Below are positions 1-51,204 of a stretch of 51,204 nucleotides of DNA, one piece after another. Origin of the DNA: Verrucomicrobiia bacterium (GTDB taxonomy: Bacteria; Verrucomicrobiota; Verrucomicrobiia; Limisphaerales; DASXHY01); NCBI GenBank assembly GCA_035629175.1, contig DASPIL010000095.1:1-51204 (forward strand). Reading direction: 5' to 3'. Position 1 is the stretch's first letter. Every line of letters begins with the position of its first letter. The notes under the pieces were generated by a model. The model was given only the letters and a program-made list of their open reading frames with translations, searched no databases and had not been told where the DNA came from. A program made the position numbers and the translations under genes.

Positions 1-155
1 TTGGTTTCATCGCCGAGCGCCTGAAATGAATCCGCCAGTACGCAGGCTTCAGCCTTATTCTTTGAGGTTTCCATGCCACCGAGCCTATGCAGCACCCTCG
101 GACATCCGCGGTCCAAGCGTTTGCTAAATATATAAGCCCGATGTGTGTCCCCTTT

Positions 156-782
156 TCAGCGCCGCAAAAACTTCGCGACCGCCTCCGTGCGCGTGCGCAC
201 CTGGAGCTTTTCGTAAATGCGCCGGATGTAGGTGTGAACCGTCTCGTAACTGATGCCCAGCTTCTCCGCGATCTCCTTGTACAGAAAACCCTGCGCCAAA
301 CAGTCCAGCACCTCCTGCTCGCGGGGCGAAAGATTCTCGGTCGCTGACGCGGATGCCGCGCTCTGCTGAAACGACAACACCACCTTGCGCGCAATGTGCG
401 TTGTCATCGGCGAGCCGCCGCGATGCACCTCGCGGATGGCGTCGAGCAACTGCGCCTGCGGTGTGCGCTTCAGCATGTAACCCGTCGCGCCCGCGGCCAG
501 CGCGTTGAATATGTTTTCAGTGTCCTCGTAAACCGTCAGCATCATCACCTGCACGGTCGGGAGCAGCTGCTTCAACTGGCGCACGCACTCAACGCCGTTC
601 ATGCCGGGAAGGTTGATATCCATCAAGACCACCTCGGGCTTGACCTGCGACAGGCCCTTGAGCGCGTCCTCTGCATTGGGATAATGGCTGACGCACTTGA
701 ACCCCTCCGCACGGTCGAGCACGCGCGCGAGCGTCGTGCGGAAACGATCGCTGTCCTCGACAATGGAAACTGTGATTGGCAT
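156..782 (-). CDS. NarL/LuxR-family response regulator
   Basis: A 208-residue DNA-binding response regulator. The N-terminal receiver domain (about 1-120) shows the acidic pocket near E9/D10, the phospho-acceptor D55 in VVLMDINLPG, and the conserved lysine K105 in GYMLKRTP. The C-terminal LuxR-type helix-turn-helix (about 148-205) starts LSPREQEVLDCLAQG and contains ETVHTYIRRIYEKLQV. Length and domain order are usual for the NarL/FixJ family. It starts 4 bases after the stop of the propeller histidine kinase on the same strand, so the two are almost certainly co-transcribed and form a phosphorelay pair. Its targets cannot be read from the sequence; the metal-uptake operon just upstream of the kinase is one candidate by position only. 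Confidence 0.93.
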   Translation of the reverse strand: MPITVSIVEDSDRFRTTLARVLDRAEGFKCVSHYPNAEDALKGLSQVKPEVVLMDINLPGMNGVECVRQLKQLLPTVQVMMLTVYEDTENIFNALAAGATGYMLKRTPQAQLLDAIREVHRGGSPMTTHIARKVVLSFQQSAASASATENLSPREQEVLDCLAQGFLYKEIAEKLGISYETVHTYIRRIYEKLQVRTRTEAVAKFLRR

Positions 783-786
783 GTGG

Positions 787-3768
787 TTATCGTGCTTTCT
801 TGATTGGAGCGCTCAGCCGCACCCGTGTGCCCTTTGTTGCCGCGGGGTCGATCGAAAAACTGCCGCCAATATCCTCCAGCCGCTTTCGCATGTTGCGCAA
901 GCCGTTTCTTCCCGTTTTCTGGTTCATGCCCGCGGGGCCCTTGCCGTCGTCCTCAATCTCAAGCGTGAAACGGCCGGGTTCCAGGTGCAGACGCAACCAG
1001 GCGGCGGATGCAGCCGCGTGCTTGATGACATTATTCACCGCCTCCTTCGCGGCGAGGAACACGTTGTGGCGCACTTCGGGCTCGAGCGTCAGCTTCGGCA
1101 ATTCAGCTGGAACCTCGATGCGATAACGCAATCCAGCGAGCTCAAAATATTCCTGCGCATACTTGCAGAGATAATTCACGAGGCCATCCAACGTGTCGTT
1201 CGATGGATTCACCGCCCACACGATTTCATCCAACGCCTTTGTGGTTTCTCGTGCGGTGTCAGTGATCTGCCTCGCGTGGCCTTCCACCTCTTCTGGAAGT
1301 TCCTTGTCCGCCTCGGCCAGTTCACCGAGCAGCGCGACCTGTGTGAGGTTCGCGCCCAGCTGATCGTGCAGGTCTCGTGCAATCCGAGCGCGTTCCTTCT
1401 CCAATTCCTCCTGGCGTTTCAACTCCGCCAGTTCGCGCTGCAATCGCTGGGTCGAAAGATAATGGACCGTTCCCACAATCAGTCCGAGCGTCACCACCGT
1501 GACAAGGGCGAGGAACCATGCCGTCCGCCAGAAAGGCGGTTCCACGCGAACCAGCTGAATGGCGGGATTGGGATTCCAAACTCCATCTTCGTTCGCCGCA
1601 GTGACAAGGAATCGATACTCCCGCGGCGCAAGGCGCGTGTAACGCACGCTGCGCGTGGTGTCGGCATCGATCCAATCGTCTTCATGGCCCTCCAGCCGAT
1701 ACCTGAAACGCGACTGTTCCGCAGCGCCAAGGTTCAGGCTGGTGAAGTGAAACTCGAGGCTCTCGCGCCCGGGCGGTATCACGAGCACCTTGGGTGCGAT
1801 CGCGCGCAGGCGATTCGTGATCTGCTCGATGCCCGCAACGAGAATCGATTCAATAATGACAGGCGGGTGAAAGGGATTCTGCCGCAATCGGTCCGGCTGC
1901 ACCGAAACCAGGCCGCGTGTTGTTGGAAACCAAAGCGTCCCGTCAGCGGTTCGCGCAGCGGAGGGTTGCGATCCTTGCGTGCATTCGCGCGAAGGCAGGC
2001 CGTCGGCTTCAATGTAGGTTCGGCACAACACGCGAGCAGCGCGACCTTCCGCAAACGCATCAAGGCTTTCGCGTGTCACCCGCATGAGGCCCGCGTTGGA
2101 ACCAATCCAGAGATTCTTTTCCGCGTCCTCGATGACATACCCGATGCTGTTGCCGCTCAGGCCCGAAGCAATTGTGTGATAGATCCATTTACCGCGATGC
2201 AACCGTGCCACTCCACTGCCGCGCGTCCCGACCCAGAGTTCGCCCGTTGAGTCGACGTAGAGGCACGAAAGATCATCACTGGGCAAGCCATCAGCTTTTC
2301 GAAACGTGGTGAAACGATTCGTCTCGAACATGCTGAGACCATTGCGGGTTGCGATCCACAAATGTCCCTCATGATCCTCGCGGATGGCACGCACTTCATC
2401 GCCCGCGAGGCCATCCTGCTGGGTGAATTTGCGAACGCTGGATTCCTGCACCCTCACGAGTCCATTCTGCAGGCCCACCCACATCACGCCCTTGGAATCC
2501 TGGAACAGCACGGAGACATTTTCGGTTGCGAGCTCATTATGCCCGAGCGGAATAAACCCCTCCCCTGCCCGCTCGAACAATCGCAGCGGCAACTCCCGCG
2601 GATCGCCGTTGTAGCGCAGTCCCGCCAGCAGGCGCTGGCCCGCATCCACGAAGACCGATTTGACGTCGCAGTTCTGCGCGATTCGCGGTTCCTGGATAAT
2701 CCTCAGGGAACGATTCGTTCCGTCGCGAAAATAATCGACCCGGCTCTCTCCATTGTAGCCGACCCAGATCCCGCCCGCTGCATCTTCGGCAACACTTTGA
2801 ACCACGCGCCCTTCCGAATCTGCAAGGATGCCGAACGTCCTGCGCTTGACGCGGTGCAACCCGCCGCCGTTGGTACCAATCCAAAGATTGCCTTCGCGAT
2901 CAATGGTCACCGAAAGCACGGAGGCATGCTGCAACTCGTCGCGAATGTGGACGAACTGGCGGCTTGGCTGAAGCCAGTACACCCCATCGCCATACGTCCC
3001 CACGATCAAGTTGCCGTCCGCGTCTTCGCAAGCTGTGAGCACGGGGGTGTCGCCCCACGGATAACGGCCGAAGTCGCGTTCACGCTGGTCGCCGTTCCAC
3101 TTCTGGATGCGGCCGTCGGCCAGGCGCCAATACCCTCCCTTGCGGCTCGCCAGCAGCAGATCCAGGCGGCCGCTGAGAGGAATTTCGCGTTCGTCCTGCA
3201 GCCGCACGAGTTTTGCATCCGTGCCCAGCCAGATGTCGCCCGACGCCTCCGCAACTATGGATTTCCAGGATCCGAAGAACCCGTTCAAGCCTCCGTTCTC
3301 GTGCCGCACCAGCAACTGCGCTGTCAGAATCCAAACGACGCCTTTCGAATCTTCGACAATCCTGCATTGCCCGCCGCTTTCCTGGCCCAGGGAAAAGTTC
3401 TGCACAGCGCCGTTCGTTTCGATGACTGCAACGCTGCCGTTCTCCATCACCGCCCAGAGCCGTCGCCGTGTGTCTTCGAAAACATTTAATACGCGGCTGT
3501 TGTTCAGACCAGGGGTGTTCGATTCATCGAACAGCGTGAACTTCAAGCCATCAAAGCGGACCAACCCAAGCGTCCCCAGCCAAAGATAGCCGTCGTGCGT
3601 CACGGTCACTGCGAAGACAGAACTTTGCGGGAGCCCATCCCCAATCCCCCAGGCATCGACGACGAATGGGGATCCCGGAAGAACCGTGGTTACCGCAGCG
3701 GGAGTGCGGCCGGAAAACAGGATCGCCAGGAGCATCCAAATTACAACAAGCGATCGTCGCAGCGGCAT
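787..3768 (-). CDS. Two-component sensor histidine kinase with propeller sensor domain
   Basis: A roughly 993-residue membrane sensor kinase. The start at 3768 (MPLRRSLVVIW) is preferred because it begins a clean signal peptide; the frame is open further upstream to 4266, but that part overlaps the permease gene and is not protein-like. About a dozen propeller motifs follow (for example GYLWLGT, GNLWIGTNGGGL, GHLWIATRNGL, GELWVGTRGSGV), then a Y_Y_Y-type beta domain (RFRYRLEGHEDDW), a transmembrane helix (WFLALVTVVTLGLIVG), a HisKA_3 dimerisation domain with phospho-acceptor about H801 in RDLHDQLGANL, and an HATPase domain (N-box VNNVIKHA, G-boxes IEDDGKG and GLRNMRKRL). The architecture resembles the periplasmic sensors of Bacteroidetes hybrid regulators, but here the regulator is a separate downstream gene. 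The ligand is unknown. Confidence 0.92.
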   Translation of the reverse strand: MPLRRSLVVIWMLLAILFSGRTPAAVTTVLPGSPFVVDAWGIGDGLPQSSVFAVTVTHDGYLWLGTLGLVRFDGLKFTLFDESNTPGLNNSRVLNVFEDTRRRLWAVMENGSVAVIETNGAVQNFSLGQESGGQCRIVEDSKGVVWILTAQLLVRHENGGLNGFFGSWKSIVAEASGDIWLGTDAKLVRLQDEREIPLSGRLDLLLASRKGGYWRLADGRIQKWNGDQRERDFGRYPWGDTPVLTACEDADGNLIVGTYGDGVYWLQPSRQFVHIRDELQHASVLSVTIDREGNLWIGTNGGGLHRVKRRTFGILADSEGRVVQSVAEDAAGGIWVGYNGESRVDYFRDGTNRSLRIIQEPRIAQNCDVKSVFVDAGQRLLAGLRYNGDPRELPLRLFERAGEGFIPLGHNELATENVSVLFQDSKGVMWVGLQNGLVRVQESSVRKFTQQDGLAGDEVRAIREDHEGHLWIATRNGLSMFETNRFTTFRKADGLPSDDLSCLYVDSTGELWVGTRGSGVARLHRGKWIYHTIASGLSGNSIGYVIEDAEKNLWIGSNAGLMRVTRESLDAFAEGRAARVLCRTYIEADGLPSRECTQGSQPSAARTADGTLWFPTTRGLVSVQPDRLRQNPFHPPVIIESILVAGIEQITNRLRAIAPKVLVIPPGRESLEFHFTSLNLGAAEQSRFRYRLEGHEDDWIDADTTRSVRYTRLAPREYRFLVTAANEDGVWNPNPAIQLVRVEPPFWRTAWFLALVTVVTLGLIVGTVHYLSTQRLQRELAELKRQEELEKERARIARDLHDQLGANLTQVALLGELAEADKELPEEVEGHARQITDTARETTKALDEIVWAVNPSNDTLDGLVNYLCKYAQEYFELAGLRYRIEVPAELPKLTLEPEVRHNVFLAAKEAVNNVIKHAAASAAWLRLHLEPGRFTLEIEDDGKGPAGMNQKTGRNGLRNMRKRLEDIGGSFSIDPAATKGTRVRLSAPIKKAR

Positions 3769-3801
3769 GCGGCCGATTGTCAGGAAGAAGCGGTATGCAG
3801 T

Positions 3802-3856
3802 AAAGCCGAACTCCAGCCGGGTCTGCGACCCGGAGCGCCGACTTGCAGCCGGCTTT
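3802..3856 (-). terminator. Nested hairpin after the metal-uptake operon
   Basis: Two nested stems lie between the permease stop and the kinase start. The outer 7-bp stem pairs 3802-3808 (aaagccg) with 3850-3856 (cggcttt). The inner 7-bp stem pairs ccgggtc (3817-3823) with gacccgg (3827-3833) across a 3-base loop. It is placed to end the metal operon on the minus strand, but there is no strong T-run. The text around 3831-3853 (gagcgccgacttgcagccgg) resembles 39955-39975, so it may instead be a copy of an intergenic repeat. Confidence 0.45.
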
Positions 3857-3956
3857 CGATCATCGAAGAACTGATCGCGTCCACAGTGACAGTTGTGTGG
3901 GTTCCGCATAAGAGAGCCACGGGTGCAACGCAGCGCCGCAAGCACACTTGGAAGCG

Positions 3957-4793
3957 CTAAGCCAACGACTGCAAGCCGGCGCTCCGCCGCGGTCGGAATA
4001 CAATCGCCACAAGCAACGCGAATCCCAGCACACACACGACGGCCGCGCCTGTCGGCAGATCCAGTCGAAACGACGCGTACAAGCCAGCCATGCTCGCGAG
4101 AGTCGCCACGCCCCACCCGACAAGCAGCCGCGCTGCAAGCGAGTTTGCGAGATACGTTCCGCACGCAGCGGGAACGATCAGGTACGAGAAGACCAGCAGC
4201 ACTCCGCCGATCTGCACGAAGCTGGTGACAATCAATCCAAACAGCGCATAAAACAGAAAATCCCAAAGGCGAAAGGACAGCCCTTTATCCACGCGGTCAT
4301 GAGTGAACGATAGCGCTATGAACTTTCGGCGAAAGATGAAGTGCACCGCCGCGATGGCTGCATACAACACGGCAGTTTTCCCGATTTGTCCGGGCGTCAC
4401 CGTCAGGAGATCGCCCACAAGCGTGCGCTGCAGTTCCTCCTTGCCGTGCGGGCTTTTGCTCAGCAACAGGATCCCCGCGGCCGCGGCAACCACGTAGATG
4501 ATTCCAATCAAAGCCTCCTGCGGCACGCGCGCCTGCTTGCTCGCACGGGTGAACGTGAACAACAGCGCGCCCGCAAGCGTGAAGCCAACGGACCAGATGT
4601 AGTTGTGTGGATCGTCCGCTTCATGCCCAAGGTACAAACACAAACATGTGCCCAGCGTCGCCACCTGGGCCAGTGCAAGGTCCACGAAGATCACTTCGCG
4701 CCGGATGATGTGCAGCCCGTAGTAGACCAGGATCCCTGGCAGCACGAGACACGCAATCATCGGCCACTTCATGACCGATAGGATTTCTGTCAT
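3957..4793 (-). CDS. Metal ABC transporter permease (ZnuB/MntB type)
   Basis: A 278-residue polytopic inner-membrane protein of the ABC-3 family, which imports zinc or manganese delivered by a periplasmic binding protein. It is nearly all hydrophobic with about eight membrane spans. Family-typical stretches include REVIFVDLALAQVATLG near the N-terminus and FVQIGGVLLVFSYLIVPAA near residue 200. The start codon overlaps the stop of the upstream binding-protein gene by 4 bases, so translation is probably coupled. No ATP-binding subunit follows: the next gene downstream is the propeller histidine kinase. The metal cannot be told from sequence; zinc is favoured by the partner barrel and binding protein. 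Confidence 0.9.
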   Translation of the reverse strand: MTEILSVMKWPMIACLVLPGILVYYGLHIIRREVIFVDLALAQVATLGTCLCLYLGHEADDPHNYIWSVGFTLAGALLFTFTRASKQARVPQEALIGIIYVVAAAAGILLLSKSPHGKEELQRTLVGDLLTVTPGQIGKTAVLYAAIAAVHFIFRRKFIALSFTHDRVDKGLSFRLWDFLFYALFGLIVTSFVQIGGVLLVFSYLIVPAACGTYLANSLAARLLVGWGVATLASMAGLYASFRLDLPTGAAVVCVLGFALLVAIVFRPRRSAGLQSLA

Positions 4794-5707
4794 GGCTTTG
4801 CTGCTCCGTTCAGCGCGTCCGCCACGGCGTTCACGAGATAATCCATCATGGCGATATAGCCGCCCTCGGTTCCTTTCACCCCTCCCGGGTATTGCGTGAC
4901 GTTCACCACGGTGGCGCCTGTTCCGCGCGCGACTGTGTCGGCGGTTTTTCGATTCAGATAGGGATCGACAAGGATCACGCGAGCGCGCTCCGCCTTCATC
5001 TGCGTCATCACCTTTGCAAGATGTGCCGGCGAAGGCGGGATGCCGGGCTTCGGCTCAAGAAAGATTTCGGTCTTCAAATCGAAACGGCGCGCGAAGTAGA
5101 GCCAGGAATTATGGTAGGCCACCAGATGCTGTCCTTTGAACGGAAGCAGCTTCGTTTTCCAGGCAGTGAGTTTCGCCTCCACATCGCTCACAAATCTCTT
5201 CGCCTGCTCCTCATAGAACGCGCGGTTCGCCGCGTCCATCGTTCCGAACGCGTCTGCCAGATGATGCGCCACGATGCGGGCGTTCTCGGGATCAACGAGA
5301 TAGTGCGGGTTGCCCGCAGCATGGATGTCACCACCCGATCGATCCAATTGCGCCGGGATCTCCAGCATCTGCACGCCTTCGCAACAGCGCACATCGCCCT
5401 TCGCCGCCGATACAATCTTCGCATTCCGCGCCTGCTGCAGCAGCCTGGGCAGCCAGCCTGACTCCAGCTCAGCGCCGCCATGGATCAACGCGTCAGCCTT
5501 GTTCAGCTTCACGATGAAGCTCGGTTTTGCATCGACGAAGTGGGGATCCTCCGTCGGCCGCGCCATGGTGGTGAGCTCAATTTTATCGCCGCCAATTTCC
5601 CGTGCGATCGATGCGAGGTCGGGCGTCGTTGCAACCACGTTCAACTTCGCCTGTATGACGAAGGGAAGAACGACGCACCAAAGGGTAATCAATGTTTTCA
5701 TGGGCAC
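4790..5707 (-). CDS. Metal ABC transporter substrate-binding protein (ZnuA-like)
   Basis: A 305-residue periplasmic binding protein of cluster A-I, which captures Zn(II) or Mn(II) and delivers it to the adjacent permease. It starts with a short signal peptide (MPMKTLITLWCVVLPF). Likely metal ligands are H56 (EDPHFVDAKP), H135 (GNPHYLVDP), H199 (VAYHNSW) and D248 (ILVDPY), matching the three-His plus acidic pattern of the family. There is no His-rich loop of the kind seen in many ZnuA proteins. It lies 3 bases after the barrel gene and overlaps the permease gene by 4, in one tight operon. Confidence 0.9.
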   Translation of the reverse strand: MPMKTLITLWCVVLPFVIQAKLNVVATTPDLASIAREIGGDKIELTTMARPTEDPHFVDAKPSFIVKLNKADALIHGGAELESGWLPRLLQQARNAKIVSAAKGDVRCCEGVQMLEIPAQLDRSGGDIHAAGNPHYLVDPENARIVAHHLADAFGTMDAANRAFYEEQAKRFVSDVEAKLTAWKTKLLPFKGQHLVAYHNSWLYFARRFDLKTEIFLEPKPGIPPSPAHLAKVMTQMKAERARVILVDPYLNRKTADTVARGTGATVVNVTQYPGGVKGTEGGYIAMMDYLVNAVADALNGAAKP

Positions 5708-5710
5708 GTT

Positions 5711-7222
5711 TTAGAATGGATGCGCACCATGCGCACCCAACAGGAATTCGAATTGCAGCCAGAGTGAATGATCCACGCCGATGTTCCGCCGATCGTCATA
5801 ATTATACTGCAGCCGGAGCTTCGAAAACTCGGTCGGGTACCACGTGAGGTTTGGCGAGAGCCGCCATCGCTGGTCGCGCATCGGGTCCCGTCCAAGTGGC
5901 GCTCCATTGAAGCTCAATCCCGCCTGCTCGTAATCGCCGCGTTCGCCCGTGACATAATCCCACCGCACTCCACCGACCCAACCCTTCCGGAAACCATACA
6001 ACACCTGCGAATAAAAGCCCCAATCGGTCACTGATTCGCGCCTTAGGCTTGCTGGCAGTCCACCCGGGTTGGTGACCTCGCCTTCGTCCGCTGCGTCGTT
6101 TTCATTCTCGTCCCAGTTAAACGCACCCAGTTCATAGCGCCGAACCATCGCTTCCGCCTGGAATGAAACAAACGGAAAGCCAGCCTGCGCACGCGCCGGC
6201 TTCCACTTCCAATACACATCAGCGCCGCCGATCGCAGTTCGAGTGTCGCCTCCTGCGCCGCTCGAATTCGGACCGAAGGCGCCGGACAAACCAAACAGGA
6301 GCGTCTGGGCTTCGGATAGGTCAAACGACAGCGCGTATCTGGGCGTGAACAGCAAATCGTCTATCGCCTTCACCCCACGATCGTTGTCCGGGTGGCGGAA
6401 TCCCAACGGCAGAGCCTCGTGTTCATCGTCTCCATGGCTGTGTCCGCTGCTGCGAAATGACGCTGCGGTTTCGCCATGGCTATTTTGGATTCCCAAGGAC
6501 AGTTCCGAGTAGAATGGCGTGGGGGCCAGCCACGAGATCCGCGCGCCGGGGTTGCGCAAGCCGTCAGCTCCGAGGAATCGAGCGCTTGCGAGTGGCGAAT
6601 CCACGAAAGCCCACGAATGCGGATGCTGCGTATTGTGGCGGCCGAACTCGCTCAACAGCTGCCCCGCCCGAACCTGCAGGTTGCCCGGAAGCGAAACCGT
6701 TTCCAGCCACGCCTCCTCCAACTCCACGAACGACTCGCCTTCTGCATCGATGGAAAACAGAATGCTGGCATTGCCGCCGAAATAAGGATCGACCGCGCCT
6801 TGCAGATTCAATTCAACGCCTTGGACGGTGAAACCGCGTTGCGCGGGATCGTGTCCTCCAAGTTGCGTTCCACCCTGGATGTCTTCAGCCGTCGAGGTGC
6901 CTGCAGCGAATGTGGCGATCAGGCTGAGGTCCACGAATGATTTGCCGCCGTTTCCGATGCGGACGGGATCGGCGGCGTTCCATGCTGGTTCTGCTTCGGA
7001 CAACGATGAGGCCGCGACACTTGCCGCACTCGCTGAAGCTTGATTCGTCAGCGAATTCAGCCGTTGCGAAAGGGCTTCAATCTGTTCGCGCTGTTCACGC
7101 TGCACGCGTTCGAAGTTCTCCTGCATCTGCTGCAACTGCCGCTTGAGAAGCTCCACTTCACTCTCCTGCGCAACGGCAGCCGCGGCCAGGCTGACGCACG
7201 CCACAAACAAAAATCGTTTCAT
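5711..7222 (-). CDS. Putative outer-membrane metal-uptake barrel protein
   Basis: A 503-residue predicted outer-membrane protein. It has a clear signal peptide (MKRFLFVACVSLAAAAVAQ), a coiled coil at about 21-62 rich in Q, E, R and L, then alternating aromatic/polar strands to a C-terminal phenylalanine (FLLGAHGAHPF), as in trimeric porins with an N-terminal coiled coil. A histidine-rich loop near residue 260 (SSGHSHGDDEHEAL) could bind metal and fits the operon, which continues 3 bases later with the ZnuA-like protein and permease. No TonB box or plug was recognised, so a porin-like channel is preferred to a TonB-dependent receptor. The exact family is uncertain. Confidence 0.75.
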   Translation of the reverse strand: MKRFLFVACVSLAAAAVAQESEVELLKRQLQQMQENFERVQREQREQIEALSQRLNSLTNQASASAASVAASSLSEAEPAWNAADPVRIGNGGKSFVDLSLIATFAAGTSTAEDIQGGTQLGGHDPAQRGFTVQGVELNLQGAVDPYFGGNASILFSIDAEGESFVELEEAWLETVSLPGNLQVRAGQLLSEFGRHNTQHPHSWAFVDSPLASARFLGADGLRNPGARISWLAPTPFYSELSLGIQNSHGETAASFRSSGHSHGDDEHEALPLGFRHPDNDRGVKAIDDLLFTPRYALSFDLSEAQTLLFGLSGAFGPNSSGAGGDTRTAIGGADVYWKWKPARAQAGFPFVSFQAEAMVRRYELGAFNWDENENDAADEGEVTNPGGLPASLRRESVTDWGFYSQVLYGFRKGWVGGVRWDYVTGERGDYEQAGLSFNGAPLGRDPMRDQRWRLSPNLTWYPTEFSKLRLQYNYDDRRNIGVDHSLWLQFEFLLGAHGAHPF

Positions 7223-7301
7223 AAAATCTCCGGTCTAAAAGGTTGATTCCAACACAACCCAACGCCCTTGAGTGGCATTGAGCTGATAACAGGTGGGGAA
7301 A

Positions 7302-7625
7302 TCAACCGACGGGAGGTCCGCGCGTTGGAGCGAGAGAAGGATCGAAAACCGTGCTGGGCGCGCATGACGGCTCAAGTTGAGCCATCACTGTCCCATGTGC
7401 GGCATCCAGAACGAAGGCTGTATCGGGAGCGGCAAATCCGCCCTGGGCCAGCAAAGTCACCACGCATTCATGGCCGTGGGTGGCAGCGTCCATATGGACT
7501 GCCTGATGCAGGCTTTCGCAAGCGGCAAGAACGTGGACCGCCGCAAACAGCGCGAGGCAAAACACTGCGCAAAGGCGTCGAGAATCTCGCACCCATGCCA
7601 ACAGCAGTTGCGGCTTGATCGTCAT
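7302..7625 (-). CDS. Small secreted His/Cys-rich protein heading the metal operon
   Basis: A 107-residue hypothetical protein. Residues about 15-35 form a hydrophobic signal or anchor (RLCAVFCLALFAAVHVLA), followed by a cluster of possible metal ligands: CESLHQAVHMDAATHGHEC, i.e. Cys, four His, Asp and Cys within 19 residues. The tail is proline-rich (APTRGPPVG). It is on the same strand, 79 bases upstream of the barrel gene, and so probably the first gene of the uptake operon. The reverse strand is also open here, but its product has no protein-like features. A periplasmic metal-binding helper is an inference from composition and context; no family function is known to me. Confidence 0.6.
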   Translation of the reverse strand: MTIKPQLLLAWVRDSRRLCAVFCLALFAAVHVLAACESLHQAVHMDAATHGHECVVTLLAQGGFAAPDTAFVLDAAHGTVMAQLEPSCAPSTVFDPSLAPTRGPPVG

Positions 7626-7689
7626 TGCGGCCTATATGTCGGATTCAAACACGTCAGGATCAAGCAGAATTCAGACCCGCAGACGGCAC

Positions 7690-7705
7690 GCGGCGTTCAC
7701 GCCGC
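7690..7705 (-). terminator. GC-rich hairpin downstream of secA
   Basis: A perfect 7-bp inverted repeat (gcggcgt and acgccgc) with a 2-base loop lies about 105 bases beyond the secA stop in the secA direction, ahead of the metal operon. There is no T-run after it, so terminator activity is plausible but not shown. Confidence 0.35.
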
Positions 7706-7809
7706 TTCAGCGCTCTCAATCCCAACTCGGCGGCAATTGCTCAACGCGGTCGCAACGTTCCGCGCCCAGGCGGCCTGAAGGCACGCGCTCCGTTGCAGAG
7801 GGGTACGTG

Positions 7810-10905
<3,096 letters not shown>

Positions 10906-11170
10906 GTGACCTTAGAAAAAAGTGCTTAACGCTACGGAAACGCCGCCAGTGCGTCAAAGACTTTACGGAGGGTAAGCGGGAGCGCCGAAAACTCAAGTTG
11001 CGCCACCCCCAGGGTCTTCGAAGGCGTTCGCCAACCAACGCAGACCTCCGACATTCTTTATCGCGGTCCCGACCTGCGGGGCGCAGTCGACGCAACCGGC
11101 CGTGCAGCTCGCGAAAAATCGCATTCTCATGACACAAGTCGTTACCTGCCTTGTCCAATTCCTCGAGACC

Positions 11171-12601
11171 ATGAAAACACGCATCGCATTCCTTATCGGC
11201 GGAAGCTTGTTGCTGTCACTGGCCGCCCCGGAAACGCCGGCTTCAGCCGCGGATAGCAAGCTTGTCCTTCACGAATGGGGCACGTTTACGTCGCTTCAGG
11301 ATGAATCTGGAAGGAGCGTTGGCGGAATCAACACTGACGATGAACCGGTTCCCCATTTCGTGCATCAGCTGGATCCCCAGCTGCTGCTATCCCCAAACGA
11401 CATAAGGAACCGCTTCGACAAGGGTGCCCCGCACGGCCACCCCGACGCCACAATGCGCCTCGAAACGCCCGTGATCTATTTTCATCTGCCGCAAGGCGGT
11501 TCGATTCGGACGCTTGATGTTGAGGTCGGATTTCGCGGAGGCTGGTTAACGGAGTTTTATCCGCATGCGCGGGCTGCCGCTCCAGGTATTGAGGGTGATC
11601 GGAGACGATTCGGACTGTATCGATTCGGCCCGATCACGCCGAAGACTTTTGGTTCGCTGCAGTGGAACGGTTTGCAGGTGGGTGGAAACTGGGGTCTCAC
11701 CAACACCTCAGACCGTGTCTGGACCGCCCCGCGTGCGGTCGATGCATCGCTGGTCCGCGCCACGAACAACGAAGCCGAAAAGTTCCTGTTTTATCGCGGG
11801 ATCGGAAATCTGGACGCGCCGCTTCGGGTGTCCCGCGATCTCCCCAGCGGGCAGCTCGTCATACGGGGCCAGTTTGATCTTCCCTCGTGCAATCGCCTGG
11901 CCATATCCAAACTGTGGCTGGTCGACATTCGGCCGGACGGAAATCTTGCGTACCGCGTAATCCCCGGTTTCGACGCTCAACCCCATTCCACGCGGTTCCT
12001 GGGGCGGACGGCGGGGTCCTTTCCTGAGAAGGATTACAGCGCCGGAAATCTTCGACGCCTGCGCCGCGACTTGCGCAGGGCGCTCGTGGCGGACGGTTTG
12101 TTCGCCGACGAAGCGGATTCCCTGTTGAACACGTGGCAGCTTTCCTATTTCAAAAGCGAAGGAATGCGGCTGTTCTTCCTCGTTCCGCGCGAATGGACCG
12201 ATCACGTTTTGCCATTGAAGATCTCGGAGCCTGCGCAGGTGACACGCGTCATGGTCGGCCGCATCGAACTTGTTACTTCGACACAGCAAAAGCTCCTCGC
12301 AACGATTGCAAGCTACAGTCCCGCCACGGTCGCCTCAGCCTCAAGCATGCTTGCGGCGAATTTTAATCGAACGCTGATGGCGTCCCCACACAGTTACGCG
12401 ATGATGGCCCGCGGTTCGGGCTCGATGGCTTCGCATTTCAAGGTGCCAGCCGAATACCAGGCGTATCTGGATCTCGGACGCTTCCGCAATGCACTGGTAT
12501 TGCACGCCGCGCAGCACCCCGCCACGGCACCCATTACCAACTTCATTTTCGCGTTCCGCCTGAGTGGCTATGATCCGACGCTTGCCGGCCAACCCCAGTA
12601 A
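11171..12601 (+). CDS. Secreted conserved protein of unknown function
   Basis: About 476 residues from the start at 11171 (MKTRIAFLIGGSLLLSLA), which gives a textbook signal peptide ending near ASAA; the frame is open from 11102 but that prefix would bury the signal. The mature protein begins LVLHEWGTFTSLQDESG, a conserved-looking opening I associate with uncharacterised secreted proteins of Verrucomicrobia, Planctomycetes and Myxobacteria. The central part is beta-rich; residues near 310-350 are helical and charged (RRLRRDLRRALVADGLFADEA). No catalytic motif was recognised. It is divergent from secA and 85 bases before metH, with no clear operon partner. Confidence 0.8.
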   Translation: MKTRIAFLIGGSLLLSLAAPETPASAADSKLVLHEWGTFTSLQDESGRSVGGINTDDEPVPHFVHQLDPQLLLSPNDIRNRFDKGAPHGHPDATMRLETPVIYFHLPQGGSIRTLDVEVGFRGGWLTEFYPHARAAAPGIEGDRRRFGLYRFGPITPKTFGSLQWNGLQVGGNWGLTNTSDRVWTAPRAVDASLVRATNNEAEKFLFYRGIGNLDAPLRVSRDLPSGQLVIRGQFDLPSCNRLAISKLWLVDIRPDGNLAYRVIPGFDAQPHSTRFLGRTAGSFPEKDYSAGNLRRLRRDLRRALVADGLFADEADSLLNTWQLSYFKSEGMRLFFLVPREWTDHVLPLKISEPAQVTRVMVGRIELVTSTQQKLLATIASYSPATVASASSMLAANFNRTLMASPHSYAMMARGSGSMASHFKVPAEYQAYLDLGRFRNALVLHAAQHPATAPITNFIFAFRLSGYDPTLAGQPQ

Positions 12602-12685
12602 CATTTTCATGCTAACGTATCTTCAAATCAGGATGCGTTGATTTTAAACTTGCACGATGCGGCACGGGTCGCCTAAGTTCCGTGC

Positions 12686-15600
12686 GTGAATCCGAGTCAG
12701 AACTTCAGTGCGAACGCGCAGTTGTTGTTGAAAGCCTTGCAGGAACGCATCGTCATCATCGACGGCGCGATGGGCACCACAATCCGCACCTACGGGCTGG
12801 GCGAAGCCGAAATCCGCGGGGAACGTTTCAAAGATTCAAAGAAGGACCTGAAGAACAACGGCGACCTGTACTCGCTGACCCAGCCCGGCACGATCTGCGA
12901 CATTCATCGGCGCTTCCTCGAGGCAGGCGCGGACATCATTGAGACCAACACCTTCTCCGCCACAAGCATCGGCCAAAGCGAGTTTTTCGTCGATGACCCG
13001 CGGGAACACGGCGGCCGCAAAAATCCCGAGTTCTATCAGAAGATCGTTGACGATAAGTGGCTCAATGACCTGGCATGGGAGATCAATGAGCAGTCTGCCA
13101 GGCAATGCCGCGAATGGGCCGATCGCATTGCCGACGCAACGGGCCGCCCGCGATTTGTCGCGGGCGCGATTGGACCGTTGACGGTGTCGCTCTCCAATTC
13201 ACCCGATGCCGATGATGCCGGCTTTCGGGTCGTGACCTTCGACCAGGTCAAAACTGCGTATGTCAACCAGGTGCGCGCGCTGATCGCGGGAGGTTCAGAC
13301 ATCCTGCTGGTGGAAACAATCTTCGATTCCCTGAATGCCAAAGCGGCGCTGGTGGCGATCCAGGAAGTGTTCGCGGCCGACGGCAAGCACCTGCCGATCA
13401 TGATTTCGGCGGCAGTCGGTCGAGGTGGCGAGACGATGATCTCGGCGCAGACGATTGAAGCGTATTGGAACGCCATGAAGCATGTGAACCCGATTGCCAT
13501 CGGGTTGAACTGCTCGCTTGGGCCCGACCTGATGCGCCCATTCCTCGCGGATCTCGCACAAAAATCCAACACGGCGATCTCCTGTTACCCGAACGCAGGG
13601 TTGCCCAATCCACTTTCCGCAACGGGCTTCGACCTGAAGCCGGCAGACATGGGGAATTTCCTCAGCGAATTTGCGCAGAGCGGGTTGATCAACATTGCGG
13701 GAGGTTGTTGCGGCAACACGCCGGAACATATTGCCGCAATCGCGAAGGCGCTCGAGGGGCGGCATCCGCGCGACTTCGAACTCAAGGCATCGACACGAAC
13801 CATCTTCCCCGCAACGCGGAGCGACGCAACGACGCAACAGGAACCTCCCCGTCCCCTGCGCCTTAGCGGCTCGCAACCGTTCACGCAGCAGATTGGCAAT
13901 TTCATAATGATTGGCGAGCGGACGAACGTTGCCGGCTCCCCCAGGTTCGCCAAGCTGATCAAGGATAACAAATACGAGGAGGCCGTCGCCATTGCGCGGC
14001 AGCAGGTCGAGAACGGCGCCAACATCATCGATATCTGCATGGACGAAGGCATGATCGATGGCGTGAGCGCCATGTCGCGCTTCCTTCACCTTCTCGCGAG
14101 CGAACCCGAGGTCGCCAAGGTCCCGTTCATGGTGGACTCCTCCAAGTGGGACGTCATCGAAGCCGGTCTGAAATGCATTCAGGGAAAAGGCATCGTCAAT
14201 TCCATCTCGCTCAAGGAAGGCGAGGCGAAGTTTCGCGAACACGCCGGCAAGGTGCTCAAGTATGGCGCCGCAGTGGTCGTGATGGCTTTCGACGAAAAAG
14301 GCCAGGCAGCGACTTACGCCGAGAAAATCCGGATTTGCGAACGTGCGTATCGGATTCTCGTCGATGAAATCGGTTTCCCGCCCGAGGACATCATCTTCGA
14401 TCCGAACATCCTCACCGTCGGAACAGGCATCGAGGAGCACAACAATTACGCGGTCGATTTCATCGAGGCGACGCGCTGGATCAAGCAGAACCTCCCACAC
14501 GCCAAGGTGAGCGGCGGAGTTTCGAACGTCTCGTTCGGCTTCCGCGGCAACAATCCCGTCCGCGAAGCCATGCACAGCGCCTTCCTGTATCACGCCATCC
14601 AGGCCGGCATGGACATGGGAATCGTGAACGCAGGCATGCTCGAGGTCTATGAAGAGATCGAGCCCGAACTGAAGGAACTCGTCGAGGACGTGCTGCTGAA
14701 CCGCCGCCCCGACGCCACCGAGCGCCTCGTGACTTTTGGGGAGAAGCTGAAAGCGGCAAGCGCAGGCACAACCGAGTCCGACAAAAAGGTGGAGGAGGAA
14801 TGGCGCAAGGGCACCGTCGAGGAGCGGCTCTCGCACGCACTGGTGAAGGGAATTGACGCCTACATCGAGCAGGATTCCGAGGAAGCGCGGCAGAAATACT
14901 CCAAGCCGTTGCTCGTGATCGAAGGCCCTCTGATGGCTGGAATGGGAATCGTTGGTGACTTGTTCGGCGCCGGGAAAATGTTCCTGCCGCAGGTCGTGAA
15001 ATCGGCGCGCGTGATGAAGAAATCAGTGGCGTACCTGACGCCGTTCATGGAAGCCGAGAAGGCGCTGAAACGCCGCGCCCGTGAACTGCGCCTGCTGGCC
15101 GAGGAACAAGCATCGAGCGGAACTGTCACGCTCGTGGAAGGTTTCACTTACGAGCCGTTTCCAGAACTTTCTGCGGAGGAACGCGAGATCGAACAGAAGT
15201 TCGCCGCGGAACTCGCCGCAAACCTTGAAGGCGCACGCACCCGGTACGAAGCGGAGTTCCGCAACGTTTACGATCGCAACAATGCGCAGGAACTTTGCGC
15301 GGAATACGCGGTCGATGCACAGAGCCGGCAGCGCTGGAGCGTCGCGACGCTCGCGCCTGCGGGAGCGTTCATCGATTGGCTTTATCACAAGCGGTTGAGC
15401 GAGCTTCCGCCCGAGAGCCTGATCGCGTTCAACGCGGGCGGCCAGGGCAGCGGCAAGACCACAGCAACGCGTCAAACGGACGTTGAACGTTCCGCCGATA
15501 TCCTGATGGACGGAACGCTCCAGGATGAACCGCGAAGCCTTCAGCACATCCGTGCTGCACTGCAATGCGGACACGCGGTTCGGATTCGATTCGTTTGGTG

Positions 15601-17626
15601 TCCCTGGACGCACGCTGTTCGAAACATAATCCGGCGGGCCGCGAAAGAAACTGGCCGTGTGGTTCCCTTGAAGCGGGCCGCGGGCGGCCACTTCCATTCG
15701 CCGCGCACAGCCATTGCCGTTGCAAGGGAACTTCAGGCTGGCCGCATGCAGCTTCAGATCCTCGTATTTGATAACTCTGATTTCTCGAAACCCGTTCTTC
15801 GCGATATGAACTGGCTTCGCGAACACCTCCATCCATCCGTTGAAAAACTCCTTGAATCAGGCCAGCAAGCAGCCGAATCTTATATCCATGAAAACAGCGA
15901 CGACCCAGACTACCGGGCTGTTAGCAAACGATTCTTCCAAACGACCGACAGTGGAGGAACGCACCCACCAGTTGGTCGAAGCAACCCTGAACGCCTTGCG
16001 CGAGGCGGGCCTGGAGCGGCAGCGGAAGGAGCAGGCGGAACAGGCTCTCCGCGAATCTCAAAATCCGTATCCGACCGATCCGAAGAAAACGACGTAGCCG
16101 GAAAAGTCGTTCTCGCAACGGTCAAGGGCGACGTCCATGACATTGGCAAAAACATCGTCGGGGTCGTCCTCGCCTGCAATAACTACGAGGTCATCGATCT
16201 CGGAGTCATGGTGCCGTGCGAAAAGATCTTTGAAGTCGCACGCCGGGAAAATGCCGACATCATCGGCCTGAGCGGTCTCATCACACCTTCGCTGGACGAA
16301 ATGGTCCACGTTGCGCGCGAGATGGAGCGCACGGGTTTCAAAATCCCCCTCCTCATTGGCGGCGCCACAACGAGCAAAGCCCACACCGCCGTCAAGATCG
16401 CACAGCATTACAGCGAACCCGTCGTTCACGTTTTGGATGCGTCACGCGCCGTTCCTGTTGTCAGCAGCCTCTTGAGTGCTGAAGGCAAGGCTCCGTTCGT
16501 CAAGCAATTGAAGGAGGATTACGAAAAGCTGCGGCTCCACCACGCGGGTCCAGCAGTGAAACTGTTGACCATCGAGGCAGCGCGCGCCAACGCACCCAAG
16601 TTGAAGCATGACGATCTGCCCAAGCCGGAGTTCACAGGCATTCGCACATTGTCGTCAGGAACCTTCGATGCCGGCCGATGCGACTGTGGCTCCTCACATG
16701 GCCATGCGGGCGCATTTCCGGTGTCGATTGAGGAGATTGTCCCGTTCATCGACTGGACACCCTTCTTTCACACGTGGGAGTTGCGCGGCGTTTACCCCAA
16801 GATTTTCCAGCATGAGAAGCACGGCGAAGAGGCGCGCAAATTGTTTGATGACGCGCAGGAACTGCTGAAGGAAATCGTCTCCAAAAAGCAACTTGGATTG
16901 CGTGCCGTTTACGGTCTGTTCCCCGCCAATGCGGTTGGCGACGACGTTGAAGTGTATACCAATGGTTCACGACGTCATTTGCGAGCGACGCTTCATTTCC
17001 TGCGGCAACAGATGGAGAAAGGCGACGGCACGCCGAATTGGTGCCTGGCTGACTTTGTCGCACCGCGCGGATCCGAAATACCAGCCGATCACATCGGCGC
17101 ATTCGCCGTCACCTCGGGTCATGGCTTGAAGGAACTCGTCGAGGGCTTCAAAGCGAAGCACGACGATTACAACGCCATCATGGCGGAGGCTTTGGCCGAT
17201 CGATTGGCCGAGGCGTTTGCTGAATACCTGCACAAGCGGGTGCGCGAGGAATGGGGTTATGGAAAGCTGGAGACGCTGACAACGGATGAGATGATCGATG
17301 AAAAATACCGCGGTATTCGTCCCGCCGCGGGTTACCCAGCGTGTCCCGATCACACCGAGAAGGAGACGATCTGGGATCTCCTCGATGTCGAGCAGCACAC
17401 GGGAATTCAGCTGACGGAAAGCTTCGCCATGTGGCCTGGAAGCAGCGTCAGCGGCCTTTACTTCGCCCATCCGGAATCCAAGTACTTCGCGGTTGGCAAA
17501 CTCGGGCAGGATCAAGTGGAAGACGCGGCCCGCCGCAAAGGAATGGCCGTCGCAGAACTCGAACGCTGGCTGGGACACTGGCTGAATTATTCTCCCGCAC
17601 CTGTCCCCACACCCGCAACAGCTTAG
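12686..17626 (+). CDS. metH: Cobalamin-dependent methionine synthase with in-frame zeta-like insertion
   Basis: MetH transfers a methyl group from 5-methyltetrahydrofolate through cobalamin to homocysteine. The protein is 1646 residues against about 1230 for E. coli MetH; the GTG start gives [13 protein letters not shown]. Domains: homocysteine-binding (about 15-370) with zinc cysteines C276 (GLNCSLG), C341 and C342 (GGCCGNTP); pterin-binding (about 405-665, [15 protein letters not shown]); cobalamin cap (about 672-792); a foreign insert (about 793-1136); cobalamin-binding (from about 1137) with lower axial ligand H1151 in GDVHDIGKN and [11 protein letters not shown]; and the AdoMet reactivation domain (from about 1300) with [15 protein letters not shown] and [15 protein letters not shown]. 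All core catalytic motifs are intact, so enzymatic activity is plausible despite the insert. No cobalamin or SAM riboswitch is visible upstream. Confidence 0.95.
15062..16097 (+). mobile_element. Zeta-toxin-like cassette inserted in metH
   Basis: About 1.03 kb lies between the codons for PFMEAEK (end of the cobalamin cap) and [11 protein letters not shown] (start of the cobalamin domain), which in ordinary MetH are joined by a linker of around ten residues. In the metH frame it encodes a helical N-terminal part, [18 protein letters not shown], then a P-loop at metH residues 918-925 (GGQGSGKT), [18 protein letters not shown] and [10 protein letters not shown]. This order fits zeta-toxin-family kinases. 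A second, overlapping small ORF ends with TAG at 16095-16097, the right edge. No target-site duplication, terminal repeats or intein splice residues were seen. Calling it mobile is inference. Confidence 0.6.
15888..16097 (+). CDS. Small helical protein overlapping metH in another frame (putative antitoxin)
   Basis: A 69-residue ORF ([17 protein letters not shown]...) in a different frame from metH; a TTG at 15840 would add 16 residues. It has the G/C-ending codons of real genes here and a product rich in E, R, Q and A with helical character ([20 protein letters not shown], then [11 protein letters not shown]). Over the same bases the metH frame reads as low-complexity [14 protein letters not shown], typical of out-of-frame translation. 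This suggests the small ORF is the original coding frame at the 3' end of the cassette. An antitoxin or partner role is inferred only from the neighbouring kinase-like segment. No strong ribosome-binding site is visible. Confidence 0.5.
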
Positions 17627-17628
17627 GC

Positions 17629-17660
17629 CCATGCTCCTGCCGCGCGCGGCAGGAGCATGG
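17629..17660. terminator. Perfect 32-base palindrome between convergent genes
   Basis: The half-site ccatgctcctgccgcg (17629-17644) is followed directly by its exact reverse complement. As RNA it forms a stem of about 14 bp with a CGCG loop. It starts 2 bases after the metH stop and lies before the 3' end of the convergent gene at 17713, so it can act as a shared bidirectional terminator. There is no T-run on either side. Confidence 0.65.
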
Positions 17661-17712
17661 CTGTCACAATCCATTTTCCCGCCGCGCTTTATCAGGACGC
17701 CGGGAACGCGCC

Positions 17713-18786
17713 TCAATTCGCTGACTGCTTCTGCTCGACGAGCCAGCGCATTGCCGGCATTTCGCCATACACCTTCAGCCGATCAAGATACGCCTTGAAC
17801 TCCGATTCCGAGAGTGTCGGCAGCAACGTCATCGCCTGCCGCGTGAGTTCCTGATTGGAAGCCTTCTTATCGCGGAGGGCCCGTGCCAGCTCGGCTGGCG
17901 AACGGCCGTCCAAAAAGTCATAGGCCTGATCTTGCTCCAGGCCCGCAATCGCATTGGCTTCCAACGAATCCGCCACCATCTGCGTGATGAGAAGCTTGCC
18001 GCTCTCGCTGTGGCGCAATTGTTGCGAGACGATGAATCCCCGATGCGCGACATTCTGCGCTGAGCTCACGTCGCCTGCCATGACCAATGACTCCGAAACA
18101 GACTTCATGCCCTGTGACAATACTTTGAAGTTGCGGAACTGCGGCATGAGTTCACCCGACATCGCAGAGATCGACGCCTGCGCCGAATCCAGATCGCTCA
18201 TCCCCATGGCGCGAGCCAGAGACTCGAGATCAATCATTGACTCCAGTGTGGAACCACCGAGCTCCGCCTTTTCCGAACCCGCTAGGAACTCGGCAATCGC
18301 GTCGTTGGTGCGCCCCTGCTTCAGGTAATCCTCGGCCGAAAGGTAATTCGCGAGCGATTTCGCCGGAGTCGATTCCCTGAATCGATCCAGCCACAGGCGC
18401 CGATCGTTGGGGAAGAAATCTCCAGAAAGGATCGCCAACTGAACCATCGGGTCATTTGGAAATTCGGCTGCCGCAGCGTGGAGGTAGTTTGTGTCATCGG
18501 TGACGCGGAACGCCGCGAGCAAGTTTCCTGCGGTGCGATTGCGGCCCGCCAGCCACTGTTCGACAAGGGAACCCACTGGTTTGACAGCTTCGGCCCCGTC
18601 CATCGATTCCGACGCCTGCTGGCTCCGGCCGCGTGGCGGTCGTGGTTCGGGTGTAGCGGATGCAGCCGAATATTCGGTGGCACCTTGAGGGACCGGAACT
18701 GGCAAAGGTTCCCGGCGCATCAGCCAATAGCCGATGCACACGGCGATCGCTGCTGCAAACAGTGGAATCAGAAATCGACGAGCCAT
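17713..18786 (-). CDS. Membrane-anchored hypothetical protein
   Basis: About 357 residues from MARRFLIPLF at 18786; the frame extends to 18834, but the later start places a single transmembrane anchor (FLIPLFAAAIAVCIGYWL) at the very N-terminus. A proline-rich linker follows (PLPVPVPQ, PEPRPPRGR), then a helical domain with TPR-like character (NYLHAAAAEFPNDPMVQLA, NYLSAEDYLKQGRTNDAIAE). No enzyme motif is seen. The product is probably exported and tethered to the inner membrane. It is convergent with metH and divergent from the rhamnosidase gene, 90 bases away. Function unknown. Confidence 0.8.
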   Translation of the reverse strand: MARRFLIPLFAAAIAVCIGYWLMRREPLPVPVPQGATEYSAASATPEPRPPRGRSQQASESMDGAEAVKPVGSLVEQWLAGRNRTAGNLLAAFRVTDDTNYLHAAAAEFPNDPMVQLAILSGDFFPNDRRLWLDRFRESTPAKSLANYLSAEDYLKQGRTNDAIAEFLAGSEKAELGGSTLESMIDLESLARAMGMSDLDSAQASISAMSGELMPQFRNFKVLSQGMKSVSESLVMAGDVSSAQNVAHRGFIVSQQLRHSESGKLLITQMVADSLEANAIAGLEQDQAYDFLDGRSPAELARALRDKKASNQELTRQAMTLLPTLSESEFKAYLDRLKVYGEMPAMRWLVEQKQSAN

Positions 18787-18876
18787 GATTGATGAATTGG
18801 ACCGAATGCCTGGTGCGTTGTCACGGCCGAACAATCAAGGTTTGCGGCGGCCGCAAACAGTATGATAAATCGCATC

Positions 18877-21651
18877 ATGAAGCACCGTCTGACCGCCCTT
18901 CTTCAACCCTTCGCGCGTTTCGCCACGTTGCAATTCCCGACAACCTATCGCTCGCGCATTCAATCCTGGATCTGCATGGCCCTGCTGGTCGCGTCGACGG
19001 CTGCACATGGAGCAGTGTCGGTTGGGAAATTGCGCTGTGAGTATCTTGCCAACCCGGAAGGCCTGGATGTCGTCCGCCCGCGCCTCAGCTGGATTCTGGA
19101 TGCGTCCAGCCGTGGGACCGTGCAGACGGGGTATCAGGTTCTGGCCGCCTCCACCGCGGAACTCCTCAAGCAAAACCGGGGGGATCTTTGGGACAGCGGG
19201 AAGGTGGAGTCTGATCAATCCATCCATGTTGAATATGGCGGCAAGCCGCTGCGCGCAGGCCAGCAATGTTTCTGGAAGGTGCGGGTTTGGGCGGGGTCTG
19301 CAAAGGCTTCCCGGTGGAGCGACCCAGCCAGGTGGTCCATCGGCCTTCTGAATTCGAGCGATTGGAAAGGTCAATGGATCGGAAACCCGGTTCCTGCCAA
19401 CGATCTTCAGCTGAAGGCTCCCCTTCCTGCACCCTTGCTGCGAAAAAGTTTCGACATCAAGCGGCCGGTCCGCCGCGCCACCGCCTACATCTGCGGTCTC
19501 GGCTATTACGAAATGGAGCTCAACGGATCCAAGGTCGGCAATCGCGTCCTTGATCCCATGATCACGCAATACGACAAGCGCGCCGCTTATGTAACCCACG
19601 ATGTCACACGCCTGTTGAACCGCGGGAAGAATGCCGTTGGCGTAACCCTTGGGAACAGCTGGTACAACGCAACCGTCAGCGAGGCATGGGACTTTGACAA
19701 GGCCCCGTGGCGCGCGCAGCCGCAATTGCTGCTGCAGATGAACATCGAATATGCGGATGGGTCCTCCGAGCAGGTCGTCAGCGATTCCACCTGGAAAATT
19801 TCCAGCGGCCCGATCGTGTTCGACCAGCTGCGCGTGGGCGAATTTCACGATGCCCGGCTGGAAAAACCCGGCTGGTCCAAACCAGGCTTCGACGATTCCG
19901 GCTGGTCCCCCGCCGCAGTCCGCGAAGGTCCGAAAGCCATTCTCACCGCGGCGAACGTGGAACCCATCCGCGTCATGAAAACGCTTGAACCCGTGAGCGT
20001 GAAGGAACCGAAACCCGGGGTCTTCGTGTTTGACCTCGGACAGAACATCGCCGGCTGGCCGCGCCTTCGCGTCAAGGGCGCCGCCGGAACAACCGTTCAA
20101 ATGAAATGCGGAGAACGGCTCAATCCCGATGGAACGCTCGACCAGAAGGACATCGCGCAGCACGTTCGTTCAACCGATTTCCAGCTGACAACCTACACGC
20201 TCAAGGGCCAGGGAACTGAAGTTTGGGAACCGCGCTTCACCTTTCACGGATTCCAATACGTGCAGCTCGAGGGCTTCCCCGGCAAACCCGATTTCAGCGC
20301 CATCGAAGGCCGGGTTGTGCACACCGCCTTCGAGCGCGCCGGAAGCTTCAAATGCTCGAATGACCTGTTGAATAAAATCCAAACCGCGGCACTCTGGTCC
20401 TACGTCGGAAACTTCGTCGGCTTCCCGAGCGATTGCCCGCATAGGGAAAAGAACGGCTGGACAGGCGACGCGCAGCTCATCGTGCAGATGGGGCTCGAAT
20501 ATTTCGGGGCACAGGCGGCTTACACGGAATGGCTGCGGGACGTTGGCAGCATGGTTCGCGCGGACGGCAAACTGCCGAGCATCGTTCCCACCGGCGGCTG
20601 GGGTTACAACCGATTGGATGGCCCGGCATGGGAATCGGCCTTCGTTCTGATTCCGTGGGAACTCTACCTCCAGGCGGGAGACCACCGCATCCTCGAGACA
20701 CACTATGACGGCTTCAAACAGTGGATCGGCTGGTATTCCGGGATCGCAACCAACCACATCGTGAACTACGGCCTCGGCGACTGGTGCCCCGCCCGGTCCC
20801 AAACCCCGCGCACTGTGACATCGACCGCCTATTATCACCAATGTCTGCGCATCATCTCAAAAACCGCCGACCTGCTGGGGAAGATCGACGAAGCCAGGCA
20901 TTATGCAAAACTCGCTGACAACGTCCGCTCCGCATTCAACACACAGTTCTTCAACGCCGAAACGGGCTTGTATGCAAATGGCACCCAGACCGCGCTGTCC
21001 TGCGCTCTCTATCAGGATCTCGTGGACGATCCGCATCGAAGCGCCGTCTCGCAAAACCTTGCGGAACAGGTGCGCACGAACGGACACCGCCTGGATGTCG
21101 GGATCCTTGGCTCCAAGTACCTGCTGCGTGCACTCAGCGACCACGGGCACTTTGATGTCGCGTGGAAGGTCGCCACTCAAACGAATTCGCCCAGCTGGGG
21201 CAACTGGATCATGCTCGGCGCAAACACGCTGTGGGAGGATTGGCCCGGCGCCATGTCCCGCAACCACATCATGTTCGGCGACATCTCATCGTGGTTTATG
21301 GAATATCTCGCAGGCATCCGCTACGACTCCCGCGACGTCGCCTACAAACGCATTCTCATCCAGCCCAACATCGCGGACGATCTCACGTGGGCGCGCGCAA
21401 CCCGTGAATCCATGTATGGCACCATCCGGAGCGAATGGAAACGATCCCCCGATCGCTTCGACCTGAACGTCACGGTTCCCGCGAACACCACGGCCACTGT
21501 CGTTGTGCCAGGAGTGTTCGATGGCAACCTCAGGGAATCCGGGCGAAGGATTTCCGGCGCACGCGGCGTGAAGGTCATCCGCCAGGGACTCTCTGAACAC
21601 GTGCTGGAGGTCGGCTCGGGAACGTATCGATTCCGGCTCGAACGCCGCTGA
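18877..21651 (+). CDS. Secreted alpha-L-rhamnosidase (GH78)
   Basis: About 924 residues from MKHRLTALLQP at 18877. It is predicted to remove terminal alpha-L-rhamnose from pectin side chains or glycosides, outside the cytoplasm. The signal sequence ends near AAHGA. Beta domains typical of GH78 (VGKLRCEYLANPEGLD, PRLSWIL) come first, then the (alpha/alpha)6 barrel. The catalytic region SDCPHREKNGWTGDAQ carries the conserved acidic residues D519, E524 and D531, and the candidate general base E787 is in LWEDWPG. A C-terminal beta domain follows (ANTTATVVVPG). All expected catalytic residues are present. It is convergent with the broken arabinofuranosidase gene, suggesting a small locus for pectin or hemicellulose breakdown. 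Confidence 0.95.
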   Translation: MKHRLTALLQPFARFATLQFPTTYRSRIQSWICMALLVASTAAHGAVSVGKLRCEYLANPEGLDVVRPRLSWILDASSRGTVQTGYQVLAASTAELLKQNRGDLWDSGKVESDQSIHVEYGGKPLRAGQQCFWKVRVWAGSAKASRWSDPARWSIGLLNSSDWKGQWIGNPVPANDLQLKAPLPAPLLRKSFDIKRPVRRATAYICGLGYYEMELNGSKVGNRVLDPMITQYDKRAAYVTHDVTRLLNRGKNAVGVTLGNSWYNATVSEAWDFDKAPWRAQPQLLLQMNIEYADGSSEQVVSDSTWKISSGPIVFDQLRVGEFHDARLEKPGWSKPGFDDSGWSPAAVREGPKAILTAANVEPIRVMKTLEPVSVKEPKPGVFVFDLGQNIAGWPRLRVKGAAGTTVQMKCGERLNPDGTLDQKDIAQHVRSTDFQLTTYTLKGQGTEVWEPRFTFHGFQYVQLEGFPGKPDFSAIEGRVVHTAFERAGSFKCSNDLLNKIQTAALWSYVGNFVGFPSDCPHREKNGWTGDAQLIVQMGLEYFGAQAAYTEWLRDVGSMVRADGKLPSIVPTGGWGYNRLDGPAWESAFVLIPWELYLQAGDHRILETHYDGFKQWIGWYSGIATNHIVNYGLGDWCPARSQTPRTVTSTAYYHQCLRIISKTADLLGKIDEARHYAKLADNVRSAFNTQFFNAETGLYANGTQTALSCALYQDLVDDPHRSAVSQNLAEQVRTNGHRLDVGILGSKYLLRALSDHGHFDVAWKVATQTNSPSWGNWIMLGANTLWEDWPGAMSRNHIMFGDISSWFMEYLAGIRYDSRDVAYKRILIQPNIADDLTWARATRESMYGTIRSEWKRSPDRFDLNVTVPANTTATVVVPGVFDGNLRESGRRISGARGVKVIRQGLSEHVLEVGSGTYRFRLERR

Positions 21652-21707
21652 TGCGCAGATGCGCATCGAACGCGTCTGCGCGACAAACCGCGTCCCTAAC
21701 GAGGGTG

Positions 21708-24217
21708 CTATTTGCTGACTCGAATCGCGGCCACAGAATGCGGCGGCAGGGCAAACCTCACCCTGTTCGCGTCCATGCGGGCGCGGGCGTTCACGGGCTT
21801 GATGTTTGCCTTTTCAGTCATTGAATTCCGCGCCTGCGTCGATGCCGGTGCGATCAGCTTCATCGCGGCCTTTCGTCCCTTGAACGCCCCCTCGAACGCA
21901 ACGTTCACTTCGAGCGGTTCATCCGAGAGATTCACTGCCTTGAGGATGACCTCATCCCTGCCGTCGGTTGTGGTGGCGACCACGTTCAACCGTTCCTCGT
22001 TCGCATTCTGGGATTCCAAACGATTCGGTGCGAAGTGTTCGCGCCACAGCTTCATCACCACGTAATTGGGTCCCGCGAACCATTCCTTGTTGTCGAAGTT
22101 GATGAACGCATTGTCCCAGCCGTGCGCGCTCACATGGCGCGCCAACAGTGCAGGCCCCGCCATGGTCAGATACTTCCCGTGCTTCTCAAAAACGTTGAGA
22201 ATGCCAGCCGCGTAAACGCCCGTCCGCCAGTCTGTCGTCTGCGCGTTCCACTCGGAGACATAGACCTGCACGTCGGAATTCCTTGAGCCCTTGATCAGCT
22301 CGGCGACGTCGGTGTAGAGCCGGTCCTGGTCGTTAATTCCAGACACGAAGCGTTCCGCGGCGGTGTAATGATGAATCGAGAGAATCGAGAAGTTCTCCGC
22401 CGCATCGTTCACGACGGGCCTGTTGTAATTGCGATCGGTCCCGTTGCCGCCATGGGCAATGATCGTGATGGATGGATCCTGCGCCTTCATGCGTTTGGCA
22501 AAGAGGTTCACCGCCTGTGCATAAACAGACGGATTGCGAACCCGCGAACGCCAGAGCTCATTGTCGATTTCCCAAAGCTTCACGTTGTAAGGTTCGGGAT
22601 GTCCATTCGCAGCACGCACTGCGCCCCACCTGCTCGTTGCAGGGCCGTTGCAGTATTCAATCCATTCGCATGCCTCGACAACGAACGGCTCCCATTCCTC
22701 AGGCGTATCGATGAAGTCCCCGTCCTGGCGATTGCCGCCCGGCTTGACCTGGTGCATGCCTGTTTGGACGACGATCAATGGCTCCGAATTAAGCATGCGC
22801 GAGAGGCGAATGTATTCGTCAGTGCCGAGTGCGTTCGGATCGTATTCCTCCCACCAAGGCTGGAGGCCTTTCTTGCGGTCCTTCTGCGGTCCGATGCCAT
22901 GCTTCCAACGATACGTCTCGGCGTAACAACCGCCCGGCCAGCGCATCGTAGTCGGTTGCAATCCGCGGAACGCCTCGAGCAAATCAGCGCGAAACCCGCC
23001 TGTGTCGCGCGCTGACTTGGGCATCAGCGACACCTGGTCAATCAACACCTGATGTTCGCCATCAAACACAATTCTCAGGGTGGCGGCATTTACGGTCCTG
23101 CGGCTGTTGAGACGAAGTGGAAACTCCTTCCATTCCGAAGCCGGCGCCGGGAGTTTCTGTTCCGCGACCACGGAATCCCCGTTCACCAACTGCACCGTAA
23201 CGCCGTTGGGCGCACTGCCCTTGAGCCACAACGAACCTTCAAGTGGATCGTTTCTCTTCAAATTAAAATCCGGCTGCCAGAGATCGTCCGCCCCGTGCCT
23301 GAAAGTTCCAGGCAGCGCGCATCGTTCAATGCCTCTCCGGGTGTATCGACAACGCGCGCTTTTCCGCCCGTCACGCTCCAACGTTCAACAATCGTGCCGG
23401 GAACATTGGCTGCCAGCGGACGATTCCAAAACACGGTTCCGTCGAGGCCCTTGACCAGGAAATTGCGAAACTGAGCCTTGGCGCCCGCAACGCCAACTCC
23501 GATCCAACCAGCGCTGCGGATTCGGGAGGGCCCGCCATTGGTTGGCTGGACGTCAAAGATCCGCTTTCCGTCGAGCCAGGCTTCAACCCGCTGATCCTCC
23601 ACTCGAACGCGGACCTTGTGCCATTTGTCAGGCGCGAACGCTCCCTGCACAGGCTCGGCGAGTGCAACCGGCCGGGAGTCGCCACCGCCCTGGCCGCGGC
23701 CACGAAGCGGCAGAACCTCCAGGACGTGAACTGAATTGCTCTCCGCTCCCAGCGTGAGCGCGGCCGAACCGCGGAAAAGAACACGCACGCCGCCCTCCCC
23801 TGCTGTCTTGCGGACTTCAACCGTGTAATCCAGGTCGCGGAATTCAAAGCCGCCAAGAAGGCGGGACTGGGGCTCGGCACCATCGTATGAGATGATCTCG
23901 CCACGCGTGGTCCAACCCGGCGATCCCATTGCGTTCTCGCGATCCTGTTCAAACGATCGGTTCCAAACCACGTCCCCCCACAAACCGTTGTTCGCCGAAT
24001 GGTAAATGTGCTCAAAGAAATGGCCGTATACGAGCTTGTCGACTGTATTGGCCACGACATCGGTTCGCACACTCACCTTCACTTCCGCAGGTGGCGCAGC
24101 GTCGGCAACGCTCGGGAATGCCGCGCCCAGCCAGAGAACCGACAGGCACATCGACCAGCGGCAGCGAGGGGCCGTCCAGCGGGAAGAGTCGTTCAGGGAT
24201 GCAGTTTTCATGATCAT
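21708..24217 (-). pseudogene. Alpha-L-arabinofuranosidase (GH51), interrupted by a frameshift
   Basis: Two overlapping reading frames together make one GH51 enzyme of about 836 residues. The N-terminal piece (24217 to 23258; ATG also at 24211) has a signal peptide and VYGHFFEHIYHSANNGLWGD, then a lectin-like insert. The C-terminal piece (in frame to 21708) has RWPGGCYAETYRWKHGIGP, the acid/base region LWEIDNELW and the nucleophile region VSEWNAQTTDW. Sense shifts from ARCLELSG to DDLWQPDFN next to a run of four C at 23291-23294 (plus strand); adding one base there restores a continuous frame. It could be a real inactivating mutation, slippage-based variation or a sequencing error. If intact, it would release arabinose from hemicellulose or pectin. 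Confidence 0.85.
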
Positions 24218-24600
24218 CGTCTATGCAGAGGGCAATCACTACCGGCAGGTTTCCGTGTTTTCGATTTAAGCCGCCTTCGCTCTTTTCCCCCGGATCCAAA
24301 TCCTGAGGGTGCGATGTGCCTTGCGAATCCGTGTTCATCAGCCTCCTTCAGGGCTTCAACTCGTCTTCGCCGTTCTTGGACGTATTCGATCTTTGTTCGT
24401 GTGATTCGTGTGTTTCGGGTTAACCCCTCCTCACCGGAAACGTTTGCGTTTTGGCATCCGTGTTGATCCGTGTCCCTCCGAGGTTAAGTTCCTCTCTTCA
24501 ATTCGCGTAATTCGCGTAAACCCGTTTTCACCCTTCCCGTTTCGTTGCGGCTCTGCCTCGATGTGGCTCCGTGATTCCCATCCAAGCGACGAAGAACCTT
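24218..24600. repeat. Intergenic repeat region before the phosphate operon
   Basis: This stretch holds no convincing gene. From about 24380 it carries members of the window-wide intergenic repeat: ttcgtgtgattcgtgtg near 24400, then a core at about 24440-24560 with gaggttaagttcctctcttc followed by aattcgcgtaaacccgtttt and a C/T-rich tail. Closely similar text recurs at 40044-40190, 41108-41230 and 45640-45740. Reading frames across it on both strands give low-complexity products and were not accepted. Confidence 0.7.
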
Positions 24601-24603
24601 TTT

Positions 24604-24621
24604 TCGTCACACGTTTGTAAC
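24604..24621 (+). promoter_or_regulatory. Pho-box-like PhoB site upstream of the phosphate operon
   Basis: TCGTCAC-ACGT-TTGTAAC: two 7-base direct-repeat units with a 4-base spacer (11-bp period), the layout of a Pho box. A further CTGTAAC sits in the same helical phase 22 bp on (24637-24643), and CCGTAAC occurs at 24664-24670. It lies about 65 bases before the porin start. PhoB binding is inferred from layout and from the phoB gene in the same cluster. Confidence 0.55.
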
Positions 24622-24685
24622 AATTCCGCCGAGGACCTGTAACACGGCGCTGTGATCCTGACGCCGTAACAGAATTGAAACACGC

Positions 24686-26032
24686 ATGAATACTAAAACG
24701 GTCGCAAGGGTCCTGGTCTGCGGAGCCATCGCAGGTCTGATGGGATCCGCCTCGAATGCCGCTGACACTCCAGGGAAAGGCATCGATCCGTTGACAGACG
24801 CGCTGGTTCGCAAAGGAATCCTCACGCCAAAGGAAGCGGAGGAAATCAAAGCGGAACTGGGAGAAAAGCCGGCGAACACCCTGAACTTCGCATGGAAGGA
24901 TGGCATCAGCATCCAGTCGGCCGACAAGGAAACCTTCAATGGCAAACTCGGCGGACGCATTCATTTTGACGCGGGATTTGCCTCCCAGGATGACGACCTT
25001 GAATCGTTGGCGGGCCAGACTCCCGCCGGCGTTGAATTTCGAAGAGCGCGGATCGCGTTGGAGGGCGAGCTCAAACTTTCCCTGCCGACGTTTTACAAAA
25101 TCGAACTCGATTTCGGCGGGGCGGAAGTATCGTTCAAGGATGTGTTCATTGGATTCGCCGATCTGCCGTTCGTGGGCTCGTTCCAGGCCGGACATTTCAA
25201 GGAGCCCATCAGCCTCGACATGCTCACGAGCAGCAGGTTTATCCCATTCATGGAACGCGCGGCTCCCGTGGAAGCCTTTGCACCCGAGCGCAACACGGGA
25301 GCGATGTTCCAGAATGCCCTGCTAAAAGACCGGATGACCTGGGCACTCGGCGCGTTCACTGAAAGTGGCGAAAGCGGCAACAGCGAACTGGATGGCACCT
25401 TCCGTGTGTCCGGGCGAGTTACCGCTCTTCCGTATTGGGATGAAGCATCGAAGGGACGGAAGTTTGTACACGTGGGACTCAGTGGAAGCGTCATCGAACC
25501 ATCGAATGGCGAGGCGCGATTCCGCTCGCGTCCCGAATCACACCTCGCGCCGCGGTTTGTCGACACCGGCGCTTTTGATGCCGATCAAACATATCTCGCC
25601 GCGGCGGAACTGGCGGCCGTGGTGGGACCGTTCTCCCTGCAAGCGGAGTATCTGCGGAACTGGGTTTCTCTTCCGGGATCGGGGGAAGTTTCGTTCGATG
25701 GCTACTATGTCCTGGGCAGCTTCTTCATCACGGGTGAGCATCGTCCTTACAAACGATCGAGCGCAGCCTTCGACCGGATCCGGCCGCGTCACAATTTTTC
25801 GCTAACGGAGGGTGGCGCCGGAGCGTGGGAACTGCTCGCCCGCTACTCACATCTCAACCTCAACGACGGGGCAATCAGCGGCGGAGAGATGGATGATATC
25901 ACGCTTGGGTTGAACTGGTATTTGAACCCGAACACCCGCGTGATGTGGAACTATGTCTTTTCCGATGTGGAGCGGAGCGGGGTTGAGGCCAGCGCGCACA
26001 TCTTTCAAACGCGGCTCGCAGTGGATTTTTAA
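24686..26032 (+). CDS. Phosphate-selective porin (OprP/OprO family)
   Basis: A 448-residue outer-membrane barrel. It has a signal peptide (TVARVLVCGAIAGLMGSASNA), a short helical segment (DALVRKGILTPKEAEEIKAE) common at the N-terminus of this family, then beta strands with family-typical patterns (GGRIHFDAGFASQD, VEFRRARIALEG, FKDVFIGF, FKEPISLDMLTSS, WELLARYSHLNLND, DDITLGLNWYLNPNTRVMWNY) and a terminal phenylalanine. Such porins let phosphate or polyphosphate across the outer membrane. It is the first gene of the pst-pho block, preceded by a Pho-box-like site and followed 46 bases later by pstS. Confidence 0.93.
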   Translation: MNTKTVARVLVCGAIAGLMGSASNAADTPGKGIDPLTDALVRKGILTPKEAEEIKAELGEKPANTLNFAWKDGISIQSADKETFNGKLGGRIHFDAGFASQDDDLESLAGQTPAGVEFRRARIALEGELKLSLPTFYKIELDFGGAEVSFKDVFIGFADLPFVGSFQAGHFKEPISLDMLTSSRFIPFMERAAPVEAFAPERNTGAMFQNALLKDRMTWALGAFTESGESGNSELDGTFRVSGRVTALPYWDEASKGRKFVHVGLSGSVIEPSNGEARFRSRPESHLAPRFVDTGAFDADQTYLAAAELAAVVGPFSLQAEYLRNWVSLPGSGEVSFDGYYVLGSFFITGEHRPYKRSSAAFDRIRPRHNFSLTEGGAGAWELLARYSHLNLNDGAISGGEMDDITLGLNWYLNPNTRVMWNYVFSDVERSGVEASAHIFQTRLAVDF

Positions 26033-26078
26033 CCCGCCTGCAACGCGAACGAATCATCAGGAACAACAACACACGATC

Positions 26079-27053
26079 ATGAAGAAAATACTTTCCAGCC
26101 AATTTCTCGTTGCGGCACTGAGCTGCGCCTGCAGCGTCGCTGTCGCGCAACCCGTCAAGGTGGACGAAAAACTTCCACCTTATGAAACCGTCTCCGGCGT
26201 TTCCGGCAACTTGAACTCGATCGGGTCGGACACGCTGAACAACCTGATGACACTCTGGGCGGAGAGTTTTCAGGCCTATTATCCGAACGTAAAAATCCAG
26301 ATTGAAGGAAAGGGATCCTCAACAGCGCCGCCAGCCCTTATCGAAAACACCGCTCAACTGGGTCCGATGAGCCGTCCCATGAAACAGGCCGAAATTGACG
26401 CATTCGAAAGCAAGCACGGCTACAAGCCGGCGGAGATCAAAGTCGCAATCGATGCGCTTGCCGTTTACGTGCACAAGGACAATTCCATCCCGTCGCTGTC
26501 GATGAAGCAGGTCGACGGGATATTTTCGAGCACCCGGAAATCGGGCAGTTTGCCGCTCGCAACATGGGGCGACCTCGCCATGCCAGACACATGGAAAAGC
26601 CGGCCGTTGTCCTTGTATGGACGCAATAGCGCGTCGGGAACCTACGGATTCTTCAAAGATGTGGCACTGCGCGGCGGGGATTTCAAAGCCACAGTCAAAG
26701 AGCAACCTGGCTCCTCATCGGTTGTACAGGCGGTGGCGAACGACCTGGCAGGCATCGGCTATTCTGGAATTGGATACATGACTTCGGGCGTGCGCCCGCT
26801 GCCGCTTTCTGGCGCGGATGGGAAACCGCACCAGCCGTCGCTCGAGAACTGCGTGAGCGGCAAATACCCGCTCGCGCGATTCCTCTACATCTACGTTAAC
26901 AAGAAGCCTGGCCAGCCCATGGACAAGCTGACGTCTGAATTCATCCGTTTCATTTTGTCGGGGCCCGGCCAGGAAATCGTTGTGAAAGACGGATACTTCC
27001 CCCTTCCCGCCGAGCCCGCAGCGGCCGAAACGAAAAAGGTGACAAACAACTGA
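26079..27053 (+). CDS. pstS: Phosphate ABC transporter substrate-binding protein PstS
   Basis: About 324 residues from MKKILSSQFLVAAL at 26079, chosen because it begins a signal peptide and follows atcaggaac; upstream codons in the frame lie inside the porin gene. It is the periplasmic phosphate receptor that feeds PstCA. Family motifs are NLNSIGSDTLNNLM near the N-terminus, IEGKGSSTAPPALIE, GPMSRPMK and GRNSASGTYGFFKD, which provide the Ser/Thr/Arg/Asp contacts to phosphate in this superfamily, plus GIGYSGIGYM near the end. Length is normal. It lies between the porin and pstC genes on the same strand. Confidence 0.95.
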   Translation: MKKILSSQFLVAALSCACSVAVAQPVKVDEKLPPYETVSGVSGNLNSIGSDTLNNLMTLWAESFQAYYPNVKIQIEGKGSSTAPPALIENTAQLGPMSRPMKQAEIDAFESKHGYKPAEIKVAIDALAVYVHKDNSIPSLSMKQVDGIFSSTRKSGSLPLATWGDLAMPDTWKSRPLSLYGRNSASGTYGFFKDVALRGGDFKATVKEQPGSSSVVQAVANDLAGIGYSGIGYMTSGVRPLPLSGADGKPHQPSLENCVSGKYPLARFLYIYVNKKPGQPMDKLTSEFIRFILSGPGQEIVVKDGYFPLPAEPAAAETKKVTNN

Positions 27054-27100
27054 TTTGAGTTCCGTGCCGCCATTCAGACACTCGAGCTGGACGTGAAGAT

Positions 27101-29398
27101 ATGTCGCTGATTGAACCACCGGGCTCCATCAAGGCCCCCGCCGTTTCGGAAAGATTCCAGACGGCGAGGTCCACATTGTTGATGGACCGTTTCATGACGC
27201 AGTTCATCAAAATCGGCGGCGTCGGCATCATCACGGTAGTGCTCGGAATCTTTCTGTTCCTCCTGTGGCAGATCATTCCACTGTTTCGCACCGCAAAGGT
27301 CCAGGAATTACAATCGATTCAACTTCCGCCATCGACCTATCGGGTGCTCGCACTCGACGAGTACGCGCAATTGCCGATCCTGGCGGATGAGCGCGGGCGG
27401 CTCACTGTTGTGGATGCTGCAAACGGCGGAATACTTCTGACGAACGCGGGATTCACGGAAACCAATGCCGTGTTCACCTGTGTCAGTTACAACGCAGTCG
27501 CCCAGGAACTCATCTACGGAACCGATGACGGGCGGTTTGCGATCGTGAAAATTGGCTACCGCAGCGAGGTTCGGGATGGAAAACGCCATGTTTGGGCGCA
27601 GCCGCAACCTGGCCCATTTACCCCGATCGGAAAGCCGGGGCATCCAATTCGCGACATCAGTTATGGCGACGCAGGAGATTTCAAACTGGCGGCCGCGTTG
27701 CAGGAGATCGGGGGCCGCCTGGAATTGCATGTCACAAGCCTGTCGCAGCAGACCACCTTGTTCGGATCGAGCGAGGCAACGGGCGGGAGGACCTACGATC
27801 TGACGAGTAAAATCCGGGGCCACCCCAGGAAGGCTCTTGTCAATGATGAAGCAAACAGCGTGGTGGTGTTCAACGACCTCGGAGAAATATCTTATTTCCA
27901 CCTCATTGATGAAGAGTTCCAACTGCGTCAGACGTTCACGCCTTTTGCCGGCCTGGCCGAGAAATCCATCGCCTCAATGGATTACCTCTTTGGCGACGTG
28001 ACCCTGGTGCTGACCAGCAGCGAGGGAGTGAACCGGCTGTTCAGCCTCTACGTTCCCGCAGGTGGCTCGCAGCGGATGTTCGGCAAGACCAAGGAATTCG
28101 ATCCGCTCACGTCAGGCGCCGCGTTCTATGCACGCAGTCTTCGCAACAAAGCCTTCCTGGTTGGATCGGGACAGAACGCGAGCCTTCGATTTGCAACCAC
28201 AGAGCGGACTCGATGGGAACAAACGATGCCCTTCGAGGCGACGCTCGCCGCCATTGGGACCAAGTATGATGGCCTGGCGTTCCTGGATGCTGATCACCGT
28301 ATTCATTTGTATTCCCTCGACGACCCGCATCCCGAGGCGAGCGTCAAGGCGATGTTCGGAAAAGTGTGGTATGAAGGCGCGAACGAGCCGCGATACGAAT
28401 GGCAATCGACAGGCGGTTCAGATGAGTTTGAACCCAAGCTTTCCATGATCCCGCTCATCGTTGGGACGTTGAAGGGAACGATCTACGCGATGCTGTTTGC
28501 AGTGCCAATCGCGTTCCTCGCTGCTCTCTACACATCGCAGTTTGCGCACCCGCGTTTTCGATCCGTGTTCAAGCCCGCCATGGAGATGATGGCATCCCTT
28601 CCATCGGTCGTTCTTGGCTTCCTTGCGGCGCTGTGGCTCGCGCCTTTGCTGGAGACAAGGGTGCCGTCGATTTTGCTGATGGTGATTTTCCTTCCGTTGA
28701 GCGCAATTTGCTGGGGCTCACTCTGGAGTGCCTTGCCGGCGCGCCATCGTTCACTCATCCGGCCTGGTTTTGAATTTGCCGCGTTCGCGCCGCTGTTCAT
28801 TGCGATGGTCTGGATGTGCTGGGAGATGGGGCCAGTCATCGAGCGGGGTTTGTTCGTGATCACGGATCCCGAAACGGGCCAGCGTGCGGGAGATTTTCGA
28901 CTTTGGTGGACCCAGTTCACAGGCGCGGATTTCCAGCAGCGCAACTCACTGGTCGTGGGATTCGCGATGGGGTTCGCCGTCATCCCGATCATTTTCACGA
29001 TTGCGGAGGATTCTCTCAGCAATGTGCCGGGCGCCTTGAAGAGCGGGTCACTGGCGTTGGGCGCCAGCCGCTGGCAGACGGCGTTGCGCATCGTTCTCCC
29101 GACTGCGTCCGCGGGCATCTTTTCGGCCGTAATGGTGGGTTTGGGACGGGCCGTCGGCGAGACCATGATCGTGGTGATGGCGACGGGAAACACACCGATC
29201 ACGGATTTCAACCTGTTTTCCGGAATGCGAACGTTGTCAGCCAACCTTGCCGTGGAACTGCCCGAAGCCCCGCACCACGGCACTTTATATCGCACGCTTT
29301 TCCTGGGCGCGATGCTGCTGTTCCTGTTGACGTTTTCGGTGAACACAGTCGCGGAAGTACTGCGGCAAAAATTGCGCGAACGATACAAGACGATTTGA
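27101..29398 (+). CDS. pstC: Phosphate ABC transporter permease PstC, extended form
   Basis: A 765-residue inner-membrane subunit, more than twice the size of E. coli PstC (319). After one transmembrane helix (about 32-58, IITVVLGIFLFLLWQIIPLF) comes a periplasmic insert of nearly 400 residues (about 60-445) with repeating beta segments such as YDLTSKIRGHPRKALVNDE, possibly a propeller. The canonical permease domain follows (from about 450, MIPLIVGTLKGTIYAMLFAV) with the ATPase-contacting EAA loop GSLALGASRWQTALRIVLPT. Extended PstC proteins of this type are known in Pseudomonas and relatives. The stop overlaps the pstA start (TGATG). Confidence 0.93.
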   Translation: MSLIEPPGSIKAPAVSERFQTARSTLLMDRFMTQFIKIGGVGIITVVLGIFLFLLWQIIPLFRTAKVQELQSIQLPPSTYRVLALDEYAQLPILADERGRLTVVDAANGGILLTNAGFTETNAVFTCVSYNAVAQELIYGTDDGRFAIVKIGYRSEVRDGKRHVWAQPQPGPFTPIGKPGHPIRDISYGDAGDFKLAAALQEIGGRLELHVTSLSQQTTLFGSSEATGGRTYDLTSKIRGHPRKALVNDEANSVVVFNDLGEISYFHLIDEEFQLRQTFTPFAGLAEKSIASMDYLFGDVTLVLTSSEGVNRLFSLYVPAGGSQRMFGKTKEFDPLTSGAAFYARSLRNKAFLVGSGQNASLRFATTERTRWEQTMPFEATLAAIGTKYDGLAFLDADHRIHLYSLDDPHPEASVKAMFGKVWYEGANEPRYEWQSTGGSDEFEPKLSMIPLIVGTLKGTIYAMLFAVPIAFLAALYTSQFAHPRFRSVFKPAMEMMASLPSVVLGFLAALWLAPLLETRVPSILLMVIFLPLSAICWGSLWSALPARHRSLIRPGFEFAAFAPLFIAMVWMCWEMGPVIERGLFVITDPETGQRAGDFRLWWTQFTGADFQQRNSLVVGFAMGFAVIPIIFTIAEDSLSNVPGALKSGSLALGASRWQTALRIVLPTASAGIFSAVMVGLGRAVGETMIVVMATGNTPITDFNLFSGMRTLSANLAVELPEAPHHGTLYRTLFLGAMLLFLLTFSVNTVAEVLRQKLRERYKTI

Positions 29399-31086
29399 TG
29401 AGCACAACGCCGTTGAACAACAGGCGGAGTCGGAGACCCGCGGGCGAATCCTTCGTATGGCTCGCTGCAATGGGCCTGACGATTGGGCTCGCGATGATCC
29501 TGGGACTGCTCGGACTCGTGGTCGTGAAAGGCGTGGAACCCTTCTGGCCGAAACGGGTGGTCGAGATCACGCTCCGCGCCGGCAGCGAACACGCATTGCA
29601 GGGCTCGCTCACCCTTGGAGGTGAAATCGTGATGCAGCGGGTGAAGACATCCCATGGCGTTTCGCAGGCCGGCGGCAACGCAGACGCGCCGAGGGAATGG
29701 CAGTTGTTTGTTGGAAACAAGGACGCTTATGGCCTGAGCTTTCGATTCGTCGATGCGACTGATATTGCGGCAATCCGGCATCCACAGGACGTTGTGCGTT
29801 TCGAACGGATCGAGTATGGCCCGGCCATTGGCATTCCCGTCGCGCTGGAGACCAGCCGGAACGGAATGATCTCGTCGACGAACGCCGAATTCGAAAGCGC
29901 GTTGCGACAGCGCATCGACGATTCCAATAAACGGCGGCGCGCGATTGAACGAATCGAGCGAACCGAGATCGGCACGATCAACCGGGAGATGAAGGATCTG
30001 GCGATTGAGCGAGCGGCGCTGGAACGAAGGGGAGTGGAGCGTTCGGAACCCGGCTCGCGGTGGGAAGCGATCGCCGCTCGCGAGGCCGGCCTTCAAAAAA
30101 CATATGCGGCACTGGCAGCACGCGCTCGTGAACTCCGCGACCAGCATGACGATGACATCCTTGTTTATCGCCTGCTCACAGGAGCTGAAATGCGGATGCC
30201 GGTCGGAGGAGTGATTGATTTCATTTATCCCAACCAGGTTGGAAATCTGGAGCGTCTGCAAGTTTTCTTCAGGAACATCTGGGTGCTCCTCAGCGACGAA
30301 CCGCGCGAAGCAAACACCGACGGCGGCATCTTTCCGGCGATCTTTGGAACATTCCTGATGACATTGCTCATGAGCATTGCCGTGACACCGTTCGGCGTGC
30401 TGGCTGCCATCTACCTTCGAGAGTATGCAACGCAGGGGCCGCTTGTTCGCGCAGTGCGGATTGCAATCAATAACCTCGCGGGCGTTCCGTCAATCGTGTT
30501 CGGAGTGTTTGGGCTCGGATTTTTTGTCTACTTCCTGGGCGGAACGATCGACTCCCTCTTGTTTCCAGACCATCCTTCCGCAGTTTTCGGAACGGGCGGC
30601 ATCCTTTGGGCATCGTTGACCCTGGCCTTGATGACAGCGCCGGTGGTAATTGTGGCAACGGAGGAAGCGCTGGCATCCGTAACCCGCGGGGCTCGTGAAG
30701 GATCGCTGGCCTGCGGCGCCTCCAAGTGGCAGACCATTCAGCGCATCGTGCTCCCTGCTGCCGCTCCGGGAATCCTGACGGGTCTCATTCTCGCAATGGC
30801 GCGGGGCGCGGGCGAAGTCGCGCCGTTGATGCTGGTAGGCGTGGTGAAGCTCCAGCGTGACCTGCCGTTCAGCCTGGATTTTCCGTTCGTTCACCTCGAT
30901 CAAAAATTCATGCACCTTGGGTTTCACGTTTATGACCTTGGATTCCAATCCCCGGATTCCGACGCCGCCAAGCCGATGGTCTTTGCGACAACGCTTTTGC
31001 TCATCGGCCTCGTGATCGTCCTCAACCTGATGGCGATTGTGATTCGAGAGAGGCTGCGCCGGAGATACGCAACCGGGGCATTTTGA
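29398..31086 (+). CDS. pstA: Phosphate ABC transporter permease PstA, extended form
   Basis: 562 residues from the ATG at 29398, which overlaps the pstC stop. The open frame begins further upstream inside pstC, but that part is out-of-frame translation. A first membrane helix ([22 protein letters not shown]) is followed by a periplasmic insert of roughly 270 residues containing a charged coiled coil ([36 protein letters not shown]). The permease core then starts at [20 protein letters not shown], with the EAA loop [19 protein letters not shown]. It forms the channel with PstC and is energised by PstB. Confidence 0.93.
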
Positions 31087-31103
31087 AGCGTGATGAATTG
31101 AAT

Positions 31104-32015
31104 ATGCCTGCAAACCCTGCAATATCGCTGTATCAACGGCCAGAAACGATGGATGTGACCCAACATAACGGCGCGGATTCTTACGCCGGCAGCAAAGCGA
31201 AAGCACTGCATCCCGGGCCTGACAACGACATGCGCGCTAGCAACCCTTCGCAACCGTTCGATCCGCGCCTCGTCAGCATTGAGAACTACGATTTCTTTTA
31301 CGGCACCGCGCAGGTTCTTCACAACGTGACCTTCGAAATCCCGGAGCGGAACGTGACGGCGCTGATCGGACCGTCGGGATGCGGCAAGAGCACGCTGCTG
31401 CGAAATCTGAACCGGATGAACGACCTCATCGATGGGGTGCATCACAGGGGCGACATCAAGATTCGCGAGCAAAGCATTTATCATCCGCATCTCGAAGTCA
31501 TTGCATTGCGCAAACGCATTGGCATGGTTTTCCAAAAGAGCAATCCGTTTCCCAAGACGATTTATGAAAATGTGGTTTACAGCCTTCGCGTGGCGGGGTT
31601 GAAGAACAAGGCCAGGCTCGACGAGGCGGTTGAGCGCAGCCTCAGCGCTGCGGCGTTGTGGGATGAAGCCAAGGACCGCCTGCACACCAGCGCGTTGGGC
31701 CTTTCAGGCGGGCAGCAGCAACGTCTTTGCATCGCACGGGCCATTGCCAATCAACCAGAAATCCTGCTGATGGACGAGCCTTGTTCCGCTCTGGATCCCA
31801 TTGCAACGAGCCGCATCGAGGACCTGATCCTGCAATTGAAAAAGCAATTCACCATTGTGATCGTGACGCACAACATGCAGCAGGCGGCGCGCATAGCGGA
31901 TCGCACCGCCTTCTTCTATCTCGGCAGGTTGATTGAATACGATGCCACTTCAAAAATCTTCACCAGTCCTGCGAACAAGCAGACCGAGGATTACGTGACG
32001 GGGCGATTCGGCTGA
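31104..32015 (+). CDS. pstB: Phosphate ABC transporter ATP-binding protein PstB
   Basis: About 303 residues from the ATG at 31104; a TTG at 31083 overlapping the pstA stop is an alternative. The first 55 or so residues are poorly conserved, after which a standard ATPase domain begins at [15 protein letters not shown]. Walker A is [11 protein letters not shown], the Q-loop region [18 protein letters not shown] is PstB-specific, the signature is [14 protein letters not shown], Walker B is [13 protein letters not shown] and the switch histidine is in [10 protein letters not shown]. It hydrolyses ATP to drive phosphate import through PstCA. Confidence 0.96.
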
Positions 32016-32031
32016 ACGGGAGCGCATCATC

Positions 32032-32712
32032 ATGGAGCATCTCATCGATATGGAACTCGACGCACTGAAGCAGGCCTTGCTGACAATGGCGAGCCACGCT
32101 GAAACCGCGGTGAATCGCGCCGTGCGCGCCCTGCAGGAGCGTGACCACGCTCTGGCCTCGCAAGTGAACGACGATGATGTCGTGATCGACCGTTATGAAA
32201 TTGAGATCGACGAAAGGGCGATCCAGCTTCTGGCGAAAGCTCCGCTGGCAGGCGACCTGCGGTTCGTAACCGTGGCAATGAAGATCTCTCAGAATCTCGA
32301 ACGCGTGGGCGACGAGGCAGCGAAGATTGCCAAGCGCGCTCGTGACCTGAGCGGCGAGGCGCCCGTGCGGGTCCAGATCGACGTGCAGCCAATGGCGGCG
32401 CTCGCCATTTCCATGTTGCGGGATGCTTTGGATGCATTCGTCCGGCGCGATGCTGCTGCAGCTCGGGAAATTCTGCCGCGCGATCGCGGCGTCAATTCGA
32501 TGAACAAGCAGTTCAGCGCCGTCCTTGCGGATCACATGTCGAACCATTCAAGTGAAGTGAAGGGGTGCTTGAAGCTGATGGTGGTGGTTAAGAGCCTGGA
32601 ACGCATTGCCGATCACGCCAAGAATGTGGCCGAGGAAGTTGTTTTCCTTTGTGAAGCGCAGGATATCCGTCATGCCAGCAAAGCACGCTTTTCCCAGGGA
32701 AGCACTCGCTAG
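32032..32712 (+). CDS. phoU: Phosphate signalling protein PhoU
   Basis: A 226-residue all-helical regulator that links the Pst transporter to PhoR and restrains the Pho response when phosphate is plentiful. It has two PhoU three-helix repeats: the first contains DRYEIEIDERAIQLLAKAPL with DLRFVTVAMKISQNLERVGD, the second LKLMVVVKSLERIADHAKN. These E/D-xxx-D motifs bind metal clusters in the family. Length is usual. It starts 16 bases after pstB and is followed by a Pho-box-like site and phoB. Confidence 0.96.
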   Translation: MEHLIDMELDALKQALLTMASHAETAVNRAVRALQERDHALASQVNDDDVVIDRYEIEIDERAIQLLAKAPLAGDLRFVTVAMKISQNLERVGDEAAKIAKRARDLSGEAPVRVQIDVQPMAALAISMLRDALDAFVRRDAAAAREILPRDRGVNSMNKQFSAVLADHMSNHSSEVKGCLKLMVVVKSLERIADHAKNVAEEVVFLCEAQDIRHASKARFSQGSTR

Positions 32713-32720
32713 GATTGTCA

Positions 32721-32738
32721 TTGTAACCATTTTGTTAC
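32721..32738 (+). promoter_or_regulatory. Pho-box-like PhoB site upstream of phoB
   Basis: TTGTAAC-CATT-TTGTTAC is a 7-4-7 direct repeat with an 11-bp period, a good Pho-box layout, ending 30 bases before the phoB start and 8 bases after the phoU stop. The same bases also read as an inverted repeat (TGTAAC and GTTACA). It suggests an internal, self-activated promoter for phoB-phoR. Confidence 0.6.
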
Positions 32739-32768
32739 ATGCGTTCGACCGCCCCATCATGTTATGCA

Positions 32769-33455
32769 ATGGCTGTGAAATCGAAGATACTCGTCGTGGA
32801 CGACGAACCCGAAGCGGTGGAACTCGTCGAGTTCAACCTGCAGCAGGCGGGGTTCAAGGTCATCACCGCGGCTGACGGCGCTGAGGCACTGGAAAAGATT
32901 CGCACCGAGCCTCCTGATTTGATCGTGCTGGATTTGATGATCCCTGAGATTGGCGGATTGGACGTCTGCAAGATCTTGCGGCGCCAGCCAGTCACGGCCA
33001 GCATTCCGATCATCATGCTGACGGCGCGGGCTGCGGAAGTGGACCGCGTGGTGGGCCTGGAACTAGGCGCCGACGACTACGTTACGAAACCGTTCAGTCC
33101 CCGCGAACTTGTCCTGCGGATTCGAAAGCTGTTGCAGCGCGGCAAGGAGGATTCGCAGGACGTAATACGGTTTGGATCGCTTGTCATCGACATTCCGAGG
33201 CATATGGTCAGCTGGCAGGGTGAATCACTGGACCTTACGGCGACCGAATTCAAGCTGCTGACGCTTCTCGCGCAGCGCCGCGGCCGGGTTCAGTCAAGGG
33301 ACCAGTTATTGCGGGACGTGTGGGATTACAACAGCCTGGTCGATACACGCACAGTCGATACCCACATGCGGCGCCTTCGAGAAAAGCTCGGACCTGCCGC
33401 AAAACATCTCGATACCGTGAGAGGCGTGGGCTACCGCTTCATCGAAGCTCAATAA
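32769..33455 (+). CDS. phoB: Phosphate-responsive response regulator PhoB
   Basis: About 228 residues from MAVKSKILVVDDEPEA at 32769; the frame extends to 32739, but the later start puts the receiver domain directly at the N-terminus. D55 in LIVLDLMIPE is the phospho-acceptor, with the acidic pair D11/D12 and the lysine in DDYVTKPFSPREL. The C-terminal OmpR-type winged helix is complete (LDLTATEFKLLTLLAQRRGR, then DTRTVDTHMRRLREKLG). PhoB activates phosphate-starvation genes. The assignment rests on the family plus its place between phoU and the PhoR-like kinase. It is separated from the kinase start by 1 base. Confidence 0.93.
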   Translation: MAVKSKILVVDDEPEAVELVEFNLQQAGFKVITAADGAEALEKIRTEPPDLIVLDLMIPEIGGLDVCKILRRQPVTASIPIIMLTARAAEVDRVVGLELGADDYVTKPFSPRELVLRIRKLLQRGKEDSQDVIRFGSLVIDIPRHMVSWQGESLDLTATEFKLLTLLAQRRGRVQSRDQLLRDVWDYNSLVDTRTVDTHMRRLREKLGPAAKHLDTVRGVGYRFIEAQ

Positions 33456-33456
33456 A

Positions 33457-34638
33457 GTGCTCTGGCCGGCCCTTGCCATCCTGTTCCTGGTTGTCGCTGT
33501 CACGCTCCATTTCCGGTGGCAGAACCGATTCAATCGAGCACAATCCGACGCGCGGCGGCAGATTCGTGAACTCGAAGATCGCCTGCACAGCGAAGTCCTC
33601 GATCGCGAGGCGCGGCAGCAACGCGTCTTCGACAGCATGGTGGAAGGATTGCTCGTTCTCGATCCGAATGACAGGATCGAGTTGGCAAACCGCGCCTTCA
33701 TTCGGCTGTTCCAGATCGACACCGATGTGCGCGGAAAGACGGTCCTGGAAGTCTTGAGACGCCATGAACTGGCTGAGTTGTTGAAGCGCGCCGACAGCAA
33801 CACGCCTGGGCAGGAGTATGAATTCACCCTGGAAGGTTCGGCTGAGCGCTGGCTTCACATCAATTCTGCGACATTGCAGGACAGCGAGGGCACTCGCCAG
33901 GGCGCGATCCTCGTCTTCCATGACCTGACCCGCGTCAAGCAACTGGAACGCACGCGCGAGGAATTTGTTGCGAATGTGAGCCACGAGCTGCGCACACCGC
34001 TTTCGTTGATCAAAGGCTATGTAGAAACGCTGCTGGACGGCGCGCGCGATGATCCGGAGCTTTCAACAAAATTTCTCCACACCATCCGCCGCAATTCCGA
34101 ACGTCTGCAATTTCTTATCGAAGACCTGCTGACCATATCGGAATTGGAGTCCGGACGGATGGCAATGAACGTTCAACCGGTTTCACTGCGCGCAGTCATC
34201 GATAGAGTGATCGACGATCATCGATCAGAAATCGCAGCGCGCCGCACTGTTGTGGAAAACGAATCGCCAGAGATGATGATTGATGCGGATAGCGACCGGC
34301 TGCACCAGGTGCTTGGAAATTTGATCAGCAACGCTTTGAAGTACGGGAAGCCCGATGGCACGGTTCAAATTGGCGCGCAACAACAACAGGGCGGATGGGT
34401 GCACGTGTGGGTTCAGGATGATGGCCCCGGAATTCCATTGGATGCGTTGGGCCGCGTCTTCGAACGGTTCTACCGGGTTGACAAGGCAAGATCGCGTGAA
34501 ACAGGCGGCACGGGATTGGGCCTATCGATTGTGAAACACATCGTTCAAAGCCATGGCGGCACGGTCTGGGCCGAGAGTGACCCTGGGAAAGGCGCGACGT
34601 TTCACTTTACAATTCCAGCGCACGTCGAAAATCCCTGA
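33457..34638 (+). CDS. phoR: Sensor histidine kinase PhoR
   Basis: A 393-residue membrane kinase with a GTG start 1 base after phoB. It has one N-terminal transmembrane helix (ALAILFLVVAVTLHF), a charged linker, a PAS domain (about 55-160, SMVEGLLVLDPNDRIELANR), then HisKA with phospho-acceptor H176 in VANVSHELRTPLSLIKG and an HATPase domain (NLISNALKYG, DDGPGIP, GGTGLGLSIVKHIVQSHGG). The lack of a large periplasmic domain fits PhoR, which senses Pst/PhoU state rather than phosphate itself. It ends the phosphate block, 14 bases before the convergent hydrolase gene. Confidence 0.92.
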   Translation: MLWPALAILFLVVAVTLHFRWQNRFNRAQSDARRQIRELEDRLHSEVLDREARQQRVFDSMVEGLLVLDPNDRIELANRAFIRLFQIDTDVRGKTVLEVLRRHELAELLKRADSNTPGQEYEFTLEGSAERWLHINSATLQDSEGTRQGAILVFHDLTRVKQLERTREEFVANVSHELRTPLSLIKGYVETLLDGARDDPELSTKFLHTIRRNSERLQFLIEDLLTISELESGRMAMNVQPVSLRAVIDRVIDDHRSEIAARRTVVENESPEMMIDADSDRLHQVLGNLISNALKYGKPDGTVQIGAQQQQGGWVHVWVQDDGPGIPLDALGRVFERFYRVDKARSRETGGTGLGLSIVKHIVQSHGGTVWAESDPGKGATFHFTIPAHVENP

Positions 34639-34651
34639 GCACCGGAACGGC

Positions 34652-36052
34652 CTATTTTCTTTCGCTCACCGCATCCATCGCGTGAACCAGCCCGTAACTG
34701 CGGTCGTTGACCTGCTTCATCGCATCCAGCAACGGCCTGTACGGCAAATAGCGATTACTCACGATCCCCTTATTGGAATCCACGTTTGAAGGGTCAACCC
34801 CGACCGCGTCGGGGTCGTTGTCGGTGTATTTGAACCAATCCCAACCGACACAAATTTTGGATTCGAGCAGGCTCAGGGTGAAGTTCTGGTAGAATCGGCC
34901 GCGGTCAGCTTGTGTTTTCACGGTCCATCCGGCGCCGCTCCGATTCGCAAGTCCCGAGTCCATGCCCTTGGCATACCATTCCGTGATCATGACGGGACGG
35001 CCGGATTCCCGATTCCACATTCCCATCAAGTTCGCGTCAGGTGTCCATGCCCAATAATAATTCACTGCGATCACGTCCAGGTAAGGAGCCGCAGCACGAA
35101 AGATTTCAGGATACGTCGTGGCACGGCCATTGATGCGCGACCCGAGAAAGAGATGGTTGGGGTCGTATTTCTTGATGGCCCGCGAAACGATTCTGAAATA
35201 GCGGTCTGCAACGAATCCCAGAAAATCCCTTTCATCCTGCTCCGCGATATCCGCCACCGTTGCGTCCTGCCCATGCCTCTCGCGCAACCATTTCAAAGCG
35301 GCCTGATGTCCGGGATCATTCTCGGGGAACTTGAGAAATCCCTTCAGCGACGTGCGCCAGAGTGGAAGCTCGTTGTCCGAAAAATGGCCCAACAGCCAAG
35401 GGTCGTCCTTCTGCGCCGAAAGCCGTTTTGCGTGTTCATCGCAGAAAGCCTCGAACCCGGGATCAAAGACAAAAATGCAATCGTTTGGATACCCCATGTG
35501 CCCGGATTTTTGGTAGATGCCACCGCGTTTGGTCCCATAGCCGCTCATGAAGTTCCATATCCGGGTGTAAACAAGGGGCGGACTCGCCTGGCGCAAACGT
35601 TCCGTGTCGGACCACGCACCGAGCCCGTTGAATCCGTTGGAACGCATCAACTGCGCCGTATGCTGCGCCCATTGCTTCTCATTGCCAAAAATTTTCCCGT
35701 GTGCTGCACGCGCGCCGGGGGTGTTCAGCTGGGATACCGCCGCGATTCCTTTGTGCAGAAATAAGAAACCTTCGGGATCCGCAAGCCACCAGCGCCCGGC
35801 GATGTTCGTGGCATAGAAAAAACCCGTCGCCTGAACCTGCCTGCCCTTCCATCCGCCGTATTGACTCAGGTTCGCATCGGCCGGCAACGCGGCGAGTTCG
35901 GGAAGATCCTCGAGCGTCCGCGTTGCGTAAGCCGTGTAAGGGCCGCGCGGCTCCCGCGCCACTTCGACTTCGCTGCCAACCATCGCAGCGGGGACGATCA
36001 AGCTGAGGCACACCGCAATCCCAGCCCATTGTTTTCGTTCCAATATATCCAT
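34652..36052 (-). CDS. Secreted agarase-like glycoside hydrolase
   Basis: About 466 residues from MDILERKQWAGIAVCL at 36052, which begins a signal peptide; the frame is open to 36097. It is a TIM-barrel hydrolase with segments reminiscent of GH50 and related beta-agarase-like enzymes: GRWWLADPEGFLFLHKGIAAV at the N-terminus, LLGHFSDNELPLW with a candidate acid/base glutamate, VIAVNYYWAW, and VMITEWYAKGMDSG with a candidate nucleophile glutamate. The substrate is uncertain (agar, agarose-like or other galactans). It starts 75 bases after the response regulator on the same strand, so it may be co-transcribed with the kinase-regulator pair. Confidence 0.75.
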   Translation of the reverse strand: MDILERKQWAGIAVCLSLIVPAAMVGSEVEVAREPRGPYTAYATRTLEDLPELAALPADANLSQYGGWKGRQVQATGFFYATNIAGRWWLADPEGFLFLHKGIAAVSQLNTPGARAAHGKIFGNEKQWAQHTAQLMRSNGFNGLGAWSDTERLRQASPPLVYTRIWNFMSGYGTKRGGIYQKSGHMGYPNDCIFVFDPGFEAFCDEHAKRLSAQKDDPWLLGHFSDNELPLWRTSLKGFLKFPENDPGHQAALKWLRERHGQDATVADIAEQDERDFLGFVADRYFRIVSRAIKKYDPNHLFLGSRINGRATTYPEIFRAAAPYLDVIAVNYYWAWTPDANLMGMWNRESGRPVMITEWYAKGMDSGLANRSGAGWTVKTQADRGRFYQNFTLSLLESKICVGWDWFKYTDNDPDAVGVDPSNVDSNKGIVSNRYLPYRPLLDAMKQVNDRSYGLVHAMDAVSERK

Positions 36053-36127
36053 TTGATGGCCGCATTTTACGGTGTGGAAACAGCCTCTCCACCCCACAAA
36101 ACGATAGGGAGGAACAACGCGAGGCGA

Positions 36128-36781
36128 TCAACCTGGCGGCAGGCGCGCGCTGGATTGCCGCAATTTATTAACGGCCTGGACGCGGCTTTGCACATGCAGC
36201 TTGCGGTAAATCTCATGCAAGTACCAGCACACCGTACTCAAAGTAATCGTGAGCCGATCGGCAATCTCCTTGTTGGCGTAGCCGTTGGCAACCAACTCAA
36301 GAATCTCCCGTTCCCGCGGCGCCAGTGCTTCGGTCTCGTCGCGTTCGGGCTTCGGTTCGTGAAATGCCGCGATCACCTTGCGCGCAATTTCACTCGTCAT
36401 CGGCGCCCCGCCCCGATGCGCCTCAGCGATGGCATCAAGGATTTCGGCGGCAGTGGCCTGCTTCAAAAGGTAACCACCCGCCCCCGCCCGCAACGCTTTG
36501 AAGATATGTTCGGCATCGTTGTAAACCGTCAGGACGACGACACTGAGATCCGGAAGCTGCGACTTCAAACGAGCCGTCACTTCAGGTCCCGACGAGTCGG
36601 GCAGATTCAAGTCCATGAGCACCACGTCCGGTGGATTTCGGGGAATCGCTTCAACGGCTTCCGCTCCTGTCGTGTACTCGCCAATGCAGGTGACGTCAGG
36701 CCTGGATTCGATCACCTTGCGCAGGCTTTTCCGAAAACGCACGTCGTCTTCAACTATGGCCACTTTGATCATCATCATCAA
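36128..36781 (-). CDS. NarL/LuxR-family response regulator
   Basis: A 217-residue response regulator with acidic pocket E11/D12/D13, phospho-acceptor D57 in VVLMDLNLPD and lysine in GYLLKQAT. The C-terminal LuxR-type domain starts LAPREREILELVANGYANKE; its recognition helix reads TLSTVCWYLHEIYRKLHVQS, where CWY replaces the more usual K-T-H, so target specificity probably differs from the paralogue at 156-782. The start overlaps the stop of the upstream kinase gene by 4 bases. It probably acts on nearby polysaccharide-utilisation genes such as the hydrolase that follows, but no operator was identified. Confidence 0.92.
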   Translation of the reverse strand: MMMMIKVAIVEDDVRFRKSLRKVIESRPDVTCIGEYTTGAEAVEAIPRNPPDVVLMDLNLPDSSGPEVTARLKSQLPDLSVVVLTVYNDAEHIFKALRAGAGGYLLKQATAAEILDAIAEAHRGGAPMTSEIARKVIAAFHEPKPERDETEALAPREREILELVANGYANKEIADRLTITLSTVCWYLHEIYRKLHVQSRVQAVNKLRQSSARLPPG

Positions 36782-39700
36782 ACCTTCGGCAGCGGAAGGC
36801 TGAAGGTTACTGCAGTTCCGCGGCCCTCGTCACTTGTGATTTCACAGTGACCGCCGAGGCGATCCAGGCGTGCGCGCATTCCTGCAAGTCCGTCCTGGCC
36901 CGCCTTGTGTTCGAACTTGCCGGCACCGTGTCCATTGTCCTCGATGCGGATTTGCAGTTGTCCGTCCGTTGCAAGAAACCGGATTTGGACTTCCGTGGCG
37001 CCCGAATGCCGCAGCACATTGTTCAATGCCTCCTTGAACGCGTGGAAGAGTTCATGGCGCCGCTCTGAATTGAGTGCCCGGCCCGTCAAAGGCCCGCTGA
37101 TCTCAAGCCGGCATCGAATGCCAGCGCGGCCAAGCAGTTTTTGCGCGTATGGAAAAAGATAATCCACCAGCGACTCCGGCGTGTCGTTCGCAGGATTGAT
37201 GGCCCACACAATTTCATCCAGGGAGGCCGCCAGCGACCGCGCGCGGCTGGAAATCTCACTGACGTGTTCGCGATGGGTTGATGCAAGACTGCCCGCGCCG
37301 GCGAGGTCGCCGAGGAGCCCGATCTCCGTCAACCCGATGCCGAGGTCATCGTGCAGATCCCGCGCGATGCGGGTGCGTTCCATTTCGACTGCGCGCTGGT
37401 GCTCGACACGTTCGAGCTGGAGTCGATGCCGCCGCCGCAGCGCGAACACGACGAGTCCGCACGCGATTCCGAAGCTGGCGGTGGTGGCAGCCACTTTGAA
37501 CCAAAGCGTTTCCCAGACAAAAGGTTCGAACACGACTGGCAGCGAATCACCAACCTTGTTCCAGATGCCGTCGTTGTTACAGGCGGTGACTTTGAAGCGA
37601 TATCGACCCGGGGGCGGATGCGCGTAACTGACTGTCCGGCGGTTTCCTGCATCGATCCAATTTTCGTCGAGTCCTTCAAGCTGGTAGCGGAATTGAACGT
37701 TTTCCGGGGCAACAAAGCTCAAGGCGGTGAATTCAAATTGGACCTGCTGCTTGCCAGGGCCGATGCGCAGTTCGCGCCGGGCCGGCCGGTTGCGCAATTC
37801 CACCGGCGCGGAAGTGTCGGAACGAGGCAGAAGCTGGTAGGCCGCGACCACGCGTTCATCCGCCAGCACACGTTCCACCACGACTTCCGGCGGGCGATAG
37901 TTCAAGCGGATCCGATCGAGGCGAACCTCGGCCAATCCCGACAGCATGGTGAAAATCAATCGTTGATCGAACGTTTGAATTGCAGCCGGGGCATAATCAA
38001 AGCTCGCCTGCAAGCCTGGCATCCCTTCGCCACGCCCATAAATCATCGGCGTCAGCCGCGTCACAAGTCCGCGCGCCAGGTCATCAAAGTCGCTCTCGCG
38101 CACCTGAAAAATTCCCTGGTTCCCGGCGAACCAAAGACTATCCCGATCATCGTGCAGAATTTGGGAGACGTAATCGTTCGGCAAACCGTGTTCCGTGGTG
38201 AAACGTTGGAGTTGTCCCGCCCGCAGGCGTCCCACGCCGCCGCCAGCAAAACCCAGCCACAGGTCCCCTTTCGGTGTTGCATGCAATCCACGAATCGACA
38301 GACCGGTGGTCTTGGAGGTTTCATCCACCAGGTCCTCTCCCGTCACGCGAATCAGCAGGCCATCCGATGCGCCCGCCCAGAAATTACCTGCTGCATCCTC
38401 CGCCATGGCGCGAACAAACCGCCGGCCCGAAGGCAGCGCAAAAGCACGCAACTGGTTTTCCCGAAGCCGGTAAATGAAGTCCGAGGCGTCCGTCCCAATC
38501 CACAAATCACCATTCCGTGCAACCAGGAATGCCCGCAGCGATTTCTCCTGCAACTGCTCGCGCACATTCAAGTTGGTGAACTTCCCGTCCTTCCATCGAA
38601 ACAATCGCCCTCCCCGCGTGCCGACCCAAACGTTCCCCGCTTCGCCGGAAGCCACGCACGTAGCGTAGGCTTCCGGCCCACTGACCGCGATTGTTTGAAT
38701 CTGCCAGCCCCCATTCTCCTCACGGGCAATGACTCCGTTGTCACCGACGGCCCAGAGCGCTCCCGTCGAATCCTGACAAACTGATTGAACGGCGGCGAAA
38801 GGCAGGCCGGCGTTCTGGCCCGTGAGCGTCGTCAGCCTTTGCCGGACACGATGCAAGCCGCCGCGCGAGCCCACCCAAAGATTGCCCTCGCGGTCATCCG
38901 TAAGACTCAAAATTCCCGCATTCGGCACCTCCACGCGTGTGACCTGGTTTGTTTCGCATCGATACAATCCAGCGGAAACGGTACCCACCCAGACAGCACC
39001 CGCCCTGTCTTCAAAAAGCACTGCGGGTTCCATCCCTGAGCGATCCCGCCTTTCTGCAGGAAGGCGGCTCCACTCTGTCGGTGCATTCGTGCCGTCGCAT
39101 TTGAACAGTTGAAGGCCGGAACAAACCCAGACGCCACCATCGCGCGCCGGAGCCACCCGCAAGGATGAGGCGGCAAACACATGGCGCGGCTCGAAATTGC
39201 CGTCGCGGAAAATCCCAACGCTATTTCCCTTGGCGAACCACAACGTTCCGCTGCGATCGGTCGCGAGCCAGACGATGCCACTGCCGCGCGGCAGTCCTTC
39301 CGCCTGCGTAAAGATTTCGGCCTGTTCTCCCACCGCAAGCCGCACAAGTTTCCCGGCGCTATGGGCAATCCAAACTCCCCCAGCGCCGTCCACAGCAAGC
39401 GACCGCTGGGCTTCGTTCTTCAACAATCCCTGCTCGGCACCAAACATGCGCATCCCTGTGCCTTCGAAGCAAAACAGCACTCCTCCCTCCTCCTTCGCGA
39501 GCCAGATGCGGCCGTTCCGATCGAGCATTAACACCCGCATGGTGCCTGCTATCAACGCTGGGACACCGGGTCGATCGACGCGCTGGAACCGCACTCCATC
39601 AAACCGCACCAGGCCGCTCTGGGTAGCCACCCAGAGGAATCCGTCAGGAGCCTGCACCACTCCAATGACGCGATTCTCCGGCAATCCATCATCCGCCTGC

Positions 39701-39843
39701 CAGGTTCTGATGGAAAAGGATTCATCAGCATCCGTCGCCGATAAGGCGCATGTAACAAACAGGATCTGCGCCCCCAGCAAAAGAAGCGCACGCCAAACGG
39801 ACTGGCTGCATCGGCGCATCAGACTGGGCTGGTGAGGGAACAT
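36778..39843 (-). CDS. Two-component sensor histidine kinase with propeller sensor domain
   Basis: A 1021-residue sensor; an ATG at 39819 (MRRCSQSVWRALLLL) is an equally good start and gives a tighter signal peptide. It has repeated propeller motifs (GFLWVATQSGLVRFDG, GAVWVGTVSAGLYRCE, GNLWVGSRGGLHRV, GNVWVGTRGGRLFRW, GDLWIGTDASDFIYRL), a Y_Y_Y-type domain (RYQLEGLDENWIDAG), one transmembrane helix, HisKA_3 with phospho-acceptor about H831 in RDLHDDLGIGL, and HATPase with N-box LNNVLRHS and GLAGMRARLDRLGG. It is a clear paralogue of the sensor at 787-3768. Position suggests it senses a polysaccharide fragment, though no ligand can be read from sequence. Confidence 0.92.
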   Translation of the reverse strand: MFPHQPSLMRRCSQSVWRALLLLGAQILFVTCALSATDADESFSIRTWQADDGLPENRVIGVVQAPDGFLWVATQSGLVRFDGVRFQRVDRPGVPALIAGTMRVLMLDRNGRIWLAKEEGGVLFCFEGTGMRMFGAEQGLLKNEAQRSLAVDGAGGVWIAHSAGKLVRLAVGEQAEIFTQAEGLPRGSGIVWLATDRSGTLWFAKGNSVGIFRDGNFEPRHVFAASSLRVAPARDGGVWVCSGLQLFKCDGTNAPTEWSRLPAERRDRSGMEPAVLFEDRAGAVWVGTVSAGLYRCETNQVTRVEVPNAGILSLTDDREGNLWVGSRGGLHRVRQRLTTLTGQNAGLPFAAVQSVCQDSTGALWAVGDNGVIAREENGGWQIQTIAVSGPEAYATCVASGEAGNVWVGTRGGRLFRWKDGKFTNLNVREQLQEKSLRAFLVARNGDLWIGTDASDFIYRLRENQLRAFALPSGRRFVRAMAEDAAGNFWAGASDGLLIRVTGEDLVDETSKTTGLSIRGLHATPKGDLWLGFAGGGVGRLRAGQLQRFTTEHGLPNDYVSQILHDDRDSLWFAGNQGIFQVRESDFDDLARGLVTRLTPMIYGRGEGMPGLQASFDYAPAAIQTFDQRLIFTMLSGLAEVRLDRIRLNYRPPEVVVERVLADERVVAAYQLLPRSDTSAPVELRNRPARRELRIGPGKQQVQFEFTALSFVAPENVQFRYQLEGLDENWIDAGNRRTVSYAHPPPGRYRFKVTACNNDGIWNKVGDSLPVVFEPFVWETLWFKVAATTASFGIACGLVVFALRRRHRLQLERVEHQRAVEMERTRIARDLHDDLGIGLTEIGLLGDLAGAGSLASTHREHVSEISSRARSLAASLDEIVWAINPANDTPESLVDYLFPYAQKLLGRAGIRCRLEISGPLTGRALNSERRHELFHAFKEALNNVLRHSGATEVQIRFLATDGQLQIRIEDNGHGAGKFEHKAGQDGLAGMRARLDRLGGHCEITSDEGRGTAVTFSLPLPKV

Positions 39844-40298
39844 GCTGAATTTCTAGTCATGGCTGCGTATCATTGAGCGACAAGTTCGCCCTGGTTGCAA
39901 CCCGCTTCGTCACATCGAACTCGCAGCCCTTGCGCATGCGGGATCGGCCGCCGGGGAGCCGACTTGCAGCTTAAGGCTCAATACTGGCTGACGAGGATAT
40001 TCGGCGCTGGTTGTCCTGTGCGGTATGGCTTTCAGTTTTCGTTTCAGCGTGTGGTTTGAGAATCCGTGTCCGTCCGTTGTTAACCTTCCTCTTCAATTCG
40101 CGAAAATGAGTGAAATTCGCGTAAACCTGTTTTTCCCCTTCCCGCTTTGGTTGCTGCTCTGCCGCGCGGTTGCAGGGCCGGTTCCACTGTCCACGCTTCA
40201 CCGTAACCAGTCATGGTTCGCCGCGTCTCAACCGTTACGCCCGTGTAATCATCGATGTCACCTCGTGAACTAATGCAGTCCTCCATCCACAAAAAGCC
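39844..40298. repeat. Intergenic repeats between the sensor kinase and bicupin genes
   Basis: No gene is supported. About 39945-39980 (ggagccgacttgcagc) resembles 3831-3853 near the first kinase. About 40044-40190 is a copy of the window-wide repeat (cgtccgttgttaaccttcct, then aattcgcgaaaa and aattcgcgtaaacctg, then a T/C-rich tail). The remainder must hold the divergent promoters, but no distinct -35/-10 pair stands out. Confidence 0.65.
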
Positions 40299-41108
40299 AT
40301 GCACCATGCCACCGCGGCGCTCACCCGCCTCTCTCACTATTCGAGCGTGCTCGCCATTGCCATCTGCGCGTCTGCGCTCACCGTCTCTGCCCAACTCGCA
40401 CCGGTGAAACCCGGAGTGTACCGCTGGTCCGATCACACCGTGCAGGCGGACAGCAACCGCGAGACGCGGGCCATCCTGGAGGGGACGTCGCCGCACCTGT
40501 CATTTCTGAAGATCCATGCCACAACGCAGCCGGTCGGCGCCCAACCCCGGCCCGCGCGGGCGAACGACGACGCCGAGGAGTTGATCATCGTGAAGGAAGG
40601 CTTGCTCAAGATGACGTTCGACAATCACAGCGAAGTCCTCGCGGCCGGCAGCGTTGTGCACCTGATGCCGGGGCAGATGCATCAGATCGCCAACGTCGGC
40701 GATGTTCCGCTCACTTACTACGTGATGAAATATCGATCCGAAAAACCGATGCAGCTGGAGCGCGCCACGGCGTCCGGCGCCTCGCGCATGTTCGATGTGA
40801 CGAAGCTCCCTCTCAAACCGAGCGCGCGCGGCGCGGGCCGTGCGTATTTCGACCGGGCGACAGCCATGTGCGAACGATTTGAACTGCACGTTACACAATT
40901 GCATCAGAGCGGCCCCAGCCACGCGCCCCATTCCCACGTGGAATCTGAAATCATCCTGGTCATTTCTGGCGACACGGAGATGAGCATTGACGGTAAGGAT
41001 TACAAGGGTTCAGCAGGAGACTTTTACCTGGTTCCCTCGAACCAACCCCACGGCCTTCGCAACCTTTCGGACAAACCCTGCGCCTACTTTGCCTTCAAGT
41101 GGAAGTGA
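40299..41108 (+). CDS. Secreted bicupin protein
   Basis: A 269-residue protein with an N-terminal signal (VLAIAICASALTVSAQ) and two cupin folds. The N-terminal cupin (about 85-145, EELIIVKEGLLKMTF then HLMPGQMHQIANVG) lacks the paired histidines of the metal site. The C-terminal cupin (about 195-265) has the full set in HSHVESEII and SNQPHGLRN, so it can bind a metal ion. This asymmetry fits bicupins in which one domain keeps the active site. The reaction is unknown; it may act on a sugar or small acid in the periplasm. It stands alone on the plus strand with repeats on both sides. Confidence 0.8.
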   Translation: MHHATAALTRLSHYSSVLAIAICASALTVSAQLAPVKPGVYRWSDHTVQADSNRETRAILEGTSPHLSFLKIHATTQPVGAQPRPARANDDAEELIIVKEGLLKMTFDNHSEVLAAGSVVHLMPGQMHQIANVGDVPLTYYVMKYRSEKPMQLERATASGASRMFDVTKLPLKPSARGAGRAYFDRATAMCERFELHVTQLHQSGPSHAPHSHVESEIILVISGDTEMSIDGKDYKGSAGDFYLVPSNQPHGLRNLSDKPCAYFAFKWK

Positions 41109-41348
41109 CGCCTTCGGTCCATCCGTGGTTAAAGCTCCTCTCTTCAATTCGTGAAAATTCGCGAGAATTCGCGTAAACCCGTTTCCCCCTTCCGTTTCGT
41201 CGCGGCTCTGCCCCGCTGTGTGGTTCGTGGTTGCATTCGGTTTTGCAGGGTCGTCGAGGGTCGTGGAAATATCAGCGCGCTCGGTTTCGCACGTTGCCGC
41301 GCCCGCGGCAGGCACACTCCGTTCCGCGAAAGCCGCGTGTACAAAACA
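41109..41348. repeat. Intergenic repeat after the bicupin gene
   Basis: This starts directly at the bicupin stop. It contains tccatccgtggttaaagctc at about 41119, aattcgtgaaaattcgcgag, aattcgcgtaaacccgtttc, a C/T-rich tail and gtggttcgtggtt, matching the copies at 24440-24560 and 45640-45740. Reading frames across it on both strands give no plausible protein. Confidence 0.7.
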
Positions 41349-41373
41349 AAAGCCGGACAACAGGTCCGGCTTT
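41349..41373 (+). terminator. Strong hairpin terminator
   Basis: aaagccggac (41349-41358) pairs perfectly with gtccggcttt (41364-41373) over a 5-base loop, giving a 10-bp stem flanked by A on the left and T on the right. It can work in both directions. It follows the bicupin gene and precedes the polyketide synthase operon, insulating the two. Confidence 0.75.
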
Positions 41374-41438
41374 ACACACGGCGCAATGAGAACTTAACGC
41401 CGACGCCCATAACCTTACGCGAACCTTGGAATCGCGCA

Positions 41439-41458
41439 TGTCCCCAGTGCTGGGGACA
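41439..41458. repeat. REP-like perfect hairpin upstream of the polyketide synthase
   Basis: tgtcccca-gtgc-tggggaca: an 8-bp perfect stem with a tetraloop, 92 bases before the polyketide synthase start. There is no T-run, so it is not a classical terminator. It looks like a single REP-type palindrome or a regulatory hairpin; no partner copy was seen in the window. Confidence 0.4.
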
Positions 41459-41550
41459 AAGCATGAAAAAAATGGTCGCTGCAGTCGGTGCTCCGAACAT
41501 GGGGATCACCGCCGATGGCACATTCACCGGAATCAGGCTAGTGTCCGCCC

Positions 41551-42606
41551 ATGTTCATCATCGGAATTGGAACTGCCGCCCCGCCAAATCGCTACTCGCA
41601 GATGCAATGCTGGGAGGCGCTTCAGTCGTCCATCCAGTTTCATCAGCTTGCCCCGCGTTCCCGCGCGATCCTTCGAAAGGTGCTCACGAACAACAATGGC
41701 ATTGCGACTCGCCACCTCGCCTTCGACAACCTTTCCGAAGCCTTCGATCTCACGCCCGACGCCCTCCACCAGCGCTTCATCAAGACCGCGCCCGCGATTG
41801 CGTCGCAGGCAGCCGAACGCGCCATGAAAGATGCGGCAACGGATCCGAAGGACATCGATGCGCTCCTGATCAGCACGTGCACGGGGTACCTCTGTCCCGG
41901 CCTTACCAGCTACGTCGGCGAGCGGCTCGGGCTGCGGCCCGATGTCTTCGGCCTCGATCTCGTTGGCCAAGGCTGCGGAGCTGCGCTGCCCAATTTTCGT
42001 TCAGCCGAGGCACTGCTCAAGTCAGGCCAGGCAAAGCGGGTCCTTTCCATCTGCGTGGAAGTCTGCAGCGCTGCGTTTTACCTGGATGACGACATCGGCG
42101 TGCTGATCAGCGCGTGTTTGTTTGGCGATGGCGCGGGCGCCGCGGTGCTGGCAAATGAACCTTCCACCAACCGCCGCGTGAAGTGGCGAACCAGCCGCTC
42201 GATGCTTCAACCCAACGACCGCGAGTTGCTCCGCTTCGAACAGCGCAATGGAATGTTGCGAAACATCCTCGCACCGCAAGTGCCGTCGATCGCAGCCGGG
42301 CACGTCGAAAATCTCTTCACCTCCACGCTGCGCGATCATGCGGTGTCGCCCTCGGAAGTTGCAGGCTGGGTGTTTCATCCAGGCGGACGCGATGTCCTGA
42401 CCGCGGTCCGTGATAAACTGAATCTGTCCGCCGATGACGTTCGCTGGAGCGAAGCCGTGCTGCGCGACTTCGGAAACATCAGCAGTCCGTCTGTTTACTT
42501 CGTCCTGCAAAATGCGCTTCAAGACAGCGTTCCTGACGGGCTGTGGTGGATGAGCTCGTTCGGAGCGGGGTTTAGTTGTCATGGCGCGTTGCTTGAGGTT
42601 GGGTAA
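41551..42606 (+). CDS. Type III polyketide synthase (chalcone/stilbene synthase family)
   Basis: A 351-residue thiolase-fold enzyme that extends an acyl-CoA starter with malonyl-CoA units and cyclises the chain, usually to pyrones or resorcinol/phloroglucinol-type aromatics. The catalytic triad is complete: C142 in GQGCGAALPNF, H276 in VFHPGGRD and N309 in FGNISSPSV. The C-terminal glycine loop (SSFGAGFSCHGALLEVG) is also present. Length is typical of bacterial members. It is the first of a tight set with a methyltransferase 12 bases downstream and an FAD oxidoreductase after that. The starter and product cannot be predicted. Confidence 0.94.
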   Translation: MFIIGIGTAAPPNRYSQMQCWEALQSSIQFHQLAPRSRAILRKVLTNNNGIATRHLAFDNLSEAFDLTPDALHQRFIKTAPAIASQAAERAMKDAATDPKDIDALLISTCTGYLCPGLTSYVGERLGLRPDVFGLDLVGQGCGAALPNFRSAEALLKSGQAKRVLSICVEVCSAAFYLDDDIGVLISACLFGDGAGAAVLANEPSTNRRVKWRTSRSMLQPNDRELLRFEQRNGMLRNILAPQVPSIAAGHVENLFTSTLRDHAVSPSEVAGWVFHPGGRDVLTAVRDKLNLSADDVRWSEAVLRDFGNISSPSVYFVLQNALQDSVPDGLWWMSSFGAGFSCHGALLEVG

Positions 42607-42617
42607 ACTCCACTGCA

Positions 42618-43316
42618 ATGAACCGAGTTGTTCAACCTGAGTTGCTCGACGTCCTGTCGCCGCAAGATCCCAAGGCCATCCGCTCGCGCGAGGACCTGCG
42701 CCGTCTGAATGCCGCCATGGGCCATGCGCGGCTGCTTGCCGACAGCCTCCAGGCGCAACTGGAAAAACCAAAAGCTGTCACGCTCGTGGAGTTGGGCGCC
42801 GGGGATGGCATCTGCCTTCTGCGCGTCGCACAACGGCTCGGGCGCCGCAACCCTGCTGCGCGCGTGGACGTCACGCTGGTTGACCTGCAGAACCTTCTGA
42901 CCGCTGAAACAGAACGGGATTTTGAGCGCCTCAACTGGCACGTGCGCGCTGTCCAATCGGATGTCTTCGATTTCCTGCAACGCGACCGTGATCGCAGCAA
43001 CCTGATGTTCGCCAATCTGTTCCTGCACCATTTCACCGACCTGCAACTCAAGGATCTTTTGCAACTGATCAGCGAACGGACGGATTTCTTTCTCGCCCTG
43101 GAAACGCGGCGTGCCCGATTCCCGCTGATTGCCGGCTGGATGGTCGGGTTGATCGGCTGCAATTCCGTCACGCGCCACGATGCGGTCGTCAGCGTCGAGG
43201 GGGGATTCGCCGCCAACGAACTGGGCCGTCTCTGGCCGCGCGGTCCCGGCTGGCAACTCGACGAACACTCTGCTGGATTGTTCAGCCATCGATTCGTCGC
43301 AAAACGGGGTGGATGA
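42618..43316 (+). CDS. SAM-dependent methyltransferase
   Basis: A 232-residue class I methyltransferase. Motif I is VTLVELGAGDGICLL (about 55-69), followed by DVTLVDLQNLL (motif II, acidic residue for the ribose) and NLMFANLFLHHF (post motif). A hydrophobic segment (FPLIAGWMVGLIGCNSV) follows the core. It probably methylates the carbon or oxygen of the polyketide made by the preceding gene, or an intermediate of it; this is inferred from the operon. The stop overlaps the next start (ATGA). Confidence 0.85.
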   Translation: MNRVVQPELLDVLSPQDPKAIRSREDLRRLNAAMGHARLLADSLQAQLEKPKAVTLVELGAGDGICLLRVAQRLGRRNPAARVDVTLVDLQNLLTAETERDFERLNWHVRAVQSDVFDFLQRDRDRSNLMFANLFLHHFTDLQLKDLLQLISERTDFFLALETRRARFPLIAGWMVGLIGCNSVTRHDAVVSVEGGFAANELGRLWPRGPGWQLDEHSAGLFSHRFVAKRGG

Positions 43317-44350
43317 TGCCGGGAGACGCGCCCATTACAATCATTGGGGGCGGACTCGCAGGACTCGCTCTCGGGATCGGATTGCGCCAGCACCAGGTCC
43401 CAGTGACCGTTCACGAAGCCGGCAGTTATCCACGCCACCGCGTTTGCGGGGAGTTCATCAACGGGAAAGGACTCCGTGTTCTTGAAAAGCTTGCCTTGCG
43501 TTCGCGCCTGGAACAAGCGGGCGCAATCATCGCGACGACGGTTCAATTCCGGAGCCAGAATGCCTCGTCACCCGTGCGGCAAATTCCTCCTGCCTTTTGC
43601 CTGTCGCGCTATCGCATGGACCACATCCTTGCCGAAACTTTTCAACAGCTCGGAGGCACGCTCCTGACAGGCCAGCGCGTTCCCCGCTCGCTTGCCGGCG
43701 GCGAGGTCCAGGCGTCGGGCCGTCGCGCGAGTCCCACCGCTGCAGGGTGGCGGTGGTTCGGGATCAAGGCGCACGCGCGGGGAATTCACCTGGATGCAGA
43801 TCTCGAAATGCATCTCTCAACCCGCGGATACATCGGGGTGAATCGCATCGATGCGGATTTGGTCAACGTGTGCGGGCTCTTCCGTGTGCGTCCAGGTGAA
43901 AGCCCGTCGGGCGCCCGACTCGACCTGTTGCGTCAAATGGCAGGAGCGTCGCTGAGGGCCAAACTCGAGCACGCACAGTTTGATGAACAGTCATGGTGTT
44001 CGGTCGCAGGCCTTTGTTTCCAATCGCACGCGCGCCCCGCGGACGAGCAACTCTGTCTCGGCGACGCGATGACAATGATTCCGCCAGTCACAGGAAATGG
44101 GATGTCGATGGCGTTCGAAAGCGCGGAGATTGCCATCGCGCCCCTGACGGCCTACTCGCGCGGCCAGTGCTCCTGGACCGAGGCCCGGCGAACGATTCAA
44201 CGTCAATGTGAGGCCGCATTCGTGACGAGATTGCGATGGGCGGCATTGCTTCAGGCGTTGATGTTTGCACCGCTGGTGCATTCCCGCCTGGGCGCGTTTC
44301 TGTTCAAGTCCGATTTTTTATGGAATACGATGCTTTCGAGAACTCGCTGA
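43313..44350 (+). CDS. FAD-dependent oxidoreductase (geranylgeranyl-reductase-like)
   Basis: A 345-residue flavoprotein. The N-terminal dinucleotide-binding motif is ITIIGGGLAGLALGIGL, followed by HRVCGEFINGKGL, similar to the R-x-K/R-x-CGE motif of the geranylgeranyl reductase and halogenase-like family, and the C-terminal FAD motif LCLGDAMTMIPPVTGNGM. It probably hydroxylates or otherwise oxidises or reduces the polyketide product, since it overlaps the methyltransferase gene by 4 bases. Monooxygenase and reductase activities cannot be told apart from sequence. Confidence 0.85.
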   Translation: MMPGDAPITIIGGGLAGLALGIGLRQHQVPVTVHEAGSYPRHRVCGEFINGKGLRVLEKLALRSRLEQAGAIIATTVQFRSQNASSPVRQIPPAFCLSRYRMDHILAETFQQLGGTLLTGQRVPRSLAGGEVQASGRRASPTAAGWRWFGIKAHARGIHLDADLEMHLSTRGYIGVNRIDADLVNVCGLFRVRPGESPSGARLDLLRQMAGASLRAKLEHAQFDEQSWCSVAGLCFQSHARPADEQLCLGDAMTMIPPVTGNGMSMAFESAEIAIAPLTAYSRGQCSWTEARRTIQRQCEAAFVTRLRWAALLQALMFAPLVHSRLGAFLFKSDFLWNTMLSRTR

Positions 44351-44395
44351 TCGGCGGAATCATTTTCAAACTCGAAGGCGATTCCATTATTCTCG

Positions 44396-45049
44396 ATGTC
44401 AATGAAACCGCTCGCTGAGTGCCGCCTTTACACATTCGTTGATACCAGCTGTTTGAACGGACGGAGTCCTGAATTGATTGCGCAACAATTGTGCGACGGC
44501 GGCGCCGACCTGATTCAACTGCGCGCCAAGGATGCTCCGCTGGATGATGTCCGCCGCATGGCGCAATCGATTCTTTCGATCACCCAGCGCAACGGCGTGG
44601 GCCTTGTGATCAACGATCATCCCGCTGTTGCAGTGGAACTGGGAGCGGAACTTTGCCATCTCGGCCAGGAGGATTTTTTCGATGCAGGGCGCACGCATGT
44701 TTCGGAACTGAAATCGGCGGGCGTGAATCTGCACATCGGCTTAAGCACGCATGAGCCCAGCCAGGCGAAACGCGCGATCGCTGCAGGGGCGGATTACATC
44801 GCCATCGGTCCCGTCTTTGCCACGCCCACCAAGCCGTATGCGACGGCTGTGACGCTCGATTACGTCGGCTGGGCGGCGGCCAATGTGACGATCCCCTGGT
44901 TCGCAATCGGAGGAATCAATCTTACGAATATAGACGCTGTGATTGCGGCAGGGGCCCGGCGCATCTGCGTCGTCTCCGCAATTTTAAACGCACCCGACGT
45001 TGCAGAAGCCTGCCGCGCCTTTCGCGAGCGCCTGTTCATCCGTGGTTAA
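44396..45049 (+). CDS. thiE: Thiamine-phosphate synthase
   Basis: A 217-residue TIM-barrel enzyme joining the pyrimidine and thiazole parts of thiamine. Family motifs are LIQLRAKDAPLDD (diphosphate/pyrimidine site), LVINDHPAVAVELGAELCHLGQED, IGLSTHEPSQAKRAIAAGADYIAIGPVFATPTK and WFAIGGINLTNIDAV. An ATG at 44402 is an equally possible start. No TPP riboswitch is visible in the 46-base gap after the oxidoreductase gene. Oddly, the last codons and stop (ctgttcatccgtggttaa, giving LFIRG) are part of the window-wide intergenic repeat, so the native C-terminus has been replaced or trimmed by repeat DNA. Confidence 0.93.
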   Translation: MSMKPLAECRLYTFVDTSCLNGRSPELIAQQLCDGGADLIQLRAKDAPLDDVRRMAQSILSITQRNGVGLVINDHPAVAVELGAELCHLGQEDFFDAGRTHVSELKSAGVNLHIGLSTHEPSQAKRAIAAGADYIAIGPVFATPTKPYATAVTLDYVGWAAANVTIPWFAIGGINLTNIDAVIAAGARRICVVSAILNAPDVAEACRAFRERLFIRG

Positions 45050-45868
45050 ACTTGGTCTGTAATTCGCGGCAATTAGCGTAAACGCCGTTTTGGTTCGATG
45101 TTGGCATTTCAGGCTTTAGCGTTTCACGCCTTCTGGCAGTGCGTGTTCATCTGTGTCCATTCGTGGTTCAATCCGAAATGCCTCACGCGGAGGTCGCAAA
45201 GGGCGCGAAGGAAAGAAAGGTTGAACAGGAGCACGCAGAGTCAGCAGAGATGGCAGAGAGAAGGCCGCGAAATTGGCGTAAGACAATTTTTGCCTTTTCG
45301 GAATCCGTACTGCTATCCCGCAACTTCTTGTTCTTTTGGCAACATTTTACGAGGCGCATGTTTATCCGTGGTTGGACGATCCGCTCAAACTCTTCGTCCT
45401 CTATCTCTGCGAGCTTCTGTTCAACGCCCCTGCAGCAAACGGCTTCACGCGAATCCCGCTAATTTCGCGGAGTGCTGCTAAAACGATTCATCGCATTCAG
45501 CCTTCGCATGCGCGGGGTTTCGTGTGGTTCGTGTGGTTCGTGGTTAAAATCGGATACGCCGAAACCTTGAACAGGAGCACGCAGAGATGACAGAGAAAAG
45601 GCAGACGACGCTGTTTCCGAATCCGTGTTTCTCCGTGTCCATCCGTGGTTAAGTTCCTCTCTTCAATTTCGTGAAATTCGCGTAGACCCGTTTTCCCATT
45701 CCGGCCGTTTTGGTTGCGGCTCTGGCGCGCTGTGTCCATCCGTGGTCAAAGGCTTTGGTTCTGTACGCGGTGCGCCGAAGTTTTTCGGCTTTCCGCGTTC
45801 ACCGGCTCCCTTTATGTTGCGCGCCATCCGTTTGAACCCTGAACTGCCAATCTGTTGTTGAACACTGC
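45050..45868. repeat. Long array of intergenic repeats
   Basis: This 819-base stretch has no convincing gene and is built almost wholly of repeats. Motifs: attcgcggcaattagcgtaaa (about 45060), tgtgtccattcgtggttcaa (about 45152), cacgcggaggtcgcaaaggg (about 45184), aacaggagcacgcagag (about 45225 and 45570), tttatccgtggtt (about 45360), ttcgtgtggttcgtggtta (about 45525), and gtccatccgtggttaagttc plus gtgaaattcgcgtagacccg (about 45638-45690). Frames of 60-130 codons crossing it translate these repeats into charged low-complexity text and were rejected. Confidence 0.75.
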
Positions 45869-46768
45869 ATGAGCGTTTTAATTGTCGGCTCCACCGCCCT
45901 GGATTCCATCAAAACTCCCAAAGCGGAAAACCCGCGCCTGCTCGGCGGCTCAGCCAGTCACGCCGCGGTCGCCGCGAGCTTCTTCAGCCCGGTCAAACTC
46001 GTAGGCGTCGTCGGCAAGGATTTTCCAAAGCGCTACATCGACCTCTACCGCCGCCACAAGATTGACATCGAAGGCCTGCAAATCCTGGAGGGAAATACGT
46101 TTCACTGGTCGGGCGAATACGAAGTGAACATGAACAATCGGCGCACCCTGCTCACCGAGCTCGGCGTGTTTGAAACGTTCACCCCGACGCTGCCGAAGTC
46201 CTACCAGAAATCGGAATTCGTGCTGCTGGCCAACATCGCCCCCGCACTGCAATCGCACGTGCTCACGCAGATGGAAAAACCCAGGTTCGTGGCCGCCGAT
46301 ACCATGGACCTCTGGCTCAACATCGCAATGCCGGACCTGCTCAAGCTGCTGAAGAAGGTCGATGGTTTCGTGCTGAACGATAGCGAAGCGCATCAGCTCA
46401 CGAAGGAAGACAACGTGTTCGGGGCCATCCGCAAAATTCACAAGCTCGGGCCGAAATACGTCATCATCAAGAAAGGCTCGCACGGTTCCGTGTTGTCGAG
46501 CCCGCGCGGCTTTTTCATCTGCCCCGCTTACCCGCTTCAGAAAGTGGTGGATCCCACGGGCGCCGGCGATTCGTTTGTCGGAGGCATGATGGGATACCTC
46601 GCAACTGCAAAGGGATCGATCGACGACAACATCCGCCGAGGCATGGTGTTCGGCAGTGTCACGGCATCGTTCTGCTGCGAAGGTTTCGGGCTCACGAAAA
46701 CGACGCACGTCACTCGCGCACAGATCAATCAGCGCGTGAAGGAACTCGAGAAGCTCGTGAAGTTCTGA
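45869..46768 (+). CDS. PfkB-family carbohydrate/nucleoside kinase
   Basis: A 299-residue ribokinase-fold sugar or nucleoside kinase. It opens MSVLIVGSTALDSIKTP, has the substrate-side motif LLGGSASHAAVAASFF, LNDSEAHQLT in the middle, and the C-terminal PfkB signature VVDPTGAGDSFVGGMMG with the catalytic aspartate and anion hole. Length is typical. The substrate is not evident; several family members of this type are adenosine or ribokinase-like. It follows a long repeat array and is convergent with the serine acetyltransferase gene 33 bases away. Confidence 0.92.
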   Translation: MSVLIVGSTALDSIKTPKAENPRLLGGSASHAAVAASFFSPVKLVGVVGKDFPKRYIDLYRRHKIDIEGLQILEGNTFHWSGEYEVNMNNRRTLLTELGVFETFTPTLPKSYQKSEFVLLANIAPALQSHVLTQMEKPRFVAADTMDLWLNIAMPDLLKLLKKVDGFVLNDSEAHQLTKEDNVFGAIRKIHKLGPKYVIIKKGSHGSVLSSPRGFFICPAYPLQKVVDPTGAGDSFVGGMMGYLATAKGSIDDNIRRGMVFGSVTASFCCEGFGLTKTTHVTRAQINQRVKELEKLVKF

Positions 46769-46801
46769 AAGGCCGCGCGGCAGCCGTGGCGGAACGGTGG
46801 C

Positions 46802-47719
46802 CTAGATCTGGAAATCCAATCCAGTGGTCTTTTCGGCCTTGTTCAACACCCGCATGTCCAGTCCGTCGTAGATGACGAGGGAATTGGGGGCGACACTGTT
46901 CATGATGAACACGTTTCCGCCGATCGTGCTGCGCGCCCCGATGACGGTTTCGCCGCCGAGGATCGTTGCGCCAGGGTAAATTGTCACGTGATCCTCAATG
47001 GTCGGGTGCCGCTTCGCGCCGCGAAGCTGCTGCCCTCCAGCCGTGCTTCGCGCCCCAAGCGTCACGCCGTGATACATCTTCACATGGTTGCCAATCACGG
47101 CGGTCTCTCCCACGACCGTTCCCGTCCCGTGATCGACGAAGAAGTGCGTGCCAATCTTCGCGCCCGGATGAATATCCATTCCAGTCCGCGCGTGGGCCCA
47201 TTCCGTCATGATGCGCGGGATCAACGGAATGTTCTTGCGATACAACTCGTGCGCGAGCCGCTGCACGGCAATCGCTTCAATGAAGGGATAGGCCACGATG
47301 ATCTCCTCTCGGCTCAACGCGGCGGGATCGCCGTTGAACGCAGCCTCCGTGTCGGTCTGCAGCAACTCGCGAATTGCGGGAAGGCTTCCGAGGAATTCCA
47401 TGGTGAGCTGGTGAGCATGCTGGCGGAGATGCGTCCGCGGGGCATCCGGCGGCGGGCTGTATTCCAGGCTTTTGTAGACTTCGTCCTCGAGCGCGCCAAG
47501 CACGGTGTCCAGCAACGCTGCGGTTTCCACCTTGATCTCTGACGAATGAATCAGTTTCTCATCGAAGAATCCCGGGAACAGCAGGCGGAGCAGGTCAATG
47601 GTGAGAACGGTGATCGTCCGCTTAGACGGGAGGTTTTTGCCGTCGAGATGGTTAATGCCGCCGGACTTGGCGTAGGAGGCGATGAGGCGATCTGTCAACT
47701 GTGTGACCGTAGGCTGCAC
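46802..47719 (-). CDS. cysE: Serine O-acetyltransferase
   Basis: 305 residues from a GTG at 47719 (VQPTVTQLTDRLIASYAKSG); a TTG at 47737 would add six residues. It makes O-acetylserine from serine and acetyl-CoA, the first step of cysteine synthesis. The N-terminal helical domain is followed by EWAHARTGMDIHPGAKIGTHFFVDHGTGTVVGE and a left-handed beta helix of hexapeptide repeats (VIGNHVKMYHGVTLGA, TIEDHVTIYPGATILGG, TIGGNVFIMNSV). The H/D pair in FVDHGTG forms the active site. It is of the longer EpsC-like form with the conserved opening GGINHLDGKNLPS. Confidence 0.94.
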   Translation of the reverse strand: MQPTVTQLTDRLIASYAKSGGINHLDGKNLPSKRTITVLTIDLLRLLFPGFFDEKLIHSSEIKVETAALLDTVLGALEDEVYKSLEYSPPPDAPRTHLRQHAHQLTMEFLGSLPAIRELLQTDTEAAFNGDPAALSREEIIVAYPFIEAIAVQRLAHELYRKNIPLIPRIMTEWAHARTGMDIHPGAKIGTHFFVDHGTGTVVGETAVIGNHVKMYHGVTLGARSTAGGQQLRGAKRHPTIEDHVTIYPGATILGGETVIGARSTIGGNVFIMNSVAPNSLVIYDGLDMRVLNKAEKTTGLDFQI

Positions 47720-47792
47720 GGGCGCAGTATTCCGCAAGCCGGTTCAAAGTTCAAAGGGCAAAGTGCGTTCTGCGAGCGAACTGCGAGGCTAA

Positions 47793-47848
47793 AGGACTGC
47801 GGGACTACGGGACTACGGGACTACGGGACTACGGGACTACGGGACTCG
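47793..47848 (+). repeat. 8-bp tandem repeat (gggactac)
   Basis: Five perfect copies of gggactac at 47801-47840, with one degraded unit on each side (aggactgc and gggactcg), seven units in all. It lies between cysE and nadB. The GACT core also appears, in inverted orientation, in a second 8-bp tandem array about 460 bases away. Confidence 0.9.
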
Positions 47849-48311
47849 ACGTCTCGAGCAGCTGAACGCGCTGGGTCTTTCGTCGCCATATTCCCTGTGA
47901 GTGGCCAAACAAAATAACCTCACGCGGAGGCCGCGAAGCGCGCGAAGGAGCCGGCTTTGAACGGGAGGGCAGGCTTCAGCCTGCTTCAGCGTGACCCACG
48001 CGGCCGTAGTGGAACTTTCAGTTATCAGCGTTTGGTTTGACAATCCGGGTCCATCCGGGGTCAGATTTCATTTCCAATGGCAGCGCCCTATTTCGTGTGA
48101 TTCGTGGTTACTTGTCTTTCCCCCTTCCAATTAGCGAAAATTCTCGTCATTCGCGTAAACGGCGTTTCGTCTTTTCTGATCCGTGTTCATCCACGATCCA
48201 AGAAAACACATCGAACAGGAGCACGCAGAAATAACGGAGAGGGGAGCGTGGACGGTTGAAAGTTGAAGGTTTGCGGGTCCGCGGTCCATTGCTATTTGTT
48301 TCTTTAGCCCC
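47849..48311. repeat. Mixed intergenic repeats between two tandem arrays
   Basis: No gene is supported. Contents: ctcacgcggaggccgcgaag (about 47919), similar to 45184; a hairpin gcaggc-ttca-gcctgc at 47969-47984; ccgggtccatccgggg (about 48044); ttcgtgtgattcgtggttac (about 48091); attcgcgtaaacggcg (about 48150); and aacaggagcacgcag (about 48217). These are members of the same repeat family seen at 45050-45868. Confidence 0.65.
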
Positions 48312-48383
48312 TTGGTCTTTTAGTCTTTTAGTCTTTTAGTCTTTTAGTCCTTTGGTCCTTCAGTCCTTCAGTCCTTTAGTCCC
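48312..48383 (-). repeat. 8-bp tandem repeat (tagtcttt)
   Basis: Nine 8-base units of the form tagtcttt grading into tagtcctt and cagtcctt. Read on the minus strand the unit is aaagacta, which shares the GACT core and the 8-bp period with the array at 47793-47848 but is inverted relative to it. It ends about 40 bases past the nadB stop. Confidence 0.9.
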
Positions 48384-48425
48384 TCCCCGGTCTGCATGCG
48401 TGGCAAGCCTCAGCGGCCCATCGCC

Positions 48426-50021
48426 TCACTTCCGAATAACGCTATCCCGCTGCGACCAGTCTGGCAGGGCTTCGGGATGATCCAGGTTGTAGTTCAATCC
48501 CCTGCTCTCTGGACGCCCCAGTGCACAGCGAACGATCAATTCAGCCACCGTCGCAATATTGCGCAGCTCCAACAGGTCGGCCGTGACAATGAAGTCCCAA
48601 TAGTATTCCTGGATTTCCTCCTGAAGATTGGCGATCCGCTTCAGCGCGCGCTGAAGCCGCTTGTTGGTCCTGACGATTCCAACGTAATCCCACATGCAGC
48701 GGCGAATCTCGTCCCAGTTATGCGCCACGACAACGAGCTCGTCAGGATTGTTCGCCTTGCCGGAATGCCAGTCAGGAATCTCCAATCCATTCGCCGGGTG
48801 TTCGTGGCCAATGACTTTTCTCGATGCCCGATGCGCGCAGACCAGCGCTTCCAGCAATGAATTGCTTGCCAGCCGATTCGCGCCATGCAAGCCGGTGCAG
48901 GCTGCTTCGCCGACAGCATACAGGCCCGCGATTTCGGTCTCGCCATCCACATTCGTCTGAACGCCACCGCATTGGTAATGCGCCGCAGGAACGACCGGAA
49001 TGGGCTCCTTGGTGATATCAATCCCATAACGCAAACACGTTTCGTAAATGTTCGGAAAACGCTCGATGATGAACTTTGCAGGCTTGTGCGTGATGTCGAG
49101 ATGCACGCAATCCGCGCCGCTCTTTTTCATTTCACTGTCGATGGCGCGGGCCACCACGTCGCGGGGAGCGAGCGATTTGAGCGGATGGTACGCGTCCATG
49201 AATTCGCGGCCGTCGAGAGTCCTGAGAATGCCACCTTCGCCGCGCACCGCTTCACTGATGAGAAACGACTTCGCGGCAGGATGATAAAGGCAGGTGGGAT
49301 GAAACTGAACGAACTCCATGTTCGCGATTGCAGCGCCAGCCCGGTAAGCCATGGCGACACCGTCGCCCGTGGCGATATCGGGATTCGTCGTATAAAGATA
49401 CACCTTCCCGCAGCCGCCCGTTGCCAGCAGCGTCACGGGCGCGGCGAACGTCTCCACGCGTCCGGCCGCCTTGCTAAGGACGTAAACACCCACGCAACGG
49501 TTTTCGCCGAGATAGCCAAGTTTCTGGCTCGTGATGAGATCGATGGCGAGGTGATTTTCGAAGATGGTGATGTTGGGTTGCGCGGCGATGGCCGCGAGCA
49601 GCGCGCGCTCGATTTCACGGCCTGTTACATCCTTCGCGTGAAGAATCCGGCGGCGGGAATGTCCTCCTTCGCGCCCGAGATCCAGCTCGCGCCCGCCTGG
49701 CGAATCCGCAGCTTCGCGTTCGCTGAACTTCATTCCCAGCTCGATGAGTTCCTGGATGCAAGCAGGCCCTTCCTCGACGATCGTTCGAACCACATCTTCA
49801 TGACACAATCCCGCGCCCGCTTCCAATGTGTCGCGCACGTGCATCTCGAAGGAATCCTCCTTGCTCGTCACGGCCGCGATGCCGCCTTGCGCGTAATTGG
49901 TATTCGACTCCGCTTTGTTCTTTTTGGTGATGATTCCGACCCGTCCGTGCGGCGCGACTTTAAGGGCGAACGACAGCCCGGCAATGCCACTGCCCAGAAC
50001 GAGGAAATCGAAGTGCTTCAT
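48426..50021 (-). CDS. nadB: L-aspartate oxidase
   Basis: A 531-residue flavoenzyme that oxidises L-aspartate to iminoaspartate, the first step of de novo NAD synthesis. The FAD motif is [17 protein letters not shown], followed by [58 protein letters not shown] and [16 protein letters not shown], then [26 protein letters not shown]; the C-terminal helical domain is complete. The motifs match NadB rather than succinate dehydrogenase SdhA. It lies 53 bases downstream of panC on the same strand. NadA and NadC are not in this window. Confidence 0.96.
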
Positions 50022-50074
50022 GAGGCGCCAAAGTTCAAACTTCGATGTTCAAAGATCAAGGACGCTCTTGAAGG

Positions 50075-50938
50075 TCATAGCAGCGCGTTGTCAATCAGCC
50101 GTGTCTTGCCGATGAAAACCGCCAGCGCCATCTGCACGCCCCTGCCCACCTGTTTCACGGGCAGCAGCGTTTTGGGATCGAAAAACTCGATGTAATCCAC
50201 CCGCGCTGCGGGTTCTGCCTGGATCAGCTGGCACAACTGCGCCTGCAATCGGTCCGCGGTGATTCGCTGCCCCCTGGCAACGCTGACGCGGGCCTTCTCG
50301 ATGCAACGCCAAAGGACCAGGGCCTGGGTTCGCAGTTCCCCTTCCAGGTATTTGTTGCGCGAACTCATTGCGAGCCCGTCGGCTTCGCGCAGAGTCGGCG
50401 CGACAATGACTTTCACGGGGAAGTTCAAGTCGGCCGTCATGCGCCGGATAATTGCCGCCTGCTGAAAATCCTTTGCGCCAAACACGGCGGCGTCGGGCAC
50501 AACGATGTTAAACAGCTTTGCCACAATCGTTGTCACCCCGCGAAAATGGGCTGGCCGCGATGCGCCTTCCATTCGTTTTGACAAGGATTCCTCCACCACA
50601 TAGGTGCTGTACAATCCGTCGGCGCGGCCTGGATACATGGCGTCGTCGGTTGGCGTGAACACCACATCGACTCCAGCATCGCGACAGAGATTGCGATCGC
50701 GTTGCAGGTCGCGCGGGTAGCGGGAAAAATCCTCGTTCGGTCCAAATTGTGTCGGATTGACGTAAATGCTGATTACCACTTTGCCATCGTCGCCCACGAG
50801 CCGCCGCGCGCGCTGCACGAGGCTGATGTGTCCCGCATGCAGGTAACCCATTGTGGGAACAAACCCGATGCTGATCCGTTGCCCGCGCCAAGCCAGGGCG
50901 CGGAGTTGCATGGCACGAACGCTCGAAATTGTCTGCAT
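50075..50938 (-). CDS. panC: Pantothenate synthetase
   Basis: A 287-residue enzyme that joins pantoate and beta-alanine using ATP, the last step of pantothenate (vitamin B5) synthesis. The nucleotide-binding HIGH-type motif is GFVPTMGYLHAGHISLV, followed by YVNPTQFGPNEDFSRYPR, HFRGVTTIVAKLFNIV, VFGAKDFQQ and the KMSKS-like region LAMSSRNKYL. Length is normal and the start at MQTISSVRAMQ is well supported. It probably shares a transcript with nadB, linking two cofactor pathways that both draw on aspartate-derived precursors. Confidence 0.96.
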   Translation of the reverse strand: MQTISSVRAMQLRALAWRGQRISIGFVPTMGYLHAGHISLVQRARRLVGDDGKVVISIYVNPTQFGPNEDFSRYPRDLQRDRNLCRDAGVDVVFTPTDDAMYPGRADGLYSTYVVEESLSKRMEGASRPAHFRGVTTIVAKLFNIVVPDAAVFGAKDFQQAAIIRRMTADLNFPVKVIVAPTLREADGLAMSSRNKYLEGELRTQALVLWRCIEKARVSVARGQRITADRLQAQLCQLIQAEPAARVDYIEFFDPKTLLPVKQVGRGVQMALAVFIGKTRLIDNALL

Positions 50939-51204
50939 GATTCCGAACAGTGCGGAAGGCGGTGCTGGGTGGCAATTGGAAATGCATGTCCCACTCCACC
51001 GGGGATGGACTAACCGTCTGTAAAATCCTGGTGATCTGTAATAACCAACTGACCCTCTCGCCCGGTCAAGTCCTGATCTAAATTTGTCACTTCGCGCGGA
51101 GCGGAAGTGACCTGATTATCTTGTCCGCGAAGCGGCTCGACGGGGTGGTCGGCGAGTGGGGTAGCGCCGATCGGAGCCGGACCTCGAACGCTCGTTCGCG
51201 GCTC
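50939..51204. other. Intergenic end of window with a hairpin
   Basis: No reading frame here is convincing. A perfect 8-bp inverted repeat, gtcacttc (51086-51093) and gaagtgac (51104-51111), has a 10-base loop. The last 90 bases are GC-rich and may belong to a feature continuing beyond the window. Confidence 0.4.

Follow-up and report, generated by a model that had tools for sequence, protein, structure and literature searches.

A conserved polyketide synthase, methyltransferase and flavoenzyme gene trio in a Verrucomicrobiia bacterium probably directs synthesis of a small methylated aromatic lipid

In a Verrucomicrobiia bacterium (GCA_035629175.1, contig DASPIL010000095.1, positions 1 to 51,204; lineage Limisphaerales; DASXHY01), genes for a type III polyketide synthase, a methyltransferase and a flavoenzyme lie side by side. 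The trio is kept together in dozens of bacteria, most of them uncultured, and its product is probably a small methylated aromatic lipid. On balance, the three genes are likely to form a single operon dedicated to a small phenolic lipid. The window, that is, the whole stretch of 51,204 nucleotides that was analysed, carried the following features:

41551..42606, + strand: type III polyketide synthase (PKS), 351 aa, FGAGF-loop clade, catalytic Cys142, His276 and Asn309
42618..43316, + strand: class I SAM methyltransferase (MT), 232 aa, homologue of the planctomycete-type operon MT
43313..44350, + strand: FAD-dependent oxidoreductase (FAD enzyme), probable aromatic hydroxylase, 345 aa, "type A" subfamily
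44396..45049, + strand: thiE, thiamine phosphate synthase, a neighbour outside the pathway
45869..46768, + strand: pfkB-family sugar kinase, context only, often downstream of thiE

The first four open reading frames, their coordinates and the 4-base overlap of the MT and FAD genes (a gap of -4) were confirmed as initially annotated, but the PKS-MT gap was 11 bases instead of 12 and the FAD-thiE gap 45 instead of 46. Other genomes carried full-length relatives of the PKS, MT and FAD enzyme in this order, showing that the trio reading frames did not arise by chance. A promoter and terminator scan was uninformative, with 0 promoter-like sites (1.4 in shuffles) and 8 terminator-like sites (7.1 in shuffles). 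A riboswitch upstream of the trio or of thiE was rejected, as the window had no Rfam match at the gathering score.

A relative of the PKS was present in 529 stretches that passed a tblastn check (E <= 1e-3), indicating a large branch, filed under the names of three phyla, of a pathway whose architecture was already known. The best 80 of these 529 in named genomes, and so the closest relatives of the window PKS, came mostly from Verrucomicrobiota, with others from Pseudomonadota and Nitrospirota. An MT was found in 78 of these 80 loci (no match in L136 and L211) and an FAD enzyme in 75 (no match in L171, L180, L187, L206 and L211); the median gaps within the trio were 5 bases (n = 77) and then -4 (n = 51). 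The trio is thus a real conserved gene unit, which upholds the minimal PKS-methyltransferase-flavoenzyme pathway proposed in the initial annotation against its own refuter, a trio that is not conserved. Within the order of the window, the PKS-MT-FAD arrangement was seen in 18 of 20 loci with long flanks, a count that leaves out the fragments L053-L056 and also L052, whose PKS is of the class type. This count is not independent of the one above, since at least 7 of the 20 loci come from genomes in the set of 80. The intact trio was missing in L049 (PKS alone) and L043, where the MT lay 2.6 kb off behind an RCC1-like gene and the FAD gene was absent from the stretch; L043 and L171 belong to the same genome. 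Other families of the class had the same genes in the order MT-FAD-PKS in 19 of 22 loci (exceptions L090, L113 and L114). These 22 were the loci scoring above 420 bits on a PKS profile made with 43 rows from the order and the class, out of 40 class- or phylum-level loci picked among PF00195 matches. In a third group of seven loci (six placed in the PKS tree, L092 by similarity), the MT was matched at 60-72 bits in four and the FAD enzyme in none.

No fourth family was common to most loci: thiE was found in 21 of 80, and the next free family in 13 of 81. An acyl-AMP ligase was considered as a fourth gene and dropped, since 42 of the 47 ORFs in the apparent 33-locus cluster were frames that overlap thiE or a trio gene; with a proper profile, such a ligase lay beside the trio in just 2 of 80 loci.

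The PKS exceeded the Pfam cut-offs of 27 bits for PF08392 (61.7), PF00195 (54.2) and PF02797 (49.9). Its Cys-His-Asn triad, set in a thiolase fold according to the predicted structure, was invariant (C142, H276, N309) in 29/29 and 30/30 rows of two PKS alignments, the window included. The structure model (pLDDT 89) had type III PKSs as all 50 of its listed structural matches, with Pks11 at the top (Z 46.9, 1.9 A, 345 residues). The enzyme could instead be a KAS III (FabH-like) protein of primary lipid metabolism, a very improbable reading prompted by its FabH-like C-terminus (ACP_syn_III_C at 37.9 bits), its FGAGF loop, scores of 77-91 bits on FabH-type profiles, and the annotation of the Caballeronia copy as a ketoacyl-ACP synthase III C-terminal domain protein. 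Against this, type III PKS families outscored FabH-type ones, the 50 structural matches were of the PKS kind, and another, weakly matching protein in the genome (G000:C19, E 4e-5) could be FabH. In addition, at E <= 1e-40 the PKS was present in 82 of the 236 genomes of the class, a distribution unlike that of a housekeeping gene.

The GFGPG loop is a common signature of type III PKSs, which was not taken as defining. FGAGF stood in its place in 29/29 rows of the window-clade alignment, and FGPG in 6/6 canonical rows; the 30-row alignment was excluded from this count because its rows had been partly chosen by the FGAGF motif. Of the two gatekeepers, the first Phe was kept (F191) and the second was Asn238, invariant in the 29- and 30-row alignments and usually accompanied by Arg237 in this clade; we take F191 and N238 to be equivalent to F215 and F265 of chalcone synthase. 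The active site had been described as unlike that of plant enzymes, which holds for Asn238 and for FGAG in place of FGPG, but not for the triad and F191, which were retained. The second gatekeeper Phe is likewise not conserved in cyanobacteria, according to excerpts of PMC8086630. The nearest solved structure was Mycobacterium tuberculosis Pks11 (4jao, 4jat; Z 46.6-46.9, 27-28% identity), described as an alkylpyrone enzyme, with MGPGF where the window PKS has FGAGF. In quick trees with long branches, in which the long row L108 joined at the base of the clade, the window PKS sat in a deep clade apart from the planctomycete-type enzyme of Paludisphaera, across a long branch of 1.6 changes per column. 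No characterised enzyme of this clade was found in a limited search of the literature on the trio and on type III PKSs in Verrucomicrobia.

The MT scored just over the PF13649 cut-off (28.2 vs 27) and the FAD enzyme over that of PF01494 (35.4 vs 22), with its GxGxxG, CGEF and GD-type motifs conserved. A second FAD subfamily occupied the same slot in 16 of the best 80 of 529 loci. Structural matches to the FAD model were halogenases and aromatic monooxygenases, including PltA (Z 31.7) and 3-hydroxybenzoate 6-hydroxylase (Z 29.3). Halogenases topped the fold search, but assignment as a flavin-dependent halogenase was rejected since aromatic hydroxylases followed closely and the halogenase motif, WxWxIP, was absent (0/24 and 0/26 rows of two FAD alignments). 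Another string, WxWxG[IL]K, was present in 8/24 and 12/26 rows.

Comparison with the planctomycete type drew on four plasmid-borne operons, that of Paludisphaera borealis among them. By BLAST against Paludisphaera, the window PKS was 29% identical (E 1e-35) and the FAD enzyme 22-23% (E 5e-11), while the MT had no significant match to the Paludisphaera MT (E 0.02). Profile comparison with the planctomycete-type operons linked both the MT (E 2.9e-23) and the FAD enzyme (E 5.8e-43), the latter match helped by two window-clade FAD enzymes (Caballeronia, Novimethylophilus) held in the second, six-row FAD profile. All three genes were thus homologous at BLAST or profile level to those of the planctomycete-type operon, and adjacent in the window. 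The three enzyme families are shared with mtr-fdo-t3pks of Gimesia maris and Rhodopirellula baltica, as far as excerpts of PMC10896814 describe it, a comparison made through Paludisphaera. In the same excerpts, planctomycete and cyanobacterial operon members are 48-55% identical; the PKS and FAD values against Paludisphaera, the one planctomycete compared, fall below this, indicating a separate branch and not a member. The hidABC operon for hierridin B (Cyanobium and other cyanobacteria; excerpts of PMC8086630) also combines a type III PKS, a methyltransferase and an oxidoreductase, and was likened by description. The planctomycete operons and the main hidABC form, in these partial sources, have the order MT-FAD-PKS, as do the class-level relatives of the window, whereas the window has PKS-MT-FAD. 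The latter order recurs in pkqABC (PKS, methyltransferase, oxidoreductase; excerpts of PMC9927152), likened by architecture alone.

These likenesses bear on the product. The initial annotation held starter and product to be unknown; since the architecture is of a known kind (hidABC, mtr-fdo-t3pks, pkqABC), the product class at least can be guessed. The srsABC-type actinobacterial operons, whose gene details we assume here, were grouped with pkqABC and compared by architecture alone. The best reading is that the window trio would be a divergent offshoot of pathways of the alkylresorcinol/quinol kind, such as those to hierridin and polyketide quinones. The PKS would be loaded with a fatty acyl-ACP or acyl-CoA starter supplied by fatty-acid synthesis, add malonyl units and close the chain into an alkylresorcinol-like ring; the MT would methylate the ring product (C- or O-), and the flavoenzyme would hydroxylate or oxidise the methylated product to a quinol or quinone. 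Transcription as a single operon, the fatty acyl starter, the resorcinol product and the order of steps are predictions from described relatives. In excerpts of PMC10896814, the PKSs of planctomycete operons make pentadecyl- and heptadecylresorcinols, and co-expression of the MT and FAD enzyme gave a singly methylated product. The pkqABC-type route, as excerpted from PMC9927152, passes through a resorcinol that is methylated and oxidised to a benzoquinone; the Streptomyces/Mycobacterium pathway is drawn there with methylmalonyl-CoA as extender, and Trp281 of ArsB is the residue of a resorcinol/pyrone rule.

The window may fall outside this product class, given the 29% identity of its PKS, the long branch and the differing gate and C-terminal loop. 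A rather unlikely alternative is that the PKS takes a short or malonyl starter, like DpgA, or ends in a pyrone, so that a pyrone or a small methylated phenol would take the place of an alkylresorcinol-type lipid. Asn238 at the gatekeeper position and the alkylpyrone enzyme Pks11 as best PDB match are consistent with it. DpgA was also the best NCBIfam profile (164.5 bits, far under the 425 cut-off), but this profile gave 116-188 bits for 9/9 other type III PKSs, the planctomycete-type one at 166; it scores them alike and is uninformative on the starter, and a DpgA-type starter was no longer argued from this match. Genes behind the trio in two relatives point instead to an acyl-ACP starter, as in the alkylresorcinol-type reading: the trio of Caballeronia (PKS 53% identical) was followed by genes annotated as ACP and ketoacyl synthase, and that of Keguizhuia by a 98-aa ORF and a gene for a ketoacyl synthase.

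As a special case of that preferred reading, the product might be a respiratory polyketide quinone, as described in excerpts of PMC9927152 for pkqABC of Mycobacterium smegmatis and a homologue in Streptomyces MNU77. The shared three activities and PKS-MT-oxidoreductase order favour this, but no electron-transport gene was prominent among the identified part of the neighbours common to several loci, and we regard it as quite unlikely. Equally speculative is the idea that the deep PKS clade with its own gate (Asn238) and FGAG loop, in Verrucomicrobiota, Pseudomonadota and Nitrospirota, belongs to an operon for an unrecognised membrane quinone or quinol, with exchange of the FAD subfamily tuning its redox state. 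If true, many of the uncultured bacteria in soil and fresh water may have a second quinone pool.

The thiE product passed the TIGR00693 threshold (164.2 vs 145.1). The trio and thiE might work together, for example in a route to thiamine or another cofactor, given that thiE follows after 45 bases in the window, that 21 of the best 80 of 529 relatives have it in the stretch behind the trio, and that the spacing was 9-18 bases in 7 of 16 measured cases; this is most improbable. Among 32 hand-chosen of 58 genomes, thiE was found in all 32, and 30 matches were surveyed as loci with 1.5 kb flanks. In these loci, genomes without this PKS included, thiE adjoined the FAD gene in 6/30 and pfkB in 19/30. 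Likewise, pfkB lay within 1.5 kb of thiE in 9/12 PKS-bearing genomes with thiE away from the trio and in 6/12 genomes without the PKS. In the stretches of 59 of the best 80 of 529 relatives, some of which stop at contig ends, thiE was not found. The initial view of thiE as part of the cluster, a likely misreading, is therefore corrected: it is a housekeeping gene that stands beside pfkB more often than beside the trio across the order, and from sequence it seems to be a bystander. Co-transcription of the FAD gene and thiE across the short gap is possible in the window genome.

The four genes proposed by the initial annotation were all present in the window and are listed below with a sugar kinase gene lying further downstream.

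41551-42606, + strand: type III polyketide synthase (PKS)
42618-43316, + strand: methyltransferase (MT)
43313-44350, + strand: flavin oxidoreductase (FAD enzyme)
44396-45049, + strand: thiE
45869-46768, + strand: pfkB, sugar kinase gene

Family searches placed the PKS in type III, the MT among SAM methyltransferases and the FAD enzyme among FAD_binding_3 flavoproteins, and identified the thiE product as a genuine thiamine phosphate synthase. The MT and FAD reading frames share 4 bases, exactly as annotated; the other two spacings were each off by one base, with 11 rather than 12 bases separating PKS from MT and 45 rather than 46 between FAD and thiE. The window-type PKS was present in a single copy in the genome, the only other match being weak (31% over 125 residues), and the window-type FAD enzyme was also single-copy.

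A search of 58 genomes of the order, including the window genome, provided 20 loci whose PKS was clearly related (52-73% identical) and which were examined with long flanks; 18 of them kept the order and strand of PKS-MT-FAD. Named genomes were scanned with a 29-row PKS alignment as query; 529 stretches came through the tblastn check, and the best 80 of these were analysed. These 80 include at least 7 of the 20 order-level loci. MT was detected in 78 and the FAD enzyme in 75 of the 80 loci; where measured, 70 of 77 PKS-MT gaps and 49 of 51 MT-FAD gaps were 60 bases or less, showing that the trio is a real, widely conserved three-gene unit. The names among the best 80 were mainly verrucomicrobial (Limisphaerales, Pedosphaera and others), plus Pseudomonadota, including the apparent isolates Novimethylophilus kurashikiensis and Keguizhuia sedimenti, and Nitrospirota MAGs; the majority were MAGs and some record names (e.g., Akkermansia muciniphila) look unreliable. 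In the wider class, 82 of 236 genomes had a PKS match at E <= 1e-40.

A Caballeronia plasmid carried a PKS 53% identical to that of the window with MT, FAD, ACP and ketoacyl synthase; the annotated ACP and ketoacyl synthase come after the trio (L127, 8001-12708). A 98-aa ORF and a ketoacyl synthase follow the trio in Keguizhuia (L188, 5001-9597), and an acyl-AMP ligase-like gene, named by its sequence alone, lies behind it in 2 of the best 80 loci (L134, L149). On Novosphingobium plasmid pLA3 (L130, 61-5044), a phosphopantetheine-binding protein, a ketoacyl synthase, a type III PKS and a FAD monooxygenase are consecutive, with a methyltransferase close by on the opposite strand.

Forty class- and phylum-level loci were fetched, and 22 had a PKS above 420 bits on the profile. 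The arrangement was MT-FAD-PKS in 19 of these 22, with identities to the window of 36-47% (PKS), 36-44% (FAD) and 27-38% (MT). This order has been described for planctomycetes and as the more conserved cyanobacterial arrangement, the other reported order being PKS-MT-FAD, i.e., hidC-hidA-hidB (PMC10896814, PMC8086630). One genome of the order (G010) carried both a window-type and a class-type PKS, on contigs C49 and C4 (L033, L052).

Because the MT and FAD of planctomycete-type operons aligned with the window-type MT and FAD over most of their length, all three trio genes look, judging from sequence, to share descent with that kind of operon. Planctomycete and cyanobacterial members are reported to be 48-55% identical (PMC10896814); the identity measured for the window type was far lower, and we therefore call it a separate branch. 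PKSs from planctomycete-type operons reportedly make pentadecyl- and heptadecylresorcinols. A methylated product was obtained once MT and FAD were added, and what the FAD enzyme contributes was left open in that study (PMC10896814). A PKS-MT-oxidoreductase operon of actinobacteria is reported to produce benzoquinone electron carriers (PMC9927152). The trio product is most likely a methylated, oxidised phenolic lipid. The kind of pathway is already known; as far as could be found, the window branch is apparently new, and the literature searched held no experimental test of it.

The predicted PKS structure (mean pLDDT 89) matched type III PKSs over its full length, with Pks11 on top. In a quick-method tree, the window PKS fell within a starred 32-row clade, itself nested in a starred 55-row clade where 17 class-level enzymes and 6 members of a third verrucomicrobial group are also placed. 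This larger clade is set apart from canonical enzymes (e.g., Paludisphaera, Deinococcus) by a branch of 1.6 changes per column. The PKS clade reads FGAGF, compared with FGPG in six canonical rows, and its second gatekeeper position is Asn238. The adjacent Arg237 was invariant in the 30-row alignment A5 but not in the 29-row A1.

The FAD model (pLDDT 85.5) had a fold shared with flavin monooxygenases and halogenases. Among the best 80 of 529 loci, 59 had type A in the FAD slot (at least 200 bits on the type A profile), 16 had type B (30-200 bits) and 5 had no detected FAD enzyme. Type B occurred in those loci with a detected FAD that bear Pseudomonadota or Nitrospirota names, plus three verrucomicrobial ones (L173, L181, L193). 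In the FAD tree, type A (grouped with class-level enzymes, starred 100) stood apart from type B (starred 95), and the PKSs partnered with both types shared one 32-row clade. Novimethylophilus and the window were 58% identical in PKS and 43% in MT but only 27% in FAD. The simplest reading is that the oxidoreductase was replaced inside a conserved operon. The trios of L173, L181 and L193 carry a type B FAD, with PKS and MT still close to those of other verrucomicrobial loci.

thiE lay behind the trio in 21 of the best 80 named loci and 5 of the 20 order loci. Of 30 order-level thiE loci, 19 had pfkB and 6 had the FAD gene within 1.5 kb, indicating that thiE, annotated as possibly part of the cluster transcript, is a bystander. 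Eighteen of these loci were in PKS-bearing genomes, with thiE at the trio in 6 and elsewhere in 12, and pfkB was near thiE in 9 of those 12; in the 12 genomes without this PKS, pfkB was near thiE in 6. From these neighbour counts, rather than from a dated tree, thiE-pfkB looks like the older pair, next to which some members of the family also have the trio. The window's pfkB begins 819 bases past thiE and is followed by cysE and nadB. In the stretch past thiE (45028-45750), an interspersed repeat, GTGTCCATCCGTGGTT and variants, occurs in several copies, as does a 36-nt repeat containing CAGGAGCACGCAGAG. The 16-nt repeat core occurred 34 times in the genome at one mismatch or fewer, compared with 0 in the reversed control, and one diverged copy contains the thiE stop codon.
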